A stretch of 64,000 bases of DNA from positions 1 through 64,000 of the forward strand of contig NZ_RBLU01000006.1 of NCBI RefSeq assembly GCF_003989515.1, read 5' to 3'. The notes beneath the pieces were generated by a model. The model was not told where the DNA came from. It saw only the letters and a program-made list of their open reading frames with translations, and made no database searches. The stretch is from Curtobacterium sp. HSID17257. GTDB taxonomy: Bacteria > Actinomycetota > Actinomycetes > Actinomycetales > Microbacteriaceae. Below, one piece after another: positions 1 through 64,000 of this stretch. A program made the translations under genes and the position numbers. Within the stretch, counting starts at the first letter, position 1; each line of letters begins with the position of its first letter.

Positions 1-1
1 C

Positions 2-1332
2 TCACCGGGCGCTCCCCTGCGACCGGGTACCGGCGACCGGCACGACGAGGGTCCGCCAGCCGGCGCGGTCGAGGATGCCGCGCACCACGGGGTCCGGCGG
101 CACGATCGTGGCGAGGATGCCGCGGCTCGATCCGCTCGTCGCGGCGACGAGCTCGGCGGCCTGCTCGGCGGTGCACCGGCCGGTGACGACGGCGGTCATG
201 CCGTGGACGTCGCGGCCGTGGACCTCGGGCAGGACCTCGGTGACGGGACGGGCGTCCGAGCGGACCCGGACGTCGGCGAGCCCGACCAGCACGTCGGTCA
301 GGCTGCCCACGTCGCCGGTGTGCCGATCGGCCCGCGGGGTGTCGTCGCTCACGAGCACCACGCGCGAGGTCCGCGCACTGAGTGCCCGGGCGACGCTCGC
401 GGCGACGACGACCGCGTGTTCGAACGCGGCGTCGCCACCGAGGTCGCTGAGCTCGGCGAGGTCGTCGCGGCCGAGCGCCTGGTAGGACTCGCGTCGGACG
501 TCGATCGCGATGACGGCCTCCGGCGGTTGCGCCTGGGTGGTCTGGCGGACGTGGAGCTCACCGCGTCGGGCGCTCTGGGCCCAGTGCACGCGACGGATCG
601 GGTCGCCCTGCCGGTAGGGCCGGAGCTCACTGTCGTCGGCGGAGCCGCCCTGGCCGACACGCCCCTCGTCCGCCGACACGGCACCCGCGAGCGCCCCGGT
701 GTCGATCGCGCCGAGCGTGGTGGAGGCGGGCACGACCACGAGCTCCTCGGCGGGGACGACCGGGCGGTCGATGCGCAGCAGCCCGAACGGGTCCTCGACG
801 CGGATGGTCACCGGGCCGACCAGGGTGCGCCCGCGGTGCATCGCCAGGGCCTCGACGTCGAGCACCGCCGGCGGCTCGTTCGGACCGACCAACGCGTACG
901 TCTCGGCGTCGGACACGCTGGCGAGGGCGTCCTCGAGCTGCTCGCGCACGAGCAGCGTCGTCCGCGGGCCGATCGGCAACGAGGTCCCCCGCAGCGTGAT
1001 CCGTTCACGGTGGACCTCACCGACCTGCACGACCGCACGGGCCGTCGACCGGGTGGCCCGCAGCGGCGCGGCGACGACGAGCGCCATCACGATCCCGAGC
1101 ACGAGCAGCACGAGCAGCAGGAGCCCGGCGGAGACGGCGATGCTCGTGGTGGCGACGAGACCGCCGCCGACCAGGGCGACGCCCGACCCGAGCACCGTCC
1201 ACCCCCGGGCGGTCGGCCGCGGGAACGGCGTGCGCCGGAGCATCGCTGCACCGCGTCGGCCGGTCCGGAGCACCCACGACCGAACCGCTCCGGCGCGCAG
1301 CGCGGTCGTCGAGGGCCCTCCGCCGTCGGGCA

Positions 1333-1333
<1 letters not shown>
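2..1333 (-). CDS. DUF58 domain membrane protein
   Basis: 443 aa. After a basic N-terminus come two adjacent hydrophobic segments (about residues 45-90), then a soluble part holding the DUF58 signature around LRPYRQGDPIRRVHWAQSAR (near residues 240-260). DUF58 proteins are usually encoded beside MoxR ATPases and are thought to act in assembly or export of surface proteins; the precise role is not known. The stop codon lies at the very edge of the window, so the gene is complete. Its ATG overlaps the TGA of the moxR-like gene upstream (TGATG), which implies translational coupling. A transglutaminase-like gene often follows in this cluster and may lie just outside the window. Confidence 0.9.
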
Positions 1334-2325
<992 letters not shown>

Positions 2326-2437
2326 GCAGGCCTCCTCGTCTCGGGACAGGTGTCGTGCATGCTACAACGGCGCGGTGACAGGCACCGGAGGATGCGTCAC
2401 CGATCATCCGGAAGGCACACACGGGCGCTGTCTCGCG

Positions 2438-2453
2438 GCGGACGGGAGGCGCG
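2438..2453. repeat. Single-arm copy of the GGACGGGAGGC repeat
   Basis: The stretch gcggacgggaggcgcg matches one arm of the palindromic repeat found complete at 7921, 12894, 16259, 24766 and 62006, but no complementary arm follows. It lies between the moxR-like start and the end of the membrane protein gene. It is either a decayed copy or a half element. Confidence 0.6.
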
Positions 2454-2584
2454 TAGGGGCTCCGTCGGGGATCCCGCTCTCGTCACGCACTGCGCAGGAC
2501 CCTGACCACCGGCTCCGATCCGGTGCGTTGCGTCGCCACCCGTTGCCCAGGCGCACTCCGCTCCCGCCGCGGCCGCGTTCCCGG

Positions 2585-3910
2585 TCAGGCGCGCTCGAGA
2601 ACAAGCGGAAGGATGAGCACGACGCAGTAGACGGCGAGACACGTCCAGGACAGAGCCGCAACGATCCTGAGCCGCATCGGGTGCTCGTCCCCGTCACCAC
2701 CCGCCTTCGCCACCCTGAGCAGCAGCTGCGGCACGACCGGCAGCCAGAAGAACCAGGCTGCCACCAGCGACGGGGATGCGGTTCTCCGTGGACTGACCTC
2801 TCCGAGCGCTTCATCTGCCCGCTCGACTGCGCGATCGAGACGACGAGCAGCGAACACGATGACCACTCCGACCACTCCGTCCCCCTGCCCGCGCACGGAG
2901 ACGAGCGCGATCAGGGCCGGCGGGCCGAGGAACACGACGATGCATCCGACCAACTGTCCGTACGCATCGCCGAGGTCAGCGGCGTCTCTCGACGTCGCGA
3001 GTGCCAACCAGGTCGTCCCGCCGTACACCACGAGGATCAGCACCGGCATGACGATCACCATCACGCCGTCGAGCACCTGTCTGCGGGCCACGGCCACGAC
3101 CGCGGAGATCGTGGTGAAGAAGCAGCCGATCGTCACGGAGAGTGCGACCAGTGCGAACCCGATGATGAGTCGCGGGCGCTCCTGTCCGGCGACCAGCCAC
3201 CAGACGAGCCAACACGCCACACTGACCAAGCCGATGAGCAGGACCGCCCGAAGGTATGCCGCACGTTCCCCACCGGAGGGAAGCCGTCCCCGTGCTTCGA
3301 CCGCCGCTGTCAGGTTCCGCTGCTGGACAGCACGCCGGAGAATCGGGTCGTCTGGGAGCTCGGCAGCGACGAAGGTCTCTGCTGACACGACCGCGAGCAC
3401 GATGCTCGCGCCTACCGGCCCGAGGATCCGGAGCAGATCGATCTCGTCGCCGGGGCGAGCGAACCACCACAAGCAGAGGTAGCACAGCCAGAACGCGGAC
3501 ATGCCCGCAACGACCGCCAGGAATGCGACGGTCCGCCGACGACCAGCTTCAGCCGCGTCGATCTGCTCGGTGAGATCGCTCTCCTTGTTGAGCGACCGAA
3601 CACTGACCTGCAACGCGAAGAGCAAACCGCTCAACAGAGCGTATGCGGCCATGACGTTCGCACCCGAGGTCGGTTCGGTCCGCACCGCACCTCCGATCGG
3701 ACCCTGCGCTGCCCCGGCGCTGAACTCGTTGAAAGCGAGCAGCAGTCCGATGAACAACGCCACGCCGAGCGAGATCACGGCTTGCTTGACCACGACCGAT
3801 CTGACGCGAGCCGCATGATCGTCCGCACCCCTGACGAGATCGGCTGCGGCGCCGTCTCGGTCAGGGCGTGACCTCTCCGAGCCGAGCAGTCGACGTGCAG
3901 TCCCCAGCAT
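2585..3910 (-). CDS. Polytopic membrane protein, function unknown
   Basis: 441 aa from ATG at 3910; a GTG two codons upstream is equally possible. About ten hydrophobic segments can be counted, for example VISLGVALFIGLLLAF, VMAAYALLSGLLFAL, TVAFLAVVAGMSAFWLCYLC, LLIGLVSVACWLVWWLV and LLVYCVV-like helices near the C-terminus, with a charged loop after the fourth segment. I recognise no transporter or enzyme motif. Base composition is slightly less GC-rich than in its neighbours. It stands alone, transcribed towards moxR with a 259-base gap. Confidence 0.75.
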   Translation of the reverse strand: MLGTARRLLGSERSRPDRDGAAADLVRGADDHAARVRSVVVKQAVISLGVALFIGLLLAFNEFSAGAAQGPIGGAVRTEPTSGANVMAAYALLSGLLFALQVSVRSLNKESDLTEQIDAAEAGRRRTVAFLAVVAGMSAFWLCYLCLWWFARPGDEIDLLRILGPVGASIVLAVVSAETFVAAELPDDPILRRAVQQRNLTAAVEARGRLPSGGERAAYLRAVLLIGLVSVACWLVWWLVAGQERPRLIIGFALVALSVTIGCFFTTISAVVAVARRQVLDGVMVIVMPVLILVVYGGTTWLALATSRDAADLGDAYGQLVGCIVVFLGPPALIALVSVRGQGDGVVGVVIVFAARRLDRAVERADEALGEVSPRRTASPSLVAAWFFWLPVVPQLLLRVAKAGGDGDEHPMRLRIVAALSWTCLAVYCVVLILPLVLERA

Positions 3911-4002
3911 GCGCACGGGTCGATGCTAACCGGCTGCCACCGAAGGGGGATGAGACCACGAAGGACCGGCCGCGGGCTCGGCCGTCCGCATCTCCTCCCG
4001 AC

Positions 4003-5010
4003 TCACCGAGGGAGTGGCCCCGTCGTCAGCGACCAGAGCGCCACGCCGTGCAGTCCGAGTCGCTGTGCCAGCGTGACGCGCGCCCGGTAGGAGCGCGCGT
4101 CCGACCAGTGCAGCTCGCGGCCGTCACCGAGGGTCGCCGACCACTCCCCTGCCTGCTCCGACCACCGCGCGGCACGGCCGGCCAGGGCTCGGGCGTGCGC
4201 CGGCGACACCTGCCCGGCGTCCGGTCCGCCCCACAGGTACCCGTACCCGGCGGCGCCGAGGTCGATGCGGTCGGCGTCCAGCCCCTCGTGCTCGGCCGCC
4301 TCGACGACCCGCTGTGCCCACGGCAGGGCCCCGATCGTGCCGGGCGCGCTCCAGGGACCGTGCTGGTCGTAGGTCATCAGCACGAACCGGTCGACGTGCT
4401 CCGCGAGCCGACCGAGGTCGTACCCGGTGTCCCGGAAGCCCGCCGCCGAGGTGGACGCCATCACCGCCATCGACACCGGGGCTCCGGCGCCGAGCTCGTC
4501 GTGCACCGCGTCGTCGAGTGCAGCCGCGAAGGCGACGAGTCCCGCGCGGTCACGGTCGCGCAGCGATTCGAGGTCGATCTGCACGCCGGCGCAGTCGTGG
4601 TCGTGCGCCAGCGCCGCCAGCTCCCGGGCGACCCGTTCGCGGGCGACCGGGTCGGCCAGCAGCGCCGAGGCGGTCTCCGGCGAGAAGTCCGCGAGCGTCT
4701 CGGAGTAGTTGCTGACGAGGAGCTCCGGTCGAGCACCCCCGCGGGCCGCAGCACGGGCGAGTCGGTCGACGCCGTCGGGCAGTGGTGCGAGACCCTGCCC
4801 GTCCGCGGTGAGCGTGACACCGTCGATGCCGATCGTGCCCGCCCGCTCGGCGGCGGCGCGCACCCGCGTGGCGGCCGTCGGCGATCCCGGCTCGACGTAC
4901 GCCTCGACCGCGGGACCGTGGGCAGCGGACGTGTCGGCGCAGCCGGTGAGCGCGGTGGCGGTCACGACCAGGGCGACGACGACGACGGAGCGGGCGGACG
5001 AGCGGAGCAC
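4003..5010 (-). CDS. GH18-like glycoside hydrolase lipoprotein
   Basis: 335 aa, GTG start. An N-terminal signal ends in the lipobox LTGC (cysteine at about residue 24), so a lipid-anchored extracytoplasmic protein is predicted. GVQIDLESL near residue 150 corresponds to the DxxDxDxE core of family 18 hydrolases, with the final acid present; FVLMTYDQHG and a late LHGVALWSL fit beta-strands 6 and 8 of the same TIM barrel. It may cut a GlcNAc-containing polymer or be a spore/SLEB-type GH18 relative. The family is fairly clear, the substrate is not. Confidence 0.75.
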   Translation of the reverse strand: MLRSSARSVVVVALVVTATALTGCADTSAAHGPAVEAYVEPGSPTAATRVRAAAERAGTIGIDGVTLTADGQGLAPLPDGVDRLARAAARGGARPELLVSNYSETLADFSPETASALLADPVARERVARELAALAHDHDCAGVQIDLESLRDRDRAGLVAFAAALDDAVHDELGAGAPVSMAVMASTSAAGFRDTGYDLGRLAEHVDRFVLMTYDQHGPWSAPGTIGALPWAQRVVEAAEHEGLDADRIDLGAAGYGYLWGGPDAGQVSPAHARALAGRAARWSEQAGEWSATLGDGRELHWSDARSYRARVTLAQRLGLHGVALWSLTTGPLPR

Positions 5011-5089
5011 GGGCCAACGGTAACGGGCAGACCGAGACGCCGCCGAGGCACCGCGCTCGCCGGGAGCTCGGGCGCACCGTGCCGGAACG

Positions 5090-5120
5090 ACAGAACCCCC
5101 GCCGGTGGCGGGGGTTCTGT
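5090..5120 (-). terminator. Terminator of tRNA-Ser(GCT)
   Basis: Perfect 14-bp inverted repeat (acagaacccccgcc / ggcgggggttctgt) with a 3-base loop, starting 6 bases past the 3' end of the tRNA. Confidence 0.85.
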
Positions 5121-5126
5121 GTGGTG

Positions 5127-5216
5127 CGGAGACGGAGGGATTTGAACCCTCGGTCCCCTCAAAGGGGACTCCACCTTAGCAGGGTGGTGCACTCGGCCGG
5201 ACTATGCGACGTCTCC
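5127..5216 (-). tRNA. tRNA-Ser(GCT)
   Basis: Reading the minus strand gives a 7-bp acceptor stem GGAGACG/CGTCTCC, the anticodon loop CTGCTAA (anticodon GCT), a long class II variable arm with the stem AGTCCCCT/AGGGGACC, and the T loop GGTTCAAATCC. The CCA end is not encoded. Class II shape and anticodon agree on serine. Confidence 0.97.
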
Positions 5217-5336
5217 GTGCGCTCTCTCGAGCGCGTGTCCCACCATACAGGAGGACGAGCGTCCTCTCGACCTCACGCGACGACACGGTCACGTCGGCTC
5301 GATCGCCGGGTCCCCTGAAGTGGGGACAGGTGGGGG

Positions 5337-5365
5337 TTGTCGGGTCGTACCCCGACGCCTAGCAT
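5337..5365 (+). promoter_or_regulatory. Possible sigma-70-type promoter
   Basis: TTGTCG, a 17-base spacer and TAGCAT point rightwards into a 195-base region with no gene on that strand. The next hairpin is at 5495. It could drive a small RNA; seen by eye only. Confidence 0.35.
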
Positions 5366-5494
5366 CGACGGGACGCGGACATCACGTTCCGGGGGCATCA
5401 CCTCCCCTGTCGCCGCGACACAGCACCAGACACCATCCCCCCTTCTGCCGAGCCCGACGCACTCGATCGCGGCGGCCCGGACGGGGACGGTCGA

Positions 5495-5519
5495 GGGGCG
5501 CGGACCCGGTCCGCGCCCC
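5495..5519. terminator. Hairpin terminator after the GntR gene
   Basis: Perfect 10-bp stem ggggcgcgga / tccgcgcccc with a 5-base loop, 42 bases past the GntR stop. It could also end a rightward transcript starting near 5370. Confidence 0.7.
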
Positions 5520-5560
5520 CGCTCTGGGTGCTCGTCACCGTGTGCTGCCCTCGCCACACC

Positions 5561-6235
5561 TCAGGCAGCCGAGCGGAACCGGTCCGGCAACGCGATGAGG
5601 TCCTCGGCCAACCCCAGGAGCTCGGACGCGCACAGGTCGAGCTGTCCTCGCTCCGCCGCAGCGGCAGCCCGCTCGACCTGCTGCACCCGAGCGCGCCGCC
5701 CGACGACGGCGTCGATCCCGTTCGCCACGGCGACGTCGTCGGTGAAGAACGTGTCGAGTACGGCCCGCTGCGCCGCGAGCCAGTCGGCACTGACGATCGC
5801 ACCACGCCGTCGCAGGTACCAGGCGCCGAGCTCGACGAGCGCCCCGGCCTCGGTCAGGCAGGACCGGAGCACGTGCGCATCGAAGGGCTCGTCGACACCC
5901 TGGCACCCGGGCGCGGGATCGGCGATCATCGCCCGAGCGACCCGGAGCCGCTCGACCATCTGACCGACGGACCAAGGCGCGACGACGACCCCGACGTAGC
6001 GCTGCACGCTGACGAGCCGCAGCGACTCGAGCGGGACGAGCGCTTCGCGCACAGGTGTCCGCGAGACCTGCATGTCGCGGGCGATGTCGTCGAGCCGGAG
6101 CCGCTGCCCCCGCCGGTAGACCCCGCGCAGGACGTTCTCGAGCAGCTTGAGGAAGACGGCGTCCCGCAGCAGGCTGCGCCGGATGCCGTTCGGGTCGGGG
6201 ACCCGGTCGTTCCCCGAGGACGATGACCGATCCAT
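5561..6235 (-). CDS. GntR-family transcriptional regulator
   Basis: 224 aa from ATG at 6235; an in-frame GTG at 6262 would add nine residues. The N-terminal winged helix has the family pattern in LRLDDIARDMQVSRTPVREA (residues about 45-65) followed by LRLVSVQRYVGVVV. The C-terminal part is helical and FadR/FCD-like in length, which suggests a small carboxylate or sugar-acid effector. It lies downstream of the MFS gene on the same strand but behind a strong hairpin, so it probably has its own promoter; control of the MFS gene is an inference from proximity. Confidence 0.88.
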   Translation of the reverse strand: MDRSSSSGNDRVPDPNGIRRSLLRDAVFLKLLENVLRGVYRRGQRLRLDDIARDMQVSRTPVREALVPLESLRLVSVQRYVGVVVAPWSVGQMVERLRVARAMIADPAPGCQGVDEPFDAHVLRSCLTEAGALVELGAWYLRRRGAIVSADWLAAQRAVLDTFFTDDVAVANGIDAVVGRRARVQQVERAAAAAERGQLDLCASELLGLAEDLIALPDRFRSAA

Positions 6236-6329
6236 CGCCCCAGGGTCACGCACGACGACCACCGGGGGTTCCGGGGGTGGGCGACCGGTGGAACGATCCG
6301 GTCGGTGTCGGGATGTGGAGGAGTGACAT

Positions 6330-6360
6330 GCCGAGACCCTCCCAGCGGGAGGGTCTCGGC
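6330..6360 (-). terminator. Terminator after the MFS transporter gene
   Basis: Perfect 14-bp stem gccgagaccctccc / gggagggtctcggc with a 3-base loop, 24 bases past the stop of the MFS gene. Confidence 0.9.
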
Positions 6361-6384
6361 GCTAAACATCACGTATACGAAATC

Positions 6385-7833
6385 TTACTTCTTGGACTCG
6401 CCGGTGAGCACGGACAGCGGTTGGGTGATGTCCTCGAGTCCCTTGCGCGCCGCGTCGACCCCGAAGATCAACGCCACGATCCCGCCGGCGATCATCACCG
6501 CCGAACCGAGCAGGTACCCCCAGAAGAGCGGTTCGCGCGACGACCCGTCCCCGATGAACGCGCCGTAGATCGCGGGCGCGACCGCACCGAAGATCTGCGC
6601 CAGCGCGAAGAAGTACGAGATCGCCTGCGACCGCAGCTCGAGCGGGAAGATCTCGCTCACGGTGAGGTACGCGCTCGACGCCCCGGCCGAGGCGAAGAAG
6701 AAGGAGACGCACCAGAACACGACCTGCACGGTGGCGCTGATCGCATCCGCACGGAACAGGAACGCCGAGGTCGCCAGGACGAGCCCGGACACCAGGTACG
6801 TCAGGAAGATCATCTGCCGCCGACCCCAGGTGTCGAAGAAGCGGCCGAGCAGGATCGGCCCCAGCAGGTTGCCGATGGCGAACGGGAAGAAGTAGACGGC
6901 CGTCTCGGCGGTCTTCAGGCCGAAGAAGTTCGTGAGCACCAGGGCGTACGTGAAGAAGATCGCGTTGTAGAGGAACGCCTGCGTGATCATCATCGTCGCG
7001 CCCACCAGGGTGCGGGTCGGGTACTGCTTGAGCAGCACCTTGGCGATCGTCAGGAACCCGACCTTGTCGAGCGGCGTGACGGTCATGGCCTTCGACTGGT
7101 CGACGTCGGGCAGCCGGTGCCCGGTCGACTTCTCGACCGAGGCCTCGATCTCGGAGACCGTGCGCTCGGCCTCCTCCTCGCGCCCGTGCGTCATGAGCCA
7201 CCGTGGGCTCTCCGGGATGTGCCGCCGCAGGAAGATGATCGCGATGCCGAGCACCGGGCCGAGGAAGAACCCGATGCGCCACCCGATGTTCTCGGCGAAG
7301 ATCGACGTGTCGAGCAGGTAGATGTTGGCGAAGGCGCCGAGCGCGGCACCACCCCAGTACGTGCCGTTGATCGCGATGTCCACGTGACCGCGGTACTTCG
7401 ACGGGATGAGCTCGTCGATCGCCGAGTTGATCGCCGCGTACTCACCGCCGATGCCGAGGCCCGCGACGAACCGGAACGCCGCGAGGAACCAGAAGTCCTG
7501 CGCCAGGCCCGCGATGCCCGAGCCGATCAGGTAGATCGCCAGTGTGAGGATGAAGAGCTTCCGACGCCCGAGGCGGTCCGACATGCGCCCGAAGACGAGC
7601 GCTCCGACGACCTGTCCGACCAGGTAGATGGTCCCGAGCAGGGTGACCTGCTGCGTCGACAGGTCGAGGTCTGCCTGGAAGCCGGCGTTCGACACGATCT
7701 GAATCTCGAGTCCGTCGAGGATCCACGAGACCCCCAACCCGACCACGACGCTCCAGTGGAACCGCGTCCACGGCAGTCTGTCCATCCTGGCGGGGACCAG
7801 GCTCTTGATCGCCCCGTTCGTCGTACTGCTCAC
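6385..7833 (-). CDS. MFS transporter, sugar/metabolite:H+ symporter type
   Basis: 482 aa, GTG start. Twelve hydrophobic segments. The loop 2-3 motif is GRMSDRLGRRKLFIL (about residue 80) and the mid-protein loop has RRHIPESPRWLM, both typical of the sugar porter and metabolite:H+ symporter branches. Segment 1 contains the acidic residue in SWILDGLEIQ. Substrate cannot be read from the sequence; the neighbouring GntR gene suggests an inducible carbon source. The 5' side faces a MetE-like gene. Confidence 0.9.
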   Translation of the reverse strand: MSSTTNGAIKSLVPARMDRLPWTRFHWSVVVGLGVSWILDGLEIQIVSNAGFQADLDLSTQQVTLLGTIYLVGQVVGALVFGRMSDRLGRRKLFILTLAIYLIGSGIAGLAQDFWFLAAFRFVAGLGIGGEYAAINSAIDELIPSKYRGHVDIAINGTYWGGAALGAFANIYLLDTSIFAENIGWRIGFFLGPVLGIAIIFLRRHIPESPRWLMTHGREEEAERTVSEIEASVEKSTGHRLPDVDQSKAMTVTPLDKVGFLTIAKVLLKQYPTRTLVGATMMITQAFLYNAIFFTYALVLTNFFGLKTAETAVYFFPFAIGNLLGPILLGRFFDTWGRRQMIFLTYLVSGLVLATSAFLFRADAISATVQVVFWCVSFFFASAGASSAYLTVSEIFPLELRSQAISYFFALAQIFGAVAPAIYGAFIGDGSSREPLFWGYLLGSAVMIAGGIVALIFGVDAARKGLEDITQPLSVLTGESKK

Positions 7834-7920
7834 GAGAGCGGACCGTACTCCGGAGATTCCAGGCTGGTTCCCAGTGCCAGCGCAGCTTTACGTCCTCACA
7901 GATTCAGGAAGTCGTGCAAG

Positions 7921-7966
7921 GCGGACGGGAGGCGCGGGACGGGCCCGAACCGCGCCTCCCGTCCGC
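7921..7966. repeat. Palindromic GGACGGGAGGC repeat, full copy
   Basis: Perfect 17-bp arms (7921-7937 and 7950-7966; arm gcggacgggaggcgcgg) around a 12-base spacer. It lies between two divergent gene starts (7833 and 8026), where no terminator is expected. Confidence 0.85.
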
Positions 7967-8025
7967 CCCGTGCCGGGTGACGCGCGGCGTCACGTCCGCA
8001 CCCGTCGCGCGTCCGCCTCGGTACC

Positions 8026-9234
8026 GTGGCCGACGTGCCGCTGCAGAACTCGACCGACCGCATCCTGACCACGCACACCGGGTCCCTCCCGCGGACGCCC
8101 GAGCTGACCGCGCTGCTCGTCGCCCGCGACCAGGGGAAGCCGTACGACGAACAGGCGCTCCGTGACGAGACCGCCGCCGTCCTCGCGCGGACCGTCGACG
8201 CGCAGCTCGACGCCGGGATCGACGTCGTGAACGACGGCGAGGTCCCGCGCGTCGGCTTCTCCACGTACATCCGCGAGCGGCTGTCCGGCTTCGGCGGGTC
8301 AGGGCACCGCAAGCCCACGCTCGACAGCGTGAAGTTCCCGGAGTACGCGGCGTTCCAGGCCCGGCAGATCGACGAGGGCGCCGAGTTCGCGCGGGTGTGG
8401 GACACCCCGCTCGCCCAGGGCCTGCTCGAGTACGACCAGGAGCGCGCCGGCATCCGCGAGGACCTCGACGGCTTCGAGCGCGAACTCGCCCGCAACGCCG
8501 CCGCCGGGCGCATCCCGGCGGGCACCTTCATCTCGGCCGCGACACCCGGCATCGTCGCGACGACCCTGCTGCTCGACGACGAGAACCCGCACTACCGCGA
8601 CCACCGCGAGTACGTCTTCGCCCTGGCCGAACAGCTCCGCGTCGAGTACGAGGAGATCGTCGCGCGGGGGCACGTCCTGCAGCTCGACGCCCCCGACCTC
8701 GCCATGGAGCGGGTCATCCACTTCGGCGACGCGTCGCTCGACGAGTTCCTCGCCGCCGTGGACCTGCACGTCGACGCGCTCAACCACGCGCTGCGGAACA
8801 TCCCGAAGGAACGGACGCGACTGCACGTCTGCTACGGCAACTGGCAGGGCCCGCACCAGGACGACGTGCCGGTCGACGTGCTGCTCCCCCACCTGTACCG
8901 GGCGGAGGTCGGGTCCTTCAGCATCCCGTTCGGCAACCCTCGGCACGCGCACGAGTTCCCGGCGTTCAGCGACCTGCCGCTGCCCGACGGCGCGGTGCTC
9001 GTGCCCGGCGTGATCGACGTGACGACGAACTACCTGGAACACCCGCAGCTCGTCGCGAACCGGATCGTCGAGGCCGCGGAGGCCGTCGGCGACCCCACGC
9101 GGATCGTCGCGGGGACGGACTGCGGCCTGGCCACGTTCGCGAGCTACGAGTTCGTCGCTTCGGACGTCGCCTGGGCGAAGCTGCGCGTGCTCGCCGAGGG
9201 CGCCGAGATCGCGTCGCGCCGCCTGTTCGGCTGA
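8026..9234 (+). CDS. Cobalamin-independent methionine synthase-like (MetE C-terminal/UROD fold) protein
   Basis: 402 aa, GTG start at 8026 (a second GTG at 8035). The N-terminal LTTHTGSLPRTPEL is the hallmark of stand-alone MetE-C/epoxyalkane:CoM-transferase-like proteins. Zinc-ligand positions match MetE: H-x-C in RLHVCYGNW (about residue 270) and the late cysteine in AGTDCGLATF (about residue 365). It probably moves a methyl or alkyl group onto a thiol; whether the acceptor is homocysteine is unknown. Full-length MetE is about 750 aa, so this is the single-domain form. Monocistronic, followed by a hairpin. Confidence 0.85.
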   Translation: MADVPLQNSTDRILTTHTGSLPRTPELTALLVARDQGKPYDEQALRDETAAVLARTVDAQLDAGIDVVNDGEVPRVGFSTYIRERLSGFGGSGHRKPTLDSVKFPEYAAFQARQIDEGAEFARVWDTPLAQGLLEYDQERAGIREDLDGFERELARNAAAGRIPAGTFISAATPGIVATTLLLDDENPHYRDHREYVFALAEQLRVEYEEIVARGHVLQLDAPDLAMERVIHFGDASLDEFLAAVDLHVDALNHALRNIPKERTRLHVCYGNWQGPHQDDVPVDVLLPHLYRAEVGSFSIPFGNPRHAHEFPAFSDLPLPDGAVLVPGVIDVTTNYLEHPQLVANRIVEAAEAVGDPTRIVAGTDCGLATFASYEFVASDVAWAKLRVLAEGAEIASRRLFG

Positions 9235-9304
9235 CGCTCCCGCCGCCCGTCCCGGCACGTTCGACAGCGAGACGCCGGCGTCGGCACGAGACGCACCCGA
9301 CGCG

Positions 9305-9336
9305 GTGAGACGCCGCCGGATCCGGGGGCGTCTCAC
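9305..9336 (+). terminator. Terminator after the MetE-like gene
   Basis: 10-bp arms gtgagacgcc / ggcgtctcac enclosing a nested ccggatccgg palindrome, 70 bases past the stop. Confidence 0.65.
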
Positions 9337-9388
9337 GTGGTCGAGGGCGTCTCGCAGTACAGGGACGCGGTCGTCAGCTGACACGAGG

Positions 9389-9403
9389 CGGACGGGAGGC
9401 GCG
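9389..9403. repeat. Single-arm copy of the GGACGGGAGGC repeat
   Basis: cggacgggaggcgcg with no matching second arm, between the MetE-like gene and the AAA ATPase gene, about 60 bases before the chosen ATPase start. Confidence 0.6.
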
Positions 9404-9463
9404 TGGTGGGTCCGTCTCGCGGCTGACGTCCGCATGTCGGTGCGCGGGCGTAGCGTGCGGACC

Positions 9464-10849
9464 GTGACCCGACCTGACATCCACACGGTCGGCGAGCTCC
9501 GCGCTGCTGGGCACGTCCAGAAGTCGGTCCGCGCCGAGATCCGCGACAACCTCCTCCGGGCCCTGCGCGAGGGCCGCGACCCCTGGCCCGGTCTGCACGG
9601 GTTCGAGACGACCGTCATCCCCCAGCTCGAACGCGCGCTCATCGCCGGGCACGACGTCGTGCTGCTCGGCGAACGCGGGCAGGGGAAGACCCGTCTGCTC
9701 CGCACCCTGCAGGGACTGCTCGACGAGTGGACCCCGGTGATCACCGGGTCCGAGCTCGGCGAGCACCCGTTCGAACCGATCACGACGGCGAGCATCCGTC
9801 GTACCGAGGAGCTCGGCGACGCCCTGCCGGTCTCGTGGGTCCACCGCGACGAGCGCTACGTCGAGAAGCTCGCGACCCCGGACACCAGCGTCGCCGACCT
9901 GATCGGCGACGTCGACCCGATGAAGGTCGCGGAAGGGCGCAGCCTCGGCGACCCCGAGACCATCCACTTCGGCCTGATCCCCCGCGGCCACCGCGGCATC
10001 GTCGCGATCAACGAGCTCCCCGACCTCGCGGAGCGCATCCAGGTCGCGATGCTCAACGTGATGGAGGAGCGCGACGTGCAGATCCGCGGCTACGTGCTGC
10101 GCCTGCCCCTCGACGTCCTGGTCGTGGCCAGCGCGAATCCCGAGGACTACACGAACCGTGGCCGGATCATCACGCCGCTGAAGGACCGCTTCGGCGCCGA
10201 GATCCGCACGCACTACCCGATCGAGCTCGCGGACGAGGTCGCGGTCATCCGGCAGGAGGCCCAGCTCACCGCGGAGGTCCCCGACGCCCTGATCGAGATC
10301 CTCGCCCGCTTCACCCGCGCCCTCCGGCAGTCCAGCGCCGTCGACCAGCGCAGCGGCGTCAGCGCGCGCTTCGCCATCGCCGGGGCCGAGACGATCTCCG
10401 CCGCAGCCGTGCACCGCGCGGCGCGGCAGGGCGAGGAGCACCCCGTCGCCCGGCCGATCGACCTCGAGACCGCGGTCGACGTCCTCGGCGGCAAGATCGA
10501 GTTCGAGAACGGCGAAGAGGACCGTGCCGACGAGGTCCTCGAGCACCTGCTCCGCACCGCGACCGCCGAGACCGTCCGCTCGCGGTTCCGCGGCATCGAC
10601 TTCAGCGTCCTCGTCGAGGCGCTCGACGGCGGCACGATGGTGACCACCGGCGAGCAGGTCAGCGCCCGCGCGTTCCTCGAGGGACTGCCCTCGATCGGCG
10701 AGTCGGACGTCTACGACCAGGTCTGCGAGCGGCTCGGTGCGACGGACGACGGCGAGCGGGCAGGCGCGATCGAGCTCGCACTCGAGGGGCTCTTCCTCGC
10801 TCGACGCATCAGCAAGGAGTCGGGGGGCGGCGAGGCCGTCTATGGCTAG
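9464..10849 (+). CDS. AAA+ ATPase, magnesium-chelatase ChlI/MoxR-like
   Basis: 461 aa from GTG at 9464 (VTRPDIHTVGELRAAGH); an ATG at 9434 is the alternative. Walker A is GERGQGKT (about residue 70), Walker B region GIVAINELPDLAERIQ, and VVASANPEDYTNRGRIITPL is the sensor 1 stretch. The architecture matches ATPases paired with VWA proteins in ChlI/ChlD-type complexes. The stop overlaps the next gene by 8 bases, so the two are translated together and probably form one complex. The cellular substrate is unknown. This is a second MoxR-type ATPase in addition to the one at 1333. Confidence 0.88.
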   Translation: MTRPDIHTVGELRAAGHVQKSVRAEIRDNLLRALREGRDPWPGLHGFETTVIPQLERALIAGHDVVLLGERGQGKTRLLRTLQGLLDEWTPVITGSELGEHPFEPITTASIRRTEELGDALPVSWVHRDERYVEKLATPDTSVADLIGDVDPMKVAEGRSLGDPETIHFGLIPRGHRGIVAINELPDLAERIQVAMLNVMEERDVQIRGYVLRLPLDVLVVASANPEDYTNRGRIITPLKDRFGAEIRTHYPIELADEVAVIRQEAQLTAEVPDALIEILARFTRALRQSSAVDQRSGVSARFAIAGAETISAAAVHRAARQGEEHPVARPIDLETAVDVLGGKIEFENGEEDRADEVLEHLLRTATAETVRSRFRGIDFSVLVEALDGGTMVTTGEQVSARAFLEGLPSIGESDVYDQVCERLGATDDGERAGAIELALEGLFLARRISKESGGGEAVYG

Positions 10850-12878
10850 TCGGCAGAACCGCCGCCTGACCCGCGACGCCCGGTACGGGAAGACTGCCTC
10901 CTACGGGAAGTACGGGGGCGGGCCGGATCCGCTCGCTCCCCCGGTCGACCTGTCCGAGGCGCTCGACGCCATCGGCGAGGACGTCATGGGCGGCACCTCG
11001 CCCGAGCGCGCCCTCCGCGAGTTCCTCCGGCGCGGCGGCCAGACCCAGCGCGGACTCGACGACCTGATGCGTCGCGTCGCCGAACGACGGCGCGAGCTCA
11101 CCAGCCGGAACAACCTCGACGGCACCCTGCAGCAGGTCAAGGAGCTCCTCGACGAGGCCCTGCTCGCCGAGCGCGGTGAGCTCGCCCGGAACGTCGACCT
11201 CGACGACGGCGACCGCGCCCTGGCCGAGATGCAGCTCGACAGCCTGCCGCCGTCGCCCGCGAGCGCCGTGCGGGAGCTGAACGGTTACGAGTGGAAGAGC
11301 CCGACCGCCCGGCAGAAGTACGACGAGATCAAGGACCTGCTCGGACGCGAGGTGCTCGACCAGCGGTTCGCCGGCATGAAGCAGGCGCTCGAGAACGCGA
11401 GCGACGAGGACCGCGCGGCCGTGTCCGACATGATGCGCGACCTCAACCAGCTGCTCGAGGACCACCGACGGGGTACCGACACGCAGGAGCAGTTCGACGC
11501 CTTCATGGCGCAGCACGGGCAGCACTTCCCGTCCGACCCGGAGAACGTCGAGGAGCTGCTCGACGACCTCGCCGCACGAGCCGCTGCCGCCCAGCGGATG
11601 CGGAACTCGATGACGCAGGAGCAGCGCGACGAGCTCGATGCCCTGGCACAGCAGGCGTTCGGTTCGCCGGACCTGATGAGCCAGCTCGGGCAGCTCGACG
11701 ACAACCTCCGTGCGCTCCGTCCCGGCGAGGACTGGGGCGGCTCGGAGCGGATGGACGGCGAGCAGGGCCTCGGGCTCGGCGACGGCACCGGCGTCTTCCA
11801 GGACATCGCCGACCTCGATGCCCTGGCCGAGCAGCTCGCGCAGTCCGGTCCGGGATCCGACCTGGCCGACCTCGACCTCGATGCCCTGCAGCGCCAGCTC
11901 GGGGACGAGGCAACGGTCGACGCCCGGACCCTGCAGCGGTTGGAGCAGGCCCTCCGGGACTCCGGGGCCCTGAAGCGCGGCTCGGACGGGCAGCTCCGCC
12001 TGAGCCCGAAGGCGATGCGGCAGCTCGGCAAGAGCCTGCTCAAGGACGTCGCCGAGCGGATGTCGGGGCGCCAGGGTGCCCGCGACCTCCGTCGGTCCGG
12101 CGCGTCCGGTGAGCCCTCCGGTGCGACGCGTCCGTGGGCGTTCGGCGACACCGAACCGTGGGACCTCCCCCGGTCGATCACGAACGCCCTGGTCCGGACG
12201 GCGGCCGACGGACGGACCGGCGCGGGCGTCCGCCTGACGATCGACGATGTCGAGGTGCAGGAGACCGAGGCCCGGACGCAGGCCTGTGTCGCGCTGCTCG
12301 TCGACACGTCGTTCTCGATGGCGATGGAGGACCGCTGGGTCCCGATGAAGCGCACCGCCCTCGCGCTCCACACCCTCGTCAGCACCCGGTTCCGCGGGGA
12401 CGACCTGCAGCTCGTCGCCTTCGGTCGCGAAGCCGAGGTGATGGACGTCGACCAGCTCGTCGGCCTGGACGCGCAGTGGGACAAGGGCACGAACCTGCAC
12501 CACGCCCTGCTGCTGGCGAACCGGCACTTCCGGAAGCACCCGACGGCCCAGCCCGTGCTGCTGGTCGTGACCGACGGCGAGCCGACGTCGCACCTCGAGC
12601 CGAACGGGCAGGTCTGGTTCGGCTACCCACCCGACCCGGTGACGATCGCGCTGACCGTCCGCGAGCTCGAGAACGCCGGCCGGCTCGGCGCGCAGACGAC
12701 GTTCTTCCGGCTCGGTGACGACCCCGGGTTGGCGCGGTTCGTCGACGCGATGGCTCGGCGGGTGGACGGCTCGGTCGTCGCACCGGAGAACGACGACCTC
12801 GGGGCCGCCGTGGTCGGGTCGTACCTCGGAGCCCGGCGCGGAGGCACGTCCCTGTTCGGCGACGACTGGACGGGCTGA
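10842..12878 (+). CDS. VWA-domain protein, ChlD-like partner of the upstream ATPase
   Basis: 678 aa from ATG at 10842, inside the end of the ATPase gene. The N-terminal two thirds are charged, Gln/Asp/Leu-rich and helical, with repeated LDALAEQLA-type heptads. The C-terminal VWA domain (about residues 480-670) has the MIDAS motif DTSFSM in ALLVDTSFSMAMED, then the later TDGEPTSH. Family knowledge says such proteins bind Mg2+ and work with AAA+ partners as remodelling machines. Converges on the trio at 12937 across a palindromic repeat. Confidence 0.88.
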   Translation: MASRQNRRLTRDARYGKTASYGKYGGGPDPLAPPVDLSEALDAIGEDVMGGTSPERALREFLRRGGQTQRGLDDLMRRVAERRRELTSRNNLDGTLQQVKELLDEALLAERGELARNVDLDDGDRALAEMQLDSLPPSPASAVRELNGYEWKSPTARQKYDEIKDLLGREVLDQRFAGMKQALENASDEDRAAVSDMMRDLNQLLEDHRRGTDTQEQFDAFMAQHGQHFPSDPENVEELLDDLAARAAAAQRMRNSMTQEQRDELDALAQQAFGSPDLMSQLGQLDDNLRALRPGEDWGGSERMDGEQGLGLGDGTGVFQDIADLDALAEQLAQSGPGSDLADLDLDALQRQLGDEATVDARTLQRLEQALRDSGALKRGSDGQLRLSPKAMRQLGKSLLKDVAERMSGRQGARDLRRSGASGEPSGATRPWAFGDTEPWDLPRSITNALVRTAADGRTGAGVRLTIDDVEVQETEARTQACVALLVDTSFSMAMEDRWVPMKRTALALHTLVSTRFRGDDLQLVAFGREAEVMDVDQLVGLDAQWDKGTNLHHALLLANRHFRKHPTAQPVLLVVTDGEPTSHLEPNGQVWFGYPPDPVTIALTVRELENAGRLGAQTTFFRLGDDPGLARFVDAMARRVDGSVVAPENDDLGAAVVGSYLGARRGGTSLFGDDWTG

Positions 12879-12893
12879 ACGCCACCACCCGCC

Positions 12894-12935
12894 GGACGGG
12901 AGGCGCGGTGCCGGCCGGTGCCGCGCCTCCCGTCC
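12894..12935. repeat. Palindromic GGACGGGAGGC repeat, full copy, likely terminator
   Basis: Perfect 15-bp arms ggacgggaggcgcgg (12894-12908) and ccgcgcctcccgtcc (12921-12935), 12-base spacer, between convergent genes. The outer edge supplies the TGA stop of the gene at 12937. Confidence 0.85.
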
Positions 12936-12936
12936 G

Positions 12937-13713
12937 TCAGAAGAGCGGCCAGGGGACGGCGGGGCCGTTCCCGGGCGGCGGCGGGAACATCCCGACCGCG
13001 CGCAGCGCCGCGCAACGGGCCCGCAGGTTGTCGATCTCCCCGCGGGTCAGGTGCTCGGCCAGCGCGACGCCGAGGTCGCCCCGGAGCGCCTCGGACACGC
13101 GGTCGAGCCCCTCGAGCTCGTCCGGGTCGAGCGGTTCCCCGATCCAGCCCCACAGGACCGTGCGGAGCTTGTGGTCCACGTGGAAGGTCAGCCCGTGGTC
13201 GACGCCGTAACGGTGCCCGTCGGGCATGGCGAGCACGTGCCCGCCCTTGCGGTCGGCGTTGTTCACCACCACGTCGAACACGGCCATCCGGCGGAGCGCC
13301 GCGGTGTCCTCGTGCACGAGCGTGACCGGCTGGTCGTGCTCGTCGATCGCCTCGAGCACGGGCAGCCACGGGGTGCCCTCGGCGTCGGCCTCGTCGGTCG
13401 GCACCAGGTCGACGGCGTCCTGCTCCGGGTCGACGTCCTGCCAGCGCTGGACCATGCCGAGGCCGAACGGGCCGTCGCCCAGCCACGTGGGCGGCACGAC
13501 GCCCCACCCGAAGGCCTCCGAGACCAGGTGTGCGGCCACCTCACGGCCGGCGAGGGTGCCGTCGGGGAAGTCCCACAGCGGACGCTCCCCCTCGATCGGC
13601 TTGTACACGACGGACTCACCGTCGAGCTCGGCGAGGAAGGTGGCGTTCGACGCCTCGCGGATGCGCGCCCGGATCGTCAGCGGGCCGTCGTACCGGGGTG
13701 CAGCGTCGCTCAT
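12937..13713 (-). CDS. SCO1664-family protein, PI3/4-kinase-like
   Basis: 258 aa. The start SDAAPRYDGPLTIRARI leads to a kinase-like N-lobe with the lysine in ESVVYKPIEGERPLWDFP; VVNNADRKGGHVL and YGVDHGLTFH (about residues 155-185) correspond to the catalytic and metal loops of phosphatidylinositol-kinase-like folds. It is the last gene of a three-gene unit conserved in Actinobacteria (phosphomutase, DUF3090, this one); the pairing of a kinase-like with a phosphomutase-like protein suggests one small-molecule phosphate pathway, not identified. In many relatives the trio lies near mycothiol genes; none is visible here. Confidence 0.88.
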   Translation of the reverse strand: MSDAAPRYDGPLTIRARIREASNATFLAELDGESVVYKPIEGERPLWDFPDGTLAGREVAAHLVSEAFGWGVVPPTWLGDGPFGLGMVQRWQDVDPEQDAVDLVPTDEADAEGTPWLPVLEAIDEHDQPVTLVHEDTAALRRMAVFDVVVNNADRKGGHVLAMPDGHRYGVDHGLTFHVDHKLRTVLWGWIGEPLDPDELEGLDRVSEALRGDLGVALAEHLTRGEIDNLRARCAALRAVGMFPPPPGNGPAVPWPLF

Positions 13714-13737
13714 GCGGCGGGGCTCATTCCTCGGGGC

Positions 13738-14265
13738 TCACGCGTCGCCGGGGCGTCGACCTGCCGCGACGACCTCGCGCGTGCGTTCGACGAAGGCCCG
13801 GGCGCTGCCGACGGGGATCTTCACCTGGAAGACCTCGGCTGGCTCGGGCATCTCGACGACGGCCTCGACCTCGTCACCGTCCTCGTTCGTCTCGGTGACG
13901 ATCTCGAGTTCGTCCTCGATCGGGTACGCCTCGATGACCACCTGCGCGGTCGCCGGGTCGAACCCCAGGCTCAGGGCACCCGCACGGAACTCGGGCTCCA
14001 CCGGCTGGTCGAGCGGGGCGGCGTCGCGGAGCTCGGACGGCGCCGCCGGCGGGACGCTGAAGCGGTTGTCCTCGACCGTCGCGACCTCGTCGAGGAGCTC
14101 GGCGACCTTGTCCGCGAGCACCGCCGACTGCTCCTTCTCGAGGGCGACGCTGGTCACCCGCTTGCCGTCGCGCGCCTGCAGGTAGAAGGCGCGCTCGCCC
14201 GGGCGGCCGACCGTCCCGACGACGAGACGTTCCGGCCAGTCGAAGCCGTGCACGATGGTGGGCAT
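13738..14265 (-). CDS. DUF3090 family protein
   Basis: 175 aa. The sequence IVHGFDWPERLVVGTVGRPG at the N-terminus and FYLQARDGKRVTSVALEKEQ are typical of the DUF3090 family, the middle member of the conserved actinobacterial trio. No catalytic motif is evident; the C-terminal third is acidic. Separated from its neighbours by 24 and 33 bases, so an operon is likely. Confidence 0.88.
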   Translation of the reverse strand: MPTIVHGFDWPERLVVGTVGRPGERAFYLQARDGKRVTSVALEKEQSAVLADKVAELLDEVATVEDNRFSVPPAAPSELRDAAPLDQPVEPEFRAGALSLGFDPATAQVVIEAYPIEDELEIVTETNEDGDEVEAVVEMPEPAEVFQVKIPVGSARAFVERTREVVAAGRRPGDA

Positions 14266-14298
14266 GACCCGATTGTAGGAGCGTGCGGCTCCGTCCGT

Positions 14299-15042
14299 TC
14301 AGGGTCGAGCAGTCCCCGGCCGACCGTCGCCCGCCCCGTCGGACGAGCGCGTCCCGTCGTGCCCGGCTCCGCCGCCGACCGCGGTGTCGCCCGAGGGGGC
14401 CGGCGCCGCAGCGAGCCACGACAGGTCGCCCGAGTCGGTGTTCGTCGCGACGACCTCGGGCCGGTGCTCGCCGTAGCGGACGACCGACACCGACGCCGGG
14501 CCGACGGCGATCCGCTGGAACAGGTCGAGGTGCATGCCGAGGGCGTCGGCGAGGACGGACTTCACGATGTCGCCGTGGCTCACCGCGACCCAGACGGCGG
14601 TCGGACCGTGCTCGGCCTCGACCTCGGCGTCGATGCGGCGGATCGCGGCGACGGCACGGGACTGCATGGTCTGCATGGACTCGCCACCGGGGAACACCAC
14701 GGCGCTCGGGTTCGCCTGGACCGTTCGCCACAGCGGCTCCTTCGCCAGGTCCGTGAGCTTGCGGCCCTGCCAGTCGCCGTAGTCGGCCTCCGTGATCGCC
14801 CGTTCGACGCGCACGTCGGGGCTGCCCTGCTGGCGGGCGAGCAGGGCACGGGCGGTCTGCCGGCAGCGCTCGAGCGGGCTCGTGACCAGCGCGGCGAGGG
14901 GGATCGGTGCGATGCGCTCGGCGGCACGGTCGGCCTGCTCGCGGCCGACCCGGTCGAGGACGACCCCGGCGGTGCGACCCGCCAGGACGCCGGTCGCGTT
15001 CGCGGTGGTGCGTCCGTGCCGGACGAGGAGGACGGTCGCCAT
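14299..15042 (-). CDS. Histidine phosphatase superfamily, MSMEG_4193-type putative phosphomutase
   Basis: 247 aa from ATG at 15042. LLVRHGRTTAN holds the catalytic RHG histidine (about residue 8), TSPLERCRQTA the second arginine region, EADYGDWQGR the catalytic acid, and AVSHGDIVKSVLADALG the second histidine. The last 35 residues are a Gly/Asp-rich tail that looks disordered. Lead gene of the conserved trio; the family was named phosphomutase because a kinase-like partner always accompanies it. Divergent from the first BLUF gene, with a 73-base shared upstream region. Confidence 0.9.
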   Translation of the reverse strand: MATVLLVRHGRTTANATGVLAGRTAGVVLDRVGREQADRAAERIAPIPLAALVTSPLERCRQTARALLARQQGSPDVRVERAITEADYGDWQGRKLTDLAKEPLWRTVQANPSAVVFPGGESMQTMQSRAVAAIRRIDAEVEAEHGPTAVWVAVSHGDIVKSVLADALGMHLDLFQRIAVGPASVSVVRYGEHRPEVVATNTDSGDLSWLAAAPAPSGDTAVGGGAGHDGTRSSDGAGDGRPGTARP

Positions 15043-15115
15043 GCGGTCGATCCTAGGCACCCGGGCCGACGGTGCGCGAAGCGGATGGCGGACAGTGGTC
15101 GGCGCCACGCCGGTC

Positions 15116-15562
15116 ATGCACGAAGATGGTCCGGTGCTCGTCTCCATCGTCTACATGAGCCGCTCCGCGGTGCCCTTCGACGACGATGCACTCGCCGAGC
15201 TCCTGCGCGAGTCACGGCTGCGGAACGAGGCGCTCGGGGTGTCCGGGCTGCTCGTGGCGAAGGGCGGGCGGTTCATGCAGCTGCTCGAGGGCCCGGCGTG
15301 GAGCGTGGACGACCGCTTCGGTGCGATCGCGCGCGACCCCCGTCACGACGGCGTCAAGTCGCTGGTCCGCGAGGACATCGAGCGCCGACGGTTCGACGGC
15401 TGGTCGATGGCCTACCGGTCGCTCGACGACACCGACGTCGCGACCGAGGACGGCTTCAGCCCGTTCCTGTCCGGCACGATGGACTTCACCCCCGAGTTCG
15501 ACGGCACGAGCGCCGCGTGGCTGCTCAAGTGGTTCCGCGACCGCGAGCTCACCGACCGCTGA
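15116..15562 (+). CDS. BLUF-domain blue-light photoreceptor (copy 1)
   Basis: 148 aa from ATG at 15116; GTG at 15134 aligns better with the paralogue at 16335 and would give 142 aa. The flavin-contact residues of BLUF domains are present: Tyr in SIVYMSRS, Asn in LRNEALGVSGLL, Gln in RFMQLLEGPAW, and Trp/Met in FDGWSMAY. It is a stand-alone short BLUF protein with no fused output domain, so it must signal through a partner. It faces a TetR gene that lies between it and its paralogue. Confidence 0.9.
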   Translation: MHEDGPVLVSIVYMSRSAVPFDDDALAELLRESRLRNEALGVSGLLVAKGGRFMQLLEGPAWSVDDRFGAIARDPRHDGVKSLVREDIERRRFDGWSMAYRSLDDTDVATEDGFSPFLSGTMDFTPEFDGTSAAWLLKWFRDRELTDR

Positions 15563-15632
15563 CGCCGCCCGCCGACGCCGGACGCCGACTCCGACCGCTG
15601 ACGCCGGCCGCCCGCCCGGCGGCTGACCCGGT

Positions 15633-16244
15633 TCAGACCGTCGTGACGAACGTGTCCGCGACCACCCCGAGCAACCGCGCCCGGTGCGCCGGGGCGGCGG
15701 TCGCCTGCACGACCACCCGCCACATCACCGCGACGGCGGGGTCGAGGTCCGCGCGGCCGCTCCGCACCTCGGCGACCAGCTGCACGCCGGTGAAGTACGG
15801 CACGACCGATCCGCCGAGCTCCTCCGGGGTGAGGTCGGTCTCCAGCTCCCCGCTGCCGATCGCGAACCGGAACACGTCGACGATCCCGCCGATCCACTGC
15901 TCGTAGAACGACGACGTCGCGCCGGAGAACTCGCCGCGTTCGAGCGACAGCCGGATGCCGGCGCGGACGATCGGGTCGGTGCGGAGCAGGTCCGCGATCT
16001 GCTTCGACGCACCGATCAGCGCGGCCGTCGGCGAGGTGGCGTCGTGGCTCACCTCGGCGAAGGTCCGCGCGTTCTGCTCGTCGATCACGCCGAGGGCGAG
16101 TGCGAGCTTCGTGGGGAAGTGGAAGTGCAGCGTCCCCTGCGCGACGCCGGCGCGCCGTGCGACGGCGGCGATCGACGTGGCGGCGAAGCCGACACGGTCG
16201 AACTCCTCCGCCGTGGCCACCAAGATCTGCTCACGTTTCCCCAC
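15633..16244 (-). CDS. TetR-family regulator, ScbR/ArpA-like
   Basis: 203 aa from GTG at 16244, giving MGKREQILVATAEEF, the usual TetR beginning; longer starts would run into the repeat at 16259. The HTH is TSIAAVARRAGVAQGTLHFHFPTK (helix 3 ends at the FHF motif). The LHFHFPTKLALALGVIDEQ stretch resembles gamma-butyrolactone receptor homologues, but ligand specificity cannot be concluded. Placed between two BLUF genes, it is a candidate output partner. Confidence 0.85.
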   Translation of the reverse strand: MGKREQILVATAEEFDRVGFAATSIAAVARRAGVAQGTLHFHFPTKLALALGVIDEQNARTFAEVSHDATSPTAALIGASKQIADLLRTDPIVRAGIRLSLERGEFSGATSSFYEQWIGGIVDVFRFAIGSGELETDLTPEELGGSVVPYFTGVQLVAEVRSGRADLDPAVAVMWRVVVQATAAPAHRARLLGVVADTFVTTV

Positions 16245-16258
16245 GTGACCAGTGTCAC

Positions 16259-16300
16259 GGACGGGAGGCACGGTGCGGGCCTGCACCGTGCCTCCAGTCC
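16259..16300. repeat. Palindromic GGACGGGAGGC repeat, variant copy
   Basis: 18-bp arms (16259-16276, 16283-16300) with one mismatch, core ggacgggaggcacggtgc. Lies 34 bases past the stop of BLUF copy 2 and just before the TetR start, so it may end the BLUF transcript. Confidence 0.8.
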
Positions 16301-16334
16301 GAGGGTGGTCGCGCTGGGGCGTCGGGAACGACGA

Positions 16335-16805
16335 CTAGGCGGCGTGACGGGCCAGGGTCATCCGCTCCTCGGGCACGTCCTGCAGGTCGCGCCCGCGGAA
16401 CCAGCGGAGCAGCCAGTCGGCCGGCGAGCCGGCCAGGTCGGCCGGCAGGCCGGAGCGCTCGGTGAGGAAGGTGTTGAAGCCGGGCTCGTCGCGGACCTCG
16501 AGGTCCGAGGGGTTGCCGAAGGCCATCGACCAGCCGTCGAAGCGGCGGGTGTCGATGTCCTCGCGGGAGAGCGACTTGACGTCGTGGTGGCGGGTGTCGC
16601 GCTCGATCGCGGCGAAGCGGTCCTCGACGCTCCAGGACGGACCCTCGAGCACCTGCATGAAGCGGCCGCCCTTCGCGAGCAGGAGCCCGGAGACACCGAG
16701 CGCGTCGTTGCGCAGGCGGGCTTCACGGAGCATGGCGACCAGCTGGTCGTCGGTCATCTCGTCGACGGCGACGGACATGTACACGAGTGAGGTGAGTTGC
16801 GTCAT
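16335..16805 (-). CDS. BLUF-domain blue-light photoreceptor (copy 2)
   Basis: 156 aa. Clear paralogue of the protein at 15116 (shared LGVSGLLxAKGGRFMQ and RRFDGWSMA blocks) with all key residues: Tyr in SLVYMSVA, Asn in LRNDALG, Gln in GRFMQVLEG, Trp/Met in FDGWSMAFG. A short C-terminal extension (DVPEERMTLARHAA) is not present in copy 1. Same strand as the TetR gene but separated from it by the palindromic repeat. Confidence 0.9.
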   Translation of the reverse strand: MTQLTSLVYMSVAVDEMTDDQLVAMLREARLRNDALGVSGLLLAKGGRFMQVLEGPSWSVEDRFAAIERDTRHHDVKSLSREDIDTRRFDGWSMAFGNPSDLEVRDEPGFNTFLTERSGLPADLAGSPADWLLRWFRGRDLQDVPEERMTLARHAA

Positions 16806-16842
16806 CGGCGCCAGTCTGTGTCCTGCTCGGGCGGAGGGTCAA

Positions 16843-16890
16843 CGCGGTCGTCCGCACACCGCAGTCGGGTGCGGTGTGCGGACGACCGCG
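16843..16890 (-). terminator. Terminator of the carbohydrate ABC operon
   Basis: Perfect 20-bp arms (16843-16862 and 16871-16890) with an 8-base loop, about 50 bases past the binding-protein stop. Confidence 0.9.
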
Positions 16891-16941
16891 TCGGTGGGCG
16901 GCAGGGCACGCCGGTGTGCGGCGCACGGCCGGAGCCACCGC

Positions 16942-18315
16942 TCAGGTCAGCGCGAGGAGCGTGTTGACCTGCTCGTTCACGCCGGTCAGCGTCGAGACGG
17001 GCCTGCCGTTCGCGTAGATGCCGTCGAACGCAGGCTGCACGAGCGCCTGCACGTCGGCGGGGTTCCGGGTGACGGGGAACAGGAACGTCGTGCCGTCCGC
17101 CACCTGCTCGGTGAACGCGGAGACGTCGAGCCCGCGCTCCCGGAACGCGGCGACCGCGGCGTCGGTGCCCGACCGGCGGGCCGGGAAGACGATGCCTGCG
17201 CGGCCGACGATCTCCTGCGCCGCGGCGCTGCCGAGGAACGCCACCCACTTCGCTGCGGCCTCGGGGTTCCTGGCCTGCTTGGTGATCGAGTCACCCAGGC
17301 CGTTGAACATCGACGCGCGGTGCCCGATCGGCCCCTTCGGTGTCGGTGCGATGGCGACGTCGACGCCCTGCAGGTTGGCGTAGGCGCCGATCATCCACGA
17401 CCCGTTGAACGACAGCGCGACCTTCTTCGACCCGAGCTGCACGTCCGGACCGGTCGTCGTGGAGAACACCCCGTACTTCGGCATGTAGCCCTTCTCGGCG
17501 AGCCCGAAGTACCAGGAGATCGTCTTCTGGAACGCGGGGTCGTCGTAGCGGAACGCGTTCCCCCAGGGGTTCCTGTTCGTGTAGAACCAATCGATCGAGC
17601 CGGTGAACGGCGACCACTGCGTCTGCCCGAACCCGTCGCCACCGCTGCCGTTGGCGCTGATGCCGTAGACCGCCACGTCCGACTTGTCGAACCCGGGCTC
17701 GTCGCCGCGGCGCCCCTTGCCGTCGATCGTCAGGTGCGCGACCGCCCGTTCGAAGCTCCCGCCGTCGTCCGGGTTCCACTCGAGGGCGGCGAGGTCCTCG
17801 GCGGTGTAGCCGGCCTTCGCGATCACGTTCCGGTCGTAGAACATCGCGACCGTGTCCCAGTCCTTCGGTGACCCGTAGCGGTGCCCGTCCCGACCCTTCC
17901 AGAGCTGCGCGAGACCGGACTGGTAGTCGTCGTCGCGGATCGCGCTCGTCGCCTCGAGCTCGTCCAGCTCGTAGAGCACGTCGAGGTCGGCGAACTGCGG
18001 GAACTTCGACAGGTGGTCGGTGAAGACGTCGGGCGCGGTACCGGCGATGAACCCGGCGGTGAGCTTCGTCCAGTAGTCGCTCCACCCGAGCTGGGTGATG
18101 CGGATCCGGATGTCGGGCTCCTCACGCTCGAAGGCCTTCGCGACGGCCTGGTAGGCGGGGAGCTGGTTCGCGTCCCACAGCCAGTAGGACACCGTGCCGG
18201 TCGCGCCGCTGCGCGGGTTCGGGTTGCTCGGTGACGAGCAGGCGGCGAGGGCGCCGAGCGCCAGGGCCGAGGCACCGCCGGCGAACAGTGCGCGTCGGGA
18301 GATGGAGTGCGTCAT
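16942..18315 (-). CDS. Carbohydrate ABC transporter substrate-binding lipoprotein
   Basis: 457 aa. The N-terminus has a twin-arginine-like SRRALFAGG, a hydrophobic stretch and the lipobox LAAC (cysteine about residue 25). The body is a family 1 extracellular sugar-binding protein: TVSYWLWDANQLPAYQ, ITQLGWSDYWTKLTAGF and TAPDVFTDHL near the N-terminus, and ALSFNGSWMIGAY and AAAKWVAFLG later. It is the last gene of an operon with two permeases, 13 bases after the second. The sugar is unknown. Confidence 0.92.
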   Translation of the reverse strand: MTHSISRRALFAGGASALALGALAACSSPSNPNPRSGATGTVSYWLWDANQLPAYQAVAKAFEREEPDIRIRITQLGWSDYWTKLTAGFIAGTAPDVFTDHLSKFPQFADLDVLYELDELEATSAIRDDDYQSGLAQLWKGRDGHRYGSPKDWDTVAMFYDRNVIAKAGYTAEDLAALEWNPDDGGSFERAVAHLTIDGKGRRGDEPGFDKSDVAVYGISANGSGGDGFGQTQWSPFTGSIDWFYTNRNPWGNAFRYDDPAFQKTISWYFGLAEKGYMPKYGVFSTTTGPDVQLGSKKVALSFNGSWMIGAYANLQGVDVAIAPTPKGPIGHRASMFNGLGDSITKQARNPEAAAKWVAFLGSAAAQEIVGRAGIVFPARRSGTDAAVAAFRERGLDVSAFTEQVADGTTFLFPVTRNPADVQALVQPAFDGIYANGRPVSTLTGVNEQVNTLLALT

Positions 18316-18328
18316 GTGCTGGGGTTCC

Positions 18329-19282
18329 CTACTTGATCCCGGAGAAGCCGATGGAGTTGACGATGCGCTTGGCGAAGACGCCGAACAGCACGATCATCGG
18401 GAGCGCGGCGACCAGGGTCGCCGCCATGAGGCCCGCCCAGTCGGTGCCGGACTGCGGGGTCTGCGACTTGAAGACGCCCAGCGCGACCGTGAGCACCCGG
18501 GAGCTGTCCGTGTACGACACCATGAGCGGCCAGAAGTAGTCGTTCCACGCGGTGATGTAGGTGAGGACCGCCAGCGTCGCGATCGGCGCGGAGGCCATCG
18601 GCAGGACGAGCCGGAAGAACACCCGGACCTTCCCGGCGCCGTCGATGAGCGCGGCCTCCTCGACCTCGCGGGAGATGCCGAGGAAGAACTGCCGCAGGAA
18701 GAACACCGCGAAGGGGGTCATCAGCATCGAGGGCAGCGCGATCCCGAGCAGGGTGTCGACCAGACCGAGTGACTTGATCAGGGTGAAGTTCGGCAGGAGC
18801 GTGAAGATCGTGGGGACCATGAGCCCGGCGAGGAACACCCCGAAGACCTTGTCGCGTCCGGGCCACCGCAGCCGGGCGAAGGCGTAGGCGGCGCCGGCGG
18901 AGAAGAACACCTGTCCGACCGTGATCATCGTCGCGGTGACGACCGAGTTGAGCAGGTACTGCCAGAAGTTGATCGCCGCGCCGGAGCCGCCCTGCGCCAG
19001 GGCCTCCTCGGTGGACTGCAGGCCGAACACCCGCTCGAACCCGCCCAGGCTGAAGCCGGTCGGGAGCAGTGAGGTCGGGTCGGTGGAGATCGCCCCGTTC
19101 GACGACAGCGCCGTGCGGAGGATCCAGTAGAAGGGGAACAGGGTCACGGCGATCACGGCGATCATCGCGGTCCAGGCGAGCACCCGTCCGACCGAGGGCT
19201 TCGGGCGCGGGGGCTTCGCGCCGCGTGTGGTGAGGGCGCGCGTGGTGGTGGGTTCGACCACCGGGGGCAGGGTGCTGGTCAT
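18329..19282 (-). CDS. Carbohydrate ABC transporter permease, MalG type
   Basis: 317 aa from ATG at 19282. Six membrane segments, beginning VLAWTAMIAVIAVTLFPFYW after a basic Pro-rich cytoplasmic tail. The ATPase-contact EAA loop is EEAALIDGAGKVRVFFRLVL. This is the usual partner of the MalF-type permease 32 bases upstream. No ATPase gene is nearby, as is common in Actinobacteria where one MsiK-type ATPase serves many importers. Confidence 0.93.
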   Translation of the reverse strand: MTSTLPPVVEPTTTRALTTRGAKPPRPKPSVGRVLAWTAMIAVIAVTLFPFYWILRTALSSNGAISTDPTSLLPTGFSLGGFERVFGLQSTEEALAQGGSGAAINFWQYLLNSVVTATMITVGQVFFSAGAAYAFARLRWPGRDKVFGVFLAGLMVPTIFTLLPNFTLIKSLGLVDTLLGIALPSMLMTPFAVFFLRQFFLGISREVEEAALIDGAGKVRVFFRLVLPMASAPIATLAVLTYITAWNDYFWPLMVSYTDSSRVLTVALGVFKSQTPQSGTDWAGLMAATLVAALPMIVLFGVFAKRIVNSIGFSGIK

Positions 19283-19314
19283 CGTCGACTCGCTTCCGGT
19301 TGCTTCGATGGCCG

Positions 19315-20286
19315 TCAGTCCAGGTCGCTCTCGCCGGAACGCGAGAGCCGGTACTGGACGACCGTGATGATGCTCAGGACGACGAGGAGTGCCACCGAGA
19401 CGGCGGACGCGTACCCGAACTGGAACCGGCCGAAGGCCAGGTTGTAGATGTAGTTCTGCACGACGTTCGTCGCGTTGGCGGGCCCGCCCTGGGTGGTGAT
19501 CGCCACCGTGTCGAACACCTGGAACGACCCGATGATCGTGATGATCAGGACGAGCGACAGGATCGGGCGGAGCAGCGGCACTGTGATGCGCCAGAACATC
19601 TTCCACTCGCTCGCCCCGTCGATGCGGCCCGCCTCGTAGACGCTCTCGGGCAGTGCCTGCAGGCCGGCGAAGATGAGGAGCGCGGTGTAGCCGACGTTCC
19701 GCCAGACGTTGATGAAGGCGATGGTCGGGATGCCCCAGACGTCGCTCTGCAGGAACGGGATGCGACCGACGCCGATCGCCGACAGGACCTCGTTGCCGAT
19801 GCCGAGCTGCGTGTCGAGGATCCAGAGCCAGATGAGCGCCGCGACGACGTTCGACACGAGGTAGGGCGCCAGCACGATGCCCCGCACGAAGGTCGACTGC
19901 GTGAGCCGGTGCATCATGACGGCGATGAAGAGCGCCAGGACCGTCTGGAAGCCGATGTTCAGCACCACGTACTCGACCGTGACGGCCATCGAGTTCCAGA
20001 AGATCGAGTCCTGGACCAGGCGCTCGTAGTTCTGCAGGCCCGTGAAGACCGGCGGGGTGAGCAGGTTGTACGTGGTGAAGCTGAGCCAGATCCCCCGGAT
20101 CGTCGGCCAGAGCAGGAAGACCGCGAAGCCGATCGACGCCGGGGCGATGAACACGAGCGCGAGCCACAGGTCGTTCCGTCGGCGGCGGCGTGGCGTGGTG
20201 GTCCGGGCACGTGCCGGGTCGGCGCTCCGTCCGGTCCGTGGTGGTGCCGTCACCAGGGGTGGTGACAAGGGGCTCTCGGTGGCCAT
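19315..20286 (-). CDS. Carbohydrate ABC transporter permease, MalF type
   Basis: 323 aa. A long cytoplasmic N-terminus, then DLWLALVFIAPASIGFAVFL as segment 1 and five further segments; the EAA loop is YEAGRIDGASEWKMFWRITV. First gene of the ABC operon, divergent from the Gfo/Idh/MocA dehydrogenase gene. It probably imports a sugar acted on by that enzyme. Confidence 0.93.
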   Translation of the reverse strand: MATESPLSPPLVTAPPRTGRSADPARARTTTPRRRRRNDLWLALVFIAPASIGFAVFLLWPTIRGIWLSFTTYNLLTPPVFTGLQNYERLVQDSIFWNSMAVTVEYVVLNIGFQTVLALFIAVMMHRLTQSTFVRGIVLAPYLVSNVVAALIWLWILDTQLGIGNEVLSAIGVGRIPFLQSDVWGIPTIAFINVWRNVGYTALLIFAGLQALPESVYEAGRIDGASEWKMFWRITVPLLRPILSLVLIITIIGSFQVFDTVAITTQGGPANATNVVQNYIYNLAFGRFQFGYASAVSVALLVVLSIITVVQYRLSRSGESDLD

Positions 20287-20337
20287 CGCGACTCCTTCGT
20301 CTGCGGTGGACTGACGTCGGCAGTCCGTGGCCGGGAA

Positions 20338-20406
20338 TCTACACGTGGGGACTCCCCCTCACAAGCATGGAGTCTTTGCGCGCTCCAAGGGGTTGTCACG
20401 TGTAGA
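20338..20406. promoter_or_regulatory. Divergent control region with inverted repeat TCTACACGTG
   Basis: TCTACACGTG (20338-20347) and CACGTGTAGA (20397-20406) are perfect inverted copies 49 bases apart between the ABC operon and the dehydrogenase gene. Each has a CACGTG core. Candidate sites for the LacI-type regulator at 21818, allowing looping; not tested. Confidence 0.55.
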
Positions 20407-20485
20407 ACGCTGTGCCATGCTGGGCCGCGATCGTGACGGAGCGGCCTGCTCGGCGACACGTCCCCCCCACCTCGGAAGGTCACTG

Positions 20486-21718
20486 ATGATCAGCATCGGA
20501 ATGGTCGGAGCCGGCCAGTTCGCGCCCCAGTTCGCCAAGCTCTTCAAGATCCACCCGGACGTCGACCGGGTGTTCGTCACCGACGTCGTCGAGGGGCGTG
20601 CCGAGGACCTCGTCGCCGCCCAGCACCTCGACGGCACGCTCGAGGACTTCGATGCCGTCCTCGCCTCGGACGTCGACGCCGTCGCGATCTTCACGCAGCG
20701 CTGGACGCACGGCCCGCTCGTCGTCCGCGCACTCCGGGCCGGCAAGCACGTCTACTCCGCCGTGCCGATGGCGATCACGGAGGACGAGATCGCCGCGATC
20801 ATCGAGGCCGTCCGCGAGACCGGGCTGACCTACATGATGGGTGAGACGAGCCACTACAACCCGGCCACCGTCTTCGCGCGGAAGCGGGTCGCCGAGGGCG
20901 CCTTCGGCCGGGTGTTCTACGCCGAGGGCGACTACGTCCACGACATGGACCTCGGCTTCTACGCCGCCTACCAGTACAGCGGCGGCGAGCAGTGGAAGCG
21001 CACCGCGAGCTACCCGCCCATGCTCTACCCGACGCACTCGGTCGGTGGTGTCCTCGGCGCGATCCCCGGGCACGCGGTCAGCGTCAGCTGCATCGGCGTC
21101 AAGGACGACCGCGACGACGGGGTCTTCGACAAGGAGGTCAGCCAGTTCGACAACGACTTCTCGAACGCGACCGCCCTCTTCGAGCTCGACAACGGCGGCG
21201 TCGTCCGGATCAACGAGATGCGCCGGGTCGGCTACCCGTCGCACCTCCGCGAGTCCCGCTTCCGGTACTTCGGCACCGAGGCCAGCTTCGAGCAGCTCGC
21301 CACCGTCAGCGTGTGGCAGGACAAGGAGGCCGTGCACGACGTCAGCGACCAGATCGACACCCGCCCGACGATGGAGCTCGACGACCCGCGTCTCGCCGAC
21401 GTCGATCCGGCCCTCCGCGACGCGTTCGTGTCCGGCTACGCCCCCGTGCACGACGTCGACCGGCTGCCGGACGAGTTCGACGGGGTGCCGACCGGACACG
21501 AGGGCAGTCACCACTTCCTGGTCGACGACTTCGTCCGCGCGGTCGTCGACGGGACGCTGCCCCCGGTGAACGCCTGGGTCGCCGCGCGGTACACGCTGCC
21601 CGGCATCGTCGCGCACCGCTCGGCCCTGCAGGGCGGCGTCCGGCTCCCGGTGCCGGACCACGGGGACGCACCCGAACCCGTCACCAGCACCGTCTCGTCT
21701 AGGATCGCGAGCGAGTAA
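20486..21718 (+). CDS. Gfo/Idh/MocA-family oxidoreductase
   Basis: 410 aa from ATG at 20486, with an AAGG ribosome site about 10 bases upstream. The Rossmann start is MISIGMVGAGQFAPQF; GKHVYSAVPMAITEDE is the conserved EKP-loop region (here AVPM rather than EKP), and MGETSHYNPATVFARK follows. C-terminal alpha/beta domain for dimer and substrate. It probably oxidises a sugar or polyol imported by the divergent ABC system; substrate unknown. Followed by a hairpin and the LacI gene. Confidence 0.9.
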   Translation: MISIGMVGAGQFAPQFAKLFKIHPDVDRVFVTDVVEGRAEDLVAAQHLDGTLEDFDAVLASDVDAVAIFTQRWTHGPLVVRALRAGKHVYSAVPMAITEDEIAAIIEAVRETGLTYMMGETSHYNPATVFARKRVAEGAFGRVFYAEGDYVHDMDLGFYAAYQYSGGEQWKRTASYPPMLYPTHSVGGVLGAIPGHAVSVSCIGVKDDRDDGVFDKEVSQFDNDFSNATALFELDNGGVVRINEMRRVGYPSHLRESRFRYFGTEASFEQLATVSVWQDKEAVHDVSDQIDTRPTMELDDPRLADVDPALRDAFVSGYAPVHDVDRLPDEFDGVPTGHEGSHHFLVDDFVRAVVDGTLPPVNAWVAARYTLPGIVAHRSALQGGVRLPVPDHGDAPEPVTSTVSSRIASE

Positions 21719-21728
21719 CCCGCCTCGT

Positions 21729-21769
21729 GCGGCCCGGCCCGGCCCCGTCCCGCGACGGAGCCGGGCCGC
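21729..21769 (+). terminator. Hairpin between dehydrogenase and lacI-type gene
   Basis: 10-bp arms gcggcccggc / gccgggccgc, 10 bases past the dehydrogenase stop. Confidence 0.6.
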
Positions 21770-21817
21770 TCCTGTCGGCCGCGAGCGGTCGACCGACCGA
21801 CCGACGAAGGTGATCCA

Positions 21818-22831
21818 GTGAGCCTGCCGACCAACCCGAGGGCGGTCACCCGCGCGGACGTCGCCCGGTACGCGGGCGTGAGCACCTCGGTCGTCAGCTA
21901 CGTCGTGCACGACGGGCCGCGCCCGGTCGCTGCCGCGACGGCTGCACGGGTGCGCGAGGCGATCCGGGTCCTCGGCTACCGACCGAACGCGAGCGCTCAG
22001 GCGCTCCGGACCGGCTCGTCGAAGATGCTCGGCCTGATCGTGCCCGAGCTCGACAACCCCTTCTGGTCGGAGCTCGCGGTGGCCGTCACGCACGCCGCGG
22101 CCGCCCGGGGGTACGACCTCCTGATCGCGAACAGCGACGGCGACGCCCAGCAGGAGCGGGAGCGACTCCGCACCCTGTCCGCCCGCCAGGTCGACGGCAT
22201 CATCGTGACGAGCATCATGACGCACCCGGACCTGTCGTCGACGACCGACCCCGGCATCCCGATGGTGCTGCTCAACACCTTCTTCGAGGTGCCCGAGTAC
22301 GCGAGCATCGGCGTGGACGCCCTGCGCGGCGCCCGCGAGGGCACGCAGCACCTCATCGACCACGGCTACCGGGAGATCGGGCTCGTCATGGGGCACACCG
22401 GCTCGATGGAACTCCGCGAGCAGGGGTGGATGCAGGCCCTCCGAGCCGCCGGGCTGCCGGACGGTCCGATCGTCCGCTGCTCGTTCGACCGTGCCGGCGG
22501 CTACGAGGCCGGCCTGCGGATGTTCGACGGCGGCACCGGACCACGGGCGGTGTTCGTCAGCTCCGACCTCCAGGCCGTCGGGCTCCTGCGCGCCCTGTAC
22601 GAACTCGGGCTCCGCGCCCCCGACGACGTGGCCGTGGTGTCGTTCGACGGCGTGGCCGAGGCGGACTACACGAACCCGCAGCTCACCGTCGTGCGGCAGC
22701 CCGTCGAGACGATGGCCGCGGCCGCGGTCGACCGGGTGCTCGCGCGGGAGGACCCCGACGACCACCACCTCGACCTGGTGCCGGCGGAACTCGTGCTCGG
22801 CGCGAGCTGCGGCTGCGACGTGCGCCGCTGA
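21818..22831 (+). CDS. LacI-family transcriptional regulator
   Basis: 337 aa, GTG start with a GAAGG site upstream. The HTH is VTRADVARYAGVSTSVVSYV with the hinge helix in ALRTGSSKMLGL; the periplasmic-binding-like body follows (LIVPELDNPFWSELAVAVTH, VSFDGVAEADYTNPQLTVV). Position after the dehydrogenase gene and beside the ABC operon indicates local control of this sugar locus, with a sugar as inducer. Family certain, operator site inferred. Confidence 0.93.
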   Translation: MSLPTNPRAVTRADVARYAGVSTSVVSYVVHDGPRPVAAATAARVREAIRVLGYRPNASAQALRTGSSKMLGLIVPELDNPFWSELAVAVTHAAAARGYDLLIANSDGDAQQERERLRTLSARQVDGIIVTSIMTHPDLSSTTDPGIPMVLLNTFFEVPEYASIGVDALRGAREGTQHLIDHGYREIGLVMGHTGSMELREQGWMQALRAAGLPDGPIVRCSFDRAGGYEAGLRMFDGGTGPRAVFVSSDLQAVGLLRALYELGLRAPDDVAVVSFDGVAEADYTNPQLTVVRQPVETMAAAAVDRVLAREDPDDHHLDLVPAELVLGASCGCDVRR

Positions 22832-22929
22832 CGCTCTACGTCTTGTAGAGTGAGCGCTCGTGCGGCGCCGTGCCGCACTCCCGCCCGACAGCCCGCCAGC
22901 CCGCCAGCCCGACAGGACCCCGCGCTCCG

Positions 22930-24339
22930 ATGCCCGTCACCGCCCCGCCCCCGTCCCGCGGCTGGTTCGCCCAGCTCCTCCTCCGTCTGCACTTCACCGC
23001 CGGGCTCTTCGTCGGCCCCTTCGTCCTGGTGGCCGCGCTCTCCGGTGCCGTCTACGCCCTCGCACCGTCGATCGAGCAGGGCGCGTACCGACAGGAGCTC
23101 ACGGCGCCGTCGACGGCGGCGGCGCTCCCCCTCGCCGACCAGGTCGCCGCCGCCGAGCGGTACGTCGCCCGCCACCACCCGGACGACACCGTCGCCGAGG
23201 TCCGACCGGCCCCGGAGCCCGGCACCACCACGCGCGTGATGTTCACCGAGGAGGGCCTGCTCGAGTCCCAGACCCGCGCGGTGTTCGTCGACCCCGGTGA
23301 CGCCGCGGTGCGCGGAGACCTCCCGGTGTACGGCACGTCGGGCTCGCTCCCCTTCCGCACCTGGATCAGCACCCTGCACCGCAGCCTGTTCCTCGGCGAC
23401 GTCGGGCGGCTCTACAGCGAGACCGCGGCGTCGTGGCTCGGCATCGTGTCGCTCGCCGGCATCGGCCTCTGGGCGTTCCGCATCCGCCGAGCCCGTCGGA
23501 AGCGCGACCTCGTGCTGCCGGACAACCGGGTGACCGGGTACCGACGGACGTTCTCGTGGCACGCGGCGACGGGCGCATGGGTGCTCCTCGGCGCACTGTT
23601 CCTGTCGGCCACGGGCATCACCTGGTCGCACTTCGCGGGCGACAACGTCAGCACGCTCCGCTCGGCGCTCAGCTGGCAGGCACCGACGGTCGACACCGCG
23701 CTCGGCGGCCCGTCGTCGGCAGCGTCGGCTCCGGGCGGCGAGCACGCCGGACACCACGGCGGCGGTGCGATGTCGATGCGCTCGACGACGACCACGCCCG
23801 AGCAGTTCGACGAGGTGCTCGCGGTGGCCCGCGACTCCGGCGTCCGGGCAGCCGAGGTCCGGATCCGCCCGCCGGCGACGGCCGGCACCGCGTGGACGGT
23901 CGAGGAGATCAAGCTCAGCTGGCCGGTGGCGATGAACGCGGTCGCCGTGGACCCGAGCACGATGACGGCGGTGTCCGAGGTCACCTGGGCCGACTACCCG
24001 CTCATGGCGAAGGCCGCGAAGCTCGGCATCAACACGCACATGGGGGCGCTGTTCGGGCTGGCGAACCAGGTCGTGCTGCTCCTGGCGGCACTCGGGATCG
24101 CAGCGATGGTCGTGTTCGGGTACGTCATGTGGTGGCAGCGCCGGCCCGCGGGTGCGCGGGTCGGTCGCGCCCCGGCCGCGGGAGCGCTGGCCCGGGCCCC
24201 GTGGTGGGGCACCGCCGCGGTGGTCGTCGTCGCCGTCGGCCTCGCACTGCTGCTGCCGGTCGTCGGGGTCACCCTGCTCGGGTTCCTGCTGGTCGACGCC
24301 CTCCTCGTCACCTCCGGTCGGCGCAGGGCCCGGCGGTAG
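22930..24339 (+). CDS. PepSY-associated TM-helix membrane protein
   Basis: 469 aa from ATG at 22930. LLLRLHFTAGLFVGPFVLVAA is the first helix with its conserved histidine; RTWISTLHRSLFLGDVGRLY and SWLGIVSLAGIGLWAF follow, then FSWHAATGAWVLLGALFLSATGI, and two C-terminal helices. A histidine-rich loop GEHAGHHGGG lies around residue 280. PepSY_TM proteins are often linked to iron or heme reduction/uptake; the loop could bind metal. Function otherwise unproven. Confidence 0.88.
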   Translation: MPVTAPPPSRGWFAQLLLRLHFTAGLFVGPFVLVAALSGAVYALAPSIEQGAYRQELTAPSTAAALPLADQVAAAERYVARHHPDDTVAEVRPAPEPGTTTRVMFTEEGLLESQTRAVFVDPGDAAVRGDLPVYGTSGSLPFRTWISTLHRSLFLGDVGRLYSETAASWLGIVSLAGIGLWAFRIRRARRKRDLVLPDNRVTGYRRTFSWHAATGAWVLLGALFLSATGITWSHFAGDNVSTLRSALSWQAPTVDTALGGPSSAASAPGGEHAGHHGGGAMSMRSTTTTPEQFDEVLAVARDSGVRAAEVRIRPPATAGTAWTVEEIKLSWPVAMNAVAVDPSTMTAVSEVTWADYPLMAKAAKLGINTHMGALFGLANQVVLLLAALGIAAMVVFGYVMWWQRRPAGARVGRAPAAGALARAPWWGTAAVVVVAVGLALLLPVVGVTLLGFLLVDALLVTSGRRRARR

Positions 24340-24348
24340 CCTGACGGG

Positions 24349-24744
24349 GTGACCGGGGCGAGCACACAGGATCAGCGGGGCTGGCGATCGACGGGTCGGG
24401 CAGCCGTGTACTGGGTCCTGGCGGGACTCGGGGTGCTGGGCGGTGCGGCCACCTGGCTGTTCCTCTACCTCATGACGGAGGAAGCGACGCGCGGTGCGAC
24501 CCCGGACCGCTCCGGCCCGAACCCGAACACCGGCCTCGCGTTCGGCGGCCTCCTGGTGGGGCACGTCGTCGGACTCGTCGTGCTCGTCCTCGCAGCGCAG
24601 TGGGCCCGGCGCGACCCGCGGTCCGCGGCGCGGTTCGCCGCCGTCGCGTTCCTCGCCGACTCACTGCTCGGGCTCGTGCTGTCGCTCCTGACGACGGGAG
24701 GCGCGCTCGTGGCCCCGTGGCCGCAGCGGCCGTACCAGCCCTGA
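24349..24744 (+). CDS. Small membrane protein
   Basis: 131 aa, GTG start 9 bases after the PepSY gene, so likely co-transcribed. Three hydrophobic segments: AVYWVLAGLGVLGGAATWLF, LAFGGLLVGHVVGLVVLVLA and FLADSLLGLVLSLLTTGGAL. No recognisable motif. Ends before a palindromic repeat shared with the convergent hexulose-phosphate synthase gene. Confidence 0.7.
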   Translation: MTGASTQDQRGWRSTGRAAVYWVLAGLGVLGGAATWLFLYLMTEEATRGATPDRSGPNPNTGLAFGGLLVGHVVGLVVLVLAAQWARRDPRSAARFAAVAFLADSLLGLVLSLLTTGGALVAPWPQRPYQP

Positions 24745-24765
24745 GGACGGTCCGGTCAGGACCGG

Positions 24766-24815
24766 TGACGGACGGGAGGCCCGTGGCGGTGTCGCCACGG
24801 GCCTCCCGTCCGTCA
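24766..24815. repeat. Palindromic GGACGGGAGGC repeat, longest copy, likely terminator
   Basis: Perfect 23-bp arms (24766-24788, 24793-24815) with a 4-base loop, beginning tgacggacgggaggcccgtg. Between convergent genes, so it could end both transcripts. Confidence 0.9.
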
Positions 24816-24826
24816 GGTGGTGCGGA

Positions 24827-25465
24827 TCAGGCGGAAGCGGGCTCCGAGATCGCGTCGCGCAGCGCGGACGCGGCGGCAGCCACGTCGTCGGCGCTGTAGA
24901 TCGCGCTGCCGGCGACCGCGATGCGGGCGCCGGACGCCTGCACGGCCTCGATCGTGTCGGTGGTGATGCCGCCGGCGACCGAGAACGAGACGCCCGAGGC
25001 CTCGCCGTCGCGCAGCAGGGTCTCGAAGGTGAAGCCCTCCTCGGCCTGCTCGTCGAGGCCGGCGTGCATCTCGACGAACTCGGCACCGAGCGCGACGACC
25101 TCCTTCGCGCGGGCGGCCTTGTCCGGCACACCGATCAGGTCGACGACGATGCCCTTGCCGTGCGCCTTCGCGGCCTTGACGGCACCGGCGATGGTGGAGT
25201 CGCCCGCGACACCGAGCACGGTGACCAGGTCGGCCCCGGCCGAGAAGGCGATGTCGGCCTCGAGCTCGCCGGCGTCCATCGTCTTGAGGTCGGCGAAGAC
25301 GACCTTGTCCGGGTGCGCCTCCTTGATCGCGGTGATCGCGGAGAGGCCGGCGCTCTTGATCAGCGGGGTGCCGAGCTCGATGACGTCGACGTAGGGCGCG
25401 GCCTTGCCGGCGAGGTCGAGGGCGGCCTCGGTGGTGAGGGTGTCCATGGCGAACTGGAGCTGCAT
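24827..25465 (-). CDS. hxlA: 3-hexulose-6-phosphate synthase
   Basis: 212 aa from ATG at 25465 with an AAGGACACC ribosome site. The OMP-decarboxylase-like barrel has VIELGTPLIKSAG, the catalytic DxKxxD in VFADLKTMDAGE (about residue 60), VDLIGVPDKAARAKE, FVEMHAGLDEQAEEG and AGGITTDTIEAV. It condenses formaldehyde with ribulose 5-phosphate. Encoded 67 bases after the isomerase gene; the pair forms the ribulose monophosphate shunt, used for formaldehyde detoxification or, in reverse, to make ribulose 5-phosphate. Confidence 0.92.
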   Translation of the reverse strand: MQLQFAMDTLTTEAALDLAGKAAPYVDVIELGTPLIKSAGLSAITAIKEAHPDKVVFADLKTMDAGELEADIAFSAGADLVTVLGVAGDSTIAGAVKAAKAHGKGIVVDLIGVPDKAARAKEVVALGAEFVEMHAGLDEQAEEGFTFETLLRDGEASGVSFSVAGGITTDTIEAVQASGARIAVAGSAIYSADDVAAAASALRDAISEPASA

Positions 25466-25532
25466 GGTGGTGTCCTTCCGGTGGTGGTTCGTGGGGGTGT
25501 CGACGGCGCGCTCGGGTGGCGTCACGCTCGAT

Positions 25533-26105
25533 TCACTCGAGGTTGGCGTGCCGCGGCCACAGGTCGTCGGCGGAGTGCCCGCTGCGCTGCCAGAGCGCGT
25601 GGAACAGGGCGTCCCCGAGCAGCGCGACGCCCTGCTCGAACAGGCTGCCGGCGTACTGCGCCGAGGCCGTGCCCGAGCGGTCGGTCTTCGTCGCCGCGGG
25701 GAGCACGAGCGTGGCGTCCGCGACCTCGGACAGCGGCGAGTCGTCCGTCGTGCTCACGGCGAGCACCCGCGCGCCGACGTCCGACGCGGTCCGTGCCGCC
25801 TGCACGATGCCACCCGTCGTGCCCGAGCCGCTCGCGACGAGCAGCAGGTCGCCCTGCCGGATCGCGGGCGTCGTGACCTCGCCGACCACGTGCACGTCGA
25901 GCCCGAGGTGCATCAGGCGCATCGCGGTCATCCGCAGCGCCAGGCCCGAGCGGCCGGCACCGTGGACGAAGACGCGCTCGGTGCCCGTCAGCAGGTCGAG
26001 GGCGCGCTCGAACGGCGCCTGGTCGGCACCGCGGACGGCGGCGATCAGGTCCTGGAGCTCGTCGCCGATCAGCCCGAGGGCGTCGGCGGTCGTCGTGGTG
26101 GCCAT
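25533..26105 (-). CDS. hxlB: 6-phospho-3-hexuloisomerase
   Basis: 190 aa from ATG at 26105. SIS-domain sugar isomerase: RVFVHGAGRSGLALRMTAMR (about residue 45), the phosphate-binding SGSGTTGGIV, and the C-terminal LFEQGVALLGDALFHAL. It converts hexulose 6-phosphate to fructose 6-phosphate. First gene of the hxlB-hxlA unit, facing the HATPase-LuxR regulator over a palindrome. Confidence 0.92.
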   Translation of the reverse strand: MATTTTADALGLIGDELQDLIAAVRGADQAPFERALDLLTGTERVFVHGAGRSGLALRMTAMRLMHLGLDVHVVGEVTTPAIRQGDLLLVASGSGTTGGIVQAARTASDVGARVLAVSTTDDSPLSEVADATLVLPAATKTDRSGTASAQYAGSLFEQGVALLGDALFHALWQRSGHSADDLWPRHANLE

Positions 26106-26161
26106 GGCTCCGATGCTCCTCGCGCGGGGTCGATCGCGCCGCTGCCCGGGCAGGCGGTCTG

Positions 26162-26179
26162 CCCACCCGATCGGGTGGG
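26162..26179. promoter_or_regulatory. Perfect 18-bp palindrome, candidate operator
   Basis: CCCACCCGATCGGGTGGG lies between the divergent hxlB and regulator genes, 37 bases before the regulator start; a further half site gggtggg follows at 26191. Good position for autoregulation. Confidence 0.6.
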
Positions 26180-26216
26180 ACCGTCCGTCCGGGTGGGACG
26201 GGTAGGTTCGGTCCTC

Positions 26217-27044
26217 GTGGAGACGGGACCGGACGCACCAGCCAGCCGGATCGCGGCGTCGGAGCACGCGCGGACGGTCGCGGAGCAGGCCGACCGCCAC
26301 GCGCTGACCCTCGAGTCGGTCCTCGCCGCCCTGCGCGCGAACCGCCTGTCCGACGCCGCTGCCCGCGCCGAGGCAGTCGAGATCGCCTCGGCTGCACTCG
26401 TCGAACTCCGGACCGTGACCGACCGGCAGCGGAGCACGCTGCTCGAGCCCGTCACCGGCGCGTTCTCACGGTTGCGGGCCGACCTCCGCCCGCTCGTCCG
26501 GTTCGGGGACCTCGACGTGCAGTTCGTCGAGCCGCCGGCGACCGGCAGGGCCCTGCCCGGGGACGTCGCACACAGCGCCCGGGCCATCGTCCGGACGGCC
26601 GTGCTCGCCCTGGTCGACGACGGGGTCGCCCGACGGGTCCGCATCCAGTGGGACTGCGACGGGCGCAACCTGCTCATGCAGCTGCGGGACGACGGCGCCG
26701 GCACGCTCGACACCCACGACGACGCCGTCCGGCCGATCGCCGAGCGGGTCGTCGCCCTCGACGGCACGATGCACGTCGACTCCACGCCGGGATGGGGCTC
26801 GACGCTCGACATCTCACTCCCCCTCGATCCCGCACCCGGGGCGGTGGACCTGCCCGACGACAGCGGGCTGACCGACCGGGAGCGCGACGTGCTGCGCCTC
26901 GTGGTGACCGGCGTCGGGAACCGGGAGATCGCCGAGGGGCTCGGGATCAGCCCGAACACGGTGAAGTACCACGTGGCGAACCTGCTCCGGAAGCACGGCG
27001 CCCGCACCCGAGCGGAGCTCGCCGCCCTCGGCGCCCGGCTCTGA
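26217..27044 (+). CDS. LuxR-family regulator with histidine-kinase-like ATPase domain
   Basis: 275 aa, GTG start. The N-terminal helical part is DHp-like, but no phosphorylatable histidine motif stands out. A HATPase_c-like region follows (ALVDDGVARRVRIQ, RDDGAGTLD, and the G2-like TPGWGSTLDISLP at about residues 185-197). The C-terminal HTH is LuxR type: LTDRERDVLRLVVTGVGNRE, IAEGLGISPNTVKYHVANLL. So a kinase-like sensor part and a DNA-binding output are fused in one chain. It faces the hexulose-phosphate genes and probably controls them. Confidence 0.85.
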   Translation: METGPDAPASRIAASEHARTVAEQADRHALTLESVLAALRANRLSDAAARAEAVEIASAALVELRTVTDRQRSTLLEPVTGAFSRLRADLRPLVRFGDLDVQFVEPPATGRALPGDVAHSARAIVRTAVLALVDDGVARRVRIQWDCDGRNLLMQLRDDGAGTLDTHDDAVRPIAERVVALDGTMHVDSTPGWGSTLDISLPLDPAPGAVDLPDDSGLTDRERDVLRLVVTGVGNREIAEGLGISPNTVKYHVANLLRKHGARTRAELAALGARL

Positions 27045-27123
27045 GCCGGGCCGCTGTCGGGGACTCTGAGCGACGATCAGGGCGTGTAAGGAAATGCTTT
27101 ATACGTCCTGATACTCTCCGATC

Positions 27124-28323
27124 ATGCCGGAGCCGATCGTCGTCAACCCGTTCAAGCCCGGAGCTGGCCGAGTCCCGCCGGTGCTCGCCGGTCGCGACGC
27201 GCTCCTGAAGAGCATCGAGCGGACGCTCGCCGAGACCCTCGTCACCGGCGAGGGCGGTCGGCCCGTCGTGATCTCGGGCCTCCGTGGGGTCGGCAAGACC
27301 GTTCTCCTCAACGAGATCGGCCGACGTGCCTCAGAGACGCGGCGGTGGTCCGTCGTCAAGCTCGAAGCGTCACGGAACCGCAGCCTCCAGCAGGGGTTGG
27401 TCCGTCAACTGCACGCAGCACTCAGGGGAACCCTCTCCCTCGGTGCGACGGTGGTCGAGCACTTCCGTGCTGCGCTCGGCGCCTTCCGCTCCTTCCAGGT
27501 GACCGTGGACCCGACCGGTACGTACAACTTCGGGATCAGCGTCGAGCCTTCGCCTGGTGTCGCCGACAGCGGCGACCTCGAGCGGGACCTCGAAGACCTC
27601 CTGCGCGAGGTCGGGATGGCCTTCCGGGCGATCGGCCACGGCTTGGCGATCACGGTCGATGAACTGCAGGAGGCGCCGAAGCACGATCTCAACGCCCTCA
27701 ACCTCGCGCTGCACGCGCTCGGCCAGGACACGCTTCCTGTCCCGGTGTACTTCGTCGGCACCGGATTGCCGTCGCTCCCAGCAGTCCTCGCAGACGCGAC
27801 GAGCTACGCGGAACGGCTGTACGACTACCGACGCCTCGACCTGCTCACCGACGACGAGACGCGCTTCGCGCTCACGGACCCGACCGAACGCGCTGGCGTG
27901 TACTGGGACCCGACCGCCCTCGAGCTCGCAGTGCGGTCGATCCAGGGCTACCCGTACTTCGCTCAAGCGTGCGGGAAGCACGTCTGGGACGCGCGCGCCG
28001 TCGAGGACTCCATCGATGCTCTCTCCGCGGAGACCGGGGTCCTCGCCGCGCGGGACGAGGTCGACCAGGGCCTGTACCAGTCGAGGTGGGACCGGGCCAC
28101 ACCGAAACAACGCGAGTTGATGCAGGCCATGGCAGCCGACGGCGAAGGACCTTCGGCGATCCAGGACCTGGTGGCCCGTACGGGCAAGACCCGCACCAGT
28201 GACCTCTCCGTCTCGCGGAACGAACTGATCAAGAACGGGCACATCTACGCGCCCGACCGCGGCTACCTCGCGTTCACCGTGCCGGGCATGGCTGACTTCA
28301 TCCACCGGAAGGCCAGGGGTTGA
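27124..28323 (+). CDS. AAA ATPase with C-terminal winged helix
   Basis: 399 aa. Walker A is GLRGVGKT (about residue 57), Walker B LAITVDELQEAP (about residue 180), and PKQRELMQAMAADGEGPSAI through NELIKNGHIYAPDRGYLAFTV forms a winged-helix tail. This Orc1/Cdc6-like or STAND-like arrangement occurs in many archaeal and actinobacterial ATPases of unknown role. There is no clear ribosome site; GATACT lies 13 bases before the ATG, so the message may be leaderless. First gene past the core-like region. Confidence 0.82.
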   Translation: MPEPIVVNPFKPGAGRVPPVLAGRDALLKSIERTLAETLVTGEGGRPVVISGLRGVGKTVLLNEIGRRASETRRWSVVKLEASRNRSLQQGLVRQLHAALRGTLSLGATVVEHFRAALGAFRSFQVTVDPTGTYNFGISVEPSPGVADSGDLERDLEDLLREVGMAFRAIGHGLAITVDELQEAPKHDLNALNLALHALGQDTLPVPVYFVGTGLPSLPAVLADATSYAERLYDYRRLDLLTDDETRFALTDPTERAGVYWDPTALELAVRSIQGYPYFAQACGKHVWDARAVEDSIDALSAETGVLAARDEVDQGLYQSRWDRATPKQRELMQAMAADGEGPSAIQDLVARTGKTRTSDLSVSRNELIKNGHIYAPDRGYLAFTVPGMADFIHRKARG

Positions 28324-28345
28324 CCTGCAGCAGCCCGTTCGTCAC

Positions 28346-28876
28346 TCACGCGTCCGGCGCGAGCACCTGGAACATGACGTGGTCGCGCCACTCCCCCGCG
28401 ATGCGGATGTACTCCGGTGCGAACCCGTACCGCTCGAAGCCGTTCCGCTCGAGCGCCCGCTGCGACGCCGTGTTCTCCGGCAGCGTCTCGGCCTGCACCC
28501 GGTGCAGCCCGAGCTCCCCGAATGCGTGGTCCACCGCGAGTCCGACCGCACGGGTCGCGTGCCCCTGCCGGGTGCGGTCGGCGCGGACCCAGTACCCGAG
28601 CGCACACGACTGCAGGGCTCCGCGGGTCACTCCGCTCAGGGTGATCCGTCCGAGCAACTCGTCGTCGTCTCCCACGATCACGAAGGGCACCGAGCCGCCC
28701 TTCTGCGCGGCGGCGAGCAGGACACCGATGGTCGCGCGCTGCCCTGTTTCGGTGAAGTAGCTGTGCGGACGCGTCGGCTCGAACGGTCGCAGGTGATCGG
28801 CGCTCGCGCGGACGATCCCGGCGAGCTCGGCCGCATCGGACAGCTCGATCGGTCGGAGGCGGGTCCCGGTGCTCAT
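28346..28876 (-). CDS. GNAT-family N-acetyltransferase, RimJ/RimL type
   Basis: 176 aa from ATG at 28876. LRPIELSDAAELAGIV begins the fold; ALGYWVRADRTRQGHATRAV carries the acetyl-CoA loop, and LHRVQAETLPENTASQRALER is the usual RimJ-type beta-5/alpha-4 region with NxAS. These acetylate protein N-termini or small amines; substrate unknown. Converges on the ATPase gene with a 22-base gap. Confidence 0.92.
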   Translation of the reverse strand: MSTGTRLRPIELSDAAELAGIVRASADHLRPFEPTRPHSYFTETGQRATIGVLLAAAQKGGSVPFVIVGDDDELLGRITLSGVTRGALQSCALGYWVRADRTRQGHATRAVGLAVDHAFGELGLHRVQAETLPENTASQRALERNGFERYGFAPEYIRIAGEWRDHVMFQVLAPDA

Positions 28877-29026
28877 GTGGGGGGTTTGCGGTTTTTGATA
28901 CTGCCGCTCAGGTGCTGGCCTCTGCTCGAGCGCAGCGGAAGCTTTGCATACCGCGATGGGGTGCTCTTGCATACGGCCAGGCTAGTGAGCGACCATTCCG
29001 CGACGACGGTACCTCCCGCGAGTGCA

Positions 29027-29960
29027 ATGGCCGACCTCTTTCGGGCTTCGGTGGGGGCCGGGGTGTCGGTGTCGCGGTTGGGGCTCCCGCGCAACGAGGG
29101 TGTCTGCGATCCTTCGACGATGGGAACGCACGCTTGGACCAACTGGAACGCTCATGCCGCAGGTGACGTCGAGCAGGAGTGGATGGAGGATGACCTGTAC
29201 TTAGACCGCTACTTCGTTGGCGGCCCGACGCAGCACGGCCCCTACGCGCTTACCAACGTCGTGGGTTTCGAGCAGGAGAACGCTCCGAGCGTTCGCCTAG
29301 CCTTGAAGCTCAGGTCTGGTGCTCACGCTGATCTCACACCGCGACTCGTCGTGGATGGCGAGTTAGCCCCCTCCGACTCGAAGTCGTACCACGGCGGGAC
29401 TCCCAGTGACGAGATAGCGGCACTCGTTGCGCTGACGTTGGGCGTCCGGCTAAGAGCAGCTGGGACGAGTCGGCTTTCCGGCTTCCATAAACCAGGCGTT
29501 GCGCCCGCCGATACTGCTGGAGGTTCCCGCGCTGGCTACACCGGGACGTTCCGGAAAGGAGTTCATCCCGGCCACGATGTCAAGAACGGTCGATCTCAGC
29601 CTGTTGGAGCGCCTGTCGAGCTTCCCGCGTATTGGCGATGAGGACCAGGTTGAGCTTGTTCGCGCAGCGCGAGCGTACGCGAGCGGCCTTTGGTGGTCGA
29701 ATGAGGATCCAAACCAGTCCTGGCTGTACCTTCTGACGGCGGTAGAAATCGCGGCCAACCACCGTCAGAAGATCTCAGCTTTTCCGGAGGAACTTATCGA
29801 GTTCCTGTGGCCGGAGCTGTGGGCGGTTTTGGCTTCCCTCGAATCGGCGCGGAGGGCGGAGGCGTCAAAGCTGATGGCGTCACAGATCCGGGCGACGAAG
29901 AAGTTCGTCGACAGATTCGAGAGTCTGGTCCGCCGAAGCCCAAGGTTCCCAGGCTCGTAG
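29027..29960 (+). pseudogene. Hypothetical protein gene split by a frameshift
   Basis: The first frame (from ATG 29027, or ATG 29120) reads a protein-like sequence with LDRYFVGGPTQHGPYALTN, KSYHGGTPSDEIAALVALTL and GVRLRAAGTSR, then loses sense near 29465-29490. The second frame takes over with QALRPPILLEVPALATPG, LLERLSSFPRIGDEDQVELV and NQSWLYLLTAVEIAAN to a stop at 29960. Joined, the two make one protein of about 310 aa of a family I know only as hypothetical in Actinobacteria. A one-base indel in a homopolymer-poor stretch is the simplest cause; sequencing error cannot be excluded. Confidence 0.6.
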
Positions 29961-30374
29961 GCGCGACAGCTCGTTGAGGGTCAGGCTATGCATCACTTCG
30001 ACCGTCGAACCCTCACGCAGAGCGCGGCCGTATCCATCGCCGAGGGCATGAGGCAAACGCATAAAATGACGTTACTGCAACTCCACACTCCGAGCCGAGG
30101 AACGACTCCTGTGACGGGCTGCCCGGTCGCCAACCCTCGTCAGCGTCCGATAGCCGATCCGCTACCGGTCGGACGGGACACCGTCGAGCGCCGCCGGCAC
30201 GCGCACCTTCGCGAAACCAAGTGTCATGTCAGCCGCAAGGAGGACCCGACCGAGTGAGTTGCTTTGGGCGACAAGCCAGACGGCGCCAACGGTCAAAAAC
30301 AACGCCAGGAGCACCAGCGCTAGTGAGATCGCCGCCCAAGGCATGCTCCGGAGTGTACGAGAAGTGCGTGCTCT
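29961..30374. other. Sparse intergenic region
   Basis: 414 bases holding only one short weak reading frame (30162-30344). Less GC-rich than the core. No hairpin or repeat stands out. Confidence 0.5.
30162..30344 (-). CDS. Small single-pass membrane protein, doubtful
   Basis: 60 aa. The N-terminus AAISLALVLLALFLTVGAVW is a strong transmembrane helix, followed by a soluble tail. A GGAG lies only a base or two before the ATG, which is too close for a good ribosome site. Kept because the helix is unlikely by chance. Confidence 0.35.
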   Translation of the reverse strand: MPWAAISLALVLLALFLTVGAVWLVAQSNSLGRVLLAADMTLGFAKVRVPAALDGVPSDR

Positions 30375-30611
30375 TCAACTGAGCGGGGCTGCTTCTGGCG
30401 GTTGTAGGAGCGTGTATTGGTAGCCGTTGCGCGCCATCGGTCGGTGCAGGCGATGATGCGTGGCTGCCCAGAGCCGCCCGTTGTACTGCAACCTTTCCGG
30501 GGCGGTTCCCCGCAGGGTCAGGGTGATATCAGGACCGGCGGGCTCTTGGAGGACGAGGGTCCGCAGCACTCCTGCGGGGTCGAGCGTGATGTGGGTTACT
30601 GAGTCCGACAT
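30375..30611 (-). CDS. Small hypothetical protein
   Basis: 78 aa from ATG at 30611 (MSDSVTHITLDPAGVLRTL). Mixed charge, one predicted beta-rich domain, no motif recognised. A weak GAGA-type ribosome site precedes it. Confidence 0.45.
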   Translation of the reverse strand: MSDSVTHITLDPAGVLRTLVLQEPAGPDITLTLRGTAPERLQYNGRLWAATHHRLHRPMARNGYQYTLLQPPEAAPLS

Positions 30612-30718
30612 GGTGTTTTTCTCGATCTCTGCGGTCAGCCGGTTGATGCCAGCGCGCGAGGACGAAGGCAAGTCGACCGGTCGGCGTGCCGTGCTGTGTC
30701 GGCGGTGAGCATGACTCC

Positions 30719-31219
30719 TTACGGCGCCTCAGACCGGCGTTCTGTGACGCTGTCTGGTACGCCGGCCGTCGCATCGTCGGAGGTGTCCGGGGTGAAGTGA
30801 ATTCTTTCGGCGGCGCGGGTGATGTCTTGGGCGCGAGCTATCTGAGCATCTTGCGCGGTCTGCGCGTCAGCACGTGACTGGCGCATGGCCGTCAGGGCGT
30901 CGGTGCTGATCTCGTGGACGATGTTTGCGATGGCGGTGGCGAGACCGCGTTCGAGCTGGCCGAGGTTGGTGTTGCCGATGATCAAGCGCCGGTCGTGGAC
31001 GGCCAGGGTCACATCCCGGTAGCCGGCACGCTGCAGCGAGTGGTGACTCGCTGAGCCTTCCAGTGCCGCAATCTCCTGCGGGTTGGGTCGCCGATTGAAG
31101 ACGGCGGGAACGTCGTAGAATCGCTCGGCTGTGTCGGTGCCAAGAGACGTCGGAAGGCCGGACGCAACGACGCTCGTCAGTGCGAGGTGCTGGTCAGCAG
31201 TGGTGGATGAGCCGGTCAT
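30719..31219 (-). CDS. Hypothetical protein, paralogue of the gene at 33152
   Basis: 166 aa from ATG at 31219, GGAAG site nine bases upstream. Shares long blocks with the protein at 33152: ALTSVVASGLP, RFYDVPAVFNRRP, DRRLIIGNTNLGQLERGLAT, and a helical tail with AAERIHF. No known domain identified. The two copies flank a three-gene stretch with a desaturase, as though that unit was inserted or the gene was duplicated around it. Confidence 0.65.
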   Translation of the reverse strand: MTGSSTTADQHLALTSVVASGLPTSLGTDTAERFYDVPAVFNRRPNPQEIAALEGSASHHSLQRAGYRDVTLAVHDRRLIIGNTNLGQLERGLATAIANIVHEISTDALTAMRQSRADAQTAQDAQIARAQDITRAAERIHFTPDTSDDATAGVPDSVTERRSEAP

Positions 31220-31398
31220 GGTGACTGCTTCCGTCGACGGTGGTGACCGCCAGAGTGCGTGCGCCGCTGCGAGCATCGTGGTCGGAACCGTCTGAAGGAA
31301 GTCTCCTCCTCGCCGCTGGTGACGGCGTGCAGCTTCCAAACAGCCGTGACTAGGGACCCCTTCGTTGCTCATCATCCGGGGACGAGGAGGGTGGTGAC

Positions 31399-31650
31399 AT
31401 GAGGACACGACTGCAAGCCCGCGGGCAATGGGGCTGGCCCGTCGTCGCTCTCGAGGGGCACTCGATCGGTCGGATTCGGCCGCAGCGCGACGGGTTCCGA
31501 GCGCTGGCGCACCAGCAGGACGGTGTCGTCCGTGTGCTCGGCCTGTTCGATAGCAGGAGCCGCGCGCTCCTCGCCGTGGAAGCGGCGGACAGCGACCGCA
31601 CGGCATTCGAAGCCAGATGTTCACGGGTGGAACGCATCCGTAGGCCGTAG
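31399..31650 (+). CDS. Small hypothetical protein
   Basis: 83 aa with an excellent GGAGG ribosome site eight bases before the ATG. GQWGWPVVALEGHSIGRIRP and the following strands suggest a small beta domain. Function unknown. Upstream of the desaturase on the same strand, 74 bases away. Confidence 0.6.
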   Translation: MRTRLQARGQWGWPVVALEGHSIGRIRPQRDGFRALAHQQDGVVRVLGLFDSRSRALLAVEAADSDRTAFEARCSRVERIRRP

Positions 31651-31724
31651 CGTTGCATCAAGCGCGGATGCGTCAACTCTCCGGATCGGTCGAAGGATCG
31701 CTCACCACAGAAGGTCGGTCCTCG

Positions 31725-32831
31725 ATGACGACCACCCCGCTCGCCCCCGGTTTCACCCGGACCCGTCCCGGTCCCGGCAGCCGCAACGGCACGTCGACCT
31801 ACTCCGCGCTGCTGGCGCAGGTGAAGGAGAACGGCCTGCTCCGACGGCGCACCTGCTTCTACTGGTCCCTGTTCGGCAGCCTGGTCGCCGGCCTCGCACT
31901 CGCCTGGGTGGCGTTCGCGTTCCTCGGTGACTCGTGGCTCCAGCTGATCGTGGCGGGAGCGCTCGGCGTGATCTTCACGCAGTTCGCGTTCCTGTCGCAC
32001 GAGGCTGCGCACCGTCAGGTCTTCGCGTCGCAGAAGTGGAACGACCATGCCGGCCGGTGGCTCGGGACGTTCCTGGTGGGCTTGAGCTACTCGTGGTGGA
32101 TGAACAAGCACACCCGCCACCACGGCAACCCGAACACCGTCGGAAAGGACCCCGACATCGCATCAGGTGTCCTCCGCTTCACCCCCGAGGACGCCGCCAA
32201 CGCACCCCGCGGCCTGCACAGCTTCACGGGGCACCAGGGCTGGTTGTTCTTCCCCCTCCTCACGCTCGAGGGCCTCAATCTGCACTGGAACGCCGCCCGA
32301 GCCATTGCCGTCGGGGCGAACACGAAGGCCGATCGTCGCGGCCGCACCGTCGAGGGGACGCTGCTCGTCGCTCGCTTCGGCATCTACCTGACGGTGGTGT
32401 TCTGGTTCCTGCCGTTCGGGATGGCGTGCGCGTTCCTCGGCGTGCAGCTGGCGGTGTTCGGCGTGATGATGGGTGCGTCGTTCGCGCCGAACCACAAGGG
32501 CATGCCGACGATCGCGCACGATGCGAAGGTCGACTTCTTCTCGCGGCAGGTGCGGACCTCGCGCAACATCCGGGGCGGCTGGTGGGTGTCCTTCCTGATG
32601 GGTGGGCTGAACTACCAGGTGGAGCACCACCTGTTCCCGTCGATGCCGCGTCCGGCGCTGAAGCAGGCCCGCCTGCTGGTGCGGGACCACTGCGACACCC
32701 TCGACGTGCCGTACACCGAGACGACGCTGCTGCGGTCGTACGGGATCGTCGTGCGGTACCTCAACCGGGTCGGGCTCGCCGCCCGCGACCCCTTCGCCTG
32801 CCCGCTCGTCACCGAGCTCCGGATCCACTGA
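31725..32831 (+). CDS. Fatty acid desaturase, acyl-lipid/acyl-CoA front-end type
   Basis: 368 aa from ATG at 31725 with AAGG upstream. Three histidine boxes typical of membrane di-iron desaturases: HEAAH (about residue 92), HTRHH (about residue 127), and QVEHH in NYQVEHHLFPSM (about residue 305). Four hydrophobic helices in two pairs. The third box with Q instead of H is the mark of delta-5/6-type desaturases; there is no fused cytochrome b5. It introduces a double bond into membrane lipid acyl chains, a cold or fluidity response in other bacteria. Confidence 0.93.
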   Translation: MTTTPLAPGFTRTRPGPGSRNGTSTYSALLAQVKENGLLRRRTCFYWSLFGSLVAGLALAWVAFAFLGDSWLQLIVAGALGVIFTQFAFLSHEAAHRQVFASQKWNDHAGRWLGTFLVGLSYSWWMNKHTRHHGNPNTVGKDPDIASGVLRFTPEDAANAPRGLHSFTGHQGWLFFPLLTLEGLNLHWNAARAIAVGANTKADRRGRTVEGTLLVARFGIYLTVVFWFLPFGMACAFLGVQLAVFGVMMGASFAPNHKGMPTIAHDAKVDFFSRQVRTSRNIRGGWWVSFLMGGLNYQVEHHLFPSMPRPALKQARLLVRDHCDTLDVPYTETTLLRSYGIVVRYLNRVGLAARDPFACPLVTELRIH

Positions 32832-32858
32832 CCACCACCCGTGACAGGAAGTACCTCC

Positions 32859-33026
32859 ATGAAGACCGTCATCGTCCTCCTCACCCTCTGGGTCATCCTC
32901 GCGATCGTGGGCTTCGCGCTGAAGGGGCTGCTCTGGCTCGCGATCATCGGCATCGTCCTGTTCGTCGGAACCGTGGTCTTCGGGGCCGTCCGACGCTCCG
33001 GACGCAAGGCCAGGCGCGTCAACTGA
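32859..33026 (+). CDS. Small membrane protein after the desaturase
   Basis: 55 aa, ATG with GGAA upstream, 27 bases after the desaturase. Two adjoining hydrophobic segments (IVLLTLWVILAIVGFAL, LLWLAIIGIVLFVGTVVF) and a basic tail SGRKARRVN. Likely co-transcribed; role unknown. Confidence 0.7.
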   Translation: MKTVIVLLTLWVILAIVGFALKGLLWLAIIGIVLFVGTVVFGAVRRSGRKARRVN

Positions 33027-33151
33027 GCCCGGCAGCCCCCTCACACGCATCGGTTCGCACGGTCGCGGTCGTCCTCAACCCAACTAAAACCGACCAACAC
33101 CGACTGCAGGGAGCATCCGGCGCGGCTGCCGTCCGGTACGGGTGGAGATCG

Positions 33152-33844
33152 ATGCGCTGGTACCCGACAGCAGCTAACGACGGCGGCCGCGCCGCCGCAC
33201 GAGCAGCCGCTGACAACGCCCCGGACGTCATCCTCGCTCGTGCGTTCCACTCAGCCCAAACGGGTGCACTGACGAGCGTCGTCGCATCCGGACTCCCCGT
33301 GGACCTCGGAGAGTCGACGACCGATCGGTTCTACGACGTCCCAGCAGTGTTCGACCGCCGCCCCCGCAACATGGAGGTGGACGCGCTACGCGGCTCCTCC
33401 GGGCATCGACGGCTCATGGAGTACGGCTACTCCGAGGTCACGATGAACGTCAGCGACCGCCGGCTCATCATCGGCCACACCAGCCTCGGCCAACTCGAGC
33501 GCGGCCTGGCGACCGTGATCGCCACGATCGTCGACAACACCAGCCGTGAGTCCCTCGCGGAGAACGAGCGACTGCGGCAGCTTGCCCGCAGCGACCATGA
33601 CCAGCGAGCCGACCGCGCGCACGACGTCGCGATCGCGGCCGAACGCATCCGTTTCATCCCCATGCGCGGCGCGGTACCGGCTTCGACACCCGAATCGGTG
33701 TCCAAGCGGCACAGCCTGTCGCGGCCGGCTGGACACGCAGTGAAGCCACCAAGCTGGGATAACGCCACTCGCGTCCAGGGCCCGAACAGTCCAAGTGGAA
33801 GCGGTGAAGTGGGTGCGGGCGACGGCGCAACGGCACGCCGATGA
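33152..33844 (+). CDS. Hypothetical protein with diacylglycerol-kinase-like N-terminal remnant
   Basis: 230 aa from ATG at 33152. Residues from about 30 on match the paralogue at 30719 (TSVVASGLP, RFYDVPAVFDRRP, DRRLIIGHTSLGQLERGLAT). The same frame is open and protein-like upstream, from 33053: VAVVLNPTKTDQHRL resembles the first strand of diacylglycerol kinases such as the one at 63047 (AAVVYNPVKVDLETL). The kinase similarity ends where GGDGTVR should be (here RAFHSAQTG), and no ATG, GTG or TTG precedes the remnant. So either a fusion gene lost its start, or a shorter protein begins at 33152. No enzymatic role is expected. Confidence 0.55.
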   Translation: MRWYPTAANDGGRAAARAAADNAPDVILARAFHSAQTGALTSVVASGLPVDLGESTTDRFYDVPAVFDRRPRNMEVDALRGSSGHRRLMEYGYSEVTMNVSDRRLIIGHTSLGQLERGLATVIATIVDNTSRESLAENERLRQLARSDHDQRADRAHDVAIAAERIRFIPMRGAVPASTPESVSKRHSLSRPAGHAVKPPSWDNATRVQGPNSPSGSGEVGAGDGATARR

Positions 33845-34377
33845 GCCCGGGTTTCCCCGCCATGAGCTTCTCCATCCCAGAATGTTTCAATTTGGTGAAC
33901 CGGTAGCGCACAGATCACTGGCGGGGTATGGTTACTCTCAAGTGACCCCGAACCCTGGCCGCTGGATTGAAATCTTCGTCCCGCCATCGCAGGAGTCCTC
34001 ATCGAGAAGCGAATGATTCGGCGAGCCCGCCGCGACGCTTCCGGAAAACGCGCTGGTTGGACGAGCAAGGCCGCGAAACCTTGGACATTGCTAGCGCTTT
34101 CCGATCAGGGTTTCGCGTGGCGGAGCGTGCCGTGCAGGGGTGGATGCGCGGCGCGTTCATGGCCGGTGGGACTTTGACCCGAACAGAGTCTCACCGGCCT
34201 TTGTCAGAGCGTCTGCTCCTGGCAACTTCTCCGCATGCGGCCGTCTGATGTGGGAGAATTTCCCCGGCAAAGCGCGACAATCTCAAAGTCTACGTTCAGA
34301 CGCCCCGGAAGAGTAAGGTCGTTATCACTTCGGTTTCCGTTCGGGTCGGAACCGAAGAGGGATGCATGTGGTCCCCG
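33845..34377. other. Region without a supported gene
   Basis: 533 bases. Several frames of 70-95 codons are open on the plus strand (for example from 33795 and 33967) but lack ribosome sites, overlap each other and show no family features. AT content is higher than in the core. Probably decayed coding DNA. Confidence 0.5.
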
Positions 34378-34407
34378 CGAGCCGGGCTGCCCACAGCACC
34401 CGGCTCG
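34378..34407 (-). terminator. Terminator of the ANTAR regulator gene
   Basis: 9-bp arms cgagccggg / cccggctcg with a 12-base loop, 13 bases past the stop at 34420. Confidence 0.65.
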
Positions 34408-34419
34408 TGCCACACCAGG

Positions 34420-35154
34420 TCAGGGATGTGCTTCCAGAAGCGTCATCACGGGAATCTCTCCCCGCACGACAGCGTCGCCGATGTCCACCAAACGGCGTTG
34501 TGTGCTGCGCGCATGGCGTCTGAGCAGCTCCCGCGCGGTCTCGATGTCGACCTCGAGCGCGCGGGCAACGAACCCTTTGGCCTGCTCGATCGCGGCTCGG
34601 CTAGCCAGAGCGCGCTGCATCTGGTCCGCGGCGGACAGCGCTGTCGTGATCGTGCGCTGTTGCAAAACGCTGATTGTCGCCACGTCGGCCAACGCCTGCG
34701 CCCCTCTTGCGTCAGTGGCGTTCAAGGCGCCCTCGGTTTCCCGGAACAGGTTCAACGAGCCGATGACCTCCGCGCGCAGCCGCAGGGGAATCGCGTGCAC
34801 TCCGGCGTAGCCGTGCTCCCGCGAAGCTTCTCCGAATCGCGGCCAGCGTCGTCGAAGCGCTTCGGCAGATTCAGATGTAACCAACTTGCCGCTCGTGACG
34901 GCATCGATGCAAGGCCCCTCGCCCGCGTCGAGTTGCAGCAGGCCGATAAAACCGCTTCGATCACTTGTCGAGGCGACCACTCGGAGCGCGCCGGACTCAT
35001 CGAGGAGATGGATCGCGCCGGCTTCGGCATCGAACAGTTCGACCGCGCTATCGACAAGGGTCTGCAAGACTTCTACGACGTCGTAGTCCGCCACCAGACT
35101 GTCGGTGAGCGTAACGAACGTCTCGACGAGGCGCCTTTCTCGTGCCCGATTCAT
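34420..35154 (-). CDS. GAF and ANTAR domain regulator
   Basis: 244 aa from ATG at 35154, preceded by GGGAGGGG; an ATG at 35181 lies upstream of that site and is less likely. The GAF domain covers about residues 15-160 (LFDAEAGAIHLLDESGALRV, GEGPCIDAVTSGKLV, GYAGVHAIPLRLRAEVIGSL). The C-terminal ANTAR RNA-binding domain is in AIEQAKGFVARALEVDIETA and RRHARSTQRRLVDIGDAVV. ANTAR proteins bind paired hairpins in leader RNAs and prevent termination. Target unknown. Confidence 0.92.
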   Translation of the reverse strand: MNRARERRLVETFVTLTDSLVADYDVVEVLQTLVDSAVELFDAEAGAIHLLDESGALRVVASTSDRSGFIGLLQLDAGEGPCIDAVTSGKLVTSESAEALRRRWPRFGEASREHGYAGVHAIPLRLRAEVIGSLNLFRETEGALNATDARGAQALADVATISVLQQRTITTALSAADQMQRALASRAAIEQAKGFVARALEVDIETARELLRRHARSTQRRLVDIGDAVVRGEIPVMTLLEAHP

Positions 35155-35290
35155 CAAATTCCCCTCCCAATTTCTCTTCAACCATATTGCATCGAGTGAT
35201 CCACCTGAAGCATGATGACGCCGAGACAGCGGTCAGCAAAGCGCCGCGGTGATCCGCGTTACCTGCCGTGCCCAGCTCTCCCATGCTGGA

Positions 35291-36331
35291 TCAGCCATGG
35301 GCGTTGCTGGCGCCGTCTCGATCGTCGTGGAGCGCGCTGGCGAGGTCCGCTTCTGACGGCAGCGCTGCCCGTACCGCAGGGGGCAGAAGGTCGTAGCTCG
35401 CCACCCCTATCGGGTTTTGCTGGCCTGAGAGGGAGTACCGCACGACCGCGTCGTTCTTGTCCGCGACCAGGAGCAGGCCAACAGTGTCGACATGCTGAGT
35501 GCGGCGGAGGCGGTCGTCGACGAGGGACACGTAGGAGCCGAGCTGACCGAGGTACTCCGGCTTGAACTTCCCGGTTTTGAGTTCGAAGACGACGTAGCGC
35601 AGCTGCTCGACGTGGAAGAAGAGCAAGTCAACGCAGAAGTCGTCGCCGTCGACATCGAAGTGCACCTGCCGGCCCACGAACGCGAATCCTTCTCCGAGTT
35701 CGCGGAGCGTGTCGATGATCCGGTCGACCAGTGCCTGCTCGAGGTGGCGTTCCTTCGCGTCCCCGTCGAGGGCGAGGAAGTCCAGCACGTACGGGTCCTT
35801 GGTCAGCTGCTGCGCAAGGTCAGAGTCTCCCGCCGGTAGCGCCGCCGGGAAGTTCGAGAGTGCCGCTTTTAGCCGGGTGTGGGCATTGGTCTTGATCTGG
35901 TGCTTGAGGACGTTCCGCGACCAGCCATGAGTAGCTGCTTCGTGGGCAGACCAGTCGCGGAGGTGGTGATCATCCAGCCAGTCAAGGAGCGCGGTGATGT
36001 GCCCTCAGGGCAGTTGTCCAACAGCCTGTTGAACGATCGCGCCCGCTGGCCACTCCCCCGCCAGGCGGCGCATGTAGAACAGGTTCGCCCGAGAGAAGCC
36101 CTTCATGTCGGGGAACTCGGCCCGCAGGTCCGTCGCGAGCCAACCGATGACGTCACTTCCCCAGCCTTCTGCCTCCTGGCGCTGCAGGATGGTGGCCCCG
36201 TTTCCCCAGTACAACCGCACGAGTTCTTAGTTCACGCGTCGTCACGCGGCGAAGCGTGCATTCCTCACCTGCTGCTTGAGCTCGGCAAGGGCTGCGGCAT
36301 AGCCGGACGGGATCGGCGTGGTCTCGGTCAT
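35291..36331 (-). pseudogene. DUF1016/YhcG-type nuclease gene with three in-frame stop codons
   Basis: A single frame from ATG 36331 to the stop at 35291 encodes a complete DUF1016 protein (about 346 codons): TETTPIPSGYAAALAELKQQ, ELVRLYWGNGATILQRQEAE, FPDMKGFSRANLFYMRRLAG, WSRNVLKHQIKTN, LDFLALDGDAKERHLE, and the PD-(D/E)XK core in FCVDLLFFHVEQLRYVVFEL and KTGKF. It is broken by TGA at 36242-36244, TAA at 36227-36229, and TGA at 36005-36007 (where relatives have Trp). There are no indels. YhcG-like proteins are nucleases often found in restriction and defence islands. Confidence 0.88.
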
Positions 36332-36447
36332 CGCTCCCATTCTGCCCCGCAGGGCCTTCTTCGACCGCTGCCGTCATGACGCAGAGTTCGGAGCAATTTG
36401 TATGCCACAGTAGAAACGCAACCCCTCGAATGAAAGGCGGCTTTCCT

Positions 36448-36792
36448 ATGGCGCAGAGAGTCACCACCCACTTGGTCGATGACCTGACCGGCGACACCAT
36501 CGACGAGGGCAAGGGCCGCACCGTGTCCTTCTCGTTCGACGGCAACCACTACGAAATTGACCTCTCGGACGACAACGCCGATGCGCTCCGCGGGGCGTTC
36601 TCCGACTACGTCGCCGCCGCCCGCAAGGTCAGCGGCCGCCAGAACCGCACCAGCGGTGGCACCGCCGCGAAGCGCGGCAACTCGGACGAGCTCGCCAAGA
36701 TCCGCGAATGGGCGAACGCGAACGGCCACGAGGTCTCCAGCCGCGGACGTATCAGCCAAGCCGTCCGCGACGCGTACGACGCCGCACAATGA
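36448..36792 (+). CDS. lsr2: Lsr2-type nucleoid-associated protein
   Basis: 114 aa from ATG at 36448, AAAGG upstream. The N-terminal dimer domain has VTTHLVDDLTGDTIDEGKG and VSFSFDGNHYEIDLSDDNA; the C-terminal DNA-binding part has the Lsr2 pattern IREWANANGHEVSSRGRISQ AVRDAYDAA with an RGR AT-hook-like core. Lsr2 binds AT-rich DNA and silences foreign genes, like H-NS. This copy sits within the accessory segment, so it may silence the island itself. The stop is followed by a strong hairpin. Confidence 0.95.
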   Translation: MAQRVTTHLVDDLTGDTIDEGKGRTVSFSFDGNHYEIDLSDDNADALRGAFSDYVAAARKVSGRQNRTSGGTAAKRGNSDELAKIREWANANGHEVSSRGRISQAVRDAYDAAQ

Positions 36793-36808
36793 CACTCCCT
36801 CACCACGG

Positions 36809-36843
36809 CAACGGCCGGCACCCCTTGTGGGCGCCGGCCGTTG
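36809..36843 (+). terminator. Terminator of lsr2
   Basis: 11-bp arms caacggccggc / gccggccgttg with a 13-base loop, 17 bases past the stop, then a T-containing tail. Confidence 0.85.
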
Positions 36844-36915
36844 TCGTTCTCGCCGATAGGGGCCTCTTATGTCAGAAGATCGGCCTTAGGCGTGAACACG
36901 TCTCCCAACTCACAC

Positions 36916-37245
36916 TTATTCGACAAAGCGTCCACCAAGATAGCTTGAAGCCGTATCAACCCGATCTAGCGCTTTGATGAACAAGTCATCCCAAAGCTTG
37001 GTTCCCGGAGCTTGATCACTTACCTCCACCAGCTTTTCGACTGCTTCCTTGAGGGCGTTGACAACCATGTCAATAACTTGCGAATGTGCGGTACTTTCAC
37101 GGACCCGCGGAATGAAATTATTGATGCGCACAATTACTGCATAGACGGCATCTCTCACGTCCCGCGGCTCTTCACTGGACGCTGCAAGGGACTGAAGGTG
37201 ATGCATGTCCGCTACGACATCATCCAGCTCGGTGACCTGACTCAT
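36916..37245 (-). CDS. Small helical hypothetical protein
   Basis: 109 aa. Predicted all-helical with regular heptads (VVADMHHLQSLAAS, VIDMVVNALKEAVEKLVEV). Markedly less GC-rich than the core genes, as expected of transferred DNA. Converges on lsr2. No family recognised. Confidence 0.65.
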   Translation of the reverse strand: MSQVTELDDVVADMHHLQSLAASSEEPRDVRDAVYAVIVRINNFIPRVRESTAHSQVIDMVVNALKEAVEKLVEVSDQAPGTKLWDDLFIKALDRVDTASSYLGGRFVE

Positions 37246-37470
37246 GCCGCTACGGTACCGTGGATGAGCACTTGAGACGCTTTGACACCGCGAAAGACAG
37301 CAGGATGCCTAGTGCAATCGGGTGCTGCTACCAGCATTACCGTCTCGGCGATGCCAGCGAACGCATTGGCCGTTCCGGCCGGAGCGGCCGTATCTGAGAG
37401 CGCCGATGTGCCTAAGTTCGAAACTGTTTACGAGCCCGCCTGCTGCGCGCCAGCGCAGACCTGAGCCCCC

Positions 37471-37719
37471 GCTGCCGCGAACCGACTGCTCGCCGAGGCC
37501 GGGGCGAGGGACCTTCAACTCACCCTGACGTACCCAAATATTCAAGCGTCGACAACCAGCGACGCGCTCAAGTCGCAGTTCGCGGACGTCGACATCACGC
37601 CGAGGGTCCAGCGCGTTGACTTCGCTACGTGACTGTTTCAGGTATTCGAAAAGCACGACTTCGTCCTGTCGTCGACCCCGGCTTTCACGGGAGCGACCAT
37701 CGCCAAACCCGCCGGCTGA
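37471..37719 (+). pseudogene. Relic of a family 5 (peptide) ABC substrate-binding protein
   Basis: The frame reads AANRLLAEAGARDLQLTLTY and DALKSQFADVDITPRVQRVD then FAT, a TGA at 37630-37632, and LFQVFEKHDFVLS. This matches the C-terminal lobe of Dpp/Opp-type binding proteins, where the stop stands in place of the Trp in FATW. No start and no N-terminal lobe are present in front, and the end is out of register. A dead fragment. Confidence 0.65.
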
Positions 37720-37781
37720 TGCTTGTCGCCTGAGCGCCGCGGCCAGCCAAGGGATGTCCTAGGTCTGGTGATGGCAAGCAA

Positions 37782-37816
37782 AAGCGGGGGTCAAGCAGAA
37801 CGCTCGACCCCCGCTT
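37782..37816 (-). terminator. Terminator of the RHH protein gene
   Basis: 11-bp arms aagcgggggtc / gacccccgctt, 13-base loop; on the minus strand it ends in a TTTT run, 14 bases past the stop. Confidence 0.88.
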
Positions 37817-37829
37817 GTCGTGTTCGTGC

Positions 37830-38105
37830 CTACATCAGGACCAGTTCACGGACCTGGTTCCGCTCCGGGTCCACCGTCTGAATCCGGTGGCCCTCCTGCG
37901 TCTCATCGTCGATGAACTTGTAGACAGAGATCGCGCGTCGGACTGCTTCCGTGAAGGAGATGCCACGCTGTTCAGCGATCTCCTTCAGTGCTTCGGCAGT
38001 CTCAGCGTTGAGATTGACGTTGAGGCGAACGATCTGCTCGTTTGAGCCCTTGGGGCGAGCCTTACGACGTGCCGCGGCGGTAGGTGTGGACGTTTCGGAA
38101 CCCAT
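37830..38105 (-). CDS. Ribbon-helix-helix protein, antitoxin-like
   Basis: 91 aa. Basic N-terminal tail (AAARRKARPKG), the beta strand QIVRLNVNLNAE, then helices TAEALKEIAEQRGISFTEAV and RRAISVYKFIDD, the standard RHH/Arc layout. A C-terminal extension HRIQTVDPERNQVRELVLM may bind a partner. No toxin-like gene follows, so it may be an orphan antitoxin or a small regulator. Confidence 0.8.
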   Translation of the reverse strand: MGSETSTPTAAARRKARPKGSNEQIVRLNVNLNAETAEALKEIAEQRGISFTEAVRRAISVYKFIDDETQEGHRIQTVDPERNQVRELVLM

Positions 38106-38301
38106 TGCCTAGTCCCTCTCCAGGCGGGGTGTTCTCATCGTGTGGTGGATTCGAGCTTTCGGGTAGCCCGGCGGGTGGGGCTCCTAGGACAGCCCCGTGC
38201 TCGGCAAGTTGGGCAGGTGTCCATACCCTGACCGGTGTGCCGATGTCCCCGTCGGCGGGGGCCGACGGTTCCCTACGGTCGAACGAAGGGAATATCCCCA
38301 A
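38062..38301 (-). CDS. Possible small protein upstream of the RHH gene, doubtful
   Basis: 79 aa from a TTG, overlapping the start of the RHH gene by 44 bases in another frame. Contains TPVRVWTPAQLAEHGAVLGA, which looks protein-like, but there is no ribosome site or known family. Confidence 0.25.
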   Translation of the reverse strand: MGIFPSFDRREPSAPADGDIGTPVRVWTPAQLAEHGAVLGAPPAGLPESSNPPHDENTPPGEGLGNGFRNVHTYRRGTS

Positions 38302-38518
38302 AGCTGATGGAACTTCAGCTCAAGCGGCTGCCGTCCAATCTGCCGCTATACGACGACCGCTTCCCTGAGCAAACATTAAGCCCGCGGCGGTACTACCGTC
38401 CCTGATCTGCTGTTTTGCTCGATGCCCCCGAACAGGGGTCAAGCAGCCCCGGTCGGCGTTCTCCTATGCTGCGCTAGCTGACAGCAATTCGTGCTGTCGA
38501 CATGACATAGGGGGATTC
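38106..38518. other. Intergenic region upstream of the exported DUF2599 protein
   Basis: 413 bases. Contains the doubtful frame above and otherwise nothing recognised; it must hold the promoter of the gene at 38519. Confidence 0.5.
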
Positions 38519-40993
38519 GTGCGCTCGTCGCTGCACGCTCCGCGCACGAGGAAGCGCAGCCTCATGGCTGGCACTCTCGGTGCGTTGGCACTGATTGGTT
38601 CTCTGCTGGTTGCAACACCAGCACAAGCACTCAACGACACCGGCACCGGTGGCGTGTTCGTCCCGTCTACCGGCCGCATCCTCGATACGAAGGTCGGCAC
38701 GGGCGGATTTAGCACTCCCATGGAGGCTGGGAAGTACCGGACGATCAAGGTGACCGGCCTCGCCGGCTTGCCCGACGATGGCTCGGTGGGCGCTGTCTCG
38801 CTGAACGCGACGGTCGGTGCTTCGACGGGCGCTGGCACGCTCTTCGGCCGTCCGAACACTGACACCGGCCGCACCACGATGCTGATTTACAGCGGCGTTT
38901 CCGGGCAGTACTCGTCTAACACCGGCACAGTCGCGGTCGGCGCCGACGGAACAATCCAGGTCATGACGGAGACCGCCTCCCGACTAATCCTTGACGTGCA
39001 GGGCTACTACACGGTCAACACCGACGGCACCGCCGCCGGGGGATTCGTCCCGGTCGCGAAGCGCATCGTCGACACCCGCTCGGGCCTCGGCGCCCCGAAG
39101 GCAGCAGTTGCGCCAGGGAAAAGCATCGACGTGCAGATCACGGGTGCGAACGGCATCCCTGCCGGAGCATCTGCGGTCGTTGTCAACCTCATTGCCATTA
39201 ACGGCACAGACGCTGACGGATATCTCACCCCGTATGCGACCGGTGGCACAAAGCCGGCGAACGCGCTGCACTATGCCCCGTCCGAATCAACGTCGATCCA
39301 AGCGCAGGTGCCGCTGTCAGCGGACGGCAAGATCACGATCGCGAATGGCTCGACGACCGCAAACGTGCTGGTCGACCTGCAGGGCTATTTCACCGCCGCA
39401 GGCAAGGGCGGCGCTGTCTTCACCCCCGCCTACGGCCGCGCGTATGACTCACGCGCGACTGGCAACACGGCGCTGGCAGAGAACGAGACTCGTTCGATTC
39501 AGATCGCCGGTACCGCCGGCGTGCCTGTCATGGGTTCCGGTGTCACGGCTGTCGTGCTCACCCTGATCGTCGCGCACGGTGGGAGCAACGGCTACGCGGA
39601 CGCCTGGGCCGACGGCACGACCAAGCCGAACACAAGCGCAATCAACTTCCAGACCAGCGAGATCCAGACCAACACCATCACGGTGCCGCTCGGCGCAAAC
39701 GGGAAGATCTCCCTGCGCAACGCCGCAAAGGCCACCAATTACGTTGTGGACGTACAGGGCTGGTACATCAACCCTGTAGCGCCGAAGATCTCCTGCCCGA
39801 AGGCGTATGCGGCAGGCACCTGGACCAACGTCCTGCCATCGTCGGACATCACGTGCACGGTGTCGATGCCTGCAACTGGTGACGGATCGGGGACGTTGGC
39901 CGCGGACGTCAATGGTCACGACACCGTCGAGCAGGACATGTCCGCAACCGGAGCATCGACCCTTGCATTCGTCGTGCACCCGGCACCCGGCTGGTACGAC
40001 ATCAGCGCAACGTCCAGCTACTCCGGCGGCATTGGCGGTGAAACCCACTACGCGTTCGGTCTCAACAATGGAGAGCCGAGCGGCCTTGTGAAGGCCGTTC
40101 AAACGGCAAATCCGGAAGGATTTGAGGACCTCGCCAACGACTCGACCACCAGAGCGGGCGTAGCTGCAAGCACCCCAACCTCTTCCACCACCGAAGACTC
40201 AGCAGTCATTTCGACCGCGCCGAGCGAAGGCGTAACCCTTTCCGCCCCCGCGCAGTCGACCACTGACCCCGAGACAGGCAGCGTATCTACTGTTCCTGCT
40301 TCAACGGTCGCGCTGAGCCTTCCCTTCGCCGCACAAGCAACGGCCGGATTCGTCGAATCCGCCGGTGTCGTTTCCTACGACAACGGCAACCGATCGTCGA
40401 CCGTCGCTGTACTGAAGTCAGACAGTTCCGTGCAGGTGAACACGGTAATGGCTGACGCTACCGCACCAACCAGGTACGCGTATCCGCTCGCGGTGCCCCA
40501 GGGAGCGACAGTGGCCCAGCAGTCCGATGGTTCGGTTGCAGTCACCGATGCAAACGGCTACCCGCTGGGCGGTATCGCGGCGGCATGGGCGAAAGATGCC
40601 GCCGGGCTGGACGTTCCTACGCACTACGAGCTCGACGGAAGCCTCCTGACCCAGGTGATCACTCCGGACGCTGCAACCACGTTCCCGGTGGTGGCCGACC
40701 CCTATCTGGGCATCAATGTCATTGATAAAGTCAAGTGGGTCAGCCGCGACAAGCGAGGAAAGACGCTCTACGTCTACCCCACGGTTTGGGGTCGCTCGAT
40801 GGCAGGTTTGAAGTACGCAGACAAGGCCGGCTGGGCAGAGGTGGTGAAAAAGGCACCAAGTGCGAACACCACTAACATGTGGTGGCAGTACAAGTGCCAT
40901 GCGCAAGTTGCCTACTGGAAGCCGTCATGGAACTTGGATTCCTTCCTGCGCCGTTCCAGCTACGAAGCTTATACTTCCCATCTTTGCAACTAG
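38519..40993 (+). CDS. Exported protein with tandem surface repeats and C-terminal DUF2599
   Basis: 824 aa, GTG start with AGGGGG upstream. The signal peptide is a basic region then AGTLGALALIGSLLVATPAQA, cleaved after about residue 38. Three repeats of about 120 aa follow (residues about 45-420), each opening with a VFxPxxGRxxDTR-like motif and closing with VVDVQGWY or VDLQGYF. A Ser/Thr-rich middle leads to a DUF2599-like tail (VIDKVKWVSRDKRGKTLYVY, MWWQYKCHAQVAYWKPSWNL) with two cysteines near the end. Exported; surface display or release cannot be told. The C-terminal domain has no known activity. Confidence 0.82.
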   Translation: MRSSLHAPRTRKRSLMAGTLGALALIGSLLVATPAQALNDTGTGGVFVPSTGRILDTKVGTGGFSTPMEAGKYRTIKVTGLAGLPDDGSVGAVSLNATVGASTGAGTLFGRPNTDTGRTTMLIYSGVSGQYSSNTGTVAVGADGTIQVMTETASRLILDVQGYYTVNTDGTAAGGFVPVAKRIVDTRSGLGAPKAAVAPGKSIDVQITGANGIPAGASAVVVNLIAINGTDADGYLTPYATGGTKPANALHYAPSESTSIQAQVPLSADGKITIANGSTTANVLVDLQGYFTAAGKGGAVFTPAYGRAYDSRATGNTALAENETRSIQIAGTAGVPVMGSGVTAVVLTLIVAHGGSNGYADAWADGTTKPNTSAINFQTSEIQTNTITVPLGANGKISLRNAAKATNYVVDVQGWYINPVAPKISCPKAYAAGTWTNVLPSSDITCTVSMPATGDGSGTLAADVNGHDTVEQDMSATGASTLAFVVHPAPGWYDISATSSYSGGIGGETHYAFGLNNGEPSGLVKAVQTANPEGFEDLANDSTTRAGVAASTPTSSTTEDSAVISTAPSEGVTLSAPAQSTTDPETGSVSTVPASTVALSLPFAAQATAGFVESAGVVSYDNGNRSSTVAVLKSDSSVQVNTVMADATAPTRYAYPLAVPQGATVAQQSDGSVAVTDANGYPLGGIAAAWAKDAAGLDVPTHYELDGSLLTQVITPDAATTFPVVADPYLGINVIDKVKWVSRDKRGKTLYVYPTVWGRSMAGLKYADKAGWAEVVKKAPSANTTNMWWQYKCHAQVAYWKPSWNLDSFLRRSSYEAYTSHLCN

Positions 40994-41006
40994 ATCGGAG
41001 CTGACA

Positions 41007-41228
41007 ATGAAGGTCGCATACCGTATCAGTTTGGCGGCGCTGATCGCTAGCGGCGTTGGTTTCCTGGCTGGGATTGCAATCTTCGTCATTGCTTTCGACG
41101 AGGCGGATGCGCACCCCAAAAATCAGGGTGCAGCTGGCGCGATAGTCGTACTAGCAGTGAGTACTGCGTTCGGAGTGCTCGCTTTAATTAGCACTATCGT
41201 CACCGCGCTCAACAGGCGCGACAACTAA
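41007..41228 (+). CDS. Two-helix small membrane protein paired with the DUF2599 protein
   Basis: 73 aa, ATG with GGAG upstream, 13 bases after the DUF2599 protein. Hydrophobic segments LAALIASGVGFLAGIAIFVI and AIVVLAVSTAFGVLALISTI. Ends in RRDN and a strong terminator, so the two genes form one unit. Could be a membrane immunity protein or anchor partner. Confidence 0.7.
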   Translation: MKVAYRISLAALIASGVGFLAGIAIFVIAFDEADAHPKNQGAAGAIVVLAVSTAFGVLALISTIVTALNRRDN

Positions 41229-41237
41229 CGCACTCAC

Positions 41238-41284
41238 TAATGGAGGGGGAGCGGGCAGCGACAGCTGCCGCTCCCCCTCCATTA
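41238..41284 (+). terminator. Terminator of the DUF2599 operon
   Basis: Perfect 17-bp arms taatggagggggagcgg / ccgctccccctccatta with a 13-base loop, nine bases past the stop. Confidence 0.93.
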
Positions 41285-42191
41285 TGTTTGGTGCTGCCGA
41301 AGCTCGGGTGTCTCGGTTGATCTTGAGGCGCGGTCACCCTTTTATCTTTGCAATCGATGCGTAGTGCGGGAAGAATGAAGACTCCGCAGGGTCGGCGTCG
41401 GTCTGCCGCACACGAGCAGTTGTGACACCAGTAGCAGTCGCGTCGAGCTTGTATCCCGTCGACTCGTGCTTGGCGCACGGAATCGCGGCGCAGCTCGGCA
41501 GCATGCTGTTGTAGCGCACGGGCCTCTTGCTCCGCGAGTCGTGCGCGAGGGGCGGACCCCTCGCCCGCCCGCTTGCGGACGTCTGGGCGGTTTTCATCGC
41601 GCGGTGACGGTGGAACTGGTGACATCTACCTGGTCGTGGTCGTGGTCGCACTCCCAGAAGTTCGAGGGCACATCGGCCGCGATGCGGTCGGCGTCGACAC
41701 CGGTTGCAGCCGTCTCAGGAAACGTCACGGTCCCTGTGACGGTGTGCACGGGCTCAGGAGAGGACGGACCGTAACCGGCCCCTCCGTGCTCGTACTGCCA
41801 GGCGAACACGACCGCGCCCGCGGGGCCGCATGCGCCGCGAGCAGCACGGCATTGAGGACTCAAGGCACGCCGACCTGGGCTGGGTCGACGGCTACCAGTA
41901 CGCGATGCTCGACCGCGAGTGGACCGCCGCCCGGACCGTCCGATAGCCGATTGGCTGCCGAGACCTGCTTCGTCGCGCTCACGCTCGAATGGGGACTACC
42001 CGCGGGAGGGAGACCACATCATGATCGAGGTGCGGCGTAGAGGCGCTGCATCCGACGAGGAGGAACTCTTGGCAGGCCGAGCACGATCGGGGCGACCGAG
42101 CGCGCCGCTGGCATTCATCCTGGCCGGGCCGGCAATCAGGGGGTGGGAACCCGGACGCGGCCTGATGAAGGTCCTCAATCCGTTGCATTGA
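41285..42191. other. Degenerate coding region
   Basis: About 900 bases of gene debris. On the minus strand a frame near 41500-41620 reads DENRPDVRKRAGEGSAPRAR then turns to nonsense, and 41594-41800 has VHTVTGTVTFPETAATGVDA. On the plus strand 41830-41946 has the protein-like tail DLGWVDGYQYAMLDREWTAA. None has a sound start, so I list no gene. Confidence 0.5.
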
Positions 42192-42266
42192 GAGCGGGCA
42201 GGGCTCAAATTTGAGCTGTCGATCGACGGTGCGACGCTGCGCTCACGCTGGGTCGGACGTCGAGAG

Positions 42267-43034
42267 TTGGAGTACGCCTCGATGGACGTCGTCACCGGGA
42301 TCGAGACAGTTGGCCCTGAGCTCCCGAGGCACATCGAGCCGTTCCACGGCATCGGTAACCAGGAACTTTGGGTAGAGCACAAGGCCGGGCCCAGCGGTTG
42401 GCCTGCCGAGACGACCTACCGCATCCGCCTCCGCCCAGGAGACCCGGTGCCGTCATTTCGGGACCCCGACGTGGTCGTGAAAGACGGCTGGATAACACTC
42501 CCCACGCGAGACCTGCTGAGCCGCAGTCTTGACGGTCAGATGCTCCAGTACTCCGCAGACGGACGCCATGTCGTCATCAGCCAGTACTGGCCGCGCAACC
42601 CCGTTGGTCGCGCCGTCGTCGTGAATATTGACACCGGCACCTGGGATTCGCTGCTGTTCGGATTCACCATCGCCGGGTCAGCGGTGTGGAGCCCCGACAA
42701 CCGGTACCTGCTCGGCCACCAGGTCAACCTCGGGAGCCGGTACACCGGAAGCCACCGAACCGCCGTCTACGACCTCTTAAACGACGAGATCGTGCCCGTC
42801 CCCGTCGCTCCGGAGATCGAAGACGCCATCTGCGCGGGCTGGTACACGAGCAAGCAGATCCTGATGTACACCGAGCGAAAACGCGTCCTCACGTTCCATG
42901 CCATCAACATCACCACTGGCGAACGACACAAAGTGAACGCCATCCACCTGCCCGCGGCACCTGGATTCCAAGCCCGGGTGCGCCTTGCCGCCGGCGTCCT
43001 TACATCACGCGCAGACGCCATCACCCCGGTCTAG
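42267..43034 (+). CDS. Beta-propeller-like hypothetical protein, start uncertain
   Basis: 255 aa from TTG at 42267; ATG at 42282 is possible. Propeller-like blades with SxDGxxxxxS patterns: SLDGQMLQYSADGRHVVISQ, GSAVWSPDNRYLLGHQ, and THDL-type strands (TAVYDLLNDEIVPVPV). Upstream the frame stays open and protein-like from 42192 (LKFELSIDGATLRSRWVGRR) but offers no start codon, so the gene may be truncated at its 5' end. No signal peptide visible. Confidence 0.6.
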   Translation: MEYASMDVVTGIETVGPELPRHIEPFHGIGNQELWVEHKAGPSGWPAETTYRIRLRPGDPVPSFRDPDVVVKDGWITLPTRDLLSRSLDGQMLQYSADGRHVVISQYWPRNPVGRAVVVNIDTGTWDSLLFGFTIAGSAVWSPDNRYLLGHQVNLGSRYTGSHRTAVYDLLNDEIVPVPVAPEIEDAICAGWYTSKQILMYTERKRVLTFHAINITTGERHKVNAIHLPAAPGFQARVRLAAGVLTSRADAITPV

Positions 43035-43125
43035 CTCTCACCGCCCAGCACCCCGGCCTTTTCAGGCCACGCGATGAGGCGTCTCAATACCGATCGGCTA
43101 CCGGACATGGAGGTCTTGGCTTGGG

Positions 43126-45291
43126 TCAGCGTCGTCGTGCGGCCCGCCGGCGCCGGATCATCACCAAGCCCGCGCCGACGGCGGCTAGGAGCGCTGCGAT
43201 CGAGGCCACTACCTGCAGGCCGGCCCCGTTGACGCCCGTGAACGCGAGCTCGCCGGCGCCGGGTCGGGCCGATGCGATCGGTGAACGCGTCGCGGACGGC
43301 GACACACCGACGGGCGTCGAGGCGGATGCGGCGACGGTGAACGTCCGCACCGTCGACGGCGCCGACGTGTTCGTGACAGCCCCGGCGGCGTCACGGGCGA
43401 ATGCCACAGCGAAGACGCTCGTCTCTCCCGGGTCAAGGGTCCGCGTGACCGTCCAGTTCCCGTCTGCTCCCACCCGAACCGGGTCGGTCGCTGCGAACGC
43501 TTCGTCGACGGGCTGCGAGGACTGCGGCGGCGTTCCCGCGGGGTAAGCGATTAGCGCGATGAAGTCACCCGGTGTCCCGGTTCCGGTGAAGGTCACCGGG
43601 TTCGTGATCTGCTCGCCCGCGGTCGGCGACGTGAGGGTCGGCGTCTCCAGCGGCTGAACTGCCGGCTGGACGGTGATCGTGATCGGGTCGGTGGTCGTCG
43701 TGCCCGCGGTGTTCGATGCGACCACACGGAACGTGATGGTTCCGGTGGTGGTCGGTGTGCCCGAGAGCTCCCCGGACGCAGCATCCAGGGTCAGACCCGC
43801 CGGCAACGCATCACCGGACGCGAGCGCGAAGCTCGGCGTAGGCACCCCCGAGGCGGTGAACGTGTACGAGTACGCGGAACCGACCGTGGCCGACGCGGCC
43901 GGCGACGATGCCGTGAACACCGGCGCCACCGGCGCCGGCTGGACGGTGATCGTGATCGGGTCCGTCGTCGCGCTTCCGTATGTGTTCGCCGCGACGAGGC
44001 GGAAGCGCGTCGTGCCGGGTGTGGTCGGGGTACCCGAGAGCATCCCGGTCGTGGCGTCCAGGGTGAGGCCGGCGGGGAGCGTGTCCCCGGGCGCAAGGGT
44101 GAACCGTGCTGTCGTGCGGACGGACGTGTTCGGACCGGCGGTGAACGTGTACGAGTACGCCGACCCCACCGTCGCGGTGCTCGGAGGTGTCGCTGCGGTG
44201 AACTCGGGCGATCGTGGGGTGAAGGCGGCGGGGGCGAGACGTGTCACCGTGTCGTCGCGGTTCGCCGTGTACACGGTGCCGTCGCCCGTGACGGCCACGT
44301 CGATCGGGGAGGAGGTGACGGCCGCCGCTGTCACGACTCGTGAGTTCGAAGCAGGGTTCGTGATCCGCAGGACTTCGTTCAGACTGCTCGCCTGGTAGAG
44401 GGAGCCGTCGAGGCCGGCAGTGAGCGAGTAGGACACATTGGTCGTCCGGAACGTCGAGATGGTCGGCGCGGCCGATGTCGGGTCGGAGACCTGGATGAGG
44501 CCGGCCTGTGTCTGGTAGGTCAGGAAGACCGTCCCCTCCGGTGTCACCGCGATCGCCGGGAGCGAGGGCACGCGGTTGACGAGGCGCGTGTCGATCACCG
44601 TCACACGCTGGTCCGGCGTCCCGGAGCCCGTGAGTCGAACGATCTTGGCGGTGCCTCCGTAGTCGCAAGGTGCCGCGTAGACGGTGCCGTCCGAGCCCAC
44701 TGCGATCGCGCAGAGGCGCCCAGCGACTGTCGCGGCCGTGACCGTAGACACGCTCTGGTTCGGTGTCCCAGGAGCCGCGATCCGGGTGATCGTGTTGTTC
44801 CCGTTGGCGGTGTAGACGGTTCCGTCGGGCGCGACCGCGATCGCGACCGGAGTCTGTCCCAGCGGGATGCTGGTCATGCTCTGGTCTGCGGCGCCGGGGT
44901 CGCCGATCTGTGTCACCGTGTTGTCAGAGTTCGCCGTGTAGATCGTGCCGTCCGGTGCGACTGCTACCGATCTGGGTGCGCGCCCCACGGGGATGGAGGT
45001 GACGGTCTGCGCGCTCGTTCCGGCGCCGGTGATCCGCGTCACCGCGTTGCCGGCGTCCGCCGTGTAGACAGTACCGTCCGGCGCAGCCGCGATCGCGTAC
45101 ACGTCCGCACCAATCGGGATGCTGCTCGATGTCCCATCGGCGGCACCGGCCATCGACGGAGATGCGAGCGCACCGACGACGACCGCGAGCGTCGCGGCAA
45201 CCGACAGAACGACGCTTCGGACGCTCCGAGATCGAGCCGCCGACTGTCCCTGAAGGACATGCTCGAGCGAGGCCTGGTGGACGTTGCGCAT
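43126..45291 (-). CDS. Cell-wall-anchored NHL/YVTN propeller protein with LAFTG sorting signal
   Basis: 721 aa from ATG at 45291, GGAG upstream. Signal peptide VLSVAATLAVVVGALASPSM AGA. About seven blades of the type AIAVAPDGTVYTANGNNTIT (residues about 55-360) form a propeller, then two putative-Ig repeats (ATVGSAYSYTFTA, LPAGLTLDA, LSGTP) and a Pro/Thr-rich domain. The C-terminus is a sortase signal: LAFTG, a hydrophobic helix, and RRRRAARRR. It is predicted to be covalently attached to the wall; ligand unknown. Confidence 0.9.
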   Translation of the reverse strand: MRNVHQASLEHVLQGQSAARSRSVRSVVLSVAATLAVVVGALASPSMAGAADGTSSSIPIGADVYAIAAAPDGTVYTADAGNAVTRITGAGTSAQTVTSIPVGRAPRSVAVAPDGTIYTANSDNTVTQIGDPGAADQSMTSIPLGQTPVAIAVAPDGTVYTANGNNTITRIAAPGTPNQSVSTVTAATVAGRLCAIAVGSDGTVYAAPCDYGGTAKIVRLTGSGTPDQRVTVIDTRLVNRVPSLPAIAVTPEGTVFLTYQTQAGLIQVSDPTSAAPTISTFRTTNVSYSLTAGLDGSLYQASSLNEVLRITNPASNSRVVTAAAVTSSPIDVAVTGDGTVYTANRDDTVTRLAPAAFTPRSPEFTAATPPSTATVGSAYSYTFTAGPNTSVRTTARFTLAPGDTLPAGLTLDATTGMLSGTPTTPGTTRFRLVAANTYGSATTDPITITVQPAPVAPVFTASSPAASATVGSAYSYTFTASGVPTPSFALASGDALPAGLTLDAASGELSGTPTTTGTITFRVVASNTAGTTTTDPITITVQPAVQPLETPTLTSPTAGEQITNPVTFTGTGTPGDFIALIAYPAGTPPQSSQPVDEAFAATDPVRVGADGNWTVTRTLDPGETSVFAVAFARDAAGAVTNTSAPSTVRTFTVAASASTPVGVSPSATRSPIASARPGAGELAFTGVNGAGLQVVASIAALLAAVGAGLVMIRRRRAARRR

Positions 45292-45462
45292 CGGTGACTC
45301 CGGGGCATGCGTTCGCAGAGCACCCCGACGGCTCGAGCGTTGACGGACCAGCAACCAGATCGATGCGGCGGCCTTCGGGTCGCCACCACATCACCAGTGG
45401 CAACACTTGCGCCGCCTGCAACAGCCTAGGCGACACGGACGTCGTTCCCGGCTCGATCGGCG

Positions 45463-45621
45463 TCAGATTGAGTCGACCACGTCAGCGGTGGCGGCCGCGG
45501 CGTCCCAGTCGATGTGCGTGTCGGTGGCGGCTGCGTGGAAGCTCACGCGCCCCCGGACGGCTCGCTCGGTCGCGGCATACAGGGCGTTGCCCTGGGCCTC
45601 GACGAGGGCACTACCGACCGT
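45463..45621 (-). pseudogene. C-terminal fragment of a GntR-type regulator
   Basis: The minus strand encodes AQGNALYAATERAVRGRVSF and HAAATDTHIDWDAAA and a stop, nearly identical to the last 50 residues of the GntR protein at 48971 (AQGNALYAATERAVRGRVIF). No upstream part remains. It sits between the surface protein and the AlbA_2 gene and marks a past duplication or recombination. Confidence 0.85.
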
Positions 45622-45648
45622 TGGCGAGCGGACGCACGGTACCTCGTC

Positions 45649-46881
45649 TCATTCCCCCAAGATCGCCTGCAGGTACGACACCCCACCCTGGTTGATGCAG
45701 TCCAGCGCTAGGTCACGCATCTGGCTCCGAAACGCGTCCTCGTCCGCGCCCGCGTCGATGGTGACCTCCACGGGCACGTAGCGATGCACTGGAGTCGAAA
45801 CACCGTCGTACGTCTGCCCGAAGCCGTCCCTGGTCAGGATCTCCAGAGGACCGGTACCGGCCCACTCAATACCGACCATCACGTCGTACTCGGACCCGTT
45901 CCCACGCTTGGCGAGCACACGAACAAGCGCGAGGAGGTCAGCCACTGCATTCTCGATCGCGGTCGATTCGACCTGCGTCGGCTCGAAGTAGCCGTCGATG
46001 GACTTTCGGTGCCCACCGACCGCGCACGCCAACCCGGCAGCGCCAGACCGATAAACACTCGCCCAGGTCTCATTCCATGCTTGCGCGCCCTGGCCGCGAT
46101 TCGGCGCTATCCAGCTACGCAGGCCCGGCCGAGGGTTGTACCACTCAACGGCCGTCAGCGGGCGCACGCCGATCCCGTTCGTCCAGCCCTGCGCGAGGGT
46201 GAATGCCGCCTCGAAGACGTCGCGAGCGTCATCACGGTCCATCCCGAATGTCACGTTCGGAACACGTGGCGACGCCACCGCATAGAGCCATGCATGCGGA
46301 ACCGTCGCCCGCCGATCACTCACCTGTGCATACAGGTTGGTCAAGGCTTCTCGAGCGTGCCGCTGCTCATCAAAACGAGCACGGTAGGCGTTCGCGACCT
46401 CGCGCTCCTTCATCCAGACCGTATCGGCGTCGTTCCGCGCAGGTGCGCCGAAGTAGTCATTGCGGTAGATCAAGTGCGGCCCATCGACGCTCGCCGGCAC
46501 CTCGACGACCACTGCCAGTGCGTCGTCGCCAACAAGGACATGCACGCCCAACGCGAATACCGGTGGGGAAATCGCCGTTACCGCCGCACTGCGCAGGGCT
46601 CGCTCGTACCCCTCATCGAACTCGACGATGTGCACGCGCTCGGTGGCGGCCTTCTGCGCCTCGCGCACCCCGTACACGATCACGCCGCCGCCGCTGTTGG
46701 CCATCGCAGCGACGTCTTTCGGGAAGTCTGTCTGTGTGATGTTCTTACGCGGCGGTAGCTCTGACTTCCAGTCAAGGTCCCGTGTCTCACGAACTCCCGC
46801 GGCGACGGCATCGTTCAGCAGCTCGTCAGTGATGGGCCCAGGGGCAGCACCCGTCGTTCGGTGCAGCGCGGTGAAACTCAT
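45649..46881 (-). CDS. AlbA_2/Schlafen-type putative DNA-binding protein
   Basis: 410 aa. The N-terminal domain has the AlbA_2 signature: TRDLDWKSELPP (ExK-like), DFPKDVAAMANSGGGVIVYG VRE, and DALAVVVEVPASVDGPHLIY (residues about 25-150). The rest is alpha/beta with no recognised domain. AlbA_2 proteins are found as transcriptional regulators and in phage-defence loci. Isolated gene, followed by a GntR fragment, inside the accessory segment. Confidence 0.82.
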   Translation of the reverse strand: MSFTALHRTTGAAPGPITDELLNDAVAAGVRETRDLDWKSELPPRKNITQTDFPKDVAAMANSGGGVIVYGVREAQKAATERVHIVEFDEGYERALRSAAVTAISPPVFALGVHVLVGDDALAVVVEVPASVDGPHLIYRNDYFGAPARNDADTVWMKEREVANAYRARFDEQRHAREALTNLYAQVSDRRATVPHAWLYAVASPRVPNVTFGMDRDDARDVFEAAFTLAQGWTNGIGVRPLTAVEWYNPRPGLRSWIAPNRGQGAQAWNETWASVYRSGAAGLACAVGGHRKSIDGYFEPTQVESTAIENAVADLLALVRVLAKRGNGSEYDVMVGIEWAGTGPLEILTRDGFGQTYDGVSTPVHRYVPVEVTIDAGADEDAFRSQMRDLALDCINQGGVSYLQAILGE

Positions 46882-46940
46882 CTCGCCAGCCTAATTTGGC
46901 CGCGCCGCCCCTCTACGAAGCTGTCTCGATAGACGATCGG

Positions 46941-47432
46941 TCAGCGAGACCGCCGCTCGGTATCAGCGGGACCCGTTTTCCGGGACCAGCGGCTGGCTTG
47001 CCAGACAGTGTTCCCGCCCACGAGTGCGAGCATGACGACGAGGACCAGGACGAACACGGCGGGGTGCCACTCGTTATGCTCCGCGAGTTCCCACGTCTCC
47101 TTGATCGCGATGAACGAGCCGCCGACTGCGACGACGAACCAACCAGTTGCCTTACGGATGAACCGTTCACTGTGCTCACACTGCTGCGGTGTCAGCACCG
47201 CGAGGATCGTGCGGTGGTAGGCGACGCTCCGGCGGCGTCGGAGGACCAGCATCACCGGGGGCAGCAACCACCACCACGGCGACGGCGGTGGTGGTGGTGC
47301 GATCGGCGACGCCGGGTCGGCTCCGGTCTGATCGACGTCTTCCTCACGGAGTTCGAGGACGCATTGGTAGAGCGGGCCGGCGACCAGGAGCCACGCCCCC
47401 AGGAAGCCGCTCCATGCGATCAGCGTTTCCAT
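46941..47432 (-). CDS. Membrane protein co-encoded with a TetR regulator
   Basis: 163 aa. Segments LIAWSGFLGAWLLVAGPLYQ, WWWLLPPVMLVL, FVVAVGGSFIAI and VFVLVLVVMLALVGGNTVW, with a Pro-rich loop PPPPPSPWWW. The ATG overlaps the last base of the TetR stop, so it is translated with it. Possibly the protein controlled by, or sensing for, that regulator. Confidence 0.7.
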   Translation of the reverse strand: METLIAWSGFLGAWLLVAGPLYQCVLELREEDVDQTGADPASPIAPPPPPSPWWWLLPPVMLVLRRRRSVAYHRTILAVLTPQQCEHSERFIRKATGWFVVAVGGSFIAIKETWELAEHNEWHPAVFVLVLVVMLALVGGNTVWQASRWSRKTGPADTERRSR

Positions 47433-48112
47433 CAGGACCCCTCCCCGCGAAGCGCGGCGATGCCGGTGAGGATGATCTCGATCCCTGCGTGGAACTGCTG
47501 GCGGTCGTCGTGCTCGACGAGCTGCTGCTCGATCCGCACCAGGAACGGGTACCGGCTACTGTCCGGCGTGACCAGCGGTGATGCCGAGGACTCAATGAAC
47601 CCCGGTCGGTCAGCCTCGGCCTGGTCGAGGTGCTGGCCGGCGTCGTACTGGCTCGCAACGCCGAGGATGTGGTGCACAAGCGCGGAGGCGGAGTCGAACT
47701 GCGCCGCTTCGGGCACGCCGAGCGCGGTGACCTCGGAGCCGATGCGGTCGAAGAGTTGCAGCACCGCGGGCTGCCAGGGTGCTGCGACCAGCTGCGACCC
47801 CAACCACGGGTGCGTGGTGATGGCGTCGAAGACGCCGGTGGTCACCGCGCGGATGCTCGCGGCCGGGTCCGCGTGTCCAGCGTTGGCGAGGACCGCCGTC
47901 ATCATCTCGGCCGCTGCGGCCGAGAGCAGCTCACCCTTGTTCGCGACGTGGTGGTAGAGCGCGCCGGCGCCGGTCGATAGGTCGGCGGCGAGAGCGCGGA
48001 AGGTCAGCGCGTCTGCCCCGCCGGCGTCGAGGATCGCGATCGCCGCATCGACGATCCGGGCCTTGGTCAGCGCATCGGACCTGCGCTCGGGTCTCGGTCC
48101 TAGATCAGTCAC
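47432..48112 (-). CDS. TetR-family regulator
   Basis: 226 aa from GTG at 48112, which has a GAGG site at a proper distance; ATG at 48130 is the alternative. HTH: KARIVDAAIAILDAGGADAL TFRALAADLSTGAGALYHHV. The C-terminal domain is TetR_C-like and helical. Faces two ABM-fold genes across two palindromes, so autoregulation and control of those genes is very likely. Similar arrangements control monooxygenase or quinone-response genes. Confidence 0.9.
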   Translation of the reverse strand: MTDLGPRPERRSDALTKARIVDAAIAILDAGGADALTFRALAADLSTGAGALYHHVANKGELLSAAAAEMMTAVLANAGHADPAASIRAVTTGVFDAITTHPWLGSQLVAAPWQPAVLQLFDRIGSEVTALGVPEAAQFDSASALVHHILGVASQYDAGQHLDQAEADRPGFIESSASPLVTPDSSRYPFLVRIEQQLVEHDDRQQFHAGIEIILTGIAALRGEGS

Positions 48113-48132
48113 AGAACCATCCTCACACATAT

Positions 48133-48168
48133 TGGAACAGTGTTCCATACTTCTGGAACACGGTTCCA
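48133..48168. promoter_or_regulatory. Double operator TGGAACAxTGTTCCA for the TetR regulator
   Basis: Two palindromes: TGGAACAGTGTTCCA (48133-48147, perfect) and TGGAACACGGTTCCA (48154-48168, one mismatched pair). Their centres are 21 bases apart, two helical turns, between the divergent TetR and ABM genes. Confidence 0.88.
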
Positions 48169-48187
48169 ACAACGGAAGGAAGCCCTT

Positions 48188-48511
48188 ATGGCCTTCAAGG
48201 ACCAGCCCTCGTACATCATCAAGATGCGCGCCAAGCCCGGCATGGCAGATCGCCTGTTCCACCTCGCGACGGTCGGTATGGAGAAGTCCGGCTCCTCGGA
48301 CCGGTTCATCATGCTGCGCGAAGACAACGACCCCGACGTGCTGTGGAACATCGAGGTCTTCCGGTCCGTCGAGGCCAAAAACGGCTACGAGAACAGCCCG
48401 ATGGCCGACGAGCTCCGGGACGAGATCATCGACCTCCTCGCCGAGCCGCCGGTGCGCATCGAAGCGCACCCCTACTCCGCGATCCCCGCCCTGCCCGGCG
48501 ACGCCGAGTAG
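48188..48511 (+). CDS. Antibiotic-biosynthesis-monooxygenase-fold protein (copy 1)
   Basis: 107 aa from ATG at 48188, GGAAGGA upstream. Dimeric ferredoxin-like ABM fold: YIIKMRAKPGMADRLFHLAT, RFIMLREDNDPDVLWNIEVF, and DELRDEIIDLLAEPPVRIEA. Members act as quinol monooxygenases, heme degraders or small-molecule binders; no cofactor motif is visible. Directly behind the TetR double operator. Confidence 0.85.
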   Translation: MAFKDQPSYIIKMRAKPGMADRLFHLATVGMEKSGSSDRFIMLREDNDPDVLWNIEVFRSVEAKNGYENSPMADELRDEIIDLLAEPPVRIEAHPYSAIPALPGDAE

Positions 48512-48548
48512 CCACCCCACCCCCGCCGCGCTCGAAAGAAGACCTGTC

Positions 48549-48866
48549 ATGCCGCTCAACCCCAGCCAGCCCGGCACGGTGCTGAAGTTCACGGCCAAGC
48601 CCGGCAAGGGTGACCGTCTGTTCCAGCTCACGAACGACCTGCACTTCACCGGCGACCCCGACGGCCCCACCGACTGGGTGCTCTGCCGCGACGATGAGGA
48701 CCCCGACACGCTCTGGGCGTTCGAGTTCTACAAGGACGACGCTTCCTTCGAGCGGCACTTCGCGAACCCGGTCATCGACGCCAACCACGACGAGGTGATC
48801 GACCTGCTCGCCGAGCAGCCGATGCGCGTCACCGTCCGCCCCATCTTCTCCGGGTTCTCGAGCTGA
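48549..48866 (+). CDS. Antibiotic-biosynthesis-monooxygenase-fold protein (copy 2)
   Basis: 105 aa, 37 bases after copy 1. Same fold: VLKFTAKPGKGDRLFQLTND, WVLCRDDEDPDTLWAFEFYK, NHDEVIDLLAEQPMRVTVRP. About one third identical to copy 1 by eye; the two may form a heterodimer. Ends before a strong terminator. Confidence 0.85.
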   Translation: MPLNPSQPGTVLKFTAKPGKGDRLFQLTNDLHFTGDPDGPTDWVLCRDDEDPDTLWAFEFYKDDASFERHFANPVIDANHDEVIDLLAEQPMRVTVRPIFSGFSS

Positions 48867-48887
48867 CGCACCGATCACACACCACCC

Positions 48888-48924
48888 ACGACGCGGCCCC
48901 GGCATCTACCCGGGGCCGCGTCGT
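48888..48924 (+). terminator. Terminator of the ABM operon
   Basis: Perfect 15-bp arms acgacgcggccccgg / ccggggccgcgtcgt with a 7-base loop, 21 bases past the stop. Confidence 0.92.
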
Positions 48925-48970
48925 CTCGCACCGACACCCGCATCCCGAAGGTGCAGCGCAATTGGTGTGG

Positions 48971-49543
48971 TCAGATTGCAGCGAGGGCAGCGGCGGTTCT
49001 CGCGGCAGCGTCCCAGTCGATGTGAGCGTCAGCCGCGGCAGCGTGGAAGATCACGCGGCCTCGCACTGCTCGCTCTGTTGCCGCGTATAGGGCGTTCCCT
49101 TGTGCGGCTATGAGCGCACCGACCGTGTCAAGCAAGGTCCGGTAGGCAGCAAGGTCGTGCGCTGCGAGCGAGTCCGCTACCTCGCCACCGGCCGTAGCCG
49201 CGACCTTCCGCGTGTGTGCCGAAGCTGTGTCAGCGCGTGCAATCGCCGACGAGTGCAATGCGTCAAGGAGGTCGGCGGCTTCGTCGTGCGCGGCACCGGA
49301 GAGGCCCGCGACACGGGTGTACCGGTTGGCGGCCATCTCGACGAGCCCCTCCGACTCGAGCCGTGCAATCGCTTCCCGGACGGGCGTCCGCGACACACCG
49401 AGCCATGCGGTGAGCTGGTCATCGTTCAGCCGCTCACCGGGCTCAAGCGTGCCGTCCTGGATGGCGTCGAGCATCTTGGCGTACACGACGTCGCGCAGGA
49501 GCGCACGAGGAGACGCGGTTATAGCAGGCTTCGGGACTGGCAT
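48971..49543 (-). CDS. GntR-family regulator
   Basis: 190 aa. HTH: GTLEPGERLNDDQLTAWLGV SRTPVREAIARLESEGLVEM. The C-terminal domain is short and Ala-rich. Its last third is duplicated as a fragment at 45463. It is divergent from a gene whose coding sequence is cut after 16 codons by an IS element, so its regulated partner is probably lost. A TGTA-N5-TACA inverted repeat is at 49611-49623. Confidence 0.9.
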   Translation of the reverse strand: MPVPKPAITASPRALLRDVVYAKMLDAIQDGTLEPGERLNDDQLTAWLGVSRTPVREAIARLESEGLVEMAANRYTRVAGLSGAAHDEAADLLDALHSSAIARADTASAHTRKVAATAGGEVADSLAAHDLAAYRTLLDTVGALIAAQGNALYAATERAVRGRVIFHAAAADAHIDWDAAARTAAALAAI

Positions 49544-49610
49544 GCATACATAGTATTACAGTTTTGCCCGGTCGTCAAGTTGCAGACCTAGAGAGCGTTG
49601 TGTAAAACAG

Positions 49611-49623
49611 TGTACTCGATACA
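49611..49623. promoter_or_regulatory. Possible GntR operator
   Basis: TGTACTCGATACA has inverted TGTA/TACA half sites, in the divergent region between the GntR gene and the interrupted gene at 49658. Confidence 0.4.
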
Positions 49624-49657
49624 TCACACAACTCACACTGATAATGGAAGGACGCTC

Positions 49658-49705
49658 GTGCCGCACTCACCTACCCACTGCCGCGTTGACCCTGCTGACA
49701 TGCAC
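49658..49705 (+). pseudogene. 5' end of a gene interrupted by the IS element
   Basis: GTG with a GGAAGGA site five bases upstream, then 16 codons (VPHSPTHCRVDPADMH) up to the IS left end. I could not find the continuation beyond 50967 with certainty, so the rest may be deleted or decayed. Confidence 0.5.
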
Positions 49706-49737
49706 GGGACTGCTGCAGGTTCGGTTGACTCGTTCGT

Positions 49738-50606
49738 TTAGGCCGCGAGTGCGACCGTTGGGTTGATGATCGTCTCGTACTCGATAGGGGTCAACTTCCC
49801 CAGACCTCGTTGCCGTCGTTTCCGGTGATAGGTCGCCTCGATCCAGGTAATGATCGCCAGCCGGAGCTCTTCCCGGGTCGCCCAACGTTTCCGGTTCAGG
49901 ACGTTCTTCTGCAGGAGCGCGAAGAACGATTCCATCGCCGCGTTGTCCGCGCACGCACCGACGCGGCCCATCGATCCGAGCAGCCCGGCGTCGCTGAGCG
50001 CGCGGACGAACTTCTTCGACCGGAACTGGCTGCCCCGGTCCGAGTGCACAACAGTCCCGGCCGGGTTCCGGCGGTGCACCGCCATATGCAGGGCCGCGAC
50101 GGCGAGCGAGGACCGCATCGGTCACTGATCGAGTAGCCGACGATGCGCCGCGAGCAGGCGCCCTTGACCGCGCAGAGGTAAAGCTTGCCCTCGCCGGTCG
50201 GGTGCTCGGTGATGTCCGTCAGCCACAGCCGGTCCAGGTCTGGTGCCGTGAATGCCCGTCGGACCCGGTCGTCGTGCACCGGTGGCCCGGCCTTGTGGTT
50301 CAGGCCGCGCTTCTTCGCATGCAACGACCAGAGCCGCTGCTGTGAGCACAGCCGCCACACCCGCCGTTCCGAAACCCGGAGGCCGGCCGCGTGGAGGTCG
50401 TCGGCGATAAACCGATACCCGAACGTCGGGTCGTCGCGGTGCGCGTCGATCGCTGCGTTGGTCAGGTGCGCGTCGTCCCAGTCCCGCTTTGACACAGGGC
50501 TGGCACGCCACCGATAGAACGCCTGCTTCGTGAAGCCCAGCACCCGGCAGGCCACCGCGACCGGGATCCGGTCTGCGGCGAGTTCGAGGACCAGCGGGTA
50601 GATCAT
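49738..50606 (-). pseudogene. IS3-family orfB transposase, frameshifted
   Basis: DDE rve integrase. Frame 1 (50606 to about 50120) has AVACRVLGFTKQAFYRWR, the HTH_21-like FGYRFIADDLHAAGLRVSER, and the first Asp in LDRLWLTDITEHPTGEGKLY. Frame 2 (about 50117 to 49738) carries the second Asp in TVVHSDRGSQFRS and the Glu in NAAMESFFALLQKN. A single missing base near 50116 (between SISDR and the following MRSSLAVAAL) separates them; 869 bases is one short of a multiple of three. The ATG overlaps the orfA stop. Confidence 0.9.
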
Positions 50607-50899
50607 TTTGGGAGCTGGGACTGGGCGAAGTACGCCGCTGCCCGGCGGAGGATCTCGTTCTCCTGCTCGAGCAGCCGGATCCGTTTCTGCGCGTCCCGCA
50701 GCTCCACTTGCTCCATCGCTTTCGCCGACGGCGCCGCTCCAACACTGATGCCGTCGTCGCGGTCCGCGAGCCGCAACCAGCGGGCCAGGCAGGACTCGGA
50801 GACGCCGAAGTCCTTCGCGACCTGCCGCACCGACGTCTCGCCCTTCCGGGCGACCGCGATCACGTCACGGCGGAACTCTTCCGGATACGCCTTCACCAT
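50603..50899 (-). CDS. IS3-family orfA transposase
   Basis: 98 aa from ATG at 50899. HTH region YPEEFRRDVIAVARKGETSV RQVAKDFGVSESCLARWL, and a leucine zipper in ELRDAQKRIRLLEQENEILR. The stop overlaps the orfB start (ATGA, preceded by CCAAA), the usual site of programmed frameshifting in this family. Confidence 0.92.
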   Translation of the reverse strand: MVKAYPEEFRRDVIAVARKGETSVRQVAKDFGVSESCLARWLRLADRDDGISVGAAPSAKAMEQVELRDAQKRIRLLEQENEILRRAAAYFAQSQLPK

Positions 50900-51006
50900 G
50901 GCGCACATCCTTCCAGCAGGAGCCAACGCCCTACCTGTCAGGAGTCAACCGAACCTGCAGCAGTCCCAAACGGTCGTCCGGCCGCCACGACGGCTTGAAG
51001 CGGCAG

Positions 51007-51285
51007 CTAGATACGCGACTGCGTCGAACTCGAAGAGTTGCCTTCGAATTCTGCCTCGCGCGCGCGTTTGATCCACAACGCGACGGATGAGGGGTTCTCG
51101 TCGATCAGCTCGGCAATCTGGCGGATCGAGAGGCCGAACTCCGTCGCCGCGACCATGAGATGGCGGCGATCAACCTCGCTCCTCCGGTACGTCTCGTTCG
51201 TCGATTGCAGCCGACGTACCACGTCATCGCGCGCGGCACGAGCGCGCGTTCGAATCTCGAGTGCCTCACGGTGTGGATTGGCCAT
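51007..51285 (-). CDS. Small HTH protein
   Basis: 92 aa from ATG at 51285 with GGAAGGA five bases upstream. A helix-turn-helix-like stretch EFGLSIRQIAELIDENPSSV ALWIKRA follows a helical, Arg-rich N-terminus. Function unknown; may be an orphan regulator or IS-associated. Lies 40 bases past the IS right end. Confidence 0.65.
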   Translation of the reverse strand: MANPHREALEIRTRARAARDDVVRRLQSTNETYRRSEVDRRHLMVAATEFGLSIRQIAELIDENPSSVALWIKRAREAEFEGNSSSSTQSRI

Positions 51286-51763
51286 GACGATCCTTCCAAA
51301 GTGACGACAGGCGCAGTTGAACGCGCGACCGACGTCGTGCGAAGATTGCTCCGCCGTCCTTTCATTGGAAGGGTGGCCACATCTCATATCAGCGCTACCG
51401 TTGCGATCATTCGGCCACTTTCCAGGGCTGCCGACGACCGCGCGGATCGAGCCGGACGCAATCGCGCTCCGGCTCGCGCTGTTCTGGCACAGCGTACCGT
51501 CGCCTGGCGCACCAGCGCGCGACGCTGAAAAAGTTCACGACGAATATTGTGACGGCGCGGACGCAGGCTTCTTGCGCCAATCGCAAGCTGCTTCAGTCAG
51601 CTGCCGCGCCCCCGTCCGGCCTGCTAACGACATATGAGACAAATGCGCGAACAGCAGTTACTGTAAGCAATTCTCCGGCCGGTCGTCTGACTATTGCGCA
51701 GTCGGAGGATCGCGTGTTGAGTTCGTCCACGCAATGGACAGAACGACGGGCCGGGAGGCTGAG
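51286..51763. other. Region without a supported gene
   Basis: 478 bases, less GC-rich. Open frames (for example 51317-51637 plus) lack ribosome sites. It must hold the promoter of the operon at 51764. Confidence 0.5.
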
Positions 51764-52120
51764 ATGACGACACCGCCGAGGCTGGACGAGCCTGCCGCTC
51801 AACGCGTGCAAGAGGACCGTGCCGCTCAACGGCGGCGAATCCGTGCTGCAGCTGCGGCGCTCCGCATGGATCCCATGTCATTCGCCTGCTGGATGCTCAA
51901 CCATGCGCACCAGCAGCAGGCTCCGTCCGAGTATCGGCCCAAGCCGTGGCTCATCAGCGTGATCTCGGCGACGCGGCTGCACCGTGACGAGCAGGTCGTT
52001 GTCCGGCTCCGTCAAGGCTGGCGTTTCATCCTCACCTTCCACGGCAAGCCCTTCGCCATGATCGTCCCGCTCGAAGCGCCAACGAAGCCAACCTCGACGT
52101 CGAACGTCGGGCCGGAATGA
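51764..52120 (+). CDS. Phd-like small protein, possible antitoxin
   Basis: 118 aa from ATG at 51764, GGGAGG five bases upstream. The second half, LISVISATRLHRDEQVVVRL and GWRFILTFHGKPFAMIVPLE, has the Phd/YefM pattern (xxSAxxxRxx ... HGKPxAxIVPL). The N-terminal half is helical and basic. First gene of a three-gene overlapping operon; the stop overlaps the next start (ATGA). The Phd assignment rests on this motif only. Confidence 0.6.
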   Translation: MTTPPRLDEPAAQRVQEDRAAQRRRIRAAAAALRMDPMSFACWMLNHAHQQQAPSEYRPKPWLISVISATRLHRDEQVVVRLRQGWRFILTFHGKPFAMIVPLEAPTKPTSTSNVGPE

Positions 52121-53016
52121 TGCCGGCGGAGGGCCCCGGACGCCAGCACGGCATGGACCGGCTCCGACTCAACGGTGCCGAGCGCCGACGGTGGCCGACC
52201 GGGACCGGCCGCATGGGCGACGACTTCACCATCCACGGTGAGACCTCCGTCGCCGTCTCCGGCGACTGGGAATCCCGGGGGGAAGCCGTGTTCCCGCTGA
52301 TCCGCCGCCTCGCTCGGCAGCACCCGTCGGTGCGCACCATGCTTCACCTCGGCGACCTGCGATGGGTGCCCGCGCGCCGCGTGGGAAAGCAGCGGCTGCA
52401 TCTCTACGACGGATTCCTGCCGAAACTCGACGCGGAACTAGGCCGCGCTCGGCTACGGCTCCTCCTCACACCCGGCAACCACGACGACTGGTCGTCGCTT
52501 CAACCGGCGTTCCTTGCGCATCCCGAGCGGCCGCGACGACTCACTCCCCACATCTGGGCGTTGCCGCGAGGGCTCCGGTTTCACATCGGCGGTCGAACGT
52601 TCCTGTCGTTCGGCGGTGCCGTCTCACTGGACGCGGACCGCGGCACGGCGGAGATTCCCACGGACGACGACATGCGACGGGCCGCGGCCGGGGGCCGCGT
52701 CGACGTCCTGCTAACTCACGAGCCGCCGAACGCCGGTATCGCAGCTGTCGAGAGGACCCTCGAGGCGCACCAGCGGTGGAACGCGGATCGTCTGAACCTC
52801 TCGGCTTCGAGTCGAAGCCGCATCGATCACCTCGTGGACCAGGTCCAGCCGAGTCTCAGCTTCCACGGCCACATGCACGTGGGCGGCCGCGTCGACTCGG
52901 GGGGTCGGAGGACCGTGGCGCTATCTGTGATCGGCATGCCCGGGAACACGGTGATCCTGCGACTCGGGACGCTCGAGGTCGACGCTCTTAAAACGGCCGA
53001 GACCGAGTCGAACTAA
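52117..53016 (+). CDS. Calcineurin-like metallophosphoesterase
   Basis: 299 aa from ATG at 52117 (ATG at 52120 also possible). Metal-binding motifs in order: SVAVSGDWES, MLHLGDLRWV (GD), LTPGNHDDW (GNHD, about residue 125), VLLTHEPPN, and SFHGHMHVGG (GHxH, about residue 250). A phosphodiester or phosphomonoester hydrolase with two metals; it could act on nucleic acids or nucleotides. Overlaps the gene before it by four bases and the next by one, so all three are made together. Confidence 0.88.
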   Translation: MMPAEGPGRQHGMDRLRLNGAERRRWPTGTGRMGDDFTIHGETSVAVSGDWESRGEAVFPLIRRLARQHPSVRTMLHLGDLRWVPARRVGKQRLHLYDGFLPKLDAELGRARLRLLLTPGNHDDWSSLQPAFLAHPERPRRLTPHIWALPRGLRFHIGGRTFLSFGGAVSLDADRGTAEIPTDDDMRRAAAGGRVDVLLTHEPPNAGIAAVERTLEAHQRWNADRLNLSASSRSRIDHLVDQVQPSLSFHGHMHVGGRVDSGGRRTVALSVIGMPGNTVILRLGTLEVDALKTAETESN

Positions 53017-53915
53017 TGAGGGTCCGCTCCGCGGAGAACAGCCGCAGTGGACGATCCTGGCGAAACGAGACACTCGAACCAGTCGACCGCATCCGGAAGC
53101 GCGTCATCGAGCTTGCCGTCAGCCAGGGCGGACTGGTGACGCTGCCGCAGATCGCCCCTGCACGCGCTGCGCGGGAGGGGCGACGAGCCATGGCGACGTT
53201 ATCTCGTATGGGCGAGGTCGAACGCGTCGGAACGGACGTGTGGGTGCATCGCGTGGCCGACCGGTCGGCCTTCGACTCCGCGCTGCGCGCGGAAGCGGCC
53301 TGGGTCCTCCTCGACCCCACCCGTCCCGCATGGGCGCGTGCACGACGAGCGCGTGCCGGCGGACAATCCGTTGCCGTGATCGGCGGCGGGGCCGCTTATC
53401 AGCGGTGGGGGTTCGGTCCGACCACATGGCCTGCCGAACTGCACACCCCGGACGGCAACGCTGTCCGCTTCGCAAGCCTGGACGTCGAGGTGCGCCGGAA
53501 GGAAGTCGAGCCCGACGACATCGTCTGGTTCGGCCCGTTCCCCTACCTCGGCGTTGAGGCGACCCTCGCCGGATCGTTCGCGTGGGACGGCGACCTCGAC
53601 TCCGTCGCCGCCAATCTCGCTGACGCCCTGTGGCGCTTGCATCCCGTCGACGGAGGACGACTGCGAAAACATCTGGCGACCCTCCACCGGACCGATGACG
53701 AGCGGGCAGCAACCGTCGAAGCCGACAATCGGTGGGACGAGTTGCTTCGTCGAACGGGGCGACGGCACCCTCAACCTGTCGGCGGTGCAGGATCCGCGTG
53801 GCGGCAGAACCGCCCGCCCTCGGACGCGGCAATTGCACGCTACCGCGCAGCACTCGACCCGGAACGGCGCGCGCAGCTCTGGACGAGCGTCGTGCAAGAG
53901 TTCCACGGGTCCTGA
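53016..53915 (+). CDS. AbiEi-like winged-helix protein
   Basis: 299 aa. N-terminal winged helix IELAVSQGGLVTLPQIAPAR and RRAMATLSRMGEVERVGTDV WVHRV fits AbiEi-type antitoxin N-terminal domains. The middle has AWVLLDPTRPAW and the region ELHTPDGNAVRFASLDVEVR RKEVEPDDIVWFGPFPY, similar in layout to the AbiEi_3/4 C-terminal domain. No AbiEii nucleotidyltransferase partner is present; the phosphoesterase takes its place. The last ~40 residues look disordered. Confidence 0.6.
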   Translation: MRVRSAENSRSGRSWRNETLEPVDRIRKRVIELAVSQGGLVTLPQIAPARAAREGRRAMATLSRMGEVERVGTDVWVHRVADRSAFDSALRAEAAWVLLDPTRPAWARARRARAGGQSVAVIGGGAAYQRWGFGPTTWPAELHTPDGNAVRFASLDVEVRRKEVEPDDIVWFGPFPYLGVEATLAGSFAWDGDLDSVAANLADALWRLHPVDGGRLRKHLATLHRTDDERAATVEADNRWDELLRRTGRRHPQPVGGAGSAWRQNRPPSDAAIARYRAALDPERRAQLWTSVVQEFHGS

Positions 53916-54000
53916 ACGTCGACCTCGAGCGGTCCGATGCTCCGGCTATCGCTGGGCCGCGGGGCCTCACCCTCTTGAGCGCAGTGGGGGCCACGCTGCG

Positions 54001-54043
54001 GCGCGGTTGGGGATGTCGACGACGTTCCCGTCCCCAACCGCGC
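54001..54043. terminator. Inverted repeat between the operon and the transposase gene
   Basis: Perfect 13-bp arms gcgcggttgggga / tccccaaccgcgc with a 17-base spacer; convergent genes on both sides, so a two-way terminator is plausible. Confidence 0.7.
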
Positions 54044-54185
54044 CGATGCAGCAGAATCTATAATCTCTATAATCGGCCGTCTGGTGGGCACCGGACTGTT
54101 GCCGACCGACGCTGGGAAGGCTCGGCAGGGTGTGATCCCCCGATTCGCCCCGACGACGCTCTCCTCGCTGCAGGCGATCGTGCTG

Positions 54186-56012
54186 TCACCGGGTGCCTTC
54201 GTGCTGCGACGGCACGTATCCGCTCTTGCGCGGCGGCCGGGTCTTGGGTCCCTTCTGCCGGTGCGCAGGGGTTGGGCGCTGCGAGCGGCGGCGCTTCCCG
54301 ACGGAAACGGTGCGGACGTCGGTTGATGTGAGGGTGACCTCGTCGCCGTACGCAGAGTGTCGCAGAGCGGTGTTGATGGCGATGCACCGGATGGCGAAGA
54401 GGACGGCGTTGGCGGTGGTACCCGTGACGGTGCTGCTGGCCCGTCGCATCGTGCCGAAGTTCTTCTTCAGGTCGGCCATCTTCGCCTCGCTGGCGTTACG
54501 CATCCCGTAGAAGGCCAGCCACTTGCTGGTGCCGTAGATGTACTTCTGCCGGATACGAATGTGTTCGTCAGCTTCGAGTGTCGGCGTCTTGTCGCACCAG
54601 CAGCCCCCGCCGGGCACACAGTTTGTGGGTGGGGCGCCGCGCTGTATTGCACGGTGGGGATCGACGTTGGGGCAGTCGATGTGGCCGAGGTAGGCGGGGC
54701 CGCGGTATTGCCACTTGCCGTCGGGCTTGGGGTCACCGTTTGGCACGAACGCGTACTTGGCACGTGCGTCGTACTTGGCGGTCAGCTCACCGCGTTCGGC
54801 TTTGGACATGCCTGGGTGGTAAGCGGGCAGCTCGCGGAGCGCCTGCGGCAGCGCTTTTGTGAACAGCGTCCCGTCAATGATCACGACATGCTTGAACATC
54901 TTGTGCTTCATCAGCCCTCGCTCGGTCCGTTGGTTGGGATGCAGATCGTGGACCCAGGTGATGCGCCGTCGGAGGAGCGGCAGGGCCCAGCGGTATGCCA
55001 CGGAGTAGCTGTATCCCCGGTCTGAGCACAACGTGTCGACGGCGAAACGGTCGTCGATGCTGTCTAGGAGCGCGATTCCGGCGTCGCCCTTGTGCGATCC
55101 GGCAGGTCGGAGCACCATGCCTCGGATGAATTGCACGTAGTGCTCGGCGCCGTACCATCCGGCATCGACTAGGACGTGGGCGTCCCAGCCGACGAAGTTG
55201 GTGGACCGGTTGCCATTGACGACGGTGCGATATCCGCAGCGGGCGTCGATGTCGTCGCTGAGGATGAAGCGTCCGTCGGTGCCTCTGAGGAGCTGGCCGA
55301 TCGGCAGACCCCACTTTTTTTCGTCCTTGGCGTGGTCGGGTACGTATTCGTCGTCGCCGTCGGGGCGCGCCAGTTGGGCACGGAGAGCAGCTGAGGTTTC
55401 GATGTCTGTGGAGTCCATCGCCGCGACTTTCGTCGCAGGGCACGAGTCGGGGATCGATGCTGCGATCAGCGTATTCAGGATCCTGTCGCGGGTGCTCAGC
55501 TCGGGGATGCGTTCCCGGATGACTCCGGCCTGGGCGACGCGGTGCGGGGAGTCTTCGTCGTCGATTAGTTCGACGAAGCCGTGGAACGCGCCGATCATCT
55601 TGTAGTAGTGCCACTTTTCGTGTGTCAGGCCCGCGCGGATGCGGTCCTGGTTACTCAGCTCCCAGAGCGCCCACTTCGCCAGGTCGAGGAACACCATGTC
55701 CCGGTCGGGCCGCTGCACCTGGTACGCGATCATGAGGATCAGCATGGTGCGAAGCGTGACGTGCCGTTTGGGGCCGGGTCGACGCTCGTCCCACCAGAGG
55801 ACGCTTCGTTGGATGTCGGATCGGTCAATGATCTTGATCGCGAGAGTGATCGCGCGGCGGCAGCTCAGCGGCCTGGCGGCCGAGGCGGTGGTGGGGAGTC
55901 GGCCGTCCGCGGTGAGCCACGCGACGGCGTATCGGAGCCGGTCGAGGGTGCTCGTGCGGGTCAGCTCGCCATCGCCGTGGCTGGCGATACGGCCGAGCTT
56001 GCTGGCGTTCAC
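54186..56012 (-). CDS. Transposase-like protein of a recombinase module
   Basis: 608 aa from GTG at 56012. Regions typical of DDE transposases: AMDSTDIETSAALRAQLA, HVLVDAGWYGAEHYVQFIRG, and FAVDTLCSDRGYSYSVAYRW; the C-terminal part has MRNASEAKMADLKKNFGTMR with a late acidic residue. A cysteine motif CVPGGGCWCDK may bind metal. A very basic tail follows. Overlaps the 87-aa gene (GTGA), so it is the last of three coupled genes. Not an IS family I can name. Confidence 0.7.
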   Translation of the reverse strand: MNASKLGRIASHGDGELTRTSTLDRLRYAVAWLTADGRLPTTASAARPLSCRRAITLAIKIIDRSDIQRSVLWWDERRPGPKRHVTLRTMLILMIAYQVQRPDRDMVFLDLAKWALWELSNQDRIRAGLTHEKWHYYKMIGAFHGFVELIDDEDSPHRVAQAGVIRERIPELSTRDRILNTLIAASIPDSCPATKVAAMDSTDIETSAALRAQLARPDGDDEYVPDHAKDEKKWGLPIGQLLRGTDGRFILSDDIDARCGYRTVVNGNRSTNFVGWDAHVLVDAGWYGAEHYVQFIRGMVLRPAGSHKGDAGIALLDSIDDRFAVDTLCSDRGYSYSVAYRWALPLLRRRITWVHDLHPNQRTERGLMKHKMFKHVVIIDGTLFTKALPQALRELPAYHPGMSKAERGELTAKYDARAKYAFVPNGDPKPDGKWQYRGPAYLGHIDCPNVDPHRAIQRGAPPTNCVPGGGCWCDKTPTLEADEHIRIRQKYIYGTSKWLAFYGMRNASEAKMADLKKNFGTMRRASSTVTGTTANAVLFAIRCIAINTALRHSAYGDEVTLTSTDVRTVSVGKRRRSQRPTPAHRQKGPKTRPPRKSGYVPSQHEGTR

Positions 56013-56272
56013 GCGGCGTCTTCGGCGTCGTGGTCGGCGAGCAGCATGCCAGTTGGGTCGAACATGTCCAACCACTGTGGCTGAGATCGGGCTTTAGATG
56101 CGATCGACCCTCCGAAGTCCTGCGTTGTCAAGACGATGGAGGCCGTCGCGCCGCATCCGACGATGCGGCGCCGTCGGCGGGTGCGATCGAGGGCGTGCGC
56201 ACCGCCGGCGAGCCAGCGACCGCGCAAACGAGGATGGGGGCGAGACCCGCTAGGGGTGGGAGTGGTTTTCAT
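56009..56272 (-). CDS. Small middle protein of the recombinase module
   Basis: 87 aa. Basic N-terminus (SRPHPRLRGRWLAGG, TRRRRRIVGCG) and an acidic end LADHDAEDAA. Start overlaps the upstream stop (ATGA) and its stop overlaps the next start (GTGA). No homology recognised; could be an accessory DNA-binding subunit. Confidence 0.6.
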   Translation of the reverse strand: MKTTPTPSGSRPHPRLRGRWLAGGAHALDRTRRRRRIVGCGATASIVLTTQDFGGSIASKARSQPQWLDMFDPTGMLLADHDAEDAA

Positions 56273-57246
56273 GCGTCGTACCCGGCGGCGCGTCGGAGGT
56301 CGGCGCGCGCCATGTCCTTTCGTTCATCGAGGTAGGGGATGGTGCTGTCGAATCGGTACGAGGCTTGACCGCCGTACTCGAGGATCCGGTTGAGAGGGAA
56401 CCCGTCGTCAAGGAGTCGGACCAGCCACGTCGAGCGGAATCGTTCTGTGTCGGGCTTTGACACCGAATCCGGGATGACGAGACGGCTGCGCGGACGGAGG
56501 AGCGGATCGCGTTGATCGGGCCGGAACGGGCCCGCGAGAGGTTCCTCAGGATGGGCGGCCATGAGTGCGCGGACTCGGTCGGCGTACTCTCGGCGCAGCG
56601 GGACAATTCGCTCGCGTGGAGATCGAATGTGCACGAGCAACATGCCGTCGTCCTCGGTGATGTCGGAGCGGGCAATGAAGCGCAGCTCGGTGTTGCGGAC
56701 TCCCGCTCCGACGCAAAAGCACACCCACGAGTCGAAGAACCGGGTGCGCAGCCGCGTGGTCTGGAGCAGGACGGCTGCGTCGATCTCGGCTAGCTCGTCG
56801 GGCGTGTACGGCGGCGCGATGCCGCGGTGGTTCCAGGTGGGGTGCTTGCGCTCCTGGGGTACTTTGCGGAGGGTTCCGCGTGCGACGCGGCGCAGACTGG
56901 TGCGGTACGCCTTCCGGGTGTTGTTCGAGATCGAACCGAGACCCGTCGCCACGAACGCGTTGATGTGCCGCTCGCTCAGCAACACCTCCGGTGTGAGGTC
57001 CAGACCGAGTTCGTGCGCCCAGAAGATCTGTCTCGACAGTGCCTGTTGCACGGCCAGGAACGTGGGCATCGTGGTGATGTCCGTCTGTAGGATCCACTCG
57101 CGCAGCAAGTGTTTGCCAGTCGTCTCCCAGAACGGACTCCACCGCGACGGGGTGTAGCGGCCGAGCAGGGTAGCCGCGTCGATCTCAAGCGGGCCGCCCT
57201 TCACGCGAGACAACAGCACCGGCGCATTCTCGTCGTCGTCGATCAC
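56269..57246 (-). CDS. Tyrosine-recombinase/integrase-like protein
   Basis: 325 aa from GTG at 57246 with a GGAGG five bases upstream; a TTG at 57357 would add 37 residues. N-terminal SAM-like core-binding part (LLREWILQTDITTMPTFLAV, NAFVATGLGSISNNTRKAYR). Catalytic part: CVGAGVRNTELRFIARSDI (first Arg), then RFRSTWLVRLLDDGFPLNRI LEYGGQASYRFDSTIPYLD where family members have HxxR ... LGH ... Y; here the His residues are replaced (RFRST, EYGG). It may be an unusual recombinase or a DNA-targeting subunit of the module. Confidence 0.72.
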   Translation of the reverse strand: MIDDDENAPVLLSRVKGGPLEIDAATLLGRYTPSRWSPFWETTGKHLLREWILQTDITTMPTFLAVQQALSRQIFWAHELGLDLTPEVLLSERHINAFVATGLGSISNNTRKAYRTSLRRVARGTLRKVPQERKHPTWNHRGIAPPYTPDELAEIDAAVLLQTTRLRTRFFDSWVCFCVGAGVRNTELRFIARSDITEDDGMLLVHIRSPRERIVPLRREYADRVRALMAAHPEEPLAGPFRPDQRDPLLRPRSRLVIPDSVSKPDTERFRSTWLVRLLDDGFPLNRILEYGGQASYRFDSTIPYLDERKDMARADLRRAAGYDA

Positions 57247-58241
57247 GATGCCTCCACCGCGATGACGGGCTGCGGCCGGTTCGGCGGTACTGGCGGCCGA
57301 GGCGGCTGCATTGCGGCGCCTGGTGGACGCCTCGTCGGTCGATGTCCGTTGCGGCAACGCCGCAGCGGTCTCGGCGCAGGACTTCGGTGTGGCTCGTGGG
57401 TGCGGGTGGGGCCGTGTGAGGAGCGGGCATGCGGAACACGTCGCGATCCTTGACCGTGGTCAGTGGGCGCGTTAGTGTCGCAGACGACTTCCAGAGAGAT
57501 GTCACTGCGAGGGCCGTCCGCTGCGTGAACAGCTTGGGCGGCCTTCCGCATGTTCCGCGCGGGAAGCGCGTGCATGCGGCGTTCAGGTCTCCTTGCGTTG
57601 GACCGTCTGCATCAGGCGCGAGCAGTCGGTGTCGGGGTGCCGGGAGCTGTGGTGGTGGTGACGATGGCCCGTGAAAGCCGTCGCCCAAATCAGCTGGACG
57701 GCACCGGCTGAGAGGATCCCTGCCGGTGGTAACAACCATGGCGATTCGGTGCGCGCCGCACCAGACCCTCCACCGGGCACCCTCGCTCAGGGCACGCCCA
57801 TTTTCGCCTTGAGGACGGCTCGATCCGCATCAGGACGGGGATGGAGGCGTCTTGAAAAGCGGACACTCGTCACAGAAATTGGTCGGCGGCGAGCGTGCTG
57901 AATCGCGTACTTTGCTCGCGAGATCGTCCCGCGCAACTCATCGGCAGCAGCTCATCGCCGACCGCGACCAGCCCTAACCCTGGGCCGATCGCTCTCATCG
58001 ACGCGGACTGTCTCCACGAAAACTGAAGCAGTTCGAGCGGGGGCTCATCCCTCACTCACCCCGACGCGAGACTTCTGCGCTTCCACCAACGGCACCAGCC
58101 AAAGGTGCCGGGCGGCACCGACCCTCAACCACTGAAGGGAGGTAGCGCGACGTCAACGACACGGGATGCCACGACCGGTAAGCGTGCGCACCGTACGACC
58201 AACCGGGGAAGGCTTCCGCGGTGAGGACCCCGTTGCTGCGG
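57247..58241. other. Region without a supported gene
   Basis: 995 bases between the recombinase-like gene and the gene ending at 58242. Short open frames only (57429-57674 plus, 57870-58055 minus, 58052-58384 minus), none with a ribosome site or family features. It should contain one end of the mobile module; no inverted repeat could be fixed by eye. Confidence 0.55.
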
Positions 58242-59129
58242 TCAAGCGACAGCAGATTCGGGCGTGTGATGCCGGAGCTGCTCGCGGGGGTCCACGTCAG
58301 CGAGCACTCGGACGGTGGTCCCAGACCCAACGAGGCGCAGCGCCGTGCGCGGCAGCCCCATAGCTGCCAAGCCCGACCGAGCAACGCGGCCGTTTCCGGG
58401 ATAGGCCCGCTCGGAAGGGACTGCCGCCGCGGTCAACTGCAGAGCGGCGGCGCGACGTAGGAGTCTCCCGGCCGCACCAATCACCTCCAAGAACGTGTCC
58501 GCACCTGTCCCGATGGGCTGTGCAACCGGACCGCACGCAGGAAGATGTCGGTCCGACCCAAGAATCACGGCGAGTGGCACTTCGCCTATTTCCCCGCCGA
58601 TCAGGGTTCGCCCGGCACCGGCGGCGAGAAGCGATGCGATCGCCGCGTCCCCGACCTCGCCGGCGTATCCCCCAATCGACGACGCAACATACGTTTGGGT
58701 CAGCCGCCGCAAGCCCCGACGCCGCTGCACCGCATCCCATCCGATCCAACGATCACGGATCGGGTCATCGACCCGCGGCTCACAGACGCCGACAACCCCA
58801 ACAAGTCGTCCTGCATGGCCATCATCGACAACCAGAAACCGTGCGCGACGACCGTGACCATGCGACGGATGCTCCGGAAGCCTAGCCACCGCCCACCGCC
58901 ACAGAAGACCGTCGACGCTCCTGCCGTCGCGGACCGCCACAAGGCGCGGCCGCACAGTGGCCGGATCGATCGGTCCAACACCCAGACGGACGTCCGCGCG
59001 AACACCACGACCCCACAGCCGGGCAGATTCCTCCTCGTTCGGAGCGGCTGCCCTTCCTTGAAGCGCGGCACCGTCTGCGGCGCGAACACCATCAGAAGTT
59101 AACACGAAGCCTTGCGCACGAAGGGCCAT
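58242..59129 (-). CDS. Putative DruA-like (DUF4338-related) protein
   Basis: 295 aa from ATG at 59129; the frame stays open upstream, so a longer N-terminus is possible. The middle is like DUF4338/DruA proteins: HGHGRRARFLVVDDGHAGRL VGVVGVCEP and VDDPIRDRWIGWDAVQRRRG LRRLTQTYV. The C-terminal 130 residues are Ala/Gly-rich and do not fit the family well, so it may be truncated or diverged. DruA belongs to the Druantia phage-defence system. No other Druantia gene is visible. Confidence 0.45.
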   Translation of the reverse strand: MALRAQGFVLTSDGVRAADGAALQGRAAAPNEEESARLWGRGVRADVRLGVGPIDPATVRPRLVAVRDGRSVDGLLWRWAVARLPEHPSHGHGRRARFLVVDDGHAGRLVGVVGVCEPRVDDPIRDRWIGWDAVQRRRGLRRLTQTYVASSIGGYAGEVGDAAIASLLAAGAGRTLIGGEIGEVPLAVILGSDRHLPACGPVAQPIGTGADTFLEVIGAAGRLLRRAAALQLTAAAVPSERAYPGNGRVARSGLAAMGLPRTALRLVGSGTTVRVLADVDPREQLRHHTPESAVA

Positions 59130-59669
59130 CTCAAAAGCTTTCCGTTTCCTCGGATCAGCTACGCCGCGACGACGCCTAGCGCGAGCACCGCCGACCCTCC
59201 CGCGCGCACCGCCCAACCGAACTGGCTGCGCGACGCGAAGCGCGTGTCCCGACCTCGCGGACGGCAACTCCTGCGCCATCACATACGGCTCGGAAGGCGC
59301 CGACCCGCCCACCAGGTTCAAGCCCCACACGTCGGTAGCCAGAACCGCGGCGCTTGTGATCTCCACGCCGGAGCCATCGCCTCGCTGCGCGGTCAACGCG
59401 ACCGCACTCAAGCTCAACAACGCAGACGTGCCCCGGAACCGGCCGATTTTGCATACGACCTCAACTGAATGACGATGAGCGAGGAAACCCCAGATGAGCG
59501 GGCCGAACGGGCATCCGTTGACTACAGCCGGACGACGGCGAGTCCTAGAAACCCGTTCCGGCTTCCGCGACTCGCCGCCCAAAATCGCAACCGCACTTCC
59601 CCGCAACAGCGCGGAAGTGGGTCGAGTTTCCGAAACCTCTCCGTCGGAGATTCCGAAAAGCCCCATGTG
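59130..59669. other. Region between the DruA-like gene and tRNA-Ser(TGA)
   Basis: 540 bases. Frames are open on both strands, one of them running across the tRNA, which shows that openness here is due to composition. A minus-strand stretch reading FGWAVRAGGSAVLALGVVAA and a stop near 59163 looks like the end of a membrane protein, but no beginning was found. Confidence 0.5.
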
Positions 59670-59754
59670 CGGAGGGTGTGGGATTCGAACCCACGAGACA
59701 TCACTGCCCACCTGTTTTCAAGACAGGCTCCATCGGCCGCTCGGACAACCCTCC
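59670..59754 (-). tRNA. tRNA-Ser(TGA)
   Basis: Acceptor stem GGAGGGT/ACCCTCC, anticodon loop CTTGAAA (anticodon TGA), long variable arm, and T loop GGTTCGAATCC. CCA not encoded. Class II shape agrees with serine. Its 3' end faces the accessory segment. Confidence 0.97.
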
Positions 59755-59758
59755 GTGA

Positions 59759-59786
59759 CACGACCACGTGGCGAGACGTGATCGTG
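59759..59786 (-). terminator. Hairpin after the HAD phosphatase gene
   Basis: 11-bp arms cacgaccacgt / acgtgatcgtg with one mismatch and a 6-base loop, 30 bases past the HAD stop and just before the tRNA. Confidence 0.6.
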
Positions 59787-59815
59787 TCCCGGGCAGTCTA
59801 GCGGCCCGGTGTCGG

Positions 59816-60700
59816 TCAGCGCGGCAGCGTGTCGAGCGCCGCGGCCAGACCGTCGTCGGTCACCCCGCCGGTGAGCTCGTTGCCCGCGTCGACGACGTCA
59901 TCCGGAGCCTGCCCCATCACGACACCGCGGCCCGAGGTCGACGCCCACCGCAGCATGTCGATGTCGTTCCGCCCGTCCCCCGCCGCCATGACGCGGGAGC
60001 GAGGGATGTCGAGCCACTCGCGGACACGCTCCATCGCGGTGGCCTTCGTCACACCCTCGGGAGCGATGTCGAGCCACGAGGTCCAGCCGACCGAGTACGA
60101 CACCTTCTGCAGTCCCATGCGCTCGACGACCTGCAGGAAGTCCTCGGTGTCGTGCCCGGGCGAGATCACGACGACGCGGGTCGCCTCGGTCCCGAGCAGC
60201 TGCTCGAAGGGCACGTGTTCGCCGGCGACGGTCATGGTGTCGTCGGGGAAGTTCCCCGAGAGCAGGAAGTGGCCGGTCTCGTCCTCGACGCCGAACGCCG
60301 CGTTCGCGAGCGCGCCGTGGATGACCTGCAGGACCTCGGTCGGGTCGAACCGTTCGACGTGGACGCGAGCGTAGGTGCCGTCGTCCTGGCGGGCCAGGGT
60401 CAGGGCTCCGTTCGCGCACACGACGTACTTCGAGCGGAGCCCGAGGCGTTCGAGCAGCGGGATCGTCATGCCCTCGCTGCGACCGGTGGAGAGCATGACC
60501 TCGTGCCCGGCTGCCTCGGCCTCGCGGACGGCCGCGATCACGGCGTCGGTGATGACGCCGTCCTCGCGCATGGTCGTGCCGTCCACGTCGAGCGCGACGA
60601 GCCATCGCTTCGTGCGCGCCGGCGCCGCAGCACCGCCAGTACCAGCCGCGGACCCGCCGCCCTGCGCCGACCCGTCGACGAACCGCTCGTGGGCGCTCAT
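59816..60700 (-). CDS. Cof-type HAD hydrolase
   Basis: 294 aa. Motif I is [11 protein letters not shown] (about residue 36), motif [11 protein letters not shown], motif III Lys in [13 protein letters not shown], motif [15 protein letters not shown]. The large C2-type cap between II and III marks the Cof/YbiV group, which dephosphorylates sugar phosphates, flavins or similar. The first 30 residues are Gly/Ala-rich; an internal start is possible. Start overlaps the serS stop by four bases, so both are in one operon. Confidence 0.93.
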
Positions 60701-61974
60701 CGGGGTTCGATGACCTCGACGCCGCCCAGGTAGGGGCGCAGCACCTCGGGCACGACCACCGACCCGTCGGCCTGCTGGTGGGTCTCGAGGATCGCGACGA
60801 TCCAGCGGGTGGTCGCGAGCGTGCCGTTCAGCGTCGCGACGGGCGCGGTCTTGCCGCTCTCGGTGCGGTAGCGGACGTCGAGCCGGCGGGCCTGGAACGT
60901 GGTGCAGTTCGACGTCGACGTGAGCTCACGGAAGGTGCCCTGCGTCGGCACCCACGCCTCGATGTCGTACTTGCGCGCGGCGCTCGTACCGAGGTCACCG
61001 CCGGCGACGTCGATCACGCGGTAGTGCAGCCCGAGGTCCTGCATCATCGACTCCTGCATCGCGACGAGGCGCTGGTGCTCCGCCTCGGCCTGCTCGGGGA
61101 GCACGTACGAGAACATCTCGAGCTTGTTGAACTGGTGCACACGGAGGATGCCGCGGTTGTCCTTGCCCGCGGACCCGGCCTCGCGCCGGTAGCAGGTCGA
61201 CCAGCCGGCGTAGCGGATCGGGTCGCCGGACTCGTCGAACTCGTCGAACGACAGGATCTCGTCGGCGTGGAACCCGGCGAGAGCGACCTCGCTCGTGCCG
61301 GTCAGGTACAGGTCGTCGGCCTCGAGCCGGTAGACCTCCGCTGCGTGCTCGCCGAGGAACCCGGTGCCCGCCATCGTCTCCGGACGCACGAGCGTCGGCG
61401 TGATGAGCGGCTCGAACCCGTGCTGCACCGCACGGTCGAGCCCGAGGTTCATGAGCGCGATCTCGAGCCGGGCGCCGAGGCCGCGGAGGAAGTAGAAGCG
61501 CGACCCGGAGACCTTGACGCCCCGCGGGATGTCGATGATGCCGAGGTGCTCGCCGAGGTCGGCGTGGTCCTTCGGCTCGAAGTCGAACTCGGGCTTCGTG
61601 CCGACCGTGCGGAGCGTGACGAAGTCGTCCTCGCCGCCCTTCGGGACGTCCGGCAGCACGACGTTGGGGATCGCGCGCACGACGCGGTCGAAGGTCTCCT
61701 CGGCCGCGGTGACCTCGGCCTGGGCCTCCTTCACGCGTGCGGCGAGCGCCTGCGCCTGCTGCACGAGCGCGGCCTTCTCGTCCTTCGGCGCCTTCGCGAC
61801 CGTCTTGCCGAAGGCGTTCTGCTCGGCGCGGAGCGCCTCGAACGACGTGATCGCAGCGCGGCGGGCGGTGTCCGCGGACACCGCGTCGTCGACGACGGAG
61901 ACGGAGGCGCCGCGCGCCTCCTGCGAGGCCTTGATGAGGTCAGGGTTGTCGCGCAGGAGCTGCAGATCGATCAC
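60697..61974 (-). CDS. serS: Seryl-tRNA synthetase
   Basis: 425 aa, standard length. The N-terminal coiled-coil arm (about residues 30-105: [39 protein letters not shown]) binds the long variable arm of tRNA-Ser. Class II core: motif 2 in [21 protein letters not shown], and motif 3 in [19 protein letters not shown]. Charges serine onto tRNA-Ser. Both tRNA genes in this window, at 5127 and 59670, are serine isoacceptors. Confidence 0.98.
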
Positions 61975-62005
61975 CGGATCATCCTAGAGGGAGCGTGTGA
62001 CCGCC

Positions 62006-62047
62006 GGACGGGAGGCCCGTGGCGGCCGGACCACGGGCCTCCCGTCC
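62006..62047. repeat. Palindromic GGACGGGAGGC repeat, full copy, likely terminator
   Basis: Perfect 17-bp arms (62006-62022 and 62031-62047; ggacgggaggcccgtgg), 8-base loop. It lies directly after the MarR stop, whose TGA is part of the repeat edge, and upstream of serS. Confidence 0.88.
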
Positions 62048-62048
62048 G

Positions 62049-62510
62049 TCAGCCGGTCGCGTCCCCGGTCGGTTCGTCGCGCAGGGCGGCGACCATGCCC
62101 CGCAGCAGGCGGAAGGCCGCTGCGCGGCCCGCCTCGTCGAGGTCCCGGGTCATCCGGAGCTCGACCTGCCGGACCGCCGCACTCGCTGCCTCGCGCTGTC
62201 GCCGTCCGGCCTCGGTGAGCGTCGTGGGGAGCACCTTGCCCGTCGTCGGGGTCGACGGCCTCGTGACGATGCCGTCGCGCTCGAGCTGCTGCAGGAGGGT
62301 GTTCATCGACTGCCTGGTGACGAAGGTGCCGCGCGCGAGTTCGGAGTTCGACATGCCGGGGCGCTGCGCGAGCAGTTCGAGGCACGAGTAGTGCGTGACC
62401 GTCATGCCGAGCGGGCTGAGGGCGTCCTCCATGGCGGCGCGCAGGGCACTCGCCGCCTCCTTGAGGACGTAGCCGACCGAACTGTCGAGGTCGATCCTGA
62501 CTTGACGCAT
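62049..62510 (-). CDS. MarR-family regulator
   Basis: 153 aa from ATG at 62510. Winged helix: VTHYSCLELLAQRPGMSNSE, LARGTFVTRQSMNTLLQQLE, RDGIVTRPSTPTTGKVLP. Dimer helices at both ends. The start codon overlaps the first of two TGTCAG-N4-CTGACA operators, so it probably represses itself and the divergent VOC gene; MarR proteins respond to phenolic or oxidising compounds. Confidence 0.93.
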   Translation of the reverse strand: MRQVRIDLDSSVGYVLKEAASALRAAMEDALSPLGMTVTHYSCLELLAQRPGMSNSELARGTFVTRQSMNTLLQQLERDGIVTRPSTPTTGKVLPTTLTEAGRRQREAASAAVRQVELRMTRDLDEAGRAAAFRLLRGMVAALRDEPTGDATG

Positions 62511-62552
62511 GTCAGGAGTCTGACACAGACTCTTCGTGTCAGGCATCTGACA
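62510..62552. promoter_or_regulatory. Paired MarR operators TGTCAG-N4-CTGACA
   Basis: Two perfect 16-bp inverted repeats, 62510-62525 (spacer gagt) and 62537-62552 (spacer gcat), with centres 27 bases apart, in the divergent promoter of the MarR and VOC genes. Confidence 0.9.
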
Positions 62553-62570
62553 CCGACGAAGGAGCACACC

Positions 62571-62936
62571 ATGCCCGCCACCGGGATCGACTTCACCTCG
62601 CTGCAGGTCCGCGACCTCGCCGCCTCGCAGGCGTTCTACGAGCGCTACCTCGGACTCGTCCGCTCCCCCGCCGGGCCGCCGCACGCCGTGGTCTTCGCGA
62701 CCGAGCCGATCGCCTTCGCCCTGCGCGACCTCGTGGCCGGGACCGATCTCTCCAGCGGGCAGCCCGCCCTCGGCGTCGCACTGTGGTTCCACGCGACCGA
62801 CGTGCAGGCGATCCACGACGCGCTGGTCGCTGACGGGCACACGATCGTCACCCCGCCGTTCGACGGGCCGTTCGGGCGGACGTTCACCTTCGCGGACCCG
62901 GACGGGTACGCGATCACGCTGCACGACCGGCGCTGA
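62571..62936 (+). CDS. VOC-family (glyoxalase/dioxygenase superfamily) protein
   Basis: 121 aa, AAGGAG site before the ATG. One VOC unit pair: FTSLQVRDLAASQAFYERYL GLV and ALWFHATDVQAIHDALVADG, with FTFADPDGYAITLHDR at the end. Metal ligands are not all evident. May be a detoxification enzyme or a binding protein for the MarR ligand; the operator pair indicates co-regulation. Confidence 0.88.
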   Translation: MPATGIDFTSLQVRDLAASQAFYERYLGLVRSPAGPPHAVVFATEPIAFALRDLVAGTDLSSGQPALGVALWFHATDVQAIHDALVADGHTIVTPPFDGPFGRTFTFADPDGYAITLHDRR

Positions 62937-63046
62937 GCCCGGGTGGCCCGGGTCGAGACGGCCCGGGCTGCCGCCCGTCGCTCGCCGGAGCGGTTCGTGT
63001 CCGACGGCCGGTCGCTCGCAGGCGTCCGTCGGTAACGTCGGCAGCA

Positions 63047-64000
63047 TGTCGACACCATCGGAGACCGCGCCCGCGGGCCAGGACGCCCTCCCCACCGAGC
63101 AGAAGACGGCCGCGGTCGTCTACAACCCGGTGAAGGTGGACCTGGAGACCCTGAAGCGCACCGTCGCGGAGCACGAGCAGGAGGCCGGCTGGGCCGAGAC
63201 CCTGTGGTTCGAGACCTCGGAGGAGGACCCGGGCGGCGGCATGGCGAAGGCCGCGCTCGACGCCGGAGCCGACGTCGTCGCAGCGGCCGGCGGTGACGGC
63301 ACCGTCCGTGCCGTGGCCGAGGTCGTGCACGGGTCCGACGCCGTGCTCGCCCTGCTGCCGAGCGGCACCGGCAACCTGCTCGCCCGGAACATCCCGGCGC
63401 CGATCGACGACCTCGGTGCGAGCGTCCGGACGATCTTCCGCGGCGAGGACCGCCCGATCGACTTCGGTGAGCTCGAGGTCGAGCGCGAGGGCGGCGAGCG
63501 CGAGCAGTTCGGGTTCGTCGTCATGGCGGGGCTCGGGCTCGACGCGCGCATGCTCGCCAACACGAACGACGACCTGAAGAAGAAGGTCGGCTGGCTCGCC
63601 TACGTCGACTCGCTCTTCCGGTCGGTCCGCGACGCCGACGCGTTCGAGTTCCGGTACCGGCTCGATGGTGCGAGCAACCAGTCGGTGCGGGCACACTCGC
63701 TCATCGTCGGCAACTGCGGCATGCTGCAGGCCGGCGCGACGCTGCTGCCGGACGCCGAGATCGACGACGGGGTGTTCGACATCGTCGTCATGCGACCCCG
63801 CGGGTTCTTCGGGTGGGTCCGGATCGGCGCCCGGGTCTTCTGGGAGAACGCGATCCTGCGCTCGTTCCGCCGCTCGAAGATCGGGCAGACCCAGGTCGGC
63901 AAGCGCATCGCCACCGCTGCCCGCGACGAACGACCGCTCCGGTACATCCGCGGTCAGGAGTTCGTGGCGCGGCTCGAGCGTCCGGACGAGTTCGAGATCG
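63047..64000 (+). CDS. Diacylglycerol/sphingosine kinase family protein, 3' end beyond the window
   Basis: At least 318 codons, no stop before the window ends. Catalytic domain: AAVVYNPVKVDLETLKRTV (about residue 22), the nucleotide loop AAAGGDGTVRAVAEVV (about residue 80), and LLPSGTGNLLARNI. The second beta-sandwich domain follows (VMAGLGLDARMLANT, HSLIVGNCGMLQAG, DGVFDIVVMRPRG). Phosphorylates a lipid hydroxyl such as diacylglycerol. Its start serves to interpret the N-terminal remnant at 33053. Confidence 0.92.

What the first reader, a model, noticed from the sequence alone, without database searches (positions are those of the whole stretch)
51764..53915. Three-gene overlapping operon: Phd-like, metallophosphoesterase, AbiEi-like
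Starts and stops overlap by 4 and 1 bases, so the three proteins are made in fixed ratio. A Phd-like protein and an AbiEi-like protein are both antitoxin-type DNA binders from different toxin-antitoxin classes; the enzyme between them is a two-metal phosphoesterase with all motifs intact. No known toxin partner (Doc, AbiEii) is present. I know of no described system of this composition. It could be a toxin-antitoxin or phage-defence unit with the phosphoesterase as effector.
Basis: inference. Interest (0 to 1): 0.75.

Follow-up and report, generated by a model that had tools for sequence, protein, structure and literature searches.

The report
Mobile phosphoesterase with two antitoxin-like partners
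A bacterial jumping element carries a phosphate-cutting enzyme in one operon with two proteins that resemble antitoxins, a grouping kept in relatives, which suggests an untested toxin-like or virus-defence unit.

Summary
The three overlapping genes are real. Gene 2 is a calcineurin-like metallophosphoesterase (MPE); gene 3 is AbiEi-like (PADLOC E=1.5e-16); gene 1 ends in a Phd/VapB-like domain, with remote support only. One detail is wrong: metal motif I is D-x-E, not D-x-H. The linkage is not strain-specific. Among 66 Curtobacterium genomes this AbiEi subfamily is found at E<=1e-90 in six, each within 0.35 kb of an MPE, in three arrangements; the full Phd-MPE-AbiEi order occurs in three, with a conserved divergent HTH gene. 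Other MPEs of the clade have other small partners, some antitoxin-like. Many copies lie on mobile elements (DDE transposase plus tyrosine recombinase, or Tn7-like genes); one sits beside a type II restriction system. Best reading: a mobile toxin-antitoxin-like or abortive-infection module with the MPE as effector (about 0.5). Toxicity, neutralisation, substrate and phage defence are inferred; a count of defence models near MPEs showed no enrichment. A published mycobacteriophage MPE is toxic through its active site, which makes the reading plausible but is not homology evidence. No described system of this composition appeared in the search listings I saw.

The parts
51764..52120 (+). Phd/VapB-like protein, 118 aa: helical N-terminal half, C-terminal Phd-type half (about residues 62-105)
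   Evidence: searches (PDB 3dbo_A E=0.0035; low-confidence model, b-a-a-b-b order at 66-101), 119/121/122
52117..53016 (+). Metallophosphoesterase (PF00149), 299 aa; motifs GDWES / GDLR / GNHDD / LTHE / GHMH
   Evidence: (AlphaFold2 pLDDT 92.7)
53016..53915 (+). AbiEi-like protein, 299 aa: N-terminal winged-HTH-like part (by resemblance) and AbiEi-like C-terminal part
51007..51285 (-). Divergent small HTH protein (92 aa), conserved upstream of the same operon in L033 and L081
   Evidence: HTH_23 and sigma70_r4_2 just under their cut-offs
51449..51475 (.). Imperfect palindrome at an aligned place in the HTH-Phd intergenic region of the three triad loci; candidate operator
   Evidence: window match 51450-51474; 13 of 100 shuffles held a match with up to 2 mismatches, so weak by itself
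54186..56012 (-). DDE-type transposase, 608 aa; in the 20 Curtobacterium genomes searched, found only near this MPE
   Evidence: (PF01609 E=8.8e-4, under cut-off)
56269..57246 (-). Tyrosine recombinase next to the transposase
   Evidence: (PF00589 1.1e-6)

Best explanation
The three genes form a toxin-antitoxin-like or abortive-infection module carried by a mobile element. In an unstressed cell the Phd/VapB-like and AbiEi-like proteins hold the MPE in check, by binding it and/or by repressing the shared promoter (with the divergent HTH protein as a further regulator). If the element is lost or infection upsets that balance, free MPE cleaves a phosphodiester, most likely in a nucleic acid or nucleotide, and stops growth; this would keep the element in the population and limit phage spread. 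Shown: gene structure, family resemblance, linkage kept through changes of gene order, mobile-element setting, an active site that keeps motifs II-V. Inferred: toxicity, neutralisation, substrate, autoregulation, phage defence.
For: Overlapping operon. AbiEi subfamily at E<=1e-90 in 6 of 66 Curtobacterium genomes, each beside the MPE (gaps -1 to 315 nt by my gene calls): downstream on the same strand in G000, G353, G455; upstream on the same strand in G221; divergent in G017, G031. The link needs at least 3 changes on the MPE tree, so it was kept or regained more than once. Phd-like protein in 3 of 66, all as Phd>MPE>AbiEi. Its only other hit in 398 family genomes (E<=1e-4) is the VapB of a vapBC pair. 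Other close MPEs have another antitoxin-like neighbour: in L027 the MPE overlaps a protein whose N-terminus resembles TacA1 antitoxins (PF08681 5.6e-4, 20.3 bits against a cut-off of 21) and whose C-terminus aligns with gene 1 at 22% identity overall. In more distant MPEs HTH proteins, one with a weak Xre/MbcA/ParS match, flank the MPE. Mobile elements. In G455 the triad lies with a type II MTase (2.4e-112), a REase (3.5e-49) and a dGTPase (1.3e-75) beside the same transposase. A phage MPE, Gp48, is toxic in mycobacteria and its active-site mutants are not (PMC12287305, section 11 read).
Against: No toxicity, binding or phage test exists. Gp48 is an MPE of Cluster A mycobacteriophages; one of that group, Bxb1 gp47, shows no detectable sequence relation to this MPE; Gp48 itself was not compared. 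Motif I lacks the usual His, so activity may be altered or lost. PADLOC counts near the MPE were not above control regions. The triad is rare (3 of 66 genomes) and was seen only in Curtobacterium in what I searched. The AbiEi matches in G353 and G017 run over stop codons (2 TGA, 1 TGA), so these copies may be shortened. Many of the 57 MPE loci show no recognised antitoxin-like neighbour. G385 holds an AbiEi fragment without a close MPE.
Confidence: 0.5

Rival explanations
1. The MPE and its DNA-binding partners belong to the mobile element's own control: they set when the transposase and recombinase act, as Bxb1 gp47, an MPE-like protein, does as a recombination directionality factor.
For: In 20 Curtobacterium genomes picked by hand, the 608-aa transposase was found in 6 of 10 with a close MPE, always near it, and in 0 of 10 without. 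10 of 16 MPE loci carry transposition or recombination genes of two kinds. An MPE fold can serve as a directionality factor (Bxb1 gp47, stated in PMC12287305, passages read).
Against: The MPE occurs with at least two different transposition systems and, in 6 of 16 loci, with neither within the 19 kb looked at, as cargo would. Bxb1 gp47 acts with a serine integrase and shows no sequence relation. Motifs II-V are kept.
Confidence: 0.18
2. The MPE is a defence or detoxifying enzyme that is not toxic to its host: it destroys phage nucleic acid or a nucleotide signal, and the Phd-like and AbiEi-like proteins are only its repressors.
For: Nearest solved fold is Dbr1, the RNA lariat debranching enzyme (Foldseek 1.9e-11; VIA Z 19.2; best row that is not Dbr1 Z 17.5). 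Phages of actinobacteria encode distant relatives (213 of 50,697 records). AbiEi and Phd proteins are known autoregulators (established knowledge).
Against: More than one kind of antitoxin-type partner, rather than ordinary repressors, favours a toxin. The Dbr1 lead over other MPE folds is small and a shared fold shows no function.
Confidence: 0.2
3. Independent passengers: unrelated TA remnants and an MPE were gathered on one element and have no joint function.
For: Mobile islands collect genes; partners vary; a stray AbiEi fragment exists in G385.
Against: AbiEi-MPE co-occurrence 6 of 6 with the gene order changed (Fisher p=2.3e-6, species not independent), overlapping start and stop codons, conserved divergent HTH gene and alignable intergenic DNA.
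Confidence: 0.1

Closest known systems
AbiE type IV toxin-antitoxin (AbiEi-AbiEii)
   Same: AbiEi-like regulator in an operon with an enzyme; same profile family (PADLOC AbiEi)
   Different: No AbiEii nucleotidyltransferase among the scanned neighbours; the enzyme is an MPE, and the AbiEi gene lies after it, before it or divergent from it
Type II TA with Phd/YefM-type antitoxin (Phd-Doc, VapBC)
   Same: Antitoxin-like gene first, overlapping the next gene by 4 nt, as in the VapB-PIN pair seen in L163
   Different: No Doc or PIN toxin; an MPE in that place; an extra AbiEi-like gene
Mycobacteriophage MPEs: A10ZJ24 Gp48 (PMC12287305); D29 Gp66 and Bxb1 gp47 as described there
   Same: MPE superfamily; Gp48 is toxic through its active site
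   Different: Phage genes; no antitoxin-like partners are described in what I read; Bxb1 gp47 shows no sequence relation here
Dbr1 lariat debranching enzyme (PDB 5k73, 4peg)
   Same: Nearest solved fold of the MPE model
   Different: 12-15% identity, eukaryotic protein; motif I differs (recalled: Dbr1 has Cys in place of Asp)

Membership tests
Calcineurin-like metallophosphoesterase (PF00149) | Profile match above the curated cut-off | tested here: met
   34 bits against 21.5, E=5e-8
Calcineurin-like metallophosphoesterase (PF00149) | Five metal-binding motifs with D-x-H as motif I (motif scheme recalled) | tested here: not met
   Motif I is D-x-E in the window; motifs II-V present. Superfamily membership rests on profile and fold, so this lowers only the claim of an ordinary active site
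Calcineurin-like metallophosphoesterase (PF00149) | MPE fold | tested here: met
   Model pLDDT 92.7; the 50 rows shown, Z 14.2-19.2, are MPE-fold proteins by their titles
AbiE type IV TA system | AbiEi antitoxin homologue | tested here: met
   PADLOC PDLC02231 1.5e-16, 7.7e-17 for L033; no Pfam AbiEi hit for the window protein
AbiE type IV TA system | Adjacent AbiEii nucleotidyltransferase toxin | tested here: not met
   None among the four scanned neighbours at 50.6-57.4 kb
AbiE type IV TA system | Antitoxin counters the toxin without a stable complex and autoregulates | not testable with these tools
   needs experiment
Phd/YefM (VapB-type) antitoxin | PF02604 match above cut-off | tested here: not met
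   No Pfam match for gene 1 or its L033 relative
Phd/YefM (VapB-type) antitoxin | Remote sequence similarity to recognised Phd/VapB proteins | tested here: inconclusive
   For: PDB 3dbo_A E=0.0035 (recalled as M. tuberculosis VapB5); PF02604 protein of a vapBC pair E=6.8e-6. Against: hhalign with one other Phd gave no match
Phd/YefM (VapB-type) antitoxin | b-a-a-b-b fold | tested here: inconclusive
   Order seen at residues 66-101 but mean pLDDT only 59.6
Phd/YefM (VapB-type) antitoxin | Binds and neutralises the neighbouring toxin; represses its promoter | not testable with these tools
   needs experiment
Bxb1 gp47-type directionality factor | Sequence relation to gp47 | tested here: not met
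   BLASTP best E 1.2; hhalign probability 0.8%
Bxb1 gp47-type directionality factor | Partner serine integrase | tested here: inconclusive
   The recombinase at 56269-57246 is of the tyrosine type (PF00589); no serine integrase among the neighbours scanned, but the whole genome was not searched

The most novel reading that the evidence does not exclude
This MPE clade is a new toxin fold in a combinatorial toxin-antitoxin network of Actinobacteria: one enzyme paired in different mobile elements with Phd/VapB-like, RHH-Phd-like, AbiEi-like or Xre/MbcA-like partners, used as a phage-triggered abortive-infection effector that cleaves RNA or a nucleotide signal, with a D-x-E metal site special to a Curtobacterium branch.
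Probability: 0.35. Interest if true: 0.8.

Novelty: new variant of a known kind. Interest (0 to 1): 0.6.

Why it matters
If the MPE is the effector, a large and common enzyme superfamily gains a TA or abortive-infection branch, and two antitoxin classes thought to serve different toxin types would be shown to share one toxin. The partner changes between related elements would give a natural test of how toxins acquire new antitoxins. It would also add a transposase-recombinase element that carries defence cargo in a plant-associated genus.

Tried and rejected
Chance ORFs: rejected, relatives of all three genes at 40-58% identity lie together in other genomes.

MPE as a Bxb1 gp47 relative: rejected on sequence. 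Whether Cluster A phages are among the 213 phage records was not checked; 20 rows were listed.

Defence-island enrichment by PADLOC counts: failed as a test. 144 genes near 16 MPE loci matched 28 families at 1e-10, 144 control genes matched 52; of each list 25 were shown, the control ones mostly housekeeping cross-hits by name, such as PD-T4-6 and mad3. Single strong matches near some MPEs (DolA, DolB, a pAgo-associated REase; RM in G455) are not a statistic.

Phd by profile comparison with one relative's Phd: no match. Structure of gene 1: low confidence, so not searched against PDB.

Viral contigs: no relative confirmed. Plasmids: 18 of 72,556 records with distant MPEs; I opened 6 of them, and by their annotation tables only Frondihabitans L018 has a directly overlapping small partner gene. 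L018 also has a sub-threshold PF02604 match (E=0.24) in the next gene.

AbiEi subfamily outside the genus: at E<=1e-22 none but the window in 396 genomes of the order; at E<=1e-25 four of 398 in the family, all Curtobacterium. Weaker hits (down to 1e-8, two more at 1e-15 or better) were not followed.

Operator search: the promoter scan found nothing (sigma-70 consensus, poorly suited to this genus); a palindrome script found no long near-perfect repeat in the window.

Paper PMC6591296 (phage FNU1), the one listed paper that holds all three of metallophosphoesterase, AbiEi and antitoxin, was checked by passages: a 739-aa MPE at 122-124 kb and an AAA-type 'AbiEii' at 37-38 kb, not a shared operon.

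Limits of counts: profiles A4, A6, A7 were built from members of these loci, so those match by construction; what informs is the lack of matches elsewhere. The transposition models were built from MPE neighbours, so its 10/16 against 0/16 shows only that such genes are not ubiquitous, and its p value is not an unbiased test. The 20 genomes were picked by hand (10 with a close MPE, 10 of the 56 without). The 57 loci leave out six duplicates (L034, L043, L044, L047, L049, L080); not entered at all were L035, L036, L042, L046 (duplicates), the plasmid and phage loci L019-L024, and 4 of the 46 places (a fifth lies inside L085). Cluster C0 there mixes HTH proteins and a small beta-type protein. My gene caller missed the MPE itself in L025 and L081 and trimmed gene 1 in the window, so gene tables are approximate.

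Full report
What is there. Three + strand genes overlap at 51764-52120, 52117-53016 and 53016-53915, by 4 and 1 nt. The window is contig C219 of a 3.35 Mb genome. I therefore take the genome to be Curtobacterium.

The enzyme. Gene 2 matches PF00149 above the cut-off. An AlphaFold2 model from 33 sequences has pLDDT 92.7. The nearest solved structures are Dbr1 lariat debranching enzymes (Foldseek 1.9e-11; VIA Z 19.2, 213-224 residues at 3.1-3.8 A for the eight best rows), ahead of aq_1956 (Z 17.5), purple acid phosphatase (16.5) and Rv0805 (16.0). The Dbr1 lead is small and a fold is not a function, but it makes a phosphodiester in nucleic acid a fair first guess. Motifs II-V are present.

The AbiEi-like protein. 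Gene 3 has PADLOC AbiEi E=1.5e-16, and a relative beside another MPE reaches Pfam AbiEi_4 at 0.001, under the cut-off. Among 66 Curtobacterium genomes the subfamily is found at E<=1e-90 in six: G000, G017, G031, G221, G353 and G455. All six are among the ten genomes with an MPE at E<=1e-90, and the two genes are neighbours in each, with gaps of -1 to 315 nt by my gene calls (Fisher p=2.3e-6, species not independent). Orientation differs: downstream in G000, G353 and G455, upstream in G221, divergent in G017 and G031. The matches in G353 and G017 run over stop codons, so these copies may be shortened. On the MPE tree the AbiEi link needs at least three changes. A seventh genome, G385, has a fragment (2.4e-30, 1 TAG inside the match) and no MPE at 1e-20. 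In a sample of 398 family genomes the subfamily at E<=1e-25 is confined to the genus, and in 396 of the order only the window's own copy passed 1e-22.

The Phd-like protein. Gene 1 has no library hit. A three-row profile (window, L033, L081) matches PDB 3dbo_A, which I recall as M. tuberculosis VapB5, at E=0.0035 over the C-terminal half. In 398 family genomes the profile at E<=1e-4 hits the triad copies in G000 and G353 and one other protein. That one is a PF02604 antitoxin (1.2e-7, above cut-off) overlapping a PIN-domain gene by 4 nt, i.e. a vapBC pair. The AlphaFold2 model is poor (59.6) but shows the expected b-a-a-b-b order. A profile comparison with one other Phd found nothing. I call gene 1 Phd/VapB-like, not a proven member.

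The unit. All three have a divergent small HTH gene upstream, and the DNA between is alignable, with an imperfect palindrome at the same place. The palindrome is a candidate operator and weak by itself.

Other partners. Close MPEs without AbiEi have other small partners. In L027 the MPE overlaps by 4 nt a protein whose N-terminus resembles TacA1 antitoxins (5.6e-4, just under the cut-off) and whose C-terminus aligns with gene 1; L026 has a relative of it 1.1 kb downstream. Further away, HTH proteins, one with a weak Xre/MbcA/ParS match (0.007), flank many MPEs; this cluster (50 proteins in 27 of 57 loci) is mixed and only partly antitoxin-like. The MPE clade is patchy: 37 of 398 Microbacteriaceae at E<=1e-20; by tblastn 18 of 72,556 plasmid records and 213 of 50,697 phage records hold distant relatives.

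Mobile setting. Downstream lie a DDE-type transposase and a tyrosine recombinase. The transposase was sought in 20 Curtobacterium genomes picked by hand: 6 of the 10 with a close MPE have it, within 0.2-7.4 kb of the MPE (in G353 as two pieces), and 0 of the 10 without. In 16 MPE loci of the family, 10 carry either this pair or its relatives, or Tn7-like TnsB/TnsC/TniQ genes; none of 16 control stretches of the same genomes does (the models came from MPE neighbours, so only the control side is informative). In G455 a type II methyltransferase, a restriction enzyme and a dGTPase-like gene lie between the transposase and the triad. A plain count of PADLOC families did not show enrichment near MPEs.

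How it most likely works. Linkage kept through rearrangement, more than one kind of antitoxin-type partner for one enzyme, overlapping genes and mobile carriage are what one expects of a toxin-antitoxin-like or abortive-infection module with the MPE as effector. That an MPE can be such an effector is shown elsewhere: mycobacteriophage A10ZJ24 Gp48 stops growth of mycobacteria and damages host DNA, and active-site mutants do not (PMC12287305; outline, passages and section 11 read). Gp48 was not compared here; Bxb1 gp47, from the same phage group according to that paper, is not detectably related to this MPE. Nothing here shows toxicity, binding or defence.

Literature. Searches for metallophosphoesterase with AbiEi, antitoxin, Phd, anti-phage, toxin-antitoxin, abortive infection or Curtobacterium, for calcineurin-like phosphoesterase with defence islands, and for antitoxin classes with partner swapping (listings: 15 of 141 papers, 87: 3 of 3, 88: 2 of 2, 89: 15 of 196, 92: 8 of 25, 111: 8 of 8, 112: 4 of 4) showed no described system of this composition among the listed titles and abstracts. 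Two papers were opened: PMC12287305, and passages of PMC6591296, which does not describe one. The library holds open-licence papers only.

Verdict. I score it a new variant of a known kind, interest 0.6.

Noticed in passing
window 49706-50967: IS3-family element with perfect 26-bp inverted ends; its second reading frame appears as two overlapping ORFs in different frames (49738-50118 and 49896-50606). It ends about 40 bp from the divergent HTH gene.
   Followed up: no
window 54186-57246; L026, L028, L030, L081, L160: A DDE transposase plus tyrosine recombinase(s), in L026, L028 and L030 with a related 76-85 aa protein (C19), forms an element whose transposase was seen only near the MPE in the 20 genomes searched; its ends and type were not worked out.
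   Followed up: partly
L027 7731-9374: MPE fused to a C-terminal domain with a weak HTH_17 match (E=0.071), resembling separate proteins next to other MPEs.
   Followed up: partly
L038, L039, L084, L096, L098, L107-L109, L115, L117: Recurrent small (mostly about 90-125 aa) beta-type proteins flank or overlap the MPE in more distant relatives; the two of this type that I scanned alone had no Pfam match above cut-off (L038, L040).
   Followed up: no
neighbours of 16 MPE loci: Four of 144 neighbour proteins match HAD_SAK_2, a HAD domain of RNA-repair proteins; possibly of interest given the Dbr1-like fold.
   Followed up: no
L018 and L043: Frondihabitans sucicola carries the same MPE region, identical over 9,832 bp, on its chromosome and on its plasmid, beside a gene annotated as a recombinase.
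   Followed up: partly
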